Shown: one piece after another, positions 1-64,000 of the stretch
How positions within the stretch are numbered: the stretch's first letter is position 1
How the letters are laid out: each line of letters opens with the position of its first letter
Origin: Blastomyces gilchristii SLH14081
Taxonomy: Eukaryota > Ascomycota > Eurotiomycetes > Onygenales > Ajellomycetaceae
Direction: 5' to 3'
Length of the DNA stretch: 64,000 bases
Assembly: GCF_000003855.2 (NCBI RefSeq)
Contig: NW_003101666.1
Location: 1,473,956-1,537,955, forward strand
Notes under the pieces: generated by a model
Told to the model about the DNA's origin: nothing
The model's database searches: none
The model's input: only the letters and a program-made list of their open reading frames with translations
Made by a program: the position numbers and the translations under genes

Positions 1-1084
1 ATATCTCTTTTCTCTAACTGCTTCAGGAATTTTATACTTGTATAGTCTTATTAAACTTCTAAAAAACTCTTTAAGAGAAAATAGAAGAAGAGTGTTACAG
101 AGTCTATAAGACATCAGCTTATCATTATAAAATTATCTCTAAAAAACTCTTTAAAAAAAATAAGAAGTTTTAAGTAGTATTTCTTACTCAATATCTCTGA
201 TATATAATAGAATAGTCTCTACTAACTGTTTCATAGCTTATAATCTCTTTCTCAGCATTTTTTAAATGCTTAAGCAGTTTTCATAAATTCTCTGATAATA
301 AATAATCTTCTTATTTAATAAGATATTAAAGCTTGCTGTAATATATTTATTTATTCAATATTTTCTTTATAAAATATTTAATATCACTCTTGATCTCAAT
401 ATTATTCAGCTGAGACAGCTTCACTCTGAGATATTACTTATAAAGCTTTAAATAGAAAATGTGAAAAATAGAATGAATTGATTTCAATTCTATGAATAAT
501 TTCAACTCATATATCTGTTTATTTATTACTCTTATTACTGAGAAAGATTCTAGTTATCACTCACTAAGCTTCTTACACAGTCTTATTATCTTAATATTCT
601 TTACTGAAAGTAGCACTTAATTCTCTATCAAGAACTTTATTAAAAGATATTTTTAATTATAGTATTTCATCTGTTACTTCTGAGCATAGTGAATACTTTT
701 TATCATCTTCTTATAAATTTTGTTTAAAAGTTTCAATCTTGCTTTTACTTCTAGTACTGAGAAATACTTTATTCTCTGTATTTATCTGATATTCTAACTG
801 TCTATTTCTCTCTTTGAAACATCATTTATGATGTCACTGAGTAATAAAGAATTATATTCATAATAAGTATAGAAAGAAGATATCTTTAAGATTACATTCT
901 TTGTATTATTATATATAAATTCAGCAGTTAGAAGATATTTAAGTCAATCATTCTGATAATATAAATAGAATACTTAAAGATACTGTTCTAGTATCTGATT
1001 CTGATATTCAGTCTGATCATCTATCTGTGAATGAAATACAGTACTAAGAAGATATCTTATTATAAAGTAATAGTAAAAAGCTGA

Positions 1085-1312
1085 TCAGTATTTACTGATG
1101 AAGAGAGATTCTTGATCTGTTATTAACAATTTTAAAGCACTGTGATTATAAATGATAATATCTAAAAACAGATCAGTTAATTCAGAGATTTTAATCTTTT
1201 TATAAGTAGAAATATATCTGATTATCTTTATAAAGTAGTTAACAATGACTAAAATTAAGTTATATTCTTTGACTTTTATTGACTTCAGCAGATCAACTAT
1301 GAAATTCATCAA
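1085..1312 (-). pseudogene. Integrase core fragment of the left gypsy element
   Basis: The 75-residue open piece reads like the gypsy integrase catalytic core: a start resembling 'DFIVDLLKS', a hydrophobic strand 'LILVIVNYFIKI', the 'ELTDLFLD' helix and then 'ITDQESLFISKY', which corresponds to the conserved 'VSDRGSLFTSKYW' block containing the second catalytic Asp (here kept in ITDQ). It is a surviving fragment of a dead pol gene, not an independent gene. Confidence 0.8.
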
Positions 1313-2401
1313 TAGATTCTATTATAAACTCTTTGAAACAGGCAGTGATATTAACTTACTGTATTACTTATACTATGAGATCTTTATTCTTTAATAGATA
1401 TTACAAGTCTTAACATACTTTTTAACATCTATTCAGAGCTTATCTTAAATATATTTATATTTTAGAAGCTTCTCAGTCTTCTCTAATCTGAAGTGCTCTG
1501 TATGAGAATTATTATAATGAATTCTTAATAACTTCTGATACATTGCTCTGCTATGAGAAATGAAGACTGAATCATTCAGCAGTAGAAGTTTATATTCTTC
1601 TAGTTATCAGTGACTTAATTTCTTAGCAGTACTGCTCTGCTCAGAGTCTGTCTTTTTCAAGTTTAAATCAGATTCTTTCTTCTTTAACTTTTAAATTTAA
1701 GCTGTAGTAGAGATGTCTCTCTTCTATAACTTATTAATAAATTTCAAAAGTAGTTGAGTTAAAAGATTGTAGACTGTTTTGTTCTTTATCAATTCAATAA
1801 TTGTAAGATATAATATGAGAAGCTCATAATCTTCAGTGTCAGTTCTCTGTGAGAATCTGAGTTTTCTTTCATCTTCTATACTGAGTCATGCAGCTGTCTT
1901 ACTGACACTGTTTTCAAGCTTCAGAGAATCTCAACTCTCTGCAGTCAGCTTCTTCTGCAGTAATGATAGAGATTCTTTTATAGAATTCTTCTTTATATTA
2001 ATAATATTATAATCAGATTATCTAAATAGTGTGTTAATAAGATTAAGCTGATCTGAATAATATCAGATATAGAAATCATACTCTGAAAGCAGCTTTACTC
2101 ATCTGACTTGATATTCTGTCAAGCTCTTTATTATCAAGAAGTAACACAGATTTGTATAATCAGTAAGAACTTACACTGAGTACTTACTACTCTGAAGATA
2201 ATATTATCAGATCTTAAAGAATTCAACAATTGCTAATATCTTCTAATTATAAGTATTATATCTTCTCTACATGAGTGATAACTTCTTGAAGAAGAAGATT
2301 ACTAATCTCTATTCACAGTATCTTATAGACTCTGTAAAAAAGTCTTCTCTTACAGACAATTTATTATCTATTTTCTTAGAAATAATTATTTTCTGATTCT
2401 T

Positions 2402-2602
2402 TCAATATTGAAAGATCTTCAGTGTTAACTGTGAAAAGATTTCACAGATCTCATTCTCAGATACATCAGTCTCACACTGACTGAGTAAGTTAAGATTAAA
2501 GTGATTCAGTATTATAATATCTATAAAAGCTTGTTTCAATTCTGCAAATGCCTGTATAATGTCTTGAGTAAGAATAAATAGTTCTATTTTTCTATCTTTC
2601 AT
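2402..2602 (-). pseudogene. RNase H domain fragment of the left gypsy element
   Basis: The piece contains 'AFAELKQAFIDIIILNHF', matching the usual 'AFEELKEAFTSAPILRHFD' linker between RT and RNase H, followed by 'CETDVSENEICEIFSQ', matching 'ETDASGFAIGGILSQ'. The first catalytic Asp (ETD) is retained. It lies between the RT and integrase pieces on the same strand. Confidence 0.8.
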
Positions 2603-3067
2603 ACTTTTCTTTAATAGATCTGTAAGAAGAGTAGTAATCTGTGAATATGTATAGATAAATTATCTGTAGAAATTTATAAATTCTAGAAATATCTATATCT
2701 TACAGTATGTCTGCAGTATCAGTCAGTTTTCAATGATAAAGACCTGACTTCTATTCATTGAAATATCATTCACTTTAATAATATAATCTAAGAAATCAAT
2801 CTTCTGCATGTAGAACAAGCATTTTTCAGTGTTTATATAGAGTTAATACTGTCTCAAGCAACTCAATACTTCTTAAATATGAATATCATATTCTTTCTCT
2901 GTTTTTAAGAAGATTAGAATGTCATTTAAGTATACTATATAGAAGATATTAACAAGGCCTCACAGTATCTCATTTATATAGGTCTGAATGATGGCTGAAG
3001 CATTATAAAGATTAAAAGATAAAACAAGATATTTAAAATTACTATACTTAGTATAAAAAGCTATTTT

Positions 3068-3274
3068 TTAAATATTATCTTTATTAACTCTGATTCTATA
3101 ATAGACATTCTGTATATTAATCTTTGAGAATATCTTTACTTCAGATAATTGATTAATCATCTCATCAATTAATAGTAATAAATAGTAATTCTTAACTGTT
3201 ATCTTATTGAGATCTCTGTAGTCTATGCATAGACATAGTCTATTATTCTTCTTAAGTATAAAGAGTATAGACAT
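3068..3274 (-). pseudogene. Reverse transcriptase fragment of the left gypsy element
   Basis: This is the best preserved piece of the element. '[17 protein letters not shown]' followed by 'LLLIDEMINQLSEVKIFSKI' and 'VYYRIRVNKDNI' matches the gypsy RT fingers/palm block '[28 protein letters not shown]...AKIFSKLD..DAYHRIRI'. The catalytic YLDD part falls outside this open segment. Confidence 0.9.
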
Positions 3275-4144
3275 CTCTGCTGAACTCTTTGATAAATATA
3301 TTCAGTTCTTTGATTGTACTTCTTCAAGATATTTGTACAGAATATTCAATTTCTTTATAAATAAGTTATAAAGAGATCTGTACAGTATCATTGCACTATC
3401 TTCAAGATAAATCTTATATTATATCTTGATATCAGAAAACTTCACTGCTTCTCTTTTCAAAAAGATATTCTTAAAATCTGTAAAGAAACATTGTATATAT
3501 CTGTCTTTAATAATAAATACTACTGCTAATCTTACAGCAAGAGTGATAACTTCTTCATTTATTTTCAAGTCTTAGTCATCTGTTACACAGTATATTGACT
3601 CAATCTTTTTCTCAAGATTCTTCTGATAAAACTCTTCAGATTTCTCTATCACTATCTCTTTATTAGTAAGATAATATTATCACATCTGAGTGACTCAGTT
3701 AATAAGAGAATTATTTTCTCTTAATTATAGAAGATTTAAAATAACATTCTTATCTATAATATTAACTGTATGAAGAAGCAGATTACTCTTCTTAAAAGTT
3801 TCTTCTGAGTCTGTGATCACACACTGTGCTTAAATTATGCTAAAATAATGATATTTTATTTTATCAGTAAATTTCATATAATCTAATAAGTCTATCTTCT
3901 TTCAACTCTTTATCAAAGAAAAGAAATAGAATATGAAGTTAATATTCACTCTGAAGTTAAGTAGATATCTCACTGATATCTTCTCATTCAGAGTATGTAT
4001 TATAATTATAATATGAACTCAGAGATATAAGAATTATTAATTCTTCATTTCTTTCTCTTCTTTATCTTCTATAAATATATTTATCAGAAGAGAAGTGAAC
4101 TTTGAGAAAATATCTTCTTAATTTCTTCTCTTTTTCAGCTTCTT

Positions 4145-4186
4145 ATAATTACTGATATAGTGATTATCAGCTCTGCAGTTAAAATA
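4145..4186 (-). pseudogene. Gag CCHC zinc knuckle of the left gypsy element, both outer Cys lost
   Basis: The minus strand reads Y-F-N-C-R-A-D-N-H-Y-I-S-N-Y. The spacing is exactly C-x2-C-x4-H-x4-C, with first and last Cys replaced by Tyr (TGY to TAY). Both changes are G-to-A on the coding strand, the direction expected of RIP. The second Cys and the His are intact. Confidence 0.65.
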
Positions 4187-5450
4187 GAGATCTTTATTAA
4201 ATCTTTTTTAATATTTCTTTATAGTGAGTGAAGAATCAGAATACTTGAAATTCTTCTTTACTTTCTTTACACTGAAACTATCACAGTATTATTTAGATCT
4301 TATTATAAGTTACTTAGAAGAGATCTTATTAATCTTTTTCTTAAAGAATTGATTATTTAAATAGATTCAGAAAGTCAGATTAATAAGCTCAGTATAATTA
4401 ATTAATAAACTCTGATACTGTGATATTATTATTTATATTTTATAAGTCAGCTTTGTAAGATAAAGCTGTGTTTTTAATTAATTTAAATCATCAGTTAATT
4501 TCTCTCAATATTCTTTAAATCTTATATTGAAATTAAAAGAATTCTCATTATCTTATTAATATAATATATTAAACTGCTGTACTGCTGTGAAGCTGCAGTT
4601 ACAGTAATCTTTGATTTAATTCAGTAGAAAGTTCTTGAATTCTTCTTAAGTTATAATAGTATTAATATACTCAAGCTCTCTCTTCTTAATGACTCAAGTA
4701 GTTGCAGAGATATCTTCAAGAAGATTGATAGTATAGATTACTTATATCTTATAAGTATTATACTGACTCAGATTAAGATGAAATTTCTGTTCAAGAATAC
4801 AGATAAAGCTGTGAAATTCAGACAAGATATTTCTCTTATATTTTAAAAAATCTTCAATCTTAATCTCTCTATCTTCATAATAAATATAAGTGTATAGAGG
4901 CTGCAGCAGTGACAGAGCAGTTAAAGAGCTTATATCAAAATATACAGCAGATTCAGAAATCTCAGATTTCTGTCAGAGTAGAGATGTACACACTCTAGAG
5001 AATAATGTAGTGTTTTTCTCAGAGAATGAGATCAGATCAGTCTCAGTACAGATATATAAGATTATATCAGTCTGTTAAAGCTTAACTGATTCAAATATAT
5101 AATCAGATTAAGTGATTCAAATTGTAATATAATAGAATCAAAGCAGTGATTAGTCAGCAGTGTTATATAGAGATAGTTATTTAAGAAGCTGTATAAGTGA
5201 GCTTGACTATCTTACTTGAATAGTAAGCTTGTAGATTACAGAGTTATTACAAGAATATCACAGATATGATACTTAGTATACTAAGAAGATTGTATAAGGC
5301 ATGCAGTAACTTCTGTATATATTTCAGTAGAAGAAAAGAAATGAAATGAATTACTGACTTCTTTAATAGAGAGTTAGCATCTAGCTATTCTATATAGACA
5401 ATGAGCAGATACTCTTCTCTTATTTCATAAGTGAGAATAGTCAGAGTGAT

Positions 5451-6767
5451 ACCTCAGCAGTGCCTCATTGTCAAGAAAGAGTAATCTGCTGACCTTGTAT
5501 AGAAGCGGGGTTCTCTTATCCATCAATCGGATCTTCCTATGATATATTCGAATGATGTCATAGAGTGGTTGGAAACCGGTTCAGACAGGATGAAATCATC
5601 CGCATGGAAGCGATGGGCCGTGTGGAACCGCAGCGGGGCCTTGGCGCTGCCGGGAGTGTGACAATCATGAGAATGAACTTGCAGATCATTATTAAATAAA
5701 TAGATATCAGATTGTCAAATCCTCTCACAGACAGGTGCAAGTAGATGAAGTTCTCACTATTAAGAATATCAATTGCAAGATTGTGATCTGTAGAGTAGAT
5801 AAGATGAAAAAGACATTTAATAAGACTCTTCAATCAATTGAAATCAAATCTATAAAATCTACAGTCACTCAATCATAATAAGATAATTCTATAGAATCTC
5901 AACTTACAGTGGATTCTACACCTTCTAATGAGTATATAGATAATCTTTATGTTATAGATAGATGTAGTGATGATTATTAATTAATTTTTGAAGATTACTA
6001 TATTCAAAATATTTTCTTTACAGTGTGGTTTTCTGTACACTGTGGCGCACTCACTACAGAGAGTGAGTAAGCATGGCACGGTTATAGTATTGTATTGTAC
6101 TCCGTAGAGAATAAACAAATACACCGAAGTCTATTTTAAGAACCAAGCTTAAAACCTTAATAATCCCGCTTTTCAAAATAGTTAATAAGCCATTTTGGCC
6201 TCCACGAACAATCGCGCATTTATTTACTCCTTGCCTTTGAGCCCTTGGATCAGAACACACAGGATTGAGCAGACAAGGGTTACTATGCCTTTGATCCAGG
6301 CATTAGACGCCAGGCTTCTGCGAATTATGAGCTACCACGCCAGCCCGGGAGAAAGGGATCAAGGGTTTGCGGCGCACTCGTGATCGAGCGCTAGGACGGT
6401 AATCCAATAAAATAGGCCTCCGGAGAACACATCGACCACTTGGAACCGGAGGAACCACATTGCAGTATGAGGGGGACGATAACCACCTGCTGCGTGTTCC
6501 TCTGTTTGCCCAACACGATGCGTCACGCAGTGTTGCTTGTGGTTGTCGCAGCCCAAAACCCCCCTCCCCCGTTTTCCCCAGCCGTTGCACTGTGTTTGCT
6601 GTCCAGCATTCATTCTGCAATATATATAAGCGGCGGTTCCTTTTTTTTTTTTTTTCCTCTCTTCTATAGTGTTCGCCTGATTTCAAAAATTCTCGTCATA
6701 TGGAGAGTCTTACCCGCATTGACCATAACATCATAGTTGTTATTAGTAAGATCCCTGCCACTAAAAA
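5451..6767. other. Intergenic junction: AT-rich block to gene island
   Basis: No intact gene seen. It holds a GC-richer island at about 5,500-5,665, more AT-rich sequence to about 6,010, then ordinary composition from about 6,040. Just before the kinase gene are a short CT/T-rich stretch (about 6,637-6,665) and a TATA-like 'atatatata' at about 6,620, plausible core promoter elements for the gene starting at 6,768. Confidence 0.5.
5553..5700 (+). pseudogene. Unidentified coding-like fragment in a GC-richer island
   Basis: A plus-strand frame reads through about 45 codons including 'RFRQDEIIRMEAMGRVEPQR' and ends where AT-rich sequence resumes. CpG is normal here, while both flanks are nearly CpG-free. 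I do not recognise the family. It may be a captured or stranded host-gene fragment; the minus strand is also open across it, so coding status is uncertain. Confidence 0.3.
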
Positions 6768-8812
6768 ATGGACGATGATCCGAACCTCATCTTGGTCATC
6801 AGAGGGGTGCTGGGTGATGCAGCTAAAGGTCTCAAACTACCCCACAATCGTACCCGCTATAGTGATCTACCAGATGGCTTCCACAAGCCTCCACCAGATC
6901 CGCGAAGCAGGAGCTCTAGCCCCAACTCAAACTCTGATGAAGGCGACCAAGGGAACAATAATAACAAGCCTCCGCGTGAGGGAAGCCTTCTATTAACCTT
7001 CGACAAGCCGCCTGCAAATGTCACCCGCGGATTCACCTTCGGGACCAGCAAGAGACGCTGTGATGTTTTGCTTGCAAAAACAAGCGTCCCCAATATAAGC
7101 GGGGTACATTTCGTTATTACATTGGAGAATACCGGCCATCTCGTGCTGAGGGACGTATCGTCGAGGGAAACTGCCGTCAGCTATGACGGCTGGGGAGAGC
7201 AGTACCCACGGAGGCATTTCACATGGATTCTAGATCTCAACGACAAGAGAATGAGCATTAGTGTCCATCTCCGTGGTTTCCGGTTGGACATCACCCTACC
7301 CAGTCATGCTTCCTGTCAAAGCCAGTACAAAGCGAACGTTGATGCCTACGTGAAAGCGAGTCAAGACTCTGTTCTCAGCCTCGGTGGACTGAATATGCCT
7401 AGCCAAGATCCAACTCGTCCACGTAGCCCAATTAATGATCCGATCTACTTTCCCGCCGAAACAATTGGACACGGGTCATTCGGAAAGGTTTACAAGGTTC
7501 TAGATGTGAGCACAGGCCGGGATTATGCTTCCAAGAGATTTCTTTTGCATTCTGCGGATATAGAACAAATGAAGAAAAAGCCGACAGAATCGCCTGCGTT
7601 CAAACAGCACCAGACCGAACTGGTAGAGTTCTTAAACGAAATGAAAATCATGAAATATCTTATGCATGTATGTCATCCTGTTCCATGCTACTGGCTTCAA
7701 GGTTAACTGTCGTATAGAAGCATGTCGTTGAGTTTGTGTGCTATCCCGCTGATCCGTTGCAGATTGTTATGGAATATATGCCCCTGGGAAGCCTTCGCTT
7801 TCAACACAGTGTTATCCCGATTAGTACAACAGAAATCCAACTCGTTCTTGCCCAAGGGCTCGACGCTCTTCGTTTCATGCATTCCAGAGACATCACGCAT
7901 CGGGATATCAAGCCGGAAAATATCCTCGTCTATAGCAGAAACGGCCCCTTCATTATTAAATTAGCTGACTTTGGGCTTTCGAAATTTGGTAGTCTTAGAA
8001 CGAATGTCGGGACGCTAGATTATAGGGCACCTGAATTCTTTCATTCCCAGCCCATAAACTATGACAGCAGAGTTGATATATGGGCTCTTGGGGTCGTCGC
8101 CCTTGAGTTCACCTATGGTGCCACCGAAGTTAACTCTGGCTATGACACTTAGCGTGTCGCTGACGCAGCCAAAAGCGCACTGCGTTCCCATTCGGACAGC
8201 CCATTCTATTTTATGTTGTCCAGAATGTTGGAGATTGACCCAAACAACCGGCCTACTGCGGAGGACTGCTTTGAGGGAGAGCCGACAATCGATTTTAGCA
8301 TAAAACATAGTGGAGGGACCTCCGGCTTGATCACTCCAACAAATAATCGCAGTCTTTCTGCGCAGACAAGCAGGGTCTCAGCATCCGCGGACAGCCTAAG
8401 GCAAATACCAGCTGGCAGCATGCAAACACCGATGCCAAAGCGGCATCTATCATCTACCAGCTCGCGTGGCCACCGCACCAAACGCCAACGAGACTCAATC
8501 GACAATGCCTCACTGTTTCAGACTCGAAGCGATAGAACGGTAACAAACACTGCAATCGGTGCAGCAGCCCCATTTGACGTCGGAAACCGTAGGCATCTCG
8601 AATATAGCTACCAATATGCTGATGCTCCTGATGACGGTGACGGTGGAGGCTTTGATCGCAGGCGATGGGAGAGGACGATGGGAGAGGACCCAGTGGAACC
8701 CGCAGCGCGACCAGCAAATTGGGAAAACAAAGGGAATCCAGGCATGATCTCAGCGCAGGGGCCGATCAACAATTGTCGAGCCGATCACGGAACTCAATCA
8801 CACAAAGTTTGA
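6768..8812 (+). pseudogene. FHA-domain Ser/Thr protein kinase, interrupted by an in-frame TAG
   Basis: Two exons: 6768-7667 and 7718-8812, joined by a 50-bp intron (GTATGT, branch-like TTAAC, TAG). Residues about 87-140 look like an FHA phosphothreonine-binding domain, followed by a kinase domain: Gly-rich loop GHGSFGKV (234-241), Lys256 (ASKRF), HRD (361-363, HRDIKPEN), DFG (384-386), APE (404-406) and DIWALG (420-425). Codon 445 is TAG (8150-8152), yet the same frame continues with 'MLSRMLEIDPNNRPTAEDC', the normal kinase C-lobe end, to a TGA at 8810-8812 (664 codons). The stop is therefore a lesion inside the domain rather than the natural end. No intron that spares DIWALG removes it. FHA plus kinase recalls the Rad53/Dun1 layout, but a specific role cannot be assigned. 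A frame shift near 8,690 could give a different, Ser-rich tail ending at 8,862. Confidence 0.8.
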
Positions 8813-10007
8813 CATCTTCGCATCAACCGCGAAGCACCAGGGCTGGCTCCGGTGCCAACTGAAGAGTCATAGATATTATATATAAGGTTAGTTAGAAGTA
8901 CCTAGGTACGCCTTCTAGGCATCCGTTTTGAGATTGGATCACAAGTTCTTTATTAAGTCGCCACTAATTTACGCGTAGGAATAACGAAACGAGTAGAACC
9001 CAGTGGGATAGTTTCATCGCGGGAACGCTGCTAGGAGTGGACAAATTCGGTCCCGAAACTTTTCGAGTAACATCTGATAACTAAATATTACAAAGTAATA
9101 GATAAATGTAAAGAGCCGTCTTCAGTAAAATTCCTGATGAATACGAAGCGTGTGAATGCAATTTCATACGCTTTAAGTTTATTTGTTCTTCTTTGTTGCA
9201 ATAAAGAAAAGAAACCTGGGTGAAAATAATTAATTAGAAAAGCTTTCTCTTATTATTATCTCTTAATTTTTCACTTCATTTTCTGTTTCATTTCTTTCAT
9301 TTTCTACTTATATTTAGAACTTTACTATTTTTTTTATGATAGCTCTGTGATTGCTACTTCTTTATTGCAGCTTGCAATTGCCCGTTCTATAATTATAATA
9401 AGCTTATATTATTTATATATAAGAGAGTGTACACTCTCCATTTTAGAGAAATTAGACATGATTATATTCTCTTCACTACAGATATTCAGACACACATCTC
9501 AGAGAACTTGATTAATATTTATAGTAACATGAGTTTTAAATGTCACTCAGAACCCTCTCTGTATAGCCTCTAGATATACAGCTAGCAATCTACTGCGTAA
9601 TCTGGTTCTAGGTTGAATTAAGCTACTTCCTCTTTGAAATAAACTTCCCCCCTGCCGCCGAGTCACAAAGCTAAATCACGTCATGTTATATAATCATCGC
9701 CAAGACCCCCGCCCTTGGCTAGAACATTCCGGTGCTTTCTCCGCTTGCTCCTCCGCTTTGGTAGATGCAGATGCCTTTCTGTTCTCCGGCTCCTATCATT
9801 CAACGCACATTTTGATGACGCACTGCTCTGCCGCCTGTTGTATGCAGCCACTTTAACCTAATAAGGGTCGGAGCATATCTGGTTAGTAATAGAGCCTTCC
9901 AGCTGACCATCTTTTTACTCATACCTCCAAGCTTAACTATCCGTTTCCAAGGACGACATACTGCTTATAAGAGAGAACACCAACCTTGTTTTCCCTCAAC
10001 ACTCATT
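8813..10007. other. Intergenic region with an AT-rich patch
   Basis: No gene seen. About 9,180-9,590 is AT-rich and resembles decayed LTR or transposon sequence, with a short palindrome 'agagtgtacactct' near 9,424. Composition returns to normal by about 9,640, and about 9,640-10,007 should contain the promoter of the AN1 protein gene. Confidence 0.45.
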
Positions 10008-10994
10008 ATGGCTCCCATATCATTCTCTACAGGCACCCGGGCCCAGCAACAAGAGGATTCTTCGTTCACGCAAATGGACCCCGATCACGATCTTGAATCC
10101 ATAGGCAGACACTGCCAGTTCGAATTCTGCAACCAGCTCGATTTCCTCCCCTTCCGCTGCGAGTCCTGCAAGGGCACATTCTGCCTCGACCACCGGACGG
10201 AAACGACACACAAATGCACACATGCAGGCGAATGGGCAGCTGCCCGGCGGAAAAACTCCGTCGGTGCTATAGGCACTGGAAACGGCAGCATGATGTCCTC
10301 TCTTCCGCCGGTTAAACCTACCGTTTACAACTCCACGCAGTGCTCACACTCATCCTGCAAAACTCTAATCCATACTTTGCAAAATACCGGCGTCCACTGC
10401 AACGAATGTAACCGCCAGTACTGTCTCAAACATCGCCTGCGCGAAGACCATGACTGTGCCAAGCTCATTCCGATCGGCGCGCGGCCTGCCAGGCAAGATC
10501 CGTCACCGGCTGAAAAGGCGCGGCTGGCATTCTCCCGCCTACGGACGTGGGGGAAAGATAAATCCTCCAACGTCGCCGCGAATCTGGCTCCCAAGCCGAA
10601 ACCCAACAGCGCTGCGGCGCGCATGGCAAGGCTTACAGAGTTGAAAAAGAAGGCAAAGGGAGAACCCAACCTTGCGCTACAGAAGCGGTTTTACTTGCAT
10701 GTTGAAGCGTCCGCGGATACCACAACGGCAAAGTATCCTACAGGTGATTTTTACTTTGATTCCTCTTGGAGTGTGGGCAAGGTTTTGGACGATGCGGCGC
10801 GCAGGTTACAGGTGCAGAACATCAATAATAGAGTTGCTGACGAGGCAGAGAGGCTGCGCGTCTTCCATGTCGAAGGGGGGAAGTTGTTAGAGTTCTCGGA
10901 GAAACTTGGTGCCTCTGCTGGTGTTGCGCAAGGGGATACCATTGTGCTACTCCGGGGCGTTGGCCCTCCACCTGAGCTTACTGTAGAACGGTGA
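10008..10994 (+). CDS. CUZ1: AN1-type zinc finger protein, Cuz1/ZFAND1-like
   Basis: Single-exon gene of 328 residues. Two AN1 zinc fingers are visible: Cys36-Cys70 (C..C..FRCESC..FCLDHR..H.C) and Cys112-Cys150 (C..C..HCNEC..YCLKHR..H.C). A basic Ala/Lys-rich linker follows (about 160-220), then a region (about 227-318) with the strand/helix pattern of a ubiquitin-like fold, 'FHVEGGKLLEFSEKL' and 'QGDTIVLLRG'. This layout matches Cuz1 (yeast) and ZFAND1 (human), which link Cdc48/p97 to the proteasome, notably under arsenite stress. The start at 10008 gives the longest frame; Met23 (10074), just before the first finger, is an alternative. No intron needed. Family assignment is firm, orthology is inferred. 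Confidence 0.88.
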   Translation: MAPISFSTGTRAQQQEDSSFTQMDPDHDLESIGRHCQFEFCNQLDFLPFRCESCKGTFCLDHRTETTHKCTHAGEWAAARRKNSVGAIGTGNGSMMSSLPPVKPTVYNSTQCSHSSCKTLIHTLQNTGVHCNECNRQYCLKHRLREDHDCAKLIPIGARPARQDPSPAEKARLAFSRLRTWGKDKSSNVAANLAPKPKPNSAAARMARLTELKKKAKGEPNLALQKRFYLHVEASADTTTAKYPTGDFYFDSSWSVGKVLDDAARRLQVQNINNRVADEAERLRVFHVEGGKLLEFSEKLGASAGVAQGDTIVLLRGVGPPPELTVER

Positions 10995-11446
10995 TGGTAG
11001 ACAGATCGTGGTGGCTTTATTGTTTTTCTTTCTCTCACCTTAGACCGTGGATATGGTGCTATTTTTGCTTTTATCCTAGTTTCCGGGGTGCATTGTGTGT
11101 CCCGGTTTGATTATTACGATTACCCCATGTTGCGATAGCAGAAGGCGTTCATTTTGCATATATTACAGGCTTGTCATTGTCATTGGAAAGAGAGCATATT
11201 CTTAACATACTTGTTGTCTTCTAATCTCAAGAGCACTCAGAATATATGAATATTCATATACCCGTTAACCTGAACTCCAAGCAGCGGTTCTCTGCCGCTT
11301 CTTAGCAGTGCATCGATCCATTTACTGCCAAAATGATAACCAGATACCAGCTGTCTATTAAACTCGCAGAATACCGGAGTTCATTAAAAATTTCGCCATG
11401 TTCTCATAGCCCAGAAGCAGTTTCATAGCATCCCAAAACAAACCCG
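10995..11446. other. Intergenic space between convergent genes
   Basis: Lies between the 3' ends of the AN1 protein gene (plus) and thymidylate synthase (minus). No further ORF or RNA gene seen; it should contain both 3' UTRs. Confidence 0.6.
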
Positions 11447-12538
11447 CTACACGCTCATTTTCATCTTAATCCCCTTGTGCGGCTTATATCCCACAACCTC
11501 AAACTCCTCTTCCTTCCAACCATCCATAACCCCCGAGCCTCGGTCATCGCGTTTAATTATCAGTTCAGGAAATTCCACCGGCTCCCGCGTCAACTGCTCC
11601 TGTAACGCCTCGATATGATCCAAATACACATGCGCATCGCCCATGGTATGTATTAGCGTGCCGGGATGTAAATCCGCCGCATGCGCCAGCATATGCGTCA
11701 GTAATGCGTACGAGGCGATATTAAACGGCACCCCAAGTCCCATGTCGCATGAACGCTGGTAGAGCTGACAGGATAACGTTCCTTTCCTCTTCTCCCCCCT
11801 CCCATCATGACCATGATCCCCAGGAGGGAACGAGACATAAAACTGCGCAAACATGTGACAAGGTGGCAGCGCCATCTTCTTCAAATCCGCCGGGTTCCAT
11901 GCGCTCAGGATAATCCGTCTATCGTACGGGTTGTCCTTTAGCTTCCGCACCACCTCTGCAATCTGATCCACGCCTTGCCCTGCGTAGTCAGTCTGGGCAT
12001 CGATGTATTCCGCGCCAAAATGCCGCCATTGAAACCCGTACACGGGGCCTAGGTCGCCAACAGGACGATGGGATAGACCAACTGAGTCGAGATATTCACG
12101 GCTCCCGTTACCATCCCAAATCTTTATGCCAGCTTCGCTAAGAGGGAGGGAGGACGTGCATCCTGATATAAACCAGAGGAGTTCGGCGAGGACGGCACGG
12201 AGGAAGACGCGCTTGGTGGTTAGGAGAGGGAGGATGGGGGTGCGGGAAGAGGTGGAGGCCGAGTTGGAGGTGTTGGGTTTTGAAAGGGAGAAGCGGAGTT
12301 GCGGGGGCGCGAAGAGGGAGCGGGTACCCGTACCGGTGCGGTCAGGGCGGTATTCGCCTGCTTCGAGGATTGAGCGGATTAGGTTGAGGTACTGATGTTC
12401 CTCGTGGGAGGGATTGTGGAGGGGTGAGGGGACGGGTGACGATGTTGGCTCTGCTGGTGTTGGCGGGTTTAATGTGTCGTTAGGTTTTGGTGTTTCTGAG
12501 GGGGTGATGGGAACTGTTTGCGTGTCAGACCGAGCCAT
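11447..12538 (-). CDS. CDC21: Thymidylate synthase
   Basis: Single-exon gene of 363 residues. The enzyme makes dTMP from dUMP using methylenetetrahydrofolate, the de novo source of thymidine for DNA. Visible signatures: '[10 protein letters not shown]' (68-77, folate/phosphate loop), '[19 protein letters not shown]' (105-123), '[12 protein letters not shown]' (167-178), Arg207-Arg208 of the dUMP phosphate site, the catalytic Cys227 in LPPCHMF, '[21 protein letters not shown]' region (258-277) and '[12 protein letters not shown]' (297-308). The N-terminal 40 residues are Pro/Ser/Thr-rich and extra relative to the bacterial enzyme, as in many fungi. An acidic/basic insert (about 238-252, HDGRGEKRK) is typical of ascomycete versions. 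The upstream region carries MCB and SCB boxes (separate entry). Confidence 0.97.
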
Positions 12539-12915
12539 GATTAACTATGTTGTGGCTACAGTTGCCCTTTATCTGGCATCGAGGTATATACCGGCTGTGG
12601 TATGTCAATCCTTTTGATATAACATTACAGCCGTTTGGTTGAATGAATCTCAATCCCGTCGCGTGCAAAGGGTTTTGGGGCTTGGATCAGTGGACGCGTC
12701 GCGAAAACCACGTGATGTCTTTTCTTTCTGAATTGTTTCCATTCACGCACCGCATTCAATGCGGTTAAAATTATACAGATAATTGCTAGTTAGGTAGTAT
12801 TAGATCAAATCGCGGAGCTATGTACAGTACTAGTAAGGGAGTCTTCTAAAACGCCGTCCCAATGCACCCACCCATCATGATAGTGCTATTAACTCTGAAT
12901 CCAAATGAACCAATT
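12539..12915 (-). promoter_or_regulatory. Thymidylate synthase promoter region
   Basis: A 377-bp gap between the thymidylate synthase start and the 3' end of the next gene on the same strand, so its upstream signals should belong to thymidylate synthase. Besides the boxes listed separately, I see no ORF. Confidence 0.6.
12694..12714. promoter_or_regulatory. MCB, SCB and E-box cluster upstream of thymidylate synthase
   Basis: ACGCGT (12694-12699) is the palindromic MluI cell-cycle box bound by MBF. It is followed at once by CGCGAAA (12700-12706), which fits the SCB consensus CRCGAAA bound by SBF, and by CACGTG (12709-12714). The cluster is about 155-175 bp upstream of the start codon. In yeast CDC21 is a classic MCB-driven G1/S gene; that the same control operates here is inference. 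Confidence 0.6.
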
Positions 12916-14978
12916 CTAATCAACCAGCAAATCTACGCCAACTCCTTGTAGAGCTGTAATCGCCCATTGGGGTATCTTCGAGTGGTCGCCGTACATATTT
13001 TTGAAAAATTCGCGAAGGAAGTCGGGGAATCTATCTTGAATAATCGACTCTCTAAGGGAACCCATCATTGCAAGCATGTAGTGAACATTGTGCATTGTAA
13101 GTCTGCAGGATATAGGTTAGTTCGCTTGACCCCAATAGCGTTCTTGCTAGCAGAAATGCCATTTGTTATGGAGCACTTACAAATGCGCCCCAACCGTTTC
13201 TTTGGCGGCGAGATGATGGATGTAGGCTCTCGTAATCTCAAGCCCCCCGTCTGCCTTGGATCGACAACACGCGCATTGACAGCCCTCTTCAATCGGCCGG
13301 AAGTCGTTTGCATATGACGCATTTCGGAGGTTCAAGGTGCCAAACGAAGTAACTGCATTTCCGAAACGCTGTTTCGCGGGTCAGTATTTTTTTTCTTTCT
13401 TTTGGCCAGAGAGTCGTTCTGGTGAGGTTGGGTAGAAACTAACAGCTGTTCTCGTCGGCCACACGCAGTCAAACATATCCGCTCCGAGGGCAACGGCAAC
13501 AACGAGATCTTCTGGATATCCCTGCAAAACTGTCAGTTTTTCATTCACTCATTCATGAGACCGAAAGTGACATACTACACCCATGACATATCGTGGCTTT
13601 TTCTCGGGTAGTAGGCCAGTACAAGTATTTACTCTAGCAAATTATAAAGATTAGCAGCCATTCCCAATATCCCAGATAGATAGCCTCCCTAGGCGCAGGA
13701 CTCACACTTTGCAAAATTCATCCTTCGCCTCGCCACCAGAAAGCCCGCCAATAGCAATCCCTGGGGTATCTCTCTCAACCATTTGCTTGCAACATTCTTT
13801 TCGCAGCTCCAGATCCAGTCCGCCCTGGATAATGCAGAATAGATTTTGTCTCTCAGGATATTTATGTGCATGAATACATCGATCGAGCCAGCGCACGGAC
13901 CGCTCCATTGCCTCCTTTATTCTCGCGTGATCGGGGGATGTGGTGGCTATCACATCATCGAGCTGCATAATTATGTCTGAACCGATAGAATTTTGCAACG
14001 AAATCGAGTGTTCTGGAGTAAGAAGCCTACAGGACATGCATTAGTTCATTGGTTGCCGCATTAAGTTTAATAATAAATGATTATAACGCCAAATAAAGGA
14101 GAAAAAAGTTTCATGTGGATGGTGACTTACATAGGGGTACCATCGTGCGGACTCAAAAACCGTACTCCGTCCTCTGTAACCTGCGCCAGCTTCAGCAGCG
14201 AAACCATCTGAAACCTATCACTCACGAATGAACACATAATGTTAGCCACAATATCCAGCATCTTATGATCCCCTTCTCTCCTAATCTTCCATCCTGCCCT
14301 CCTCTCCTTCGCCCCCATTTACTTCTCAGTTTCTTCACGCTTAGCTTTCCCCCACACGAAGCACTTGAACCTCTTCAAAGCGACCCATCTCGACCAATCG
14401 CATGAAAAGAAAATATCCAAAACTCACCCGCCACTATCTGTTAAAATATTCCCATTCCACCCTTGGAACGCATGCGCTCCCCCGACTTCATCTAACACGG
14501 TCTGTCCAGGCTTCAAACCCAAATGGTAGGTATTATTCAGACACAGCTTACATCCGGTCTGAGCGAGCTGATCCGGTGTCAAACCCTTCAACGAAGCTTG
14601 CGTAGCCACGGGCATGAATATTGGGAGCTGAACAGGGCCATGGGGGAGGTGGAGGGTGCTAGCGCGGGCTTTTGTGGTCTGAACAAACGACGAAAGCGCA
14701 GGGGTTAGTTAAGTTGCTTGTATTTTTTTGAGCTTCTGGGGTGGGACGAGACGTACGGAACATTTCGCTGCGAGATTAAAGGTTAGCGCTGAAGGCATCG
14801 GCTTTTTTGCCCCTGGTATTATTGTCGTTGCCGACATTGCGGCAGCGCTGTGGGTTACTGATGCGATGCGCGGGCCTGAGTGAGTGGTTCCTAGAGATCG
14901 ATTGCGGAAGAAGGGAGTCGGTTGTAGGCAACGGATATAAGTACGTAAATGGCTCACGGGGCCATTGACTAGCGACAT
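12916..14978 (-). CDS. QTRT1: Queuine tRNA-ribosyltransferase catalytic subunit (tRNA-guanine transglycosylase)
   Basis: Eight exons on minus: 14978-14757, 14678-14428, 14214-14131, 14026-13706, 13633-13576, 13521-13444, 13368-13181, 13102-12916. The joined length is 1389 nt (462 residues), all junctions GT..AG and in phase. The enzyme swaps guanine-34 of Asp/Asn/His/Tyr tRNAs for queuine. Key features: '[14 protein letters not shown]', the DSGGFQ block whose Asp is the general base, 'IIMQLDDV', 'FCIIQGGLD', '[10 protein letters not shown]', '[19 protein letters not shown]' (nucleophilic Asp), zinc ligands C-x-C-x2-C in EGCQCACC and His in the AHLLTMHN segment. The N-terminus (about 1-60) is Arg/Ser-rich with almost no acidic residues and resembles a mitochondrial presequence; Met49 or Met62 would give a shorter form. 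The 213-bp third intron (second on the coding strand) is long compared with the others (54-104 bp). Confidence 0.95.
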
Positions 14979-16015
14979 GGAATTTATTGAAGACAAAGTG
15001 ACTTTTGAAAGATAGCAAAAAGCTGTTTTCCAGTTTTCAACATGTTTCCATATTTACTTCCGCCCAGCTAGTTCCTGTGATGTCAAAAGAAGGGTGACTA
15101 AGCCAAGTAACTAACTACTAACTATAGATCATGTAGTTACAACAAGATACATACCCTATCAACATCTCCTCTTGCCCCAGTGGCCGAATGAGGTGTTGAA
15201 CTACATCTGGGCTACTGGGCTGGAGCACTTCGACTTCGACTTCCCATTGTTCCCAATAGGCTCCACTCAGGTTTGGCAAGCTCGGCGCTGCTCGTCTCCA
15301 GCAAGAGGAATACAGAGTGCGTGTATATTTGTTAATAATCGGGAGAAGCGGTTGGCTAACAACGCTCCTACATGGCCAGGGTCTTAATACTGATTTCTTA
15401 ACCCCATGTACGAGGGTCTTATCTCTCGATCCTCTGCTATGTCGCCGGCTAGGGCGAGGCGATGCCGGCGAAGGAGTTCTCCGCTTTCCACACCGCGGAC
15501 GGAGCTGCGATGCAGGTGGTGAAAGAATCAGGGGCCTCGATTGGAGCCTCAAACCCGCATATACCCCATTTTATGGGGAAGAACATGGCACTATCGCAAC
15601 AGCGGCTACGACATCCTCATTTTTTCCCCACATCTTTCGAGGTCGTCAACAAAAGTGCGACGGCGGCTGAAATTCGGGATTTCTGCCGTCAGCTGAAATC
15701 TCCACGCTCCCCGGGAGATCTTCGCAACCTGTGATCCTGGATCGCATCCAAAATCCCTTTCACCCTCTCAGCAAAACGCGACAATCGCTTTCCATTCAAA
15801 CTCAACCGTTAGGGACGCGCATACGAACGAGCTTCCGACAAACATGACCTACGGTGGGAGAGGCTTTTCTGCCAAGAGACCCTGTTGAGATGATCGAAAA
15901 GTCAATTGAAGACGTCAAATAGGCAGTTCCTGTATGCCAGGTTTTGTCTCCTCCAACATTCTGAATTACCCCAAAACTAATGCAGGAATAGGAGAAAGTA
16001 TCAAATCAGCATGCC
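14979..16015. other. Intergenic region
   Basis: Should contain the QTRT1 promoter (near 15,000-15,120). From 15,120 to 15,730 both strands have ORFs of 70-145 codons, but none shows a recognisable domain or coherent exon structure, so I call no gene. The plus strand at 15,462-15,734 is the best of these and could be a decayed exon. Confidence 0.4.
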
Positions 16016-16966
16016 GTGGATACGTATTTGGAGGAAGGCAGCATCAGTGACAGAACGCTTGTCTGGAAGCAGGACCTGAGAATTGTGCCGCTTTCGGCTG
16101 CCATCTACCTTCTATGTTACTTGGATAGTTCGAATACGAATATAGGTGAATCCCTGCCCTCGGACAATTGGAATAACTATATGAAAAATATGTTGAGATT
16201 AACACTCCCACTAGGAAATGCAAAAGTGTTCGTCAACAGGGAACGACCTCCTGACTGAAACCAATATGTCGAATTATGAATACACATGAGGACCACAAAT
16301 TGGTGCATTCCTCTATATACCTTGAGCATTCTGCCCTTACGGAAAAATAGGATTGCCCTGATGATTTCCCTCATGCATATGCCCTCTTCGAAGTACCATC
16401 GAACTATTTTTTCAAGACGTTAAACCTAGTGTGAGGCGACAACCACTTCCCCATCCCTCTCGTCCAGTTTTCCACTAACTTAAAGACCACGTTTCGGCTG
16501 CGTAGAGATGGATTACTTTAATAACTACGCCACTGTCACAGTGCTGCGTCTGCTTCTAGGCATCTTTGAAGCCGGCCTGTTCCCAAGCTTGTGTTTTATC
16601 TCACTTTCTGGTATAGAACTTCCGAACGGTCGATGCGAGTTGCTATGATTCTAGCTTTTGCTACCCTTGTGGGTGCTTTTGGTAGTGCCATCGCCTTCGC
16701 TGTTGGACATATGAATGGAACTCGGGGCTTATCCGGCTGGCGATGGCTCTTCATCCTCGAAGGCATCCCTTCATGCGCATCTGCGATTTTGGTGTACTTC
16801 TTCCTTCCTGACTACCCAGAAACCAGCCTCTTGGCTCTCACCGGCAGAGAAGGAGCTTGCGAAGGAGAGGCTAAGAGTGGAGGGCTCTAAATGTGAAAGC
16901 GCATCGATGACATGGAAGGACACCAAGGAGGAGAGCGGAGAGGAAAGGAAAATGTTTGCATACTGA
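16016..16966 (+). pseudogene. MFS transporter pseudogene (DAL5/TNA1 anion:cation symporter type)
   Basis: Scattered pieces in different frames line up in order with the N-terminal half of allantoate/nicotinate-type MFS permeases. They include 'DLRIVPLSAAIYLLCYLDSS' (TM1), 'GNDLLTETNMSNYEYT', 'AYALFEVPSNYFFKTLN' (TM2-3), 'ATVTVLRLLLGIFEAGLFP' (TM4), 'WYRTSERSMRVA', 'LSGWRWLFILEGIPS' (TM5-6) and 'PDYPET'. Several frameshifts and stops separate them, one at about 16,820-16,830 between 'FFLPDYPET' and 'ASWLSPAEKELAKERL'. Everything after the central loop (TM7-12) is missing. The gene is dead. Family members import small carboxylates or vitamins at the plasma membrane; the substrate is unknown. 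Confidence 0.85.
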
Positions 16967-17342
16967 GTCTGTCATGTATCTGGATAGGGTTAGTAGGTTT
17001 CCTCTAGGTGTGGACTATTGGTCTAAAGCTCCAAGATGCGGACTTAGACGGCCGTGTTTGTACTGTTTATGATAATGGAATTGACGTGGTACGGAGAACA
17101 TACATGAGACATATTACGGCACAATCCACCATTTAACGTCCGCTATCAACAAGTGGCTCACCAACAATCAGCGAATCCACACTATCTCAAGACGGTATAG
17201 CATCGTACGTAGGGAACTATAAAGAGGAACGCTCAAATAGAAAAGTCAAAATTCACAACTTTGAAATCCTCTCAACACACTCAGGGGATACCGTGACAGC
17301 ATCAATAACCAGTTCCTGTCTCCTCTGATCTTCTTCTGTCTC
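16967..17342. other. Intergenic space between the two pseudogenes
   Basis: 376 bp with no ORF or recognised element. It may contain remains of the missing transporter 3' half, but I see no alignable motif. Confidence 0.4.
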
Positions 17343-18497
17343 TCACGACGGCTTGAGCTCTTCGCCCAGCCACGTTGCAACTACTCCAGCCGTCCCCCTA
17401 GGTTCAAGAAACGGCAGAGCGTGCGCCTCCGCCGCCACAAACACCTCTTTAACCTGGCCTGTCCCTTCGCCTCCGGCCCCACCAAGACCCGTGCCTGTCT
17501 TGCCAACAACCCGGCTTCGATAGGACTCTGTGCTTAGCATACTTTTGTCCTCTGCTGTCCACACATACAATATTTTACAATGAATCCCCGGCAGGTATTC
17601 CTTTATCTTCGCCGGCTCACCCCTATAGAAGTCCGGTGCGATAAGACTCTCCTGGGCCCTCGTCGCATAGTCTTCCCTGACGGGATAACCTTTCATTGGC
17701 GGCGCAGCGCGCATGAACAGCTGCGCCTGCTGATATCTAGGTGTCGCAAGCTTCACGCTTCCATCGGGCATATCGCGGAATTCATACCGCAGCGTCTGAG
17801 CTAGCACGCGCGGGTCGAACTGCGAATAGTATTTCGACCTGCGCATGTGCCTCTCCGCTGCTTCGCGGCTCTCCCACCGGTCGCGCATCAGAGCTACGGA
17901 GAACCCTATGTTCGTACTCCGCACTAGCCCTTGCTCGGGAACACCTAGCGCTTTCAGCTCTTCAAGTGATATCCCGTCTCCAGCACGTGTTCCATGAGCA
18001 CGATGCCGTGGAAAATGCGCGGGTGCCAAGCTGCGGGAAGCAGGAGGTGCACGCAGCCCCAGCTTTGTCCTATGCCAATCAGCGGCAGTGTCATTGAAGT
18101 TTGGAAATAGTTGATGAGCTACATGATGTCGTGCGCCCTGTCAAACCAGTGATGTTCATCTCCTATCTCGTCCTCCTTGACCTGGAAGGATTGCCCATGG
18201 TTGGCGATGTCGGGAGCCCAGATTGCGTGGATTGGCGGCGTGAGTGGGTTTGAGAGGAGGTCGGCGAAGAAGGGCTCGTAGGATTCTTTGGTTGAGCCCA
18301 TGCTGTGGACAAAGATTATTGTTGCGCCGGGGCTGTCTGGTTTTACATTTTCATTTTTGCGCGCAACGTCTGTGAAGGCAATACTTGTTGATATGCAGCT
18401 TCAGGCGGGACTTATGCGGGTCGCGGGTGCCCCGGCGGAACGAGCGAGGATATGCAACCGGGATTATATGAGTTTTCACGTCCCAGTGTGAAGGCAT
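17343..18497 (-). pseudogene. Alpha/beta hydrolase pseudogene
   Basis: Minus-strand coding pieces from a likely start at 18497 to TGA at 17343. The first frame (THIIPVAYPRS..) shifts near 18,380 into a second (PDSPGATIIFVHSMGSTKESY, 'WAPDIANHGQS', 'HHWFDRAHDIM'), which meets TAG at 18121-18119 where homologous proteins would have Gln (CAG). The same frame then carries the nucleophile elbow 'GIGQSWGC' (G-x-S-x-G) before another shift near 17,980-18,010 into the long C-terminal frame with 'FDPRVLAQTLRYEFRDMPDG' and the 'EAHALPFLEP' His region. The pattern fits fungal alpha/beta hydrolases often found in secondary-metabolism clusters. Three lesions make it non-functional as read. Confidence 0.8.
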
Positions 18498-19517
18498 TTT
18501 CTTTTCTCCTAGCCGCTCCGCTTTGCTTTCTTTGTAGGCTCACTGAGAAACCGTATTTTTCAGCTTGGGCTGCTTTGCAAACAGACACATTTCAATTAAC
18601 AGGTCATGACATGCCCGTGAGAGTTCGGCAAATGGCACCCCGACCCCCAAACTCCATAAGAAGAGTGGTTAAATGTATGACTAAAATCCTTGGTCAATGC
18701 TGATCGGGCATATTTGCCTGGCTGTTGGTGTTGAAACCAATTCAAAGCTGTTGAGATTGAACAGAATTTTCCAACTCCCCCTTGGAATAACTAGCAAAAC
18801 ACTGTCAAAATATCCACCTTTCTCAATGATCTTTCAAATATTATTCTATTATTATTCAAATATATGTCTTATATCTTTATTCATTATTCACCAAACTCAT
18901 ATATATTATATCTTTTTTTATTTTTATTTTTATTTTTTTTATACCAGTTTTACAGTCTCGCAGATATATAAGACGATCTACTCTGTCCATCTTCTCAAAC
19001 TATCTATTATTATTATTCTTCCATTTATAGATGTATACAATCAGTGACTTTGATATCTGTCTAATAAAATCAGAATTCTTCTACTTACAAGATTAATAAT
19101 ATATATATACACAGTATTTATATAATATAAATTTCATTTCAGAATTAAATAGTCATTTAAACAATTGTATGAAATCTCACTTCTTGCTGATCTCTTTAAT
19201 CACACAATCTATAAGTTATAGACAGAAGTCGCAATCATCTTTTTCCACTCAGCTTGAATATTATTATTATATTAATCTCTATCTTTGTCATTTATAAATA
19301 TTTCTAGTTACTAGTACATTTATATCAAGCTGTAAACATTTAGAATTTTATATTTCAAGATCTGTCCAGTCAGCAATTATCTGTTATAGCTATAATAATC
19401 AACTCTCAAGTATTCTCTGTGAAAGAGATCTTAGAAAACTCAGTATCTATCTACAGTATTTCATTTTCAAAGATAGAAACAGAATAAATTTCTAAATCTG
19501 TGAATAAATTGATTTCA
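18498..19517. other. Gene-poor region with an AT-rich transposon remnant
   Basis: From 18,498 to about 18,770 ordinary sequence with no gene. From about 18,830 to 19,510 it is very AT-rich and low in CpG, like the flanking transposon blocks. It includes a LINE-tail-like segment near 19,008-19,063. Confidence 0.55.
19008..19063 (-). mobile_element. LINE 3'-end-like remnant
   Basis: 'attattattcttccatttatagatgtatacaatcagtgactttgatatctg' (given in part: ATT repeats, then 'atagatgtataca', then 'agtgactttgatatct') closely resembles the minus-strand LINE tails at 42,548 and 63,255. Similarity fades after about 60 bp, so it is a short remnant or a relative with a different 3' UTR. Confidence 0.4.
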
Positions 19518-19732
19518 ATGAAGGATAATTTTGAATCATGGATAGCGTCGGTGGATCGGATAGCTCTTCATACACATTTTGCGGGCGATATTTTGCACAA
19601 GGATGACTACGGGATAGATTTTGATAAGGCAATATCGTAGGATGTTTCAGAAGGAATAAAACTTGTTGGTTCTCTAAGAGTGGTGGGTTGGTTGCGCATC
19701 ATCCGCACCAACATTCAGAGGATACTACATAG
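19518..19732 (+). pseudogene. Unidentified exon-like relic with an in-frame TAG
   Basis: From ATG 19518 the frame reads 40 codons including 'RIALHTHFAGDILHKDDYG' then TAG (19638-19640), followed in frame by 'DVSEGIKLVGSLRVVGWLRI' and a good donor 'AGGTGAGG' at about 19,733. The interrupted codon would be Trp (TGG) with one G-to-A change. I do not recognise the family; no downstream exon could be placed with confidence. Confidence 0.4.
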
Positions 19733-22700
19733 GTGAGGTCTTCTAAAGCTTATGGCTCCAAACCACCCCTAAAATCACCACAAGAATATAGATGAAGCGA
19801 AACACAGGACGGATAGCAGCTGCTATCCAACTAGGAACCGCGGATATAATGCTTTGCGGTGTACGCCTCCTCACATCTGTTGCTGGGCAGAAGGTATATT
19901 TTGGATTCTGCTCTACCCCACTAGCTCCCCGGGGACAAAGGGAAGGAAGTGACATATGGCACTCATTTGGCTTTGCATCTGCCACTGCTACGTTTGAGAC
20001 CATTTTCGAGGCCTTTCACGTACGTGTAAACTTAGCAAGCTCGCTGGCAAGCCCTCCCAATCTGCCAACTAATTAGCCTTTCATCAACGAGATCAACTCG
20101 ATTGAATGTGTGATTAGTATCTCATATCAAGGGAAAAATGAATTGAATAGATATATTCATACCCACGAAGAGGGAATTTGTGACACAGATGGGAGGCAAA
20201 GTGCATGTATCAACAGCTCTCAAAGGCAGGTTGTGGGCGACTGATGATAAATGCTCCTTGATTTCCCGAGCTAGGGGTACACCCAAGAGGATATTTAGAT
20301 TATATTCAAAGGAAAGATCGCCATCGAGTGACATATCAGGAATACCGTGGATATTTAGAGACTAAGTATCGTAACTATCCGTTTGCCGGCCCTGTTGTAT
20401 AGTCCATGTAGAGGTATATGAAACGAAATGAAGTCGGATGTGTCTCAGCTACCACTTGGGCCCTATTTTCAGACTGGAAGGCTGATAAGGAGAGGTTCCT
20501 TGAGAAGAAAAAGCGTCCCTCCCATATGTACATCCTGGTCATTGCTCTGGTGGCTACATAGTGGGGTTTGGTAGATGCAAGAATCAAGATAGTATCCGTT
20601 AGTTGACATATACGGCATTTTACCGAGTGATATATCTGAGGGACATTTCGGTGTTGTTTGGGATAATGTGATGCCGCTTACTATTTCCAATATAGTGAGT
20701 CGGGTTTCTTTCCACTTAACTTCGGTTCCGATGATTGCGGTGGGGGGGATGGCCTTCCGGGTTGCTGCAGGCTGGCTGGTTGGAATATGTGCTAACGAAT
20801 TGAAGATCTAGTCGAGGGCATAGAACTCGTTTTGCGTACACCCGTAAGATACCTGGCTTGCAAGAGAGTCAAAGGATATTTTAGAGAGGAGACAAGAATG
20901 GCGGAGGGATCACTTTCTATACCATTAGTTAGCTGTCATACTCTGGTGGACTTCAAAATTTTCTCTCCGATTTATTGTGTATACGCTGTTTGGTCGATGG
21001 AGGTGGCATTCAGCGATCCGATGTAATAGCATTTTCAACGGATAGCTGGTGACCAGCAGCGTAGAATACCACCAGATGCGAATTCCAGCCAAACTCCTAG
21101 ACAGAATGAGAAGTGACAGAGGGCACCTGGGCTCAGTCGTCGTCCAGTCATGGTGAAATGTGACGTATTAACGGCCCCGAGGGTGTCTAGAGAAGTGTTT
21201 GCCTGGCACAAATATGAACACACGAATAGCAATAACGGCAATGTCAGGCCAGTCATACCTGCATATCACATTTTAGACACCTTGTAGAGATGGCAGTGAA
21301 TGTGATGGCGATGGTGATGGGCGCCGGAACCTCATATCTGTTTGGCAGAATCGAAACCTTCACCCCTCTTTTTACAGAGCCAGAGTTGGGAATCCGTATG
21401 GCTGCGGTAAATAAGGCATAATTTGGCGGATTTTCTAAGCCACCGTATTCTAAGATAGAGCCACGGAGGGTATGTTAAGAAGGATAGACCTTATGAAAGT
21501 GCCTGATGATTACCCGCGGTTGAAAAGAATCCCGCGGGTATGGTATCGTTTGAATGAACATCAACTTGTAAACCTGCTAGCGCTAGCCCTAAGAGGACTG
21601 ATGAATTGAAAAGGAGGACTAAATTCCTCCACGCATTATCCATCGAAAATATGACAGGCATGGAGAGGCAATAGCTCCCAACATTGGGTTTCTAGAGTCC
21701 ATGTCGGCTTCTGTGGCGATACCCCTTTTAATCTCGCGTCAGAAGAATGTAAATTCCTTTTAACAAGTCACCCCCCAGTCGGTCAAATTTGAGGATCGGC
21801 TTAGATACTGATTAAACATATATGCATTGAGATCTGCTTAATTCAAGCTGCTGCCTATTCAACGTTAACCTCGTAGCATTTCGTGCCGACGTTTTTGGGA
21901 CAAATTTGTTTCTGCCACCGTGGATAATCTGGCGACTAGGGCGATGATATTTTCAACGTAGGATATTAGCAAGGTTGATATCGCTGTTTCGAACCGATTT
22001 CTGTCGAATCAAGGTAACCTGTTTCCCATGTTCTTGCAATGTATATTTCATGTCTCAAAAGAAGGTTGGTTGAGTGTGTGTACTTGAACAGGGAATGGGG
22101 TATTGTAGAAGAATTTACTGGCTGACAGAAAAGAAAAAAGGGTGAAGGATTTCAGAATGAGGGTACATTTGGGAGTAGATTGGACAGAGTTCAACTGCAA
22201 AGCTTCACCGTCCGTGAATAGAGGGAGAACAATCAATTGGTCTCTACTGCATAAAGACAAGGTTGCCAGGATGCGTGTTGTTGCGCGAAACGACAATCGT
22301 TACTGCGTAGTTCGTGAAACATGTATCGTTATCAGTGGCAAGAGCGACGCTAGAGCTGGGAACTCTCTTGGTGAATTGTCCGAATATGGGCGTTTTTAAT
22401 CGCCAGATTACCAGCGCTTGCTGCAATATCGAGGACTACCGCTGACATCCGTTGGAGTCCATCAACGTTAAAACGGATCGTGCATCGATTTCCTCGGGGT
22501 AGTTCTTCTATGAACTTCTAATTTTCAAGGAGGTTTTGTTGGAATGCACTGTACGTGCAGTGTACTGTATATCACGAGCATTGCCGGAGGTGGCTTTACC
22601 ATCTTTAGAGCCCCAAAATGAATAGAGAGGATTCATTGCCGTCGAAGAAAAAGGCGGAGAGCCGGGCAATTGAGGATGTGTTTCCTCATCAGTATTGTAT

Positions 22701-23542
22701 CATTTATGAGGGTATCGTGAGGTCGTTACAAAATCGCGCATGCTCATATACCTGTCAGCGGGAGCGCCCGCCTGGGCACCACCATGGTTGGCAATGCTTC
22801 AAACCCCTGGATGGCCACAGCGCCCACGACAATTATTAGCGCTGTCATCATCGTGATGAACTGGCCAATTTCTTGCGGGGAAGCAGGATCCTTGGGTGGC
22901 GCGCATTTAGTCTAAGACGGGGGCGTGCTGATCTTTGGCAGGCTGGGCCATTGTGTTGATGAGCCTTGGAGAAAGTAGTAGTACGTCCTTCTTTACTATC
23001 GGTGGCAAACCCCTGGAAATTTGCACGATATCCCGAGCGGTTTCGAAATTTTTCAGAAATCATAATTACCAATGGATGAGGTAGATAGATATAACGGGGG
23101 TCAAGGTGAGGAAAGAAACAGGAATATTTTTGCGAGACTGAGCGTGGTGGAGAAATGGCACATTCTTGTCCAATTATCCGGTCTGTCATCGGGCATGAAA
23201 CCCTGGACTGTACTCGCTCCATCCTCACTGCTCAGTGCTTCAAGGCTGTTTAACTCCAGGATCGCCAGGAACACCGAGGCTCACGTGCAAAATATCGGCT
23301 GCGATCCGTATTATTCTCGACGGTTGAGAATAATAACGCTGACAAGCGAGGGCCGAAATGACGGCTGTGGGCCGAAATGAGATGATATCGTATCGGTTGG
23401 GAATCTGAGACAGCTAGAGACCGAACACTGAATAATTAATTAGGGTTAGTTTGGACAACCAGCAGATATTCTCCCGTATCGTATCTGGTAGTTGCCTCAT
23501 CAACTCTCCGAACGCTCACGCAAAACGATGATAAATATTCTA

Positions 23543-23577
<35 letters not shown>

Positions 23578-24225
23578 AATAATAAGAAGAATAATATTAA
23601 GCTTACATTCATATAGATTTGAGGTTCGAGGAACGAATCATGCTGCGGCGGCCATCGCGAATGTGCACCCTCGCGTAACGGCACTTCTTCCTGTAATCTG
23701 GATTCTGGGTCACTTGTTGAATGCCACTTCGTCTGTATATTGCACCTGCCAGACCGAGCTAGCCCTAATTTCTGGAGGAGAACCTGTGTCCCCAAGTCCA
23801 AACTGAGAAAAACTACCACCAACCACGTACGAACCCCCAAAGTAGCGTCCGTTCAGGAGTCACCGGCCTTGTCTACCTGAAGGGGCAACCCGCAATCTCA
23901 CCAAGCGCTTTTTCGTGATCCTGGAACTTTCAGGTGTTGAACCCGTGATATCGCCGAGGTATACGATGATTGATCCATCTGATCCTGCTTGTGGCATCTA
24001 ATTACGGATGGGGCACCCGCAGTGGCGAGCGGGAATAGAGGCCTTTCCTTGCGGGTACATATATAGAGCGAGCCAGCGGCATTTCCCCCTGTTTTTCTCT
24101 TCCTGCTCTGTCTATCATTCACCAAGAAGAAGTACCTCTGAAATTTGCTAGAAAGACTCGCAAATTTTGTCCTCTCGTTACGTACATTCTTTTACTGCCG
24201 TTATACTCCACTTCTTTCAAACAAA
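19733..24225. other. 4.5-kb gene-poor stretch inside the gene island
   Basis: Base composition is normal, but no intact gene of recognisable family was found on either strand. Short ORFs (60-130 codons) overlap on both strands without domains. One candidate exon at 22,752-22,911 (minus) is listed separately. A (GAT)n run lies at about 23,543-23,577. It may hold one or more decayed genes, in keeping with the two pseudogenes at 16-18.5 kb. The last 150-200 bp should be the promoter of the cell-wall protein gene. Confidence 0.5.
22752..22911 (-). pseudogene. Candidate exon encoding a membrane helix, family unknown
   Basis: Bounded by a plausible acceptor (GTCTTAG before 22911) and donor (GTATAT after 22752). 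It reads 'DPASPQEIGQFITMMTALII' followed by a hydrophobic stretch 'IIVVGAVAIQGFEALPT', which could be one membrane helix. Neighbouring exons could not be linked. Either a small exon of a membrane protein gene or a relic. Confidence 0.3.
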
Positions 24226-25041
24226 ATGAAGGTGTCCACCGCCCTCTTCACCCTGGGCCTTGCCCTTGGTGTTGTATCCGAACCGATCCGCGTCCAGCGT
24301 GACCTCGACGCATTCAAGGCCATTTTCACCGAGATCGATGGCAAGGTCGACAGCCTCTCCTCCGCCATCAATGGAGGAGATCAAGACAACATCATCAGTG
24401 CTGGTGAGGACTTGGTCGCTACCATCAACAAGGGCGTCGAGACCGCCAATGCTCAGGATCCTCTGTCCCTAACCGAAGCTCTCGGCCTCACCACCCCAGT
24501 CCAGGCCCTCACCAAGAAGGTTGAGGGTGCGATCAGCCAGGTCATTGATGCGAAGGAGGATTTCGTTGCCGCAGGCTTCGCTTTCACAATCAAGCAGAAC
24601 CTTGATGATCAATTCGCCGCATCCAATGATCTCACTGAGGCCGTGAGCTCCAAGGTCCCCGACGGTGTCAAGGAAATTGCCAAGCAACTCGCCGCCGGTA
24701 TTTCCAACGCCATCCAGAAGGGTATTGATGCCTACAAGGATGTCACCGATGACGGTGGCAGCACCCCAACCGACGAACCCACTGGTACTGCTGAGCCCAC
24801 TGGTGAGCCAACTGGCGAACCCACTGGAGAGCCCACTGGTGAACCCACCGCCGAACCCACTGGTGAGCCCACTGGCGAGCCAACCGGCGGATATCCCACT
24901 CCTCCCCCAGCCTCCACCCCCAGCGGTGGTGTCCCAACCTCGGGCCCCACTCCTCCTCCTGAGTGGGAGGGCGCTGCCGCTATCAACGGACAGAGCATCG
25001 CCGGTGTCATCGCTGCCGCTGCCGTTGTCCTCGCCTTTTAA
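24226..25041 (+). CDS. Secreted, probably GPI-anchored cell-wall protein (HsbA / Mp1 galactomannoprotein family)
   Basis: Single exon, 271 residues from ATG 24226; an upstream in-frame ATG (24145) would hide the signal peptide, so I reject it. Residues 1-18 are a signal peptide (KVSTALFTLGLALGVVS). Residues about 20-170 form an all-alpha domain with the hydrophobic-surface-binding protein A pattern (DLDAFKAIFTEIDGKVDSL.., KKVEGAISQVIDAKEDF.., DGVKEIAKQLAAGISNAI). A Thr/Pro/Glu spacer with about nine EPTG-type repeats follows (184-221), then a Pro-rich stretch. The C-terminus is hydrophobic (AGVIAAAAVVLAF) after a small-residue site (AAINGQS), as for GPI attachment. Family members are abundant cell-wall antigens and some bind lipids; the role here is inferred. 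Strong C-ending codon bias suggests high expression. Confidence 0.85.
   Translation: MKVSTALFTLGLALGVVSEPIRVQRDLDAFKAIFTEIDGKVDSLSSAINGGDQDNIISAGEDLVATINKGVETANAQDPLSLTEALGLTTPVQALTKKVEGAISQVIDAKEDFVAAGFAFTIKQNLDDQFAASNDLTEAVSSKVPDGVKEIAKQLAAGISNAIQKGIDAYKDVTDDGGSTPTDEPTGTAEPTGEPTGEPTGEPTGEPTAEPTGEPTGEPTGGYPTPPPASTPSGGVPTSGPTPPPEWEGAAAINGQSIAGVIAAAAVVLAF
24783..24890 (+). repeat. Tandem 12-bp repeat coding for EPTG units
   Basis: A run of degenerate 12-bp units (gag-ccc-act-ggt type) encodes consecutive Glu-Pro-Thr-Gly. Such coding minisatellites vary in length between isolates in many fungal wall proteins, likely changing stalk length. Confidence 0.75.
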
Positions 25042-25939
25042 ATTACCTGTCCAGTTTTATTGGGTAGGAATTTAATGGAACGTGGTGCGTGTATATAGGT
25101 TAAGATGGAACAAAGGGTGATCGGACGGTCCAGGCCAGGCGCCTGTATTACTTACTTGTCTATATTAATTGTAATTGCATGGCATTATTGGTCTGATTGT
25201 TTCATCCGAAGTAACCGTATCAAGGAATGTATGTAATGTGAACTTGCTCGGGAGAACCGTGTATATAGTAATAGTAATAATAATAATGAATAATCGTATG
25301 CATTATTCGTTTTCCTCATCCTTTTTCGTGAATAGAGGTAGTCTGACCGTATTCTCGGGGGTAGTAAGATTTCACTTATGCCTTGTAGCAACAGAGGCAA
25401 CAAACCTGGAAAAGGCCATAGGTTTTCCGGGAGAACAAAGGGAATGGGGGAATCTAATTGCTCTCCTATTCCCAATCAATTGCCCATCCAATTGTTTGCT
25501 GGTAAAGAGGTCGCAAATGTTGAGTTGACAGTTGTTCCGGTCGGTACGCAGCCTCTCGGATACTTGGGGTGCATTGACGGCGCTTGATTAGACCGTGCCG
25601 TCAGATTACTCATGGGCTTCGTTTAGGTAGATTGCATACGTGTAGATTGTGCTGTTGAAGCCGGTATTTATCGTAGTGAATCGAACGCAGCGTAAGTAAG
25701 CCCGCCGACGAAGGACCCCACCTTGCAATCGCTGAGCACGCACGGGAGAAGAATAAACGTCATATAGAAACACCATTTGAACTGGGAACCGACATTTCTG
25801 TAGAATTTCAATTCGCCGAGAGACAGTGTTCATGCCGGCTTTTTAAGTTGTGGAAAATCGGCATAACTATGAAATAATTTCATTTCATTACTTAACCCTG
25901 TGATGAGCGCAACATTCAATTGGTCGATCATGCAGTTGT

Positions 25940-25985
<46 letters not shown>

Positions 25986-26781
25986 CCCCTCTAGTTAGAG
26001 CAACGCATATATTCCCTTTTAAAATCGCATTGCGGATCAACGATCCAACTCAATTAGCTTGATCGCCAAATCGCGATTGTAGCACACGACCCTGATTTCG
26101 TTACTCTACCGATTAAAGAAGAGATTGCTTCTATCAATACTTTACACCCAGGGTGTCTATTTTTGGGCGGGGTAAGTGATTCTGTCTGACCGTTCCGTTT
26201 CCATGCAGTTAACACGAGAGAACTTCGTGCGGGAGAAGGTTGCACTGCTACCCACCGGCGAGGAAAGCAGAGATCATTTTTGCTGATGCGGATAATTCGG
26301 GTAAAACGACCTGAACTCCATCTTGAGAGTTGGCAATAGGGCCATTCGGAATTGCTTAAACTTGAGAATTTCAGGAGATCATCCGGTACTTTTCCTTGAA
26401 GTTGCGAAGGTAAACATTAACGCATTTTGTCATGTGATATTAAATCCAAATGAGCAAGTTTAGACGATTAACTAGTTACCACGTGATAAATGCGGTCGGG
26501 AAAAGTTTCCCCAAAGACAGCCCAATAAAATTGCGGCAGAAAAAAAAAAACGGAAATATTCTAGGGAGCTTGGGACGTCAAAAGTCCGCTTCACCGATTT
26601 ATAAACACATAAACAGCACGAAAGACACAGGATGAAATGGCTCCGTAGTGGATGATTTGGGAGGTATAGTTAACAACTTTTATTTATGCCCCAAAGATCA
26701 ATCAAAATCGTTTCCATGCTAATTCCGTTCTCAAAAGTCCATTTTCCCCGCTGTTCTCAACAACCCACTCGTTTAGCAGCC
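25042..26781. other. Intergenic region with a long poly(T) tract
   Basis: No gene seen. It holds a 41-base T run (25943-25983) and, to its right, a tRNA-like motif on the minus strand (separate entry). The stretch from about 26,450 to 26,781 should be the UTP4 promoter; a CCAAT motif is at about 26,522. Confidence 0.5.
25943..26125 (-). mobile_element. Possible tRNA-derived SINE or retropseudogene with poly(A) tail
   Basis: On minus, the segment at about 26,120-26,071 reads 'cggtagagtaacgaaatc' then 'agggtcgtgtgctacaatcg', resembling a tRNA from D-arm to T-arm (GGTAGAG.., GGGTCGTGGGTTCGA). About 90 bp later on the same strand comes a run of 41 A. No clear target duplication was found and the B box is poor, so this is tentative. 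Confidence 0.3.
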
Positions 26782-29700
26782 ATGGACATCCACAGATGTC
26801 GATTTGTAGCATACAACCCGCAGGCAATTAACGCCCTCGCATTCTCTCATCCGCCATCTGCAGAAGCCTCCGGTAGAGGCGTACCTACCCTTCGACTTGC
26901 CATTGGACGAGCCAACGGCGACGTCGAAATATGGAACCCCTTACGCGGAGCTTGGCTACAAGAATCGATTTTACGGGGAGGTAAGGACCGCACCATTGAA
27001 GGCCTTGCATGGACTCAGGACCCTAGTGAAGATGAGGTGGATAGCAGTGGATTCAAAGTCCCCGGGAAGCTGCGATTATTCAGCATTGGTTCTTCGAGCG
27101 TCGTGACAGAATGGAACCTAGAGGAAGGCCGACCTGCCAGACATTCGAGCGGTAGCTTTGGCGAGATCTGGTGTTTGGCTGCGCAACCCCGGTGGAAACC
27201 GACGAAGAAGGATAAGGATGGAAAATTCTTACCGCCTGCTGAGGGGGAGTATACCGGGCAGCACTTGGCGGTGGGTTGTGCAGATGGGTCGATAGTTATT
27301 TTGTCCACAGAGAACGGGGATCTGAGATATCTGCGTACTATGAGACCTTCAACCAAAAAGGCTCGAGTCCTTAGTCTTACGTTCCAGGATCGCAATACTG
27401 CTGTAGCTGGATATGCGGATAGCACCATTCGAATATTCGATATCCGCAGTGGGAAGATTTTGCGAACAGTTTCCATGGGTAAGGGTCCTGTGAAGGGCTC
27501 TAAAGACCTTTTGGTATGGTCCGTGAAATGCTTGCCGGACGGAACTATCATCTCTGGCGACTCTTCTGGTGAAATACGGTTTTGGGACGTGAGGAATTAT
27601 TCCCTAATCCAACGCATACAAGGTCACCAGGCAGATGTGTTGGATATTGCCGTTAGTGCTGATGGAGAATCTGTCATCAGCGGCGGCGCGGACCAAAGGA
27701 CGACCATTTACAAACTAGAGAGCGGCAAGAAAAGTGATAAATCAAGAAGATGGAAAGAAGTGACACATCGTCGATATCATACGCATGATGTCAAAGCTTT
27801 CGCTGTTTATGAGACTAAGGATATAAGCATCGTGGTATCCGGAGGTAAAAAATGCTCAGGTGTTAAAACATATACTTTTCAATTCGTCTCTAACATTTTG
27901 AATTATAGGATTGGACACAATACCCGTCGTCCTTCCGTTGCGCGAATATGGAGCGGAGCATCATCGGAAACTATCGAATCTTCCCCAAGTTCCTCAAGTC
28001 ACCTCATCACCTTCATCCCGTCTCCTTATGAGCTGGTGGGACCGCGAAGTATGTTTGTGGTATATTTCCAAGCGCTCGGGGCCTGGTGAACAGCTGCTAG
28101 ACGGGACTAGCCATAAGCTCGTAGGCAAAGTGTTGGTCCAGGGCGATGAAAGCCTTACATCTGCCGCCTTGTCATCAGATGGGAAGCTTCTCATTGCAGC
28201 AACTGTGGCGGAAGTGAAGATTTTCAGCCTAAAATGGCGAAAGGGAGACAGCAAACCAGCCCTGCGCGTCCAAAAGATCGATCTTCCTCCTGCAGTGGCT
28301 AGGCACGGAGCCAAATCTGCTACTTTCTCACCTGATAGCCAATGGATTTGTCTTGTCCGCCCCAATAACGATATTAGTCTTGCTAGGATTGTATCAGACT
28401 CCGATCCCAAGGAGAATCCGCGCGTGCTATCTGAGCTGATCGATTTGGATCGTATTCCTAGACAAATTCGACACAAAGAAATCTATGGTACGCTTGGTCA
28501 GTATGAACGGAGCGTTCGCTGTGTTGTATTTTCCGAAGATAGTAGGATGCTTGCCTGTGGGGACCTCGGAGGATTTATTGACACGTGGATTTTGGAGGAT
28601 GTTCAAGAATTCGAGAAAACCGGCAAAGGGGTAAAGGTGAACGGAATTGCCTCGTCGGATGATGAATCCTCAGATGACGATGATGCTCCTGTTGTGCTTG
28701 AGGGCCAGCGTTGGATACCGACACCGTCAGAATCACCTATTCCTCGCCTGAAAGCTGGAATTCTACTGCTATCATTCCGGCCGCCAAATCGCTCCCACGT
28801 AAAGACTCTTACCAACGGCACCACCGATTCTCACGTCTCTCGTCCGACTTCGCCTGGTACTGGTCGCCTAATGGTATTGACTGCTGAGCACCAATTATCT
28901 GAATTTGAAGTGATGAAAGGGAAACTGTCTGATTGGTCCCGGAGAAACCCCAAAGCGTACCTACCCAATGAATTCACTATACTTAAGGATCGAGCGATGG
29001 GCGCTATTTGGGATGTAAGCCAGAGCCGGGAACGCCTTTGGTTATACGGCCCTACATGGATGTGGATGTTCGATCTATCGCAAGATTTCCCTTCACCAGA
29101 TGATGTGGTTGAAAGCAAGGATGTCCCTGACACAGCAAAGCAGGGGATGAACAAACGCAAGAGATATGACGAGGAGGGGAAGATGCCGAAGACCAACACT
29201 GGCGCTGGTGATAGAATAGCAGTTTCGAAATCTGATGTAGGCTTAGGAAGGAAAATGCGCAAAATTGTGGGCAGCGACGAAGCAAATGCGCAATGGATAG
29301 ACCTCAAGCGGGAAAGGAGCCGAGATGATGTGGTTGAAGAAGACGAATATGAACAATACAATGAGTCATCAGCAGCAAATGACTCCGTACTAGCACGCCT
29401 TCGACGAGACCGAAGTCTCTCCGAACCAGAGACAAAGGAGGAGGGGAAGGATGAAGACGACGGCAGGGATAAGGAGACAAGCCATCACGGTCAATATCAA
29501 CCCAATGGTATGAGTACCTCCTTTCCCTCTTCATCCATCACCTCCAGCAGGAAATTGCAAGTAGCCTTTGCCGTCGTGATCGACAACAGACCACATGCCA
29601 ATGGGCACAACAAGACGCTGGCGAAGGGGAAGCAAGAACAAAGCCAGAAACCACAAGCGGCTATACCCGAAAAGCCTGAGCGAGAAGAGCAGGCGACCGT

Positions 29701-29971
29701 TGCTACCCAGAACCCGGCTAACCAAGATGCTGTACCAGAGCTTCCATTGCAAGCGAAAGAGACACCGAAAAGCACACCACAGCAACGTCGTTGGTGGCAT
29801 ACACATAAGTATCGAGATGTTCTAGGAATAGTACCACTCGACCAACTGGGTAGTGTATCGGATACAGACCAGGAGTTGAGAGGGGGCGGTTTCAACCTAG
29901 AAGTTGCGGTGGTGGAGCGGCCAATGTGGGAAATAGAGTTGCCTGGGCGGTATGTGCGGGACTACGAGTAG
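26782..29971 (+). CDS. UTP4: U3 snoRNP / t-UTP subunit Utp4 (Cirhin), WD40 protein
   Basis: Two exons, 26782-27844 and 27909-29971, with a 64-bp intron (GTAAAA..CTAAC..TATAG); 1041 residues. Utp4 is part of the t-UTP complex of the small-subunit processome and acts in the nucleolus in pre-rRNA transcription and early 18S processing. The start MDIHRCRFV..AINALAF is the usual Utp4 N-terminus. WD-type repeats run through about residues 15-650, for example 'LRLAIGRANGDVEIWNP', 'LAVGCADGSIVIL', 'TAVAGYADSTIRIFDIRSGK', 'TIISGDSSGEIRFWDVRN', 'SVISGGADQRTTIYKLESG' and 'LLMSWWDREVCLW'. A charged, low-complexity insert (about 780-930) precedes the conserved C-terminus 'KYRDVLGIVPL' and 'VVERPMWEIELPGRYVRDYE'. 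It is longer than yeast Utp4 (776) mostly because of that insert. An upstream in-frame ATG at 26686 is less likely. Confidence 0.95.
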
Positions 29972-30296
29972 GGGGAGATACTCGATGAGTGGGAGGAACG
30001 GAGAAGAAAAGTTGTATGGGGATTCATTTATATGTATGTACGGTAGTACATGTGTTAGCATGGGCCAGGTGTTGATATGTGATTTTCATTTTTGGTTCAG
30101 GTAACTGTCTAGACGCGACGCTCAATGTACGCTATCTTATATATCCAAGCGGTGGAGCGTCTTCTTTTGTTGCGTTTCTGCATAACTCAAAAAAATTTAA
30201 ATAAATAAATGCTAAATCTACGTCTAATGACTACTCTTGAAGGTCTCCGTTTCCTCCACAGAAAATCAGCCCATGGAGTAACTTCCCAACCGGTTT

Positions 30297-30540
30297 ATGC
30301 TATTATTCTATGAATCCGTCCCCCTGCAGCTCCCGGACTTGATCTGCCCTCCAACATTTGGCATCCTGTTGTGTATTCACCAGCCAGGACTGCCAGAAAA
30401 GCAGAAACGTTTCAAGAGAATATCAGAGAAGGAAGTATCAAGTGAAAATAGGGATTTTATTCTTAAGATTATGAAGTTGGATCCGCGGGATAGACCAAGC
30501 AAGTGCTCAGGAGTTTTTAGGTGATGTGATGTGTGGTTTG
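30297..30540 (+). pseudogene. C-terminal fragment of a protein kinase
   Basis: The frame includes 'ENRDFILKIMKLDPRDRPS', the hallmark end of a eukaryotic kinase C-lobe, with nothing upstream of the kinase core. A shift right after it (30,495-30,505) would continue as 'SAQEFLGD' in another frame, as intact kinases do. It is a truncated, frameshifted relic. Confidence 0.75.
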
Positions 30541-30763
30541 GTACAGAATAAATTGGAACCCCGCTGTCTCAAATACCTATTCTGAGTGGATGGAAACAAG
30601 GTAGCGACATTATATTTTGCAGCGACTAAGAGAATGAACCCAAAATGAGTCCTTGTTGCTCGTGAATAAGAATCCTTGACCATTATTATATAACTTAACT
30701 TCGTCACCAGTCGCCAAGCCCTGGTCTATCATAACTGTATCATATGTTAAGTCCGCCACAATA

Positions 30764-30800
30764 GCCTCAGCCTCAGCCTCAACCTCAACCTCAACTTCGA
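30764..30800 (+). repeat. Short CCTCAR hexanucleotide repeat
   Basis: About six copies of cctcag/cctcaa in tandem ('cctcagcctcagcctcaacc' core). Non-coding as far as I can see. Confidence 0.7.
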
Positions 30801-31324
30801 CTCCAGGCACTGAAACTGGTTGTTCAGGTATTAGATCAATAAAGGGTCAATGCAAACGAAAGTGGACCACATCAATTATGAAGACATAGTTATGCATTTA
30901 TACAGAGTCCTCAGAACCTTTTCAGCCGTGTATTATTAACTCAACCCGGTATCAGCCCTGAGCTTGCAGACGCGCATATTCATCGGCGGCTAAATAGCGT
31001 CCGGCTTTGTTTTTGGGTTTGAGAGGCGTGTTTCCAACCCCAGAATCCTTCTGCCTCTCTCGCCTTGGCTATCGATACGCAGAAGGGAAACTAATAAAAA
31101 CCGCACCCGTTCCCTTGACTTCAGAGGAAGAAAATAACCGAATGAATGGATAGATATCCCATTACTTAGGGTTGCTGATGTTCACGCGCTTCATTTTCTC
31201 ATGCCCCTCTGTCCTTTGCGCTCTCGCATAATATCCCGGCCTGGAAACTCGTCATTTTCCGTCTTGTTATATTGTAGCAGGATCGCGAAGGAGTTTGTAC
31301 AGTACATTAGGAATATCTTAAATT

Positions 31325-34019
31325 ATGCCGGAAGGTCCGTACTGCCTTCTATGTGGAGGTTTTATTCATTACCGATCCCCGACAGCACAATGGCAGACTG
31401 AGTTTCGTGCCGGTAAGTACATATCTGTATCCCTGCAAGAAATTTCTATCAGTATCACCAATCAATACGCAGGATCTCTGGACAGTAAATGTGCCCCTAG
31501 AGTAACCATCAATGCTAATACTCAAACTTAGTTCGCATTCCCGGCGGCGGCGGCGAAGAAAGGACGCCATTTTTGACTGGCGTTGGTGGAGAGATCGCCT
31601 ACACCATTCCGTTCTCAGCTCCTTCAGATCGAGATCAACGCTATAATGATAGAGAATACATGTTCTCTCCCCTGGATGCGTTCACACCTTTCCATTCCCC
31701 AACTTACCGTCCCGATATTGGATACGTATTTCATGACCAATGTTGGAACCTGCTTAATGCTCTTAACTACCCGGACCCTCCCGGTTCACCGCCTCTACGA
31801 CATCTTTCGGTCACTCCCCTTACGGTCTCTACATTGGGTGCAATGGGGTCATACCTATGGCGGCCTAGTGAAGACATATCCGATCTATTACCCGTGGGAG
31901 GAGGCTCGCCTCGCTGGCATGATCACGGGCTCTGTGACTAGACCGAAGCTGTCTCCGTACTACTACTGCAAACAGGATCCTTGGGATATCCCAGAGTTAC
32001 GACAGATCTTGGCTGAAACTAAAGAGAGCCCTGCCCAGGAATTCAACAATGATGATCTGAGGATATCTTGTAGACCGCAACGGCATGCGGATTGTTTCTC
32101 GGAGTTGCCAGTGGAACTACGTGAGCAGATTCTGACGCAGCTGCTCGTCAAAGATGTTGCTAGCCTCAGGCTAGCTTCAAGGTCCTTCGCCTGCCTACCA
32201 CTCTCGCAGTACTTTTGGTTTTCCCGGTTTCTGCCGGGCATGGACAGAGATTTTATCTTCGAGGCTACAAGACCGGACAGTGAATCTGCCGTGAACGCTA
32301 GATGCCGTGACTGGCGAACGTTATATGAGAAAACAGGCCAGATCTTGCTCGAAGGGGGAGCTTTGGCGAATCGGGTAAGAATTTGGAACTGCAATAGATC
32401 ACTTGCAAGATTGTTAAAAATTCAGCCGTTAGATAAAATGCGTTTGGAGAAAGCAGACCAATACAATAATATCGTGTGGAAAGTTGCCGGGGCACGCTAT
32501 AACCATATGTCATATGATATGCTTTACGTACAGGCTGCTCGTTTACCACGCGAAATATCTCAGATCGCAGTGTCATTCATAACACTCAATGGTAAGCAGC
32601 ATGTCTCAGGAATTCGACTATGTTCCCGCAAGGAGCCAGGTGTGGATATGGGCTACATCATCCCGGCGAGCGAAATTGTCCTGGACCTAGAAAACGAAGA
32701 GGGTGCTTCAGCAACGCTATCAGGATTTATAACTTCTATTAGTCCCGATGGGATACGTGCGCTGCAAGCTACCACTCTTGAAGGAAGGTTATCGAACTGG
32801 GCTGGGTGTCCGGACGCTACGCCGGTGACGCTGCGACTTTGTACCAACGACCGTATATCCCATCTGAAGTGTGCATTTGATGTAATCGCCGCCCCCCCCC
32901 CCCCCCCTCCTGAACCCCTTTCTTTGGGACTATTATTTCTCTTCTGTTGTAGTAACTTATGATCGTTCTAGGGGTTTAAACTCGTCGAGCTCTTCGTGCC
33001 AGACACAGAAGTCGGCTCGCATGAACGGCCACCACAAGTCCCCCTGCGGACAAATGCGATCTGGTACCCTAACGTCCCACCAGAAGATGTTTACCTGCAT
33101 GAATCTACTTTTCCAGGCAAAGAAGTGCCGCAGTCCGAGTACCATCCACTCATCCACGTAATGTTCGGTGGTCCTGAGGGCTCATATCTAAAATACCTGA
33201 CACGGATATCCGTTACGGTTTCAAGACAGGAGATTGTGGGGATAGATTTTGAGTATGGGGCAGAGGGTGCGCCGGTCGAGCGGCTACGGGCAGGTCGTAA
33301 CCCCAAGGGTGCAGATGACTCGTTGAAGATATCTTTCACTATCGATGGGCCGGCTGGAGAACTTCTTACTGGTATACAAGCAAACGGGGACTTTGGGAAG
33401 AATATCACTTCAATAAAGGTAAGCCTCACATTACTTATGCTTCGCAAAATTTTTCTTTCTCTCGTCCATTGTTCTCCATTTTCTCGAACATCAAAGCTAA
33501 CAAAGTTCAACAGGTCATAACAAATCACAACAGACAATTCACCTTCCAGCCAAATGCAATTCCCCAATTGAAGTTCCCACCAGGGCCACAGGTCCGCAAA
33601 AGGATGGGAAAAATTGAAACAACCCCAGGAACGACTATAATAGGGATATACGTTATGCACGTAAGTTTTTTTTCTTTTTTCTTTTTTCTTTTTCTTCTTC
33701 TTTTTTTCTCCTCCATTCCTCCTTTTGCAGGTGGTGGTCTACCATACCACTTTTCAACTATAGATGTGAACTTGTAATCTGCAACTGCACTGCGCTGTCG
33801 TGGGTAAATCAATTACTTCTACCATTGAACCAGCTAGCTAACGACCGACCCCTCTTTTTTCTTTCAATCCAACAGCATCATGTATTCAGCATGATAGCAC
33901 TCGGGCCTATATCGAAAAGATTACCAGGGTATTGCGACAACGATCGTCTGGCGAAAGACGAATGCGAAATCAAATCATCATCATCATCATCACGAAGATC
34001 CAGCAGCTGGGCAGGCTAA
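31325..34019 (+). pseudogene. F-box-like protein gene with a single +1 frameshift
   Basis: Exons 31325-31412, 31532-32881, 32972-33418, 33514-33660 and 33876-34019. Ignoring one extra base near 31,780 (run 'ccctcccgg'), the joined length is 2175 nt, exactly 725 codons, and all four introns (GT..AG) are in phase. The N-terminus has a Cys-x2-Cys motif (YCLLCGGF) and the family block 'HDQCWNLLNALNYPDPP'. After the break come 'GHTYGGL' and 'YPWEEA', then an F-box at 'DCFSELPVELREQILTQL' to 'LRLASRSFACLPLSQYFW'. The rest is a beta-rich C-terminal domain ending '..IIGIY..HHVFSMIALGPIS'. F-box proteins usually present substrates to SCF ubiquitin ligases; this type is multiplied in Eurotiomycetes and its substrate is unknown. 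It is either a fresh pseudogene or an assembly error. Intron 2 contains a 16-C run. Confidence 0.75.
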
Positions 34020-34458
34020 CAAGAGCTCTCTACTACTGTATAATTGGCGCAGCCCAAACAGGCGTTTGGAAATTCTACAGATTTTTCACGGCAATTCGAG
34101 GCATTTTTCAAGATATCCTTTTTCGTTTTGCTGGCTATCTATTTCCAAGTCACACTAGGTGCTTTTTTCCTTATGTGAGGAGCTGCATCATTCGCTGGCT
34201 TGTAGAATTCTTTGAAGATACATCACCGCGTCACGCTATATGTAGAAAGAGGACGGCAAATATTCTACGAGCAAGCCAAAGAAAAAGAAAAGAAAAGGAC
34301 AGAACCGGCTCCCTGAAACAAAAGTCTCAAAAGCCTTAAGAATAGAGACACGATTCGTCCCGAAAACAAAAACACTCCCAGCACAAGAAAATGCAAATGC
34401 AAATGCAACTGCAACGCAACCCCTCCCCGACACCCCAGCCAGCCAACTCGACACTAAG
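34020..34458. other. Intergenic space between convergent genes
   Basis: Between the 3' ends of the F-box-like gene (plus) and the MOSC gene (minus). A-rich near 34,260-34,400; no gene seen. Confidence 0.5.
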
Positions 34459-35085
34459 CTAGACACACTCCAACGCCTCATGGACAGGTGGCTTCTCAAT
34501 CAAAATCCGCATTCCGGGCCGAACCCCCCCGCCCCGCTCGACAACCCCCAAAACCCCAGCCTTGCGCCCGACAATATTCCCCTCCGCATCCCGCACGACA
34601 AATTTCTCCTTCAGCCCTTTCCGGAACCGGTCGATTTGCGCACACGGGTTCCGCAGCCCCGTCACCGTCACCGTCACCGTCACCGTCACCGTCACCGTCG
34701 CCGCGGCCGCCGCATTCGTTACCATCGACATGGACGTTGACATCGCCGACGAACCGCAACTTCGTCCCCCTCCCTAGCGCCAACAGATCAATACCCTTAG
34801 TCGTAATATTCTCCCCCATATCGCCCGGTAGGAGCGGACCATTAGCACCAGCACCAGCGTCCTACTCCCCGCACCGCCTACCGGCGCCAGGATCTCTGCG
34901 TGGAGCAGGTGCACCTGGCGGAGATTTGGCGGCGGGGGTCTAATGTGTAGGCGCGAGCGGTGCTGGACGGTGGCGCCGGCGTGGGCGTCACCTTGCACGC
35001 CCAGGTTGGGGAGGAGGGTTATGCTTGGGACGCTGGGTTTGGAGAAGGAGTGGGAGGCGGAGGCGTGGACGCTTAGGACGGACAT
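34459..35085 (-). pseudogene. MOSC-domain protein gene (YiiM-like) with two frame breaks
   Basis: Three minus-strand frames join in order into one MOSC protein of about 205 residues. Frame A runs from ATG 35085 with 'SFSKPSVPSITLLPNLGVQG', 'DAHAGATVQHRSRL' and 'PPPPNLRQVHLLHAEIL'. A break near 34,860-34,875 leads to frame B, 'GDMGENITTKGIDLLALGRG'. A second break in or beside a hexanucleotide repeat (34,661-34,702) leads to frame C, 'VTGLRNPCAQIDRFRKGLKE' and 'VVRDAEGNIVGRKAGV', ending at 34459. The conserved Cys of TGLRNPC is intact. MOSC proteins bind molybdenum or sulfur carriers, or take part in detoxification of hydroxylated purines; the specific role is unknown. Motifs are crisp, so the breaks may be sequencing errors in GC-rich repeats or recent lesions. 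Confidence 0.75.
34661..34702 (-). repeat. (GTCACC)n hexanucleotide repeat inside the MOSC gene
   Basis: Six perfect GTCACC units plus a variant. On the coding strand it gives Thr-Val in one frame and Asp-Gly in another. The Thr-Val frame runs straight into the conserved TGLRNPC strand, so repeat length would change a beta-strand or loop without shifting frame. Confidence 0.8.
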
Positions 35086-36697
35086 GGTTTGGTGGTTTGG
35101 TGGTTCGATTTGATTTGATATATAGAGATGGATCGATAGGGAAAGTAACTATGATGAGTTCTTTTTGTGTAGACGACGCCAAGTGAGTGTAGATTCTATA
35201 GATGGACAAACTGGACTGGATACTGACTGCAATGCGTGTAGGCTTGTAAGGGACATGGTTGCCCAAGAAGTCGTATCCAGCGGTACATTTCCGGGGTGAG
35301 TTGGCATATGCTGGATGACAATTATTTTCGATTAGTGGTAGGGTAGGGGTGAGTGACAGCCAGGAGGGAGACTTTTACATCTCTCTCAACTGAAGTTTAG
35401 TTATATTCTGTGTACAATAATTTATTTTATTGCATTGTGGAAAGTATTAAATATCAGTAATAGCATGAATCAAACAAATATTCTCAAATTCTAATGGAGT
35501 CTTCCTGGACCGTCCGAGATTCATAACCGCTGAATGAGAGAGATAATAATGATGCTCTCTACTTGAGAGAGAATATAGCGCAAATAACTTTGCACTGATG
35601 AGTGTGAATATAAAATAAGCAGATACACATCAAGTTGTATACAGTTGCATTTAGTAAATACTTGTTGCTGAATAATAATAGAATATGTACAAGCTTTAGA
35701 TGTTTTCACCTGATATCAATAGTTAAATGTTTTGATGTGGTATGATATATGGTATAGTTAACATTTCATTAATACGGCATAAAAGAGAAAAAATAATATA
35801 AAAAATAATATAAAAAAATATTGATCGGTGTCAAAATATAAAGAGAAATGAAAAGGGAAAGAGGAGTGTGGAGGAAGAAGGAATAGCAAAAGAAGAAAGT
35901 TGAAATGAATTGAAAGAGAAACAAAAAAGTAAAGGGCTAATGCTAGCTTCAAAAGTAGGAAGAAAGAAAGAAAAGGAGAGAAGCTGAGAAAATCAAGGGT
36001 AAAAGAGTAAAAAAAGAGCAAAACAAAAGAAAATCCAAGCAAAGAAAGACGTCAGGAAGAAAGGAACGCCTTCAAACCCATGATTGAGACATTGATGAAA
36101 ACTATAAAACTGGGACCAAAACCCGAACCCCAACCTAGACCCCCAGAAATCGGATGGACAGTGGATAAGACACAAAGGAAATGAAATATGATGTGTAGTA
36201 GTGTAGTGTAGCGAAGTGTGATAGTAGGAGAGGGCATCCAGCGAACCGAGAACAAATGGCGGTTTGAGATAGAGCAAGGAGAAGGTAGGCTAGGGAGATG
36301 GGGAGAAGTTAGATGAATGTTTAGTGTATCCGACGCCGAGAAACTTTATGGCCAGACACGAATGGACTCACTCCAGTCGCCTATTGTTAGAAAATTCATA
36401 AAGGAAAAAAAAAAGGCATGTATATGGCGTCGGGATGGATACGGTGGGATGTGACTATCTTTCATTTTTTTTTATTTTTTATTTTTATTTTTTTGGATGT
36501 GTGAGGGTTCGGGGTCGACATTGGAAGAGGTTTTGGATTCCATAAGGAAAGCAACCATAAACGAGGATTCATTCGTTAGAAAAAAAGGACGCCTTTGTCG
36601 TGGCGTTGTAATAACTTTTCATCGTTCCGATCGTGGGTAGGAAAATTGAGCAAAATAAAGCGTAACATAGGCATCATCACCCCACGACTCCAAAAGG
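35086..36697. other. Intergenic region with an AT-rich patch
   Basis: No gene seen. About 35,390-35,800 is AT-rich and low in CpG, like decayed LTR sequence, with the imperfect inverted repeat 'ctctctacttgagagag' near 35,554-35,570. About 35,780-36,050 is purine-rich on the plus strand, which makes long open but meaningless minus-strand frames. T-rich runs are at 36,460-36,495. Confidence 0.5.
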
Positions 36698-38352
36698 TTA
36701 TCGCCCCTGGTTTGATCGATCTGGGTTTGGTTGCCCCGTCTGCCCCTGAGTGGGATTCACCCATTCCACATTGCCATTCGGTGTTGTAACGGGCACCTTC
36801 GATTCATCAGCGGATGCATCGTTGCCGTTGGTGCCGTTTCCATTATTACTGATTCGCCCATTAGGAAAGAGGTTATTAATTTCCGTTGCGATAGCCTGGG
36901 CCATATAACCGCGCAGCTCTCTTTCTTCCCGTTCGTCCTCTTTTATCAGTCGTCGACGCTCCTCTTTGGAAAGGTTCTCGCGGCGCATCCGGCGGATTTC
37001 AAGAATGACCCAGAGCAGGACCTCCTCTGGGGCGCGGGTGCGGGACATGCCATGTTTTGCTGGGTTGCGAACATACCGTCGTGTGACGTCTGTTGCGCCG
37101 TCGATGGAGAATGCGACGCAGTATGCCATTTTGCGGTTCCACCCTAATGAATCTAAATTAGAATCCCCTCTGCTGGGAAAACTTGACCAATGGGTATACA
37201 TAGATATTCATAAATAAAACGTACCTTCAGCGTAAAGCCGGGGATTATCCCAGGCCTCCTCACAAGCATCAACATGGACCCATCGCTTCTGATGTTCAGA
37301 GTACACTTCCGTCCAGACATAATCCTCAGAATTCCACACCCATCTAACGCGGCCACCTACAGCGCGACACAACATTGAAAAGCAATTTGCCCATTCACCC
37401 ACCCGTCCTCGTCGTGTCTGGAGCAGGGCCCAGACGTCCGAATAGCGGGGAAACCGCTCGTTTGCGCCGCATGTTGCATCCGAACATCGGTACAATTCGA
37501 CTCGGGTTGCGCCACGGGCAGTTTCGTCTGGGGTAGGCGGGGTCATTCCATGGGCGATGGTCGGGCTGTAACAGGCGGAGCAGGGAGGGTTATTGACGAA
37601 TTGGAAGAAAGACCGTTTGAACCATCTAGATATTTATAAGTTAGCCAAGGTACATGAAAGCAGATAAAAGCAGATACTGAAAAAAAAATTAAAAATAAAT
37701 AAAAATAAAACAAGAACCATACATACCTCAGCAGAGATTTGATGACACAATCTTGATAACCCCACTGTGGTTTCACGTTTTCACCCATACTGGCAGCCTC
37801 AGCCTGGAGAATCTGGCACTCCTCNNNNNNNNNNNNNNNNNNNNNNNNNNNNNNNNNNNNNNNNNNNNNNNNNNNNNNNNNNNNNNNNNNNNNNNNNNNN
37901 NNNNNNNNNNNNNNNNNNNNNNNNNNNNNNNNNNNNNNNNNNNNNNNNNNNNNNNNNNNNNNNNNNNNNNNNNNNNNNNNNNNNNNNNNNNNNNNNNNNN
38001 NNNNNNNNNNNNNNNNNNNNNNNNNNNNNNNNNNNNNNNNNNNNNNNNNNNNNNNNNNNNNNNNNNNNNNNNNNNNNNNNNNNNNNNNNNNNNNNNNNNN
38101 NNNNNNNNNNNNNNNNNNNNNNNNNNNNNNNNNNNNNNNNNNNNNNNNNNNNNNNNNNNNNNNNNNNNNNNNNNNNNNNNNNNNNNNNNNNNNNNNNNNN
38201 NNNNNNNNNNNNNNNNNNNNNNNNNNNNNNNNNNNNNNNNNNNNNNNNNNNNNNNNNNNNNNNNNNNNNNNNNNNNNNNNNNNNNNNNNNNNNNNNNNNN
38301 NNNNNNNNNNNNNNNNNNNNNNNNNNNNNCGATGAGGGGGACGATCCGCCAT
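36698..38352 (-). CDS. PNG1: Peptide:N-glycanase PNG1 (interrupted by an assembly gap)
   Basis: Minus-strand exons seen: start ATG 38352 (MADRPPH) into the gap, then from the gap to 37727, 37625-37225 and 37143-36698; introns of 101 and 81 bp are in phase. Png1 removes N-glycans from misfolded glycoproteins exported from the ER, with Rad23 and the proteasome. Visible signatures: '[19 protein letters not shown]' region, zinc ligands C-x2-C (PPCSAC) and C-x4-C (CSDATC), and the transglutaminase core. The catalytic Cys is in [10 protein letters not shown], the His in RWVHVDACE and the Asp in AWDNPRLY. '[20 protein letters not shown]' and a long charged helix ([20 protein letters not shown]) follow; the last 60 residues are Asn/Gly-rich and disordered. 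The segment encoding roughly the N-terminal 100-170 residues is hidden by 505 Ns, so its exon structure is unknown. Confidence 0.93.
37825..38329. other. Assembly gap (505 N)
   Basis: A continuous run of N within PNG1. ORFs drawn across it have no meaning. Confidence 1.
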
Positions 38353-40863
38353 GCCGAGACAGCAGGCTGGCAGTCAGTCGCAGTGACTGTCAGCACCACC
38401 AGTAGAGGGGGGCGGGCGACGAGGTGTCTCCCGAATTACACGATGCCAGGGAATAGATATATGGATGCAAAAGGGTCGGTCAGTTTTAAGATGGGTCGTC
38501 GGTGGATATAGGTGGTTCTCGTGGAAGAGGGAGAGACGAAGGAAGTGGTCAATGCGATTGAAGGTGGATAACGAGGTCGGTCAGACGATGGATGGATGGC
38601 GTGTGAGAGTGAGAATGAGAGGGAGTTGGGTGTTCCAAGATGCAATCGCTGGGGATGGTGGTGGGAGTGGGATGGAATAATAATGGATGGATTGGTTGGA
38701 TTTGGCTGCTAAGGAGACAGACAGCAGCAACCAGGATAGCACAGCCGAGTTGTCGTCTTGGCGGAGGCAGGTCGCTGGACGAGAAAAGCGGCACAACACG
38801 GGACAGAGAAGAGGTATCGAATATATAGGTGTAAACAGGTATGGGGTAGAGAGAAATAAGAAGAGAAGATTGGAAGATGAGGATGGAGATAGAGGAGAGA
38901 TGTGAAGGAGAAGAGAATCGGAGAGAAGAAAGAGAAGAGGAGGGAGACGACGACGACGACGACGACGACGACGACAACGATGAGGAGGAGGAGGAGGAGG
39001 AGGAGGAGAAGGAGAAAGCGAGAGAAGAAGAAGAAAGGGAGGAGGAGGAGGTGAGGATGATGCAGACAGACAGACAAGACAGAAACACTGTATTGCGATT
39101 ACAGTTGTTATTACAGACCCTTAACGCGTATGCCTGGCGTCGACCGGTGGTGGGTGTGGCACGCCTCATACAATCCAATTACAGTACATATAGTATAATA
39201 ATACACCACATGACCTATGCCAGCAGCAACTACGGACCGTAAAGACAAACAACCTAGCTTAAGGTTCAAAAGCATCCCAAATAATAATAGTATGTCAAGC
39301 TCCTGTCCTGTCCGAGATACAGCAACAGCACACCAACTGGTACCTACGCACAACATTCAACACCTGGTAAGGTAAGGAGAGGCGTATTGAGCAGCGTATT
39401 GCCCCGTACGGGCGTCGTAATTGGCGCGGGCAGTGACGAATCTGCCACTCTACGCTAGCTACTTCGGGCCTAGCCCCTCCCTCCTGCTGGTCGGCTTGGC
39501 ACGAATTGGCAGCAAAAAGGCTTGGCAGGCGTCGTCAGCTTTCGCTGTGATTTTTCAATTTTTTCAATTTTTGTTTTTTAATTTTTTTAAAGACTGGTTG
39601 TAGATTAGGTGGATAAGCGAGCGTTGCCTGCTCTGATTGGCCAGGTTGACCCTGACTGCGCGGCTAGCATCCAACTAACTACTCCGTACTCTGTTCGCAG
39701 CGTAGAGATCCTGATACTGCCACTTTCTGCCTACTTACGCTGCGTATGTACGCTGTAAATATATCTATGAAGAGTTTGGAGGATATCTCCCTATTTCGTA
39801 TAAAGGCTCACTTCTCGCGCTGTTTCTACGTTGGGCACATATCCTCATCCCTCTGGTGGTGGTGGACTTCGTAGCGTACCTATACCAATAACCTACCTAC
39901 CTACCCTACCCACGCATACACGTACGTCACGTACCAACCTTGGTCTAGATATATCGCGCCCGCGCATACGACAACTTTCTTGCCACCTACCGCATTTCAT
40001 TTCTCCGGTATCCTATCGTCTGTCTAATATCCGTCTAAGTAAATCCCTAAGTACGTATTCCTGAGCGACGTGCTCTCCCTTCATCTCTCTTCAGGAACCT
40101 CAAAAAATGAAGAGAGCCAAAAAAGAATTAAAGAATTAAAAAAAAATATAAAATATAAAATATTAAAAAAAAAAAAAAAAAAAAAAGAGTCTCGATCCAC
40201 CCCGAAACCTGGGTCACAAAGAAGGCCTTATCCCAGAACTCCTCTCAGAGCAGTTCTTGCTAGGTTCCTTTGAAAGGAAGCAGCACAGGCCAGGCCAGGG
40301 GTAGAAAAAGGACGGCAACATAGTCTTCCTAGGAGAATTGAGGAATTGAATGAAGCCGTCCTCAGCCCGGCTACTACGGCAATAGCCAGCAGCAGTCGAT
40401 TGGCTCGGGTTGGATGAGACAAGTGACATTCATATTCTTACGTTTTGTACTGCCTGTCTGTCCTACCCACGGGACATGTACAGCATATATGTATGTCTGT
40501 CCGTCCACGGATGTGGAATCAGAGACACACAGATTGTATCTACTTAGGTATGCTTCCCTGATGGCTATGTATGTATATGTTTAAATCTGTACATGTGTAC
40601 GGAGCATTTACAGTATATGTGAATATATCATGCATTGTTACTAGTTGGGCAGGTGATTTGTTCTTGATCCTCTGTGATGTATTTCCATCCAAAAAGGTCG
40701 TAACTATATAACTATACGGAGTTACTCCGTACATGTATGGATATTACCTGGCTAGAACACACCAGCCACATATTCTCAGCCACAACTCAATTGAACCAGC
40801 CTCACGCTAACCATCTCTCAAACCAAAAACAAACCAAAACCAACCAACCAATCAACAGCCGCC
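38353..40863. other. Gene-free stretch with microsatellites
   Basis: Upstream of PNG1. Contains a compound microsatellite at about 38,946-39,050 ((GAC)n, then (GAG)n, then other purine-rich repeats), which generates artificial Asp/Glu-rich and Ser-rich frames, and an A-rich tract at about 40,140-40,186. I see no convincing gene. About 40,740-40,863 looks like a 5' UTR (CA-rich, many 'aaccaacc' motifs) leading to the ORF at 40,864. Confidence 0.5.
38946..39050. repeat. Compound trinucleotide microsatellite (GAC)n(GAG)n
   Basis: About nine GAC units followed, after a short interruption, by about nine GAG units and degenerate GAA/GAG sequence. It lies about 600 bp upstream of the PNG1 start. 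Confidence 0.9.
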
Positions 40864-41034
40864 ATGGATATTCTTAAACGAAGATTCCTTCCCTCATTAT
40901 TACTATTGTTCATCGGGTTTCAGTCCGGTCCAGCCCCTCAGCCCCCGTCGATCCCTTCTCACTCTATTCACGCTTTTTTTCTCTTTTTCTCATCTTCTTA
41001 TCTTCTCAACATAACCACGCTAAAACCTGCCTAG
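40864..41034 (+). pseudogene. Probable first exon of a gene truncated by the AT-rich block
   Basis: A 56-codon ORF with an excellent fungal start context (CAGCCGCCATGG), preceded by a CA-rich leader. It begins MDILKRRFLPSLLLLFIGFQ, a signal-peptide- or anchor-like segment, then a Pro/Ser-rich stretch. Within about 60 bp of its stop the sequence becomes transposon-derived and AT-rich. It may be a short gene, a first exon whose downstream exons were lost, or chance. No family recognised. Confidence 0.4.
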
Positions 41035-41342
41035 ACTCATCATTTCACACGGCGGCATACTCTTCACAGATTGACCTACAGCAAACTCTTGCTAAGAAAG
41101 GAAAAAGAAGGGATTATACTGTAATAAATTTTAGCTATTAATAATGAACAATTTTACTTAATTAAACAAAGGTTAACTAACTATATTAATTATTAATAAT
41201 ATTATCAAGTACTTTTTATAAGTTATATATAAACACATATTCAGATTTCACTGTGTGAAAAAAAGAAAAAAAAAATAATCAAAGATAATAGATATTCTAT
41301 CTGAGAATAAGAATATAATTAATTTATTCTTTAATATGTATA
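41035..41342. other. Boundary into the AT-rich block
   Basis: Normal composition ends at about 41,110. The following 230 bp are AT-rich with no recognised element; they flank the outer LTR of gypsy copy E0. Confidence 0.5.
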
Positions 41343-41621
41343 TGTAAGAGATTTACACTGAATAGATCAGGTATAATATATAAGTCTTATAATATAAAAG
41401 TGAAAAACATTAGAAGAAAAAAAGAGAAAGTACAGAAATCAGTAATTAAAGTGAATATTTATAAATATATCATGATATATGTAATAAAGCTTCAGAGTGA
41501 AAGAATAAAAATTCTATGAATTTTTCAACTGAGAATTAATAACTGAGAATCAGAGCTTTCAGTAGAATCTATGAAGTATAATGAAATAGTCTATATAATT
41601 GATTAAGTACAGTCTGTTATA
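41343..41621 (-). repeat. 3' LTR of gypsy copy E0
   Basis: 279 bp, aligned by eye to the LTRs at 49,129 and 59,803 in reverse complement. The 24 bases at its start differ from the E1 LTR almost only by C-to-T or G-to-A. It ends in TCTTACA exactly where flanking similarity to E1 stops, which fixes the LTR end as CA. Confidence 0.8.
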
Positions 41622-42547
41622 TTAACTCTCTCTTTTCAGAAGTAATATAAAGTCACAGATATATAGTTCTTATTAGTTAAGAGCTGCTATTTTAAATAAT
41701 ACAGAGCTTAGAGTTCAGATCAGATAATTATAACTAACTTATTTTATAAAATATTATTAGTTACAACTGTGAGATCTCTTATTAAGAATATCTTTAATTT
41801 TTTATTTAAGTTTATTATTCTCTTCTATGATCTCTGATAGCTGACAGTTAAAACTCAGTTAAGAGAGAAATGAATCAGTGATAGTATAATAAAGTAAGCT
41901 TATATAAAAGATGTTATAAATTTCTGATAATATATTAAGATAGTAGTTATAACTGTCTAGAACTTCTATTACTTTATACTTAGTATAACAGTGATTCAGT
42001 ATATAAGATGAGTATATAATTTATATATTCTTAAGATTTAATTATATCAGATCTTCTATCTTATATTACTTAGTAAAATCTTAATAAATATTAACTCAAT
42101 CTTCTTAATCTTATTTAGTACTTATTATAAAAACTTCTACTAAGTCACAGATATTTTAAAGCTTTATTACTATATTATCAGTGATCTGAATCAGACTGCA
42201 GAGATTCAGTGTGAACTGTATAATCTTTAGAAAATTTAACATCTTCATGTAATAACTGTGTATAAGAAAGAATAAGCTTATATCTATTAAAATAGTATCT
42301 TAATCATTGATAGTGATCTCTGTATATAGAAGAAGATTATATTAATTATTCTATAAATAATTATAGAACTTATAAAGATAATTCTTTACAGTCTGAATTA
42401 TTTATTCTAATACATTTTTAATTTTAGAGTGATAGATAGTTAATAAATAGTATATATTCTTAAGAACTTAACAGATTCTTATTCAGAGAGTACTTATAAA
42501 TTAATAATCTTAATCTAATACTATAGATCTCAGTAATTTATACATCT

Positions 42548-43467
42548 TATTATTATTATTATTATTCTTCAATTATAGATGTATGTAGTTAGAGACTATG
42601 ACATTTATCTGAGAACTTTTAGTTCTCAGAGTTTTTCCTATATCTATAAAGTTAACTATTATACATTTATAAATTTCAGATATATAAAATCAGAAAATTC
42701 CAGCTCAGAATATAAAAACTGTTTATAAATTACAGTATTATTAACATCTTCTGATACTTTGAAATCATTTAATAATATCATGATAAAAGAAAAGAGAACA
42801 CAGTCTTAAAGATGACATATTAAATAGATAGATAGAAAAGAATAAAAAAAGAAAAAGTAAAGAGAGCTTATACAAATTAAAATTATTAAAGATAGTAAAT
42901 AGCTGTTTAACAGACTATATCTAATTAATTTTCACCTCTTCATATTCAGATATTTCTGAATTCAGCTGTTTTCTTATAGCTGCTTGAGTTCTGATAGAAA
43001 GTCTATTAGATACTTAATTCCTGTCTCAGTTAAGAATAAGAACCTTATATTTAATTAAGTTAAATTATACTTCTTCTTCAATTTGACTCTGAGACTATTA
43101 TATAATGCACAATGCATTATAATATACTTAGAATTTTCATTTACATTGCAGAATGAGTATTCTGTTGAATCAAATCTATCATTAAATCTTTGTATATAAG
43201 ATTTGAAATACTCATGTTCTAGTTTCAGCTGAATTATAGATGAGAATATTTTCTTTTTACATTTAATTGAACAAGATTTCCACTTAGATTTTGTCTCAAA
43301 TCTTGAATAATGTATACTCTTCTTTTGTTTCTGCCACCTTTTATTTCACTTGTTTAAACAAGATTCTTTTATCTTTCTCTTTATAAAAGACTAGAACACT
43401 GTTTTTTGAATAGATCTGCTTAATTCTGAACTCTTTTTTGCTGCTGAATCAGTCAATTCATTGCCAT
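42548..43467 (-). mobile_element. 5'-truncated LINE (Tad-like) inserted in E0
   Basis: 920 bp, minus strand, flanked by a 13-bp duplication 'aatttatacatct' (42535-42547 and 43468-43480). The 3' end at 42,548 is an (AAT)n tail on minus. The sequence matches the 3' part of the LINE segment at 46,566-47,972, including the end of the RNase H domain (GNELTDSAA-like) and the C-terminal region. 5' truncation plus target duplication is the classic product of target-primed reverse transcription. Confidence 0.85.
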
Positions 43468-45814
43468 AATTTATACATCTAATAGAATAGACTCTGTAGA
43501 AAGACTTTAGTAACTTATTCAGTATTTATTTTATTATAAGATTTTAATATTATATTTTTAATTAATTAATTTATAATAATCAGAATATTTTTATAACTCT
43601 TACTCTTAGAGAGATTAATAACAAAGTTAATTACTATATTTTATTAAATTCTATTAGAGATATTAAGTGATTTCAGTAGATCTTTTCTACAGTTCTTTTA
43701 CCAGATAATAAAAGAATAATAGTTACAGTCTCAGATAAAATATCTGATAGTGTTTAATATCTCAGATCAGTAGAACTCTTAAGAGATTATTTAATATAGT
43801 TACTTATAATCTGAGTAATTAGTTATATACAAATCATGCATCTCTTATATTATCTGAGTGTGTAAGAATTCAGAGTAAGAGACTCAATGTTCTTTATAGA
43901 ATTGTAGAGTATTATTATCATTAATTAAGTATTCTGAGAGGTCAGTTCTTATATATAGTTCTGAGAGAAATCAGAGTACTTCTTGATATACTACTTTAAT
44001 AAGTATTTCAAGAAGTTTATCAGTTTGAACTATTATATATCATAATTCATTCAGTGTAGATATAGAAGAAGTTAAGATATCAGTATTAGTATTAGCATTA
44101 ATGTCAGTGACAGTTCAGAGAGAAGATATTCTAATTAAAGAAGTGTATATAGTGTCATAAGTTATTTTATCTTAATTAACTAGTATCTTCAAATCTAAGA
44201 GCTGATGTTCTCAGTTTATTTAATAAGTATCTATTATATTAAAAGATATATCTTACTCTTGTTATAAGAGAACATCTATCATCAAGTTCTGACTGCTGAA
44301 ATGATAGTGTATAGTGAAATAAAAACAGCTTAATAGCTCAGATTATTGTATCTGACATTCAGTAAGCTTATAGATAATAGTGAAGTATTTAAGATTCTTA
44401 TAATCTGTGATTATTTTAAATTTAAAGATACTTCAGAGTTCAGAATCTCATTCTTCTAAACAGTGTATAATTATAAGAAGTTTCTTATCATAGATCTTAT
44501 AATTGTATTCAGCAGAACTTAGTTTCTTAAATATGAAGATGCATAATTATAAGACATCTTTATTATTATATTATAATATAACTTCTTCTGTGATATAGTC
44601 AGAGAAGTTAACTTTAATAACTATTTTATAATCAGAAATAAATATTATTAACAGAGAAGTATTAATGAATATCTTCTTTATCTGTGTAAATGCAGCTTCA
44701 GTGTCTACTAATTACTGAAATACTGAGTTCTTCTTGATAAGTTCTGTAAGTGATCTTATAATATCTGAGAAGTTTTATATAAATTATTAATAAAAATTAG
44801 TAAATCTGATGAAGCTTTATATATCTTTCACAGTATATGAAGCTTCTCATTTAAGAATAATGAAGATTTTCTCAGAATTCATTTAAATTTTCTTATTAGC
44901 TTCTATGATAAAACCTAGATATTTTATACTCTTGACTTTGAAATCATACTTATTAATATCTATTAATAGTTTTACTTCTTATAATTATTGTAATATTTTC
45001 TGTAAATATTTCTGATATTTCTTTCTGAATTTATCAGTGAAGATGAGAATGTTATTTAGATATATAGATACAAACTTATTAAGAAAATCTTAAAGTACTT
45101 AGTTAATATACTTCTGAAATATACTGAGAGTGTTAGTTAGTTCAAAGAGTGTAACTACTTATTTAAAGAGATTATAACATGTTCAGAATACTGTAAGTTA
45201 TTTATCTTCTTCAGTGATACAAATCTTCTGAAATGCAGTAATGATATCTAACTTTATAAATTATTAAGCTTATCTGATATATGTTAGAGTTTCATTAATA
45301 AGAGATAAGAAATAATAATCTTTCTTTACTAATCTATTCAGATTTTAATAGTTTATACAGAATTAGAGTTCTTTATCTAATTTCTTTACAAAGAGAATAG
45401 AAGCTGCAGCAGAAGAGTTATTAATATATATAAATTTCTTATTCAATAGATTATTAAGTATCTTTCAAATAAGAAGAAGTTTATCTTGAGATATATTATA
45501 AAGAGAGTCTTATAGTGACTCAGAGTCTTTATCATTCTTCTTTTTTAACTTGATACTGTGATTCACTTCTAAGTCTTATAAGAGAAGTATATTTTTAATA
45601 TTATCTTATCAGAAGATATCTAGATATTCATAATATTATTAAGAGGATTTTGTATAAGAATCTGTTATTATAGTACAGAATAACTTCTCTAAAGCTTTCT
45701 TAATATTGATCAGACTGATAAAATAGATTACTTTATAATTCTACTATCAGTGACTTTATTGACAGTCTCATTAATAACTTCTTTTTCAGAGTATTTTATA
45801 AGTATTGACAGAGA

Positions 45815-45895
45815 GCCAGCGTGGCCCAGTTGGTAAGACTGGTAACCAAGGCCGCACACATTAGGGGTGCGTGGGTTCGAATCCCACCGCTGGCA
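45815..45895 (+). ncRNA. tRNA-like head with intact Pol III A and B boxes
   Basis: Perfect 7-bp acceptor stem (GCCAGCG with CGCTGGC) followed by A and then CC. A box TGGCCCAGTTGG (45822-45833) fits TRGCNNAGYNGG; B box GGTTCGAATCC (45874-45884) fits GGTTCGANTCC. The T arm is perfect (GTGGG-TTCGAAT-CCCAC). D and anticodon regions do not fold normally; instead TTGGT/ACCAA and GCAC/GTGC stems form. At 81 nt with an odd middle, it is unlikely to be a functional tRNA and is better read as a SINE-type promoter head. Confidence 0.75.
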
Positions 45896-46565
45896 CCTGC
45901 CACTTCTTACCCATGAAAGCCCCCATGTAATAGGGGCTGAGCCTAATTAGTAAGGCTTGGTGCGGGGTAGAACTCCCTACTGCAAGCCAAGCCACTAGTT
46001 AAGCGAGATCCTGCGAACACCCACCAGGGCCGGCATGGGGTGCCAATGTCCCACTATCCTACTGTGCACCTGTCAGGGTTCTAACGATATAGAGCCAGCC
46101 TAATGTAGTGGTTATACACTACTTAAGCGAGTCCCTAACTAGGGCTGTCATCGGAGCCTAGCTCCCCCCCAAATACAGGGAATGATTTTGAAAACCACCC
46201 GACTAGCAGGCCTAGACGCGCATCTAGGCCCTAGGCAGGGCACCCTGATAGGCTAGAGCCTGCAAGCTCCCTGCCAAGCCCTAATACTGGCAGGGAGGAC
46301 TGCAGTCATCGAGCCTATGGTTAGTCCCTAACACGGGGCGAGGCCACGACGGCTGATTGGTAGGCCTATGGGCATCTAATGGGGCCGAGATCAGCAACCG
46401 GAAGCTTGGTGTGTACCAAGTGGGCGGTGGCAGCCACTAACTAACGCCCCTGGAAATTAGTGGCTGGCCTGAGAGGATGGACGCGGTGGTTGGTTAATTA
46501 TAGGGGGTTAAATGTAATTAGCTTAAGATGCATCCTGCGGGTGGCTAGCACCTGTAGTCTCTTAT
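45896..46565 (+). ncRNA. GC-rich, hairpin-dense body of the composite retroposon
   Basis: About 670 bp of normal, CpG-containing sequence within an otherwise CpG-free block. No long ORF. Several perfect short hairpins are visible: GGCCTAGA/TCTAGGCC, CTTGGT/ACCAAG with a GTGT loop, CTGCCA/TGGCAG, CCACTAA/TTAGTGG, TAGTG/CACTA and AGGCT/AGCCT. The density suggests a structured RNA (or former 5' UTR), but I cannot assign it to a known RNA family. Confidence 0.5.
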
Positions 46566-47590
46566 AGACTTACAAATAAGTGAACTATCAAAAGAGAAAG
46601 AATATGAACAGTATTTGAAGAGAATTTCTACAATCAATATAAAAGACTCTATTCTGATTTATTCAGATGACTCAAAAAATGAGAACTTAAATAGATTAGA
46701 CACAGACATTGCTTATACTGAAGATAATATTAATTTTATCTCAGATTTCTGAAATCTAGACTCTGAATGTGAAGTCTTTGATACAGAACTATTTATAATA
46801 GTAAAAGCTTTCAAACTTATTGAAATAAAATCTTATAAAAGAGGAAATTATTTGAAAGAGATATGAATATTCTCTGATAGTCAAGCTGCTTTAAAAAGAC
46901 TTAGAAATAGTCAGATTCATAATAATCAAATCAATCTTGAACTGATCTTAAACTCTGTTTTAAAAATTCAAAAGAGAAGAATATCAAAGCTGATAATTTA
47001 TCTGCACTAAGTTCCTGCTTATATGAATATTCATGACAATGAATTGACTGATTCAGCTGTAAAAAAGAGTGCAGAATTAAGCAGATCTATTCAAAAAATT
47101 ATGTCCTGGTCTTTTATAAGAAGAAAAATAAAAGAATCTTGTTTAGACAAGTGAAATGAAAGCTGATAGAAATAAAAGAAGAGTATACATTATTCAAGAT
47201 TTGAAACAAAACCCAAGTGAAAATCTTGTTTAATTAAATGTAAAAAGAAAATATTCTCATCTATAATACAGCTGAAACTAGGACATGGCTATTTCAAATC
47301 TTATATACAAAGATTTAATGATAGATTTAACTCAATAGAATGCTCATTCTGCAATATAAATGAGAATTCTGAGTATATTGTAATACACTGTGCATTACAT
47401 AATAGTCTCAGAGTCAGATTAAAAGAGAAGTATGATTTAAATCAATTAAATATAAGATTCTTATTCTCAACTGAGACAGAAATTAAATACTTAATAGACT
47501 TTCTATCAGAAACTCAAGCAGCTACAAGAAAATGACTAAATTCAGAATTATCTGAATATGAAGAGAAGAAAATCAATCAGATATAGTCTG
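46566..47590 (+). pseudogene. LINE RNase H domain and C-terminal zinc finger (decayed)
   Basis: The main frame, interrupted mainly by TGA where Trp is expected, reads a Tad/I-type LINE RNase H domain with its four acidic positions: Asp in 'ILIYSDDS' (46660-46674), Glu in 'DTELF' (46786-46788), Asp in 'FSDSQAALKRL' (46876-46878) and Asp in 'HDNELTDSAVKK' (about 47,033). Then comes 'KLGHGYFKSYIQRFNDRF' and a C-x2-C..H-x4-C finger (CSFC..HC, from 47341). This is the usual C-terminal end of Tad-clade ORF2. Endonuclease and RT are absent from this copy. Confidence 0.85.
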
Positions 47591-49128
47591 TTAAAACAGC
47601 TATACACTCTCTTTTAATAATTTGTTTTGTTATAGTCTCTCTTTACTTTATCTTTTTCTTTATCTTTTTCTTTCAATTTCTTTCTATCTATCTGTTTAAT
47701 GTGTCTATCTTTGAGACTGTGTTCTTTTTCTCTTTTCTTTTATCATGATATTGTCAAATGATTTCAAAGTATCAAAAGATGTTAAAACACTGCAATTTGT
47801 AAACAGTTTTTGTATTCTGGGCTGGAATTTTCTGATTTTGCATATCTGAAATTGATGAATGTATAATAGTTAACTTTACAGACATAGAAAAAACCCTGAG
47901 AACTAAAGTTCTCAGGTAGATGTCATAGTCTCTGACTGCATACATCTATAATTGAAGAATAATAATAATAATAGTATTGACAGAGATCTGTGTAAGATTC
48001 ATAGTCTTATGAATATTATCTTTATGAATTCTATTATTATTAGAGAATATTAAGCTTCTGTTTTAAGTATTTAATAAGATGTCTTATTCAGATAGTCAGA
48101 CAAGTTCTAGTATAAAATTATAGTCAAGATTATTAACTTTGTATATATAAGTATCTTCATATTGATATTCTCTGATATCTATGTTTAGTTTTATTATATA
48201 ACAAGTGTGAATGTCTTTTGAATCATCAAATCCTGCAAGAAGTCAGGGTTTTAATATGAGAATACACGGAAAGATTATAATATCTTATCACTGAAGATTT
48301 AATCATTGCATAGTAATATAGACTGCTGTCTATCATAGCTTTCATATTATATATATTATTAATTACAGTAGATACAAGAATCACATTCATTATTATTTTC
48401 TCTTTAAATTATTATCATTCAATCTCTTCAAGCTTCTGTTTATGAATTTCAATAGAAGTCAATCTTTTCCCTGTTTCATCAGAGTATTCTCATAGTTATC
48501 TTTCAAATCTTTCTTCAATGAAATGTGATTGATACAAACTACTGATATTAATCTTTCTTTTGAATAAGAGAATATATAGACTAATCAGTAGTTGAAAGTG
48601 ATATATTCTGATTAGTTATAATTAATACATATCTCTTATTAATATCAATCAGTGACTTCTTCAGAAGTGATATCAGAAACTCAGAACTCTGTTCAGACAG
48701 TAGAAACTCTTGCTTATGTATAGATATTTAAGTTCACTCAATTCATAATATATGCATTATCATTCTTCAGTGCAGATATATGAGTAACTGAGATATAATA
48801 TCTTCTATCACTGTTCTGTATACTCTTAAGCTTAATTAAATAATCATTTAATATTCAGAGTTGTATGTAGAAGCCTTTATATATTAAGTCTTTATTTACA
48901 CTTATAGAAGTCTGTAAGAGTTTGAAAGTTAATGATTTCTTAAGCATACTAATCTTTATTTAATTCTTTCAAGATTGACTATCTACTTTTAGAATCTTGA
49001 TATTGAAGTCAGAAATAAATGTTATAAGAGAAGTGTTTCTCTGTCAAACACTCTGTAATTAATCTAATACTTTCTATTGCATAGCAGTGTCTCAGAACAG
49101 AATATCAAGATATTTGATAGTATTATCA

Positions 49129-49406
49129 TGTGACGGGCTGCGCCCCATCAATTATATAGACTATTCCGTTACACTTCACAGATTTCTACCACTCTGATTC
49201 TCGGTCGCTGATCCTCGGCTGAAAACCTATGAAATTTCTATTCTTCCGCCCCGAAGTTTCACCATATACATCACTGTATACACATATAAATATTCACTCT
49301 GATTACTGATTCTCATACTTTCTCTTTCTTTTCTTCTCTAACATTTTTCACTTTATTATATAAGACTTATATATTATACTGATCTATTCAGTGTAGGTCT
49401 CTTACA
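49129..49406 (+). repeat. 5' LTR of gypsy copy E1
   Basis: 278 bp from TGTGACGGGCTG to TCTTACA. The first 130 bp keep several CpG (ctcggtcgctgatcctcgg, ccgccccgaag) although the internal part has almost none. Confidence 0.85.
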
Positions 49407-50418
49407 CTTGAAAAATGTTCATCATCTTCTTATTAGAAATGATTATTTATATATTATCTTCTCATTAGAAATGATTACTCACTGAGATATCAGAACATAT
49501 AATAATATGTAAGAAATAGAGAAACAGTTAAGTAGTTAAGCAGACACTGAGTTTTAATCAGTTAAGTAGATACTGAGTTCTTAAATAGAAGCTTACTTAT
49601 CAGTCACTCTGACTCTGTAACAAGATCTTATGAAGAAGAATAAGATCTTATAAAGAGAATATTAGTACAAGATTTAAGAGTTCTAACATTACAAATATAT
49701 AAGATATTCATATAATTACACTTCTTTCAACTTTATAGATATTATACATCTAATAATTGATATAATCATATCTAATGATAATATGAGAGAACTCTTAAAC
49801 ATAAGTATAGATATAATATCACAGTAACTCTGAGCAATGTTAAAATTATAATAGTAATAAATAGCTAATATGTATATAACTTAATAATATTAATATAAAG
49901 AGATTCAATGATTATTTTAATAAGAAATTCATATAATTTCAACATCTACAGAATTAAATATAAAAGTACTGAAAGAATACTTAAATACTTCTACATATTT
50001 TAATACTTCTGATATCACTCTCTACTTATTATAAAGAATGAAAATGCTTATAAAACTGAGTATAGATGAAGATGTCATTGATTTATTAATTAATTAAGAT
50101 TAATATATTAATGAATAATTGAAGAATTGTGTGAAATAGAAGTTTTATTCATGAATGAAAACATGTGAATCAGTATTATAAATATCTGATAATATTACTG
50201 AATATCTTAATATTCTGTTCTAAGATACTACTATATAACAGAAAGTATTAAATTAATTACAGAGTATTTAACAGAGAAATACTTCTCTTACAACATTTAT
50301 CTCTGACTTTGATATCAAGATTCTAGAAGTAGGTAATTAATCTTGAGAGAATTAAATGAAGAATAGCATGCTTAAGAAGATATTAACTTTTAAACTCTTA
50401 CAGACTCTTATAAGTGTA

Positions 50419-50797
50419 GCCTCAGTGACTGAATGATTAATGCGGCCACCCGGTAGTGCCTTGGCATGGGAAACCAAGACATGTGGGTTCGAAACCCGCA
50501 GAGAATACATTAAATCTGAAACTCAAGCACCTCAGGTTTCTAATAAATACAGAGATGTACAAATCACTTCAATGAATCACTCTATGTTTCTAAACTGAGA
50601 AGTTATTATTGTATGTATCTAATTATCACTTCTTTGTATTTTTCTATGTTCTTGTTATCTTGATACAGTCTTAACATCTGTATTTCCTTCTGTATAATTA
50701 ACACTTGACCTGTATTTAACATCACACAAGAACTCATTATAAGCTCCGCTTGCATATGAGTATAATAAAAGAATAATAATAATAATAATAATAATAA
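50419..50797 (+). mobile_element. tRNA-derived SINE inserted in E1
   Basis: 379 bp flanked by the 13-bp duplication 'tcttataagtgta' (50406-50418 and 50798-50810). Copies E2 (around 61,064-61,076) and E0 (around 48,897-48,910) carry the empty site. The head resembles a class II tRNA gene: A-box region TGACTGAATGATTAATGC (50426-50443) equals TGGCCGAGTGGTTAAGGC with mainly RIP-type changes, and the B box GGTTCGAAACC (50486-50496) is intact. A body of about 240 bp without ORF follows, then an (AAT)n tail (50,771-50,797). The same tail type ends the LINE, suggesting the LINE machinery mobilised it. Confidence 0.88.
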
Positions 50798-51083
50798 TCT
50801 TATAAGTGTAAATAAAGATCAGACTTATGAAGATTTCTGTATATAACTCTGAATATTGAATAACTGTCTTATCAAGCTCAAGAGTATACAGAACAGTAAC
50901 AGAAGATATTATATCTTAGTCACTTATATATCTGTACTGAGAAATAACAACAATGATGTAGATGTTATAAATTGAGTAGACTTGAATATCTATATATAAG
51001 CAAGAGTCTTCACTGTCTGAATAGACTTCTGAGTTTCTGAAATTACTTCTGAAGAAGTTGCTGATTAATATTAACAAGAAGTG

Positions 51084-51125
51084 TGTATTAACTGTAATTA
51101 ATCAGAATATATTACTTTCAACTGC
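51084..51125 (+). pseudogene. Gag CCHC knuckle remnant of E1 (His to Tyr)
   Basis: Reads C-I-N-C-N-*-S-E-Y-I-T-F-N-C. Compared with E2 at 61342-61383, the His codon CAC has become TAT. Confidence 0.7.
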
Positions 51126-52194
51126 TGATCAGTCTATGTATCTTCTCACTTAAAGAATGAATTAACTTCTGCTCATATTAATCACATTACATTGAAAGAA
51201 GATTTAGAAGATAACTATAAGAATACTCTGATAAAATAGGAAAAAGATTAGCTTCTGTTCAAATTCATAAACAGAAGCTTGAAAAGGTCAGATAATAATA
51301 ATTTAAAGAGAAAATAATAATGAATATAATTCTTGTATCTACTATGATAGATAATATGTATAATATGAAAGTTATGATAGACAGTAATCTATGTTATTAT
51401 ATAATGATTAAATCTTCAGTTATAAGATATTACAATCTTCAGTATATTCTCTTATCAAGACTCTGACTTCTTGCAGAATTTAACAGTTCAAAGAACATTT
51501 GCACTTACTATATAGTGAAACTAAATATAGATATCAGAGAACATTAATATGAAGATATCTATATATATAAAGTTAATAATCTTAATTATAATCTTATATT
51601 AGAACTTGTCTGACTATCTGAATAAGATATCTTACTGAATACTCAGAAGAGAAGCTTAATATTCTCTAATAATAATAGAATTCACAAAGATGATATTTAT
51701 AAAACTATGAATCTGACACAGATCTCTATCAATGTGTATGAAATACTCTGAAAAAGAAGTCACTGATAGAATCACTGACAAGGTCACTAATAGCAGAATT
51801 ATATAATAATATACTTTATTAGTCTGACTTAGACTGGCCGTGTGACCGTGTCTGAGACCAGGATCAAACTTTATAGTTATCATATTGCCTAAAAGCATTA
51901 CTTCTAGTCATGATTTGTGTTCATTACATTGATCTCAAATCACATTATTTCAAATATTAAAGGTCTCAGATTCACTTTTCAAATAAAAATCTAGTCTCAG
52001 ATAAAGAATATATTTAAATTCTTAGTTACATTTTCATTCTGATTTCATTATTAAGAATGATATCAAATGAGATCATGAAATCATTTCTCACTTATATAAT
52101 ATTATAACATAGTACTCATTTATTAAAAATTTAATAAAGAGTATTATTAAATATCATTACTTTTCTAAACACAGATTATAATTCATATAATTTT

Positions 52195-52345
52195 AATTAT
52201 GAAAAAAATATAAAATACAAAAAAAAACAAAAAACAAAAAATAAAATAAAAACAAGAAAAAATCACAATAAAAAAAAAAAAAAAAAGAGAAAGAAAAAAA
52301 AAAGAAAAGAAAAAGAAAAAAATAAAAAATAAAAATAAAAAAATC
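52195..52345. repeat. A-rich low-complexity tract within the hAT element
   Basis: About 150 bp of A with scattered G, C and T on the plus strand; its complement yields an artificial Phe-rich frame. Confidence 0.8.
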
Positions 52346-53445
52346 AAGATTGCAGAGCTGCAGTACTCTTAAAATACTCACTTCTTATAGTCTTTACAAT
52401 ATTCATCATTAATTATGTATCTCTCATAGTAAGAGTAATATAGCTGTAATGAGTTATTATCTTAACATCATCTAATAAATAATCAGTATATATCAGTATA
52501 AATATGAATAATTAGAAAATATACACTTAAAAAGTGTGATCAGAGTGAACTCTGCTGTCACTTAAATGACATCAAGAATAAAACACTGAAATTGATGATT
52601 TCTGTCATCAATTTCACAGACAAGGTGTGTGAAGATGATCTTGAGAAATATAAGATTTCTCAACTTCTGATAAAAATGAATCTCACAGAGAGACTCTATT
52701 TTCATGATATCAGAGACTGAGTATTATTAAAAAGCATTACTTTTATACAATGTATATATACTTACTGCAATAATTCACTCTCTGTGTATATAACTGAGAG
52801 TTGCAGCTTTCTCATACTGCACAGCTCTCTCTGAGATACTGCTGTTGATTTATAACTCATACAGTCTCTCAGTTCAGCACACACTGCATGTATGCAGTTC
52901 TGTGTGCTGATACTGTTTTGATCATTATAGTCTGATGTGATACTCACTTTTCACAGGTCATGTTTCATTTGAGAGAGGGAGAAAAGATATAACTGTTGTT
53001 TTATTGAGAAGAGAATGAATAATTAGTATTATTAAATATAATTTAATTCATCTGTATTTAAAATTTGATTAGTCTATACTCTTCAATTTGAGGATTTCTA
53101 AGAGTGTTTTAATAGTTTTCATATCAGCTTGAACTTAGTGATGAGTTGAAGAAGAAGAGAAAAGAGAGAAGAAAGAAATAAGAATAACTTATCTTTATAA
53201 TATAAAAATAGAGAATTACTGTAATCATTCTTTCTAGTAATAAAGATCTGTTTTCTGCATGTATTTCTGATATAGATTATATGATAAATGCATACAAAGA
53301 ATATCAATAGTACATGTATTGAATGAAGATAATATTACTATACAATACTGTAGCTGTTTCTGTACATCTTTGAAAGCTGTTAATAGTTTCTTTGTCTCTT
53401 TATATTTGATAAGTTAATAATATATTTCAATGCACTTCTTCTTTC

Positions 53446-53528
53446 ATCATCATTATTATCATTATTATTATTATTATTATCATCATTATCATCATCATCA
53501 TCATCATCATCATTATTATTATTATATT
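53446..53528. repeat. (ATC/ATT)n microsatellite within the hAT element
   Basis: A mixed run of atc, att and cat trinucleotides over about 80 bp. Confidence 0.85.
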
Positions 53529-54049
53529 ATTACCTGTCTTCATCTCTCTCTCAACACTTATTAAAATCAATTATATTATCTCTCTTCAAATATTCTGCAG
53601 TTCTGTGAATCATCAAGGTGCATGAGCACTGTCACAGATTGAAGAGAGAGAAGAAGAAGATGTTTAAGTGTGAAAAGACAGATTGTAAGATATATTATAA
53701 TATCTTGAAGAGACTCTGTAAGAGAGTAGAATGATAATGATTTTAAGTAACACTTCTGATAGATTTAGACTGAACTAAGTATAGAAATAATGTGAATGAC
53801 ACTGTCTGTAAGAGATTAAAAAAGAAGACAGTGAAGAGTCTTATACAGTAGCAGTGAAACCAGAAAAAGTTCTGAGAATGATTTAAGATTAAGATAAAGA
53901 GAGAGAGAGAGAAGAAGAGTATTACTGTAAATAAACAGTGATAGAAGAAGATTAAGAAGATATTAGAGTGAGAGATAAAGAAGTCAAAACTGGTAAGTTT
54001 TTTATTAAGAGATAATGATTTTTAATAATACTTCTGTTCTCTAATTGAT

Positions 54050-54300
54050 TAGCAGAAGCTGACAGAGAAGAGAGGAATTGAGGCCTTGTTCAGATCTCAA
54101 ATGCACTTCATGATTCAGAACATTGAGAAGACAGCTCTGCTCTCTGAGTATGTCAATCTGCTTATCACTGAGATGAAACCTGAGACAGCAGATCAGAAAA
54201 TGCAGGATTTTAAGATGCAGATTGACCTGACTGAAGAGAAGCAGTGAAAACTCTTCTCTGAGAAGACAGTAGAGAGAGATTTTGAGATGATTATTATCTC
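54050..54300 (+). pseudogene. Better preserved open frame inside the hAT element, unknown product
   Basis: From about 54,050 a plus-strand frame reads about 63 codons, including 'MHFMIQNIEKTALLSEYVNL' and 'KMQIDLTEEKQ', to one TGA and then about 25 more codons. It is predicted helical and charged. Just upstream (about 53,990) is a donor-like 'ctggtaagttttt' and acceptor-like 'gattag', so it may be the last exon of a transposon gene. No family recognised. Confidence 0.4.
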
Positions 54301-56589
54301 AGATGAGAAGAAGAAGAAGAAGAATGAGAATGAGAAGTGAATTATAAAGAATGATGAGAAGAATGAGAAAGAGAAGAAAGATAATGAGTAGAAAAAGTTT
54401 TTTTCTTTTTATATTAGTTAGTTATAAGTTCATAACTATTAGTTAATAATTGAAATTAATTTTAAGTTTTCAAAAATTATTGTATAAGTTATAATCAATT
54501 ATCAATATCAGAAATAATATACATATATATATTCAACTATTATATCACTATAATGTATAAGTATCAACATTTTTTCAACATTAATATTCACAATATTAAT
54601 ATATTTTTAATGATATTATCTGATAATGCAATTTGATAACACTCTCTTTCATAATATTAATATATTTCAAGAAATATGACAGAGATTAATCAAGATTGTT
54701 TATTTACTTTTATACATTGATGATATTCAATCTGAGTTAGTACTAAAATTATAACTAAGCTAAGAAAGAAGATTATTTTCTCTTATATTAATTCTTCTTA
54801 CACACATCAGTGATCAGTTATTGAAAATAAATTATTATCTTTCTTAAATTATTATTATATCTTCTAAATTCACTTCTTTCACTTCTTTTACTTCTATTGA
54901 AGATTCATAAACTCTTCAAGAAATCACTGTGAATTACAAAGTCTATGTTATTTACAATTCAACACAGAATACTCTCTTTTAATTATGATGAATAACTACT
55001 TCATTCTTCACATCTGATTTCAGGTCATAAAATTTATGAAAAACTCAACACAAACACTGAGATAAACTATGAAATAATTATCAACAGATTGTATTGTAGA
55101 TTACTGAAGAGTCATCTCTCTACTGTAATCACTGTAACTTTATTCAGAAACATTCATTATAAACTAATCATGACTCTGAAGAAATTTCCTGACATCTGAA
55201 GTCATCAGAATGCAGATAATAAAAGAAAAATAATCAGAAAATTACTACTGAGCTGATAAGTTACTCTATCAGATAATGATTTTTAATAATACTAACTTTC
55301 TAATTTGAAGAAAATCATATGAAAATAATTATATATCAGTACTCTGATTTCATAACTCTTATCTGATAACTTCTGTGAATAATTACTTTGTATATATATA
55401 TCTCTGAATCTTTCTCTTTAATTAATTGAAAACTCTGAATTCTGAACACTTCTTCAAATGCTTAATTCAAATCTTCATATTTTATATTAATTCTGTCTTC
55501 AGTTCAATCTTGAGATACACTACTAAGTTAATATACAACATCTAGAATCAGAGTTGAAGAATCATTAAAGAGTATCTCTCATAGTAAATATATAAACTAG
55601 TATAAACAATCTTATATTTATAAGAGTTATATGTTATTACATTGATAAGAACTGAACTTATTAAGAGACATTAATTGAATTTGAATTATTAATCAGTAGT
55701 CATACTGAGAATTATATAATAGAGATATTAATGACTGTGATTAAAAATAACTATTGAGATATTAATCTCAGTCTTCTTACAATTACAACTAATAATGCTG
55801 TGAATAACTATACTATGATGAACAGCTTAAAGCAAAAATTGACTTTGTATTTCTGAAATAATAAACAAGGTTATATTCTCTGCATTGCTTATGTGATTTA
55901 ACTTGTGATATAAACACTGATAAAGAATCTTAACATTAAGATAAAAAATAATGAGATAGCTGATTCTTGAGATAAGAATGAGATAAAAGTAATTACTCAA
56001 GTAACTTTTACATTCACTTTACAAAAGATAATATTTTTTGATAATACTTTTTAATATTGCTTTTTAATAACACTTTTTGATAACACTACTGTTAATTTTG
56101 AATAGATTAGCTAATAATTTAAATATCACAGATTTAAAACATTGCTAATGCAATTTGTATCTTCTCTAAATAATAATAATAATTTCATGATATTCAATAA
56201 ATAAACAAATCAGTCATATCACTGAATATGATACAGAATATTAGAATACAGTGAAGTTCAATATATGAGATAACTATTCAGACTCTTCAATTGTGTCAGA
56301 TAATTGATTATTGAGTGTAACACTCTGATCAGAAAAAGATTCAGATATTGAAACTTTCTGATATAGAGTGAACTTAGTTGAAATATGTGATTGATTTACT
56401 GTTTCAGTTTTATAAGATAATAAAGACAGTCTCAATCACTTGTACATCAATGCTGCAGTCAGTCTGATGAGTATATAACAGTTTATTTACTCATCTTAAG
56501 AAGCAGTTAAATCACTTAAAAAGAAATTCAGTCTGAGATGATACTATAGTGCAGACTATTATTACTGTAAGAAATAAACTAGTATATTA

Positions 56590-57200
56590 CTACAGTAAAA
56601 CTGAACAATCTTTTGCAGAGTACTATGCTATAGCAGCTCTACTAGATTTCTTCTGTTAAGTTAATATCTACACTTCTCAAGATTGAACAGAGGAGAAATG
56701 AGACTTATATGTCAAATTAGTCTGAGACTACTACAATGTTAACTATCAGAGATTTGAATAAGCAGATATTAGAGATGTGAAGACAGTAAAATATAATTCT
56801 CTAGTAAGTAATAATCTTTGATAATACTCTATATCACATAGAACTATAATACTAACTTTGAAACAGAACTTACATACATTGATTACAACTGAAAATCAGG
56901 CAAAACTATATACTTGTAAAACTGAATTTAATCACTATCTTCAAGATGATTTAACAAATTTACACATTAAATCAATTCTAGAGTTATAAAAAATTGTTGA
57001 GAGTACATATTCAACTATTGTACTGATAATGTGTGATATTCTGATAATTTCATTGATAGAGATGAGAATAAAGTGAAAGTTTAACTCAAGCTGAGATATT
57101 TATTACTATCATTGAGAACAATTACAAGAAGAAATAATCAAGAAACTCATGATTATAAAATATAGAATTATCAGACAGTTTAATATCTCTGATTACAGTA
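56590..57200 (+). pseudogene. hAT transposase C-terminal remnant
   Basis: Reading TGA/TAA as mutated Trp/Gln codons, the plus strand gives 'YYSKTEQSFAEYYAIAALLD' followed by a Trp-rich stretch ending 'LYVKLV*DYYNV', resembling the 'YY.KTD..P.YAAA..L.P..KW.Y.E..W..eW......V..LW..Y' block before the dimerisation region of ascomycete hAT transposases. Further on, 'H*EQLQEEIIKKL' recalls the 'SWER.QL..EIIe.LEC.K' end of the hAT C-terminal domain. Identification rests on these patterns plus the ends. Confidence 0.5.
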
Positions 57201-59802
57201 TATCAGAGAAGTGTAGTTTTCATGAGAAAGTGAAGAATAAACTTATACAAGAATGTATTTAGTTGTTTCATGAGCATTATCAATAATTGTTATCAAATTC
57301 TGATTATATAAGCAATCACTGAATGAACTGAATGAGACTGAATTTAATCTTCAGTCTCAGTCTCATTCTGATTTTGAAAGAATAATCATCTTTCACAGTT
57401 TATTCTGAGAAATTACTCTCATTTCACTGTTCTTAAATTAAATCTGGTCATTTTTCACACCATTTCTCTCAGAAATGATTCATTTTCAGATTTTTTTGAG
57501 GCTTGGTCCTGGTGGGACTCACGCCAAGAAATGTATGAAACCAGACCAAATGAGATCAAATGTGAAATTCATGGTCCCGGCGGCCAGTCTAGTCTGACTG
57601 ATATTAAAAAGACTCTAGAAAAGTTATTCTGTGTTATAATAACAGATTCTTATATGAAACTCTCTCAGTAATATCATGAATATTTAGATGTCTTTTAACA
57701 GAATAATATTACAAACATATCTCTCTTATAAGGTTCAGAAGTGAATCACAGTATTAAGTTAGAAAAGAAGAATAATAAAGACTCTGAATTATTATAAGAT
57801 CTTCTTTATAATATGTTCTGAGATGAACTTCTTCTTCTTTAAAAGACACTTAATAATCTGTTAAATAAAGAATTTATACATATTAACAATTCTTTCACTG
57901 CAGCCTCTATTCTCTTTGTAAGGAAATCAGATAAAGAACTTCAATTCTGTATAAACTATTGAGAATTGAATAGATTAATCAAGAAGAACTGCTATTCTTT
58001 ATCTCTTATCAATGAAACTCTAGCTCACATTGAACAAGCTTAATAATTTATAAAACTAGATATCATTATTATATTTTATAAAATCTATATCACTGAAGAA
58101 AATAAATAACTTACAGTATTCTGAACATATTATAGTCTCTTTGAATAAATAGTTATACTCTTTGAACTAATTAATACTCTCAGTATATTTCAGAAGTATA
58201 TTAACTAAGTACTTCAGAATTTTCTTAATGAATTTGTATCTATATATCTTAATAACATTCTCATCTTCACTGATGAGTTCAGAAAAGAATATCAAGAATA
58301 TATGTAAAGAGTATTATAATAATTATAAGAAGCAGAACTATTAATAGATATTAATAAGTATGACTTTAAAGTTAAGAGTATTAAAGATCTAGATTTCATC
58401 ATAGAAGCTGATAAGAGAATTTAAATAAATTCTGAGAAAGTCTTTATTATTCTTGAATGAGAAGCTTTATATACTGTGAAAGATATACAAAGCTTCATTA
58501 GATTTACTAACTTCTATCAGTAATTTATACAAAACTTCTTATATATTATAAGATTATTTACAGAACTTATCAGAAAGAACTCAGTATTTCAGTAATTAAT
58601 AAATACTAAAGCTGCATTTACACAGATAAAGAAAATATTTATTAACATCTCTCTATTAATAATATTTAACTCTGATTATAAAATAGTTATTGAAGCTAAC
58701 TTCTCTGACTATATTATAGAGAGAGCTATATTATAATATAATAATAAAGATATCTTATAATTATATATCTTTATATCTAAGAAACTGAGTTCTGCTGAAT
58801 ATAACTCTAAGATCTATGATAAGAAACTTTTTACAATTATATACTATCTAGAAGAATAAGACTCTGAACTCTGAAGTGTCTTCAAATTTAAGATAATCAC
58901 AGATTATAAGAATCTCAAGTACTTTACAACTATCTATAAACTCACTGAATAATAGATATAATAATCTGAGTTCTTAAGCTGCTTTTATTTTATAATACAC
59001 TACTATTCTGATAGTCAGAACTTAATGACAGATACTCTCTTACAATAAGAGTAAGATATATTATTTAATATAATAGATACTCACTGAATAAACTGAGAGT
59101 ACTGACTCTTAAATCTGAAGATACTAGTTAATCAAGATAAAACAGCTTATAACACTATATATACTTCTCTGATTAGAACTGTCACTGATATCTTAACTTC
59201 TTTTAAATCTATATTAGATAAACTATAATATATAGCAGCTTAAACTAATAAACTTCTTCAAGTACTTATTAAAGCAGTATAATAAGAAGTACTCTGATTT
59301 TTCTCAGAATTATATATAAGAACTGATATCTCAGAATATTTAATTGATAATAATAACACTCTATAATTTCATGAATAACACTAAGTCTCTTACTTCAAAC
59401 TCTTACATATCTGAACAATGTAAGAGATGCATGACTCTTATATAATCAGTTATTCAGATTATAAATAACTGTATTAAATAATCTCTTAAGAGTTTTACTG
59501 ACTTAAAATATTAAACAGTATTAGATATTTCATCTGAAACTGTAATCATTATTTTTTTATTATCTTATAAAAGAACTATAGAAAAGATCTGCTGAAATCA
59601 CTTAATATCTCTGATAGAATTTAATAAGATGTGATAATTAACTTTACTATTAATCTCTCTAAGAGTAAGAGTTGTAGAAATATTCTAGTTATTATAAACT
59701 AATTAAGTAAGAATATAATATTAAAATCTTGTAATAAGATAAATACTGAATAAGTCACTGAAGCTTTTCTAAGAAGTCTGTTTTATCAGATATATAAATT
59801 AC

Positions 59803-60117
59803 TGTGGCGGGCTGCGACTGATCAATTATATAGACTATTCCGTTACACTTCACAGATTCCAACTGCTTCATTCTCAAATGCGTATGCTCTGATTCTCGGC
59901 CATTCTCGATCACTGATCCTCGGCTGCCACGAACACATACGCTCCGATTCTCAGCCATTCTCGATTGCTGATTCTCAGCCACTATATACATGTCTAAATA
60001 TTCACTTTAATCACTGATTCTTGCACTTTCTCTTTTCTTTTCTTCTCTAATGTTTTTCTCTTTGTTATATAAGACCTATTAATATTATACTGATCTATTC
60101 AGTGTAGACCTCTTACA
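59803..60117 (+). repeat. 5' LTR of gypsy copy E2, with an internal duplication
   Basis: 315 bp from TGTGGCGGGCTG to TCTTACA. About 59,883-59,980 contains two similar units built on 'tctgattctcggccattctc' and 'gatcctcggctg'; E1's LTR has only one, which explains most of the length difference. Confidence 0.8.
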
Positions 60118-61341
60118 CTAGAAAAATGTTCATCATCTTCTTATTAGAAATGATTATTCACACATTATCTTCTCATTAGAAACAATTTTTCACTGAGATA
60201 TCTGAATGTGTAAACAATGTATAAGAAATAGAGAAACAGTTAAACAGTTAAGCAGACACTGAGTCTTCAGATAGTTCTCAGATAGAAGCTTGCTTATCAG
60301 TCACTCTGACTCTGCAACAAGATCTTACAAAGAGAGTAAGATTTTACAAGAGAATATCAGTGAAAGATCTGAGAGTTCTGACACTCAGATGTATGAGATA
60401 TTCATATAATTACACATTCAACAATTGATACAATCATGTCTAATAATAATATAGAACTCTCAAATGTGAGCATAGACATGATATTACAGTGACTTCAAGC
60501 AATGTTGAAATTACAACAATAATAAATAGCTGATATGCATGCAACTTAACAATGCTAATATAAAGAGATTTAATGACTAACTCATGCAATTTCAATATCT
60601 ACAGAAATGAATATAAAAGTACTGAAAGAATGCTTAGATACTCTCATATATTTCAATACTTTTAATCTCACTCTCTACTTATTATGAAGAATGGAAATGC
60701 TTGCAAAACTGAGTGTAGATGAAGATGTCATTGATTCATTAACTAATCAACATTGATATATCAATGAATAATTGAAGAATTGTGTGAAACAGAAGTTTTA
60801 TTCATGAATGAAAGTATGTGAATCAGTGTTATAAACATCTGACAATATTATGAAATATCTTAATATTCTGTTCTGAGACACTGTCATACAACAGAAAGTA
60901 TTAAATTGATTACAGAGTGTCTGACAGAGAAATACTTCTCTTACAACATTTATCTCTGACTTAAACATCAAGATTCTAGAAGCAGGTAATCAATCTTGAG
61001 AGAATTGAATGAAGATTAGTATGCTTAAGAAGACATTAACTTTCAAACTCTTACAGACTCTTGTAAGTGTAAATGAAGATTAGACTTATGAAGACTTCTG
61101 CAAATAGCTTCAGACATTGAATGACTATCTTATCAAGCTCAAGAGTATACAGAACAGTGGCAGAAGATGTTACATCTCAGCAACTTATACACCTGTGCTG
61201 AAGAATAACAATGATGCAGATATCATGAATTGAGTAGACTTGAATATCTACATATAAGTAAGAGTCTTCACTGTCTGAACAGGCTTCTGAGTTTCTGAGA
61301 TCACTTCTGAAGAAGTCACTAATTAATATCAATAAGAAGTG

Positions 61342-61383
61342 TGTATTAACTGTAACTGATCAGAGCACATTGCTTTCAACTGC
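61342..61383 (+). pseudogene. Gag CCHC zinc knuckle of E2
   Basis: Reads C-I-N-C-N-*-S-E-H-I-A-F-N-C, perfect C-x2-C-x4-H-x4-C spacing. The only defect is a TGA where Trp or another residue stood. Confidence 0.75.
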
Positions 61384-63254
61384 TGATTGATCTATGTATC
61401 TTCTCAATTGAGAGAAAGATCAGTATCTTCTTATTCAAAAGATGAATTAACACTGATCTGTGTCAATCACATTGCAGTGAAGAAAGATTTAGAAGATAAC
61501 TATGAGAATACTCTGATGAAACAGAAAAAAGATTAGCTTCTGTTCAAATTCATAAACAGGAGCTTGAAGAGATCAAATGATAACAATTTAAAGAGAAAAT
61601 GATAATGAATGTGATTCTTGTATCTACTGTGATTGATAATATGTATAATATAAAAGCCATGATAGACAGCAGTCTATACTACTATACAATGATAAAATCT
61701 TCAGTTGTAAGATATTATAATCTTCAGTGTATTCTCTTATCAAAACCCTGACTTCTTACAGAATTTGATGGCTCAAAAGATGATTGTATCTATTACATGG
61801 TGAAACTAAACATAGATGTGAGAGAACATCAATGTGAAGATGTCTATGAATATGAAGTTGATAATCTTGATTATAATTTTATATTGAGACTTGCCTGGCA
61901 ATCTGAACAAGGCATCTTGTTAAATGCTTGAAACAGGAGCTTGATATTCCCTAACAATGATAGAATTCATGAAGATGATATTCACAAGACTATGAATCTT
62001 ACACAGATCTCTGCCAATGCTTATAAAATACTCTGAAAAAGAAGTTGTCATTAAAATCACTAACAGAGTCACTGATAAGATCACTGATAGTAGAATTATA
62101 TATCAATCTATTCTGTCTGTCTGACTAATATCAAGAAGACTCTAGAAAAGTTGTTCTGTGTTATAATAACAGATTCTTATACAAAACTCTCTCAATAATA
62201 TCATGATTATCTAGATGTCTTTCAATAAGATAATATTATGAAAATACCTTCTTTACAAGGCTCAGGAGTAAATCACAGTATTAAGTTAGAAAAGAAGAAT
62301 GATAAGAACTCTGAGTCACTGTGAGACTCTCTTTATAATATGTTTTGAGATGAACTTCTTCTTCTTCAGAAGACACTCAATGATCTGTTAAATAAGAGAT
62401 TTATATATATTAGTAACTCTTTCACTGCAGCTTCTATTCTCTTTGTAAAGAAGCTAGATGAAGAACTCTGATTCTGTGTGAACTACTGAGATCTGAACAG
62501 ATTGACAAAGAAAGATTGATATTTCTTATCTCTCATTAATGAAATCCTAGCATGAATTGAGTGAGCTTAATGATTTATAAAGCTAGGTATTATTACTGCA
62601 TTTCATAAGATTTATATTACTGAAGAAGATGAATGACTTACAGTATTTTAAACATATTATAATCTCTTTGAATGAATAGTCACACTCTTTGAACTGACTA
62701 ATGTTCTCAGTACATTTCAGTAGTATATTAACTGAGCACTCTGAGATTTTCTTGATAAGTTTGTATCTAGTTATCTAGATAACATTCTCATCTTCACTAA
62801 TGAATTCAGAAAAGAATATCAAGAGTATGTGTGAAGAGTATTACAATGACTATAAGAAGCAGAACTATCAATTGATATTAATAAGTGTGATTTTGAAGTT
62901 AAGAGTACTAAATACTTAGGTTTCATCATAGAAGCTGCTAAGAGAATTTGAATGAATTCTGAGAAGATCTCTGCCATTCTGAAATGAGAAGCTTCATATA
63001 CTGTGAAAGATGTATGAAGCTTCATTGAATTTACTAACTTCTATCAGTGATTTATATGAAACTTCTCAGATATTGTGAGATCACTTACAGATCTCACTAA
63101 GAAAGACTCAGTATTTCAATAATCAGTGAACACTGAAGCTGTATTTATACAGATAAAGAAGATATTCATTAATATCTCTCTGCTGATAATATTTAATTCT
63201 GATTATGAAACAGTTGTTGAGACTGATTTCTCTGACTATATAACAGAAGAAGTG

Positions 63255-64000
63255 ATTATTATTATTATTATTATTCTTCAATTATAGATGTATACAGTCA
63301 GAGACTATGACATCTACCTGAGAACTTTTAGTTCTCAGGGTTTTTCCTATATCTGTAAAGTTAACTATTATACATTCATCAATTTCAGATATGCAAAATC
63401 AGAAAATTCCAGATCAGAATACAAAACCTGTTTACAAATTGCAGTGTTTTAACATCTTCTGATACTTTGAAATCATTTGACAATATCATGACAAAGGAAA
63501 AGAGAACACAGTCTTAAAGATAGACACATTAAATAGATAGATAGAAAGGAATTGAAAGAAAAAGATAAAGTAAAGAGAGACTGTAATAAAACAAATTATT
63601 AAAAGATAGTATATAGCTGTTTTAACAGACTATATCTGATTGATTTCCTTCTCTTCATATTCAGATAATTCTGAATTTAATCATTTTCTTATAGCTGCTT
63701 GAGTTTCTGATAGAAAGTCTATTAAGTATTTAATTCCTGTCTCAGTTGAGAATAAGAATCTCATATTTAATTGATTTAGATTATACTTCTCTTTCAATCT
63801 GGCTCTGAGACTATTGTATAATGCATAGTGCATTACAATATACTCAGGATTCTCATTTGCATTGCAGAATGAGTATTCTATTGAGTCAAATCTATCATCA
63901 AATCTTTGTATATAAGATTTGAAATAGCCATGTCCTAGTTTCAGCTGTATTATAGATGAGAATATTTTCTTTTTACATTTAATTGAACAAGATTTTCACT
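63255..64000 (-). mobile_element. LINE 3' part inserted in E2 (runs off the window)
   Basis: Minus-strand LINE beginning at its (AAT)n tail (63,255-63,275) and continuing with the same 3' UTR and C-terminal coding sequence as 46,566-47,972 and 42,548-43,467. The 5' end and the second target duplication lie beyond 64,000. Confidence 0.85.

Follow-up and report, generated by a model that had tools for sequence, protein, structure and literature searches.

A putative tRNA-headed RNA copy joined to truncated LINEs at many points in Blastomyces gilchristii: probable RNA-level chimeras

The element and its insertion site

The window (the whole 64-kb stretch of DNA that was analysed) contains a composite element, the parts of which are given in Table 1. 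The inserted unit, 45815-47972, is enclosed, as the initial annotation had claimed, by perfect 14-bp duplications of AGTATTGACAGAGA, a sequence that has these two occurrences in the window and no third. It had also been claimed that empty sites in paralogous sequence show this unit to have been inserted, and this is borne out: the joined flanks align, across the site, with 62433-61609 (83% over 829 bp) and with 51827-51329 (84% over 503 bp), both in the window.

Table 1. Features of the composite element (positions in the window)
Feature	Position	Strand	Basis
Left target-site duplication	45801-45814		exact 14-mer AGTATTGACAGAGA
tRNA-like domain, putative 5' end of the donor RNA copy	45815-45895	+	Rfam tRNA 34.3 bits, gathering score 29
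A-box-like TGGCCCAGTTGG, possible Pol III promoter	45822-45833	+	direct reading
B-box-like GGTTCGAATCC, possible Pol III promoter	45874-45884	+	direct reading
GC-rich structured body of the putative donor RNA copy	45896-46557	+	constant in 40 copies
9-bp terminal hairpin; its final base is the final base of the head	46535-46557	+	fold
5'-truncated 3' part of a Tad-like LINE, broken RNase H region	46558-47972	+	aligned to L019, L048
(AAT)n tail of the LINE part	47960-47972	+	
Right target-site duplication	47973-47986		exact 14-mer AGTATTGACAGAGA

The head of the element was described at the outset as tRNA-like with A and B boxes. This stands in so far as the Rfam tRNA model recognizes the first domain and the two box-like sequences can be read (they resemble the A-box and B-box consensuses), although ARAGORN does not call a tRNA gene at 45815-45895. 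In the predicted fold of this domain the acceptor and T arms are regular and the D/anticodon region is irregular; over 45500-48300, nothing besides tRNA exceeds its Rfam gathering score. The GC-rich body is present as reported, and the predicted fold of 45815-46557 has a z score of -2.85 against 20 shuffles. There is no long reading frame in the head, the longest stop-free stretch in the three forward frames being 38 codons. The head meets the LINE between 46557 and 46558, and not at about 46,565 as first placed; the next two bases, TC, are assignable to either side.

By alignment to the LINE copies L019 and L048, the LINE is entered at about position 4797 of some 6.2 kb. The truncated 3' part and its tail agree with the initial description, but the RNase H remnant also noted there is interrupted by stops on direct reading, so that no working enzyme is encoded.

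The LINE partner

Longer relatives of the LINE part have matches to an endonuclease (PF14529), a reverse transcriptase (PF00078) and an RNase H (PF00075), found in pieces of L019, L017 and L031. This domain set would fit the Tad clade, a name carried over from the initial annotation. The LINE 5' region is matched at 854 places in the genome, as against 2009 LINE 3' ends. The LINE copies show the AT-rich decay of repeats, and the heads remain GC-rich. A code change in which TGA specifies tryptophan was considered for the LINE, prompted by a 579-codon frame in L031 with 13 TGA codons at tryptophan positions. It was rejected on three grounds: those long copies that have decayed least read TGG at these positions mostly or in half of the cases (10 TGG and 5 TGA in L017, 8 and 7 in L010), actin-family matches in the genome are mostly free of internal TGA (one TGA in 19 matches), and the mutation pattern itself converts TGG to TGA.

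A family of heads on varying LINE parts

The 3' end of the head is matched at 224 places in the genome. Forty copies were read, the best-scoring of 238 candidates, a choice that favours complete heads. All 40 start at the identical base (GCCAG) and end in ...TAG at the foot of the hairpin, and each is joined directly, in the same orientation, to one kind of LINE. The LINE entry points, on the other hand, vary (33 among the 40); the shortest LINE part measures about 0.3 kb and the longest more than 4.8 kb. Duplications of 12-17 bp accompany 35 of the 40 copies, flush with the head in 32 of these 35; the other five lack duplications of at least 9 bp in the stretches read. Outside the 40, the places C1:6696258(+), C3:5243796(-), C4:3296977(-) and C7:1470946(-) have an exact head 5' end but no head 3' end among the matches listed, and the head place at C8:1007565-1008677 exceeds the usual length by about 390 bp. 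It had been expected that a true family would consist of several copies joined at one point, each with its own duplication. A family with its own duplications does exist, but its LINE entry points are scattered.

Five LINE points are each common to two or three of the copies read. TAC-type heads differing by 4-7 bases occupy points 4797, 5890, 1669 and 1609. Two head types share point 4797. At point 5812 there are also two, here with LINE parts of two subfamilies, and at point 4574 three heads are joined to LINEs of two subfamilies. Near-identical heads on different points, together with different heads on one point, argue for many independent fusions. Two pairs agree in both LINE point and head type: in L015 and L020, the former is the nearest head to the latter and the LINE parts are not nearest, and in L028 and L041 the LINE parts are nearest to each other. 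These pairs leave room for a few copies having arisen by renewed movement of a fused unit. The description of the element as moved in one piece holds for the insertion of each copy, but not for the spread of the family, since the head types occur in varying combinations with the LINE points.

We put at roughly 0.84 the probability that these are independent RNA-level chimeras with a separate donor RNA; the window element would be one of more than 200 made separately, and the donor an RNA of about 743 nt with a tRNA-like start. A template-switch chimera had been one of three readings offered for the element, and it is the one that is supported.

The junction and the mode of joining

TC directly follows the head at 20 of the 33 LINE points, where 6.9% would be expected (p 1.5e-15), and, among the genome matches listed, it follows 87 of the 145 heads with an exact end. 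Seven of the 33 points would fit the U alone of a UC tail on the donor, and six neither letter. Upstream of the join, among LINE letters that are missing from the product, position -3 is A in 26 of 32. At +3, T is found in 16 of 32 junctions, compared with T after TC at 251 of 450 LINE sites; it is no commoner at junctions than in the LINE generally. The motif reads AAA|TC. The LINE endonuclease site was tried as the source of the junction and rejected, its target-site letters being unlike AAA|TC. As a control for the motif, headless LINE 5' ends were too few, those at 42548-43466 of the window and 3640-3860 of L023 being the two clear cases.

The following scheme is proposed. The fixed donor ends, the variable LINE points, the duplications, the recurrence of independent events and the motif are observed, whereas UC pairing, a Pol III origin, action in trans and the order of joining are inferred. 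Target-primed reverse transcription would copy a Tad-like LINE, often from the transcript of an already decayed LINE, which implies that the enzyme may act in trans. Copying would halt early, preferentially at AAA|UC in the LINE RNA, through breakage or pausing. The cDNA end, usually ...GA-3', would then jump to the 3' end of the separate, structured donor RNA, whose terminal hairpin ends in ...UAG and is probably followed by a short UC tail that could pair with the GA of the cDNA. Copying would continue to the donor 5' end, position 1 of the tRNA-like fold, and the insertion would close with the 12-17-bp duplication. We lean towards template jumping as the joining route.

It is also conceivable, if on balance unlikely, that ligation comes first: the LINE RNA would be cut at AAA|UC, a ligase of the tRNA-splicing type would add the donor 3' end, and the chimera would then be reverse transcribed. 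The motif takes in LINE letters that are missing from the product, as a cleavage site would. Moreover, only one of the 40 chimeras (L048) extends to the LINE 5' region, set against the 854 places at which that region is matched, and such avoidance would follow if intact, capped ends were no substrate for ligation. Template switching and RNA ligation are likewise offered as alternatives for U6/LINE-1 chimeras (PMC13174262). Pairing of the cDNA with the donor tail is, however, the simpler account of the TC overlap, and it belongs to the template-jumping scheme.

As to the donor, a genome search found no donor gene with a T5 terminator. GTAGTC-TTTTT was tried as the mark of a source gene and rejected; its two places are L015 and L020, in which the Ts are supplied by the LINE. 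The source seems to have been spared from hypermutation, and is therefore probably functional. A fuller proposal, which we hold only tentatively and regard as rather unlikely as a whole, is that Pol III makes the donor, a long and undescribed RNA with a tRNA head, from at least two host genes that escape hypermutation. The ends of cDNAs at AAA|UC would be captured by the 3' hairpin and the UC tail of this RNA, about one in ten insertions of the LINE would be capped, and the joining would be a regular, sequence-guided completion of failed target-primed reverse transcription and no accident.

Other explanations

Could a fused head and LINE, transcribed from the Pol III-type boxes of the head and then retrotransposed, have moved as a composite unit? 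The box-like sequences, the five shared LINE points and the agreement within L015/L020 and L028/L041 would be in keeping with this, but 40 copies use 33 points and the remaining shared points differ in head type or LINE subfamily, which makes it very improbable. Another of the readings first offered, a very large SINE, which would here be tRNA-derived and take its 3' ends from LINEs, has a similarly small chance: the tRNA-like head, GC-rich body, LINE end and duplications are all present, but the copies read have no fixed LINE tail in common, just varying lengths of LINE, and no LINE-free head occurs among the 40 (some 180 further head places lie outside this sample).

The third initial reading, in which the head is the ordinary 5' region of a LINE with an internal deletion, is extremely unlikely. 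In L048 the head directly precedes the 5'-most LINE sequence read, as this would have it. The 33 entry points with flush joins speak against it, as do the excess of LINE 5'-region places over the 224 head ends and the contrast between AT-rich decay in the LINE and GC-rich heads; on contig C1, by-eye comparison of the matches listed placed none of the 41 LINE 5'-region places directly behind a listed head. Spliced-leader-like trans-splicing of the head to LINE RNA would likewise place one invariant sequence 5' of differing 3' sequences, and the head does end in TAG, but an acceptor needs AG before the join and AG is found at one of 31 points, so that it can hardly be entertained.

Comparison with known systems

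Behind the heads there seems to be a structured RNA, tRNA-like at its start and undescribed; they also suggest that LINE proteins copied the transcripts of dead LINEs. They provide a second fungal case of systematic 5' chimerism in LINEs, with copies numerous enough for junction rules to be drawn; template jumping and RNA ligation can be tested against each other by virtue of the fixed donor ends, AAA|TC and the rarity of chimeras that reach the LINE 5' region. The initial view that the arrangement is undescribed holds for this group in the literature searches made, but the principle has been published (PMC2104539), as was partly noted there.

Like Tad-clade LINEs, the relatives of the LINE part have endonuclease, reverse transcriptase and RNase H, the window copy being a broken 3' part. 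A tRNA-like head, A- and B-box-like sequences, LINE mobilisation and duplications are shared with tRNA-derived SINEs; unlike these, the copies lack a constant LINE-derived tail, the length of the LINE part being particular to each and reaching almost that of the complete element. In mammals, U6/LINE-1, U3/LINE-1 and tRNA/LINE-1 chimeras have known small RNAs as donors (PMC13174262). As in U6/LINE-1, for which template switching or RNA ligation is proposed, a donor copy in sense orientation, here putatively full-length, lies 5' of a truncated LINE. The tRNA parts of tRNA/LINE-1 chimeras are mostly of half length and antisense, whereas here the tRNA-like part would start a 743-nt sense RNA.

The closest parallel is MINE of Magnaporthe grisea, chimeras of WEIRD and MGL of which 31 are described, with a 1.1-kb donor RNA (PMC2104539). 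In both, a full-length copy of a non-coding RNA, here a putative one, lies 5' of a 5'-truncated LINE in the same orientation, join points recur, and a solo donor copy was not found; MINE duplications are 10-20 bp. The features of the MINE type are seen here in the direct same-sense join (40 of 40), the 33 truncation points and the duplications (35 of 40). The MINE junction motif is GCC*A/U, with microhomology not reported in that text, as against AAA|TC here with a probable 2-nt overlap, and the 224 head places are a further difference. The donors also differ in length, about 743 nt here and 1.1 kb there. Chimeras of this kind being already known in principle (PMC2104539, PMC13174262), what is new here is the tRNA-like donor, the scale and the junction motif AAA|TC.

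The window copy and its setting

The window spans C17:1473956-1537955. Its GC content is 46.6% at 6-40 kb versus 26.2% in the AT block (42001-64000, head left out), a composition that agrees with the bimodal GC reported for Blastomyces in the available part of the source (PMC4595289). A protein search identified one reading frame as UTP4, with 86% identity to a record from Blastomyces parvus. Composition and UTP4 together mark the host as Blastomyces-like. The element is bounded by perfect 14-bp duplications, and its joined flanks match two paralogous stretches within the window, the alignments crossing the insertion site. ARAGORN called no tRNA gene at the start of the head (the tRNA-like-headed, GC-rich 5' segment), be it in the window copy or in L009-L048, the loci carrying head-LINE chimeras, and the three forward frames of the head contain no stop-free stretch longer than 38 codons. 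Its fold is more stable than those of shuffled sequences (z -2.85 with 20 shuffles, -3.1 with 60).

Features of the window and of individual loci
Feature	Location	Strand	Remarks
UTP4 reading frame	window 27902-29971		
Element	window 45815-47972		
tRNA-like domain	start of head, window copy		Rfam tRNA, 34.3 bits
9-bp hairpin	3' end of head		final base is the final base of the head
Headless 5'-truncated LINE copy	window 42548-43466	-	14-bp duplication, 43467-43480 and 42534-42547
LINE 3' piece	window 63257-64000	-	cut by the window's end
LINE 3' piece, ~60 bp	window 18999-19058	-	inside GC-rich part; duplication looked for around it, not found
Headless LINE piece	L023 3640-3860		own 14-bp duplication
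Heavily decayed head	L015 3497-3611		38.8 bits
Second head copy	L029 1-264 and 5523-5648	-	split by ~5.3-kb insertion holding the L029 chimera
Long head	C8:1007565-1008677		matches both end patterns exactly; exceeds the usual length by ~390 bp

A family of chimeras

A head search of the 74.8-Mb, 75-contig genome gave 238 first-look candidates, of which the best-scoring 40 were scored and read, a choice that favours complete heads. In these best-scoring 40 of 238, every head begins GCCAG, finishes TAG and runs on into the same kind of LINE, which is entered at 33 distinct points across approximately 6.2 kb. Duplications of 12-17 bp flank 35 of the 40 chimeras; for L025, L032, L036, L043 and L048, none of 9 bp or more was seen in the stretch read at each locus. 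Pattern counts across the genome, made with up to three mismatches each, gave at least 224 places for the 3' end of the head, at least 124 for the 5' end and at least 185 for an internal stretch, all of them lower bounds because decay is far advanced in at least one head. The LINE 3' end pattern matches 2009 places, and visible heads amount to approximately 11% of LINE 3' ends, this being a ratio of two pattern counts rather than a copy-by-copy linkage. Six further LINE pieces were examined, and the headed or headless state was read for three, the other three being assigned to neither: two (in the window and L023) lack a head and are each flanked by a 14-bp duplication, and one, in L015, bears a decayed head. 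The arrangement in L029 is a repeated nesting of head-LINE elements.

The 5'-most LINE sequence read, from L048, has at least 854 matching places in the genome and is reached by one chimera in 40; among the matches listed on contig C1, compared by eye, none of 41 LINE 5' places adjoins a listed head. Since chimeras rarely reach the LINE 5' region, it follows that, in most cases, the RNA copy was added at sites where LINE copying had ended early or the LINE RNA had broken.

Independent joining events

The 40 heads can be typed by one deletion and the bases at three transversion sites: ACG (18), TAC (14), AAC (3), AAG (2) and a deletion type (3, window copy included). The TAC heads of L013, L015, L017 and L019, with 4-7 base differences between those pairs that were listed, sit on LINE points 4797, 5890, 1669 and 1609. 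Different head types also occur at one point: a deletion-type head (window copy) and a TAC head at 4797; three heads, one of deletion type and two ACG, at 4574, where the LINE parts belong to two subfamilies; and TAC heads (L028, L041) at 5812, where L037 joins an ACG head to a divergent LINE. The same joint was therefore formed more than once. There are two counter-cases. L015 and L020 have point and type in common, and the head nearest to that of L020 is that of L015; their LINE parts are not nearest (six differences versus one for L015/L013). L028 and L041 likewise agree in both, and their LINE parts are nearest, with three differences. Because of these pairs, a few re-mobilised units are possible. 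The head types are suggestive of at least two donor loci; one donor locus may have stepped ACG-AAG-AAC-TAC.

Decay of the two halves

C-to-T change in the heads, taken on both strands, affects 15.4% of CpG, 7.1% of CpC, 0.5% of CpA and 0.1% of CpT cells. The repeats, in the AT block and in the heads of L009-L048, are hypermutated in CpG and CpC with CpA spared, a RIP-like signature of unusual context; classical RIP favours CpA, according to the accessible part of PMC2621366. Observed/expected ratios in the AT block are 0.08 (CpG), approximately 0.25 (CpC) and 1.07 (CpA).

Among 38 chimeras, the LINE parts behind the 11 least mutated heads (up to 4.1%) hold 4-33 CC/GG/CG per kb; the corresponding figure is 234 for a head and 168 for the gene region. 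In L019, head decay is 4.1%, yet the LINE frame has 12 TGA and 12 TAA/TAG in 579 codons. On the simplest reading, decayed LINE copies were transcribed and their RNA served in trans as template, and the donor source was kept intact; the alternative is that the head and LINE halves mutated unequally following insertion. Head decay and LINE decay are weakly correlated (rho -0.28, p 0.09, 38 chimeras). At 15 tryptophan sites of the LINE (L010, L017, L019, L031 and others), 79 cells are TGG, 247 TGA, 30 TAA/TAG and one AGG, a decay of TGG to TGA that, the frame being otherwise open, looks like a code with TGA=Trp.

The junction

TC lies directly 3' of the head in 26 of 40 copies and at 20 of 33 points, compared with a TC frequency of 6.9% in LINE copy L019 (p 1.5e-15). 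A pyrimidine comes first at 31 of 32 points (L048 left out), position +3 shows no excess over LINE background at 32 points, and TC follows 87 of the 145 exact head ends genome-wide. The LINE letters upstream of the join, which are missing from the product and were taken from other copies (L019, L048) rather than the chimeras' own templates, are A in 26/32 at -3, 20/32 at -2 and 20/32 at -1, with 40% A expected. A model of simple UC pairing is contradicted by 6 of 33 points, which agree with neither letter, by 7 of 33 that match only the U, and by the lack of an excess at +3. Spliceosomal trans-splicing of the head onto the LINE is not supported because AG stands before only 1 of 31 points. Insertion target sites show no likeness to AAA|TC.

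Search for the donor gene

The donor gene was not found among the 40 places that resemble the head of the window copy most closely, all of which are joined to LINE. Head ends followed by TCTTTTT were rejected as donors: the genome holds only two, in L015 and L020, and their Ts come from the LINE. The extra sequence in the long head on contig C8 may be an insertion, or an intron if this locus is a donor gene. In Magnaporthe, too, no solo copy of WEIRD, the non-coding RNA part of the MINE chimeras, was found, as far as the available part of PMC2104539 goes.

Comparison with known chimeras

No prior description of head-LINE chimeras for this fungal group was found in searches of open-access papers. 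The main text of PMC11540331, on Blastomyces, lacks the whole words LINE, Tad1, SINE and chimeric, and the available part of PMC4595289 names Tad1 once, as a minor repeat in Blastomyces. The head-LINE anatomy agrees with what the accessible portions of PMC2104539 and PMC13174262 give as the features of LINE chimeras made by template switching. It differs from those accounts in the tRNA-like donor start, the copy number, the AAA|TC rule and a probable 2-nt overlap at the joints.
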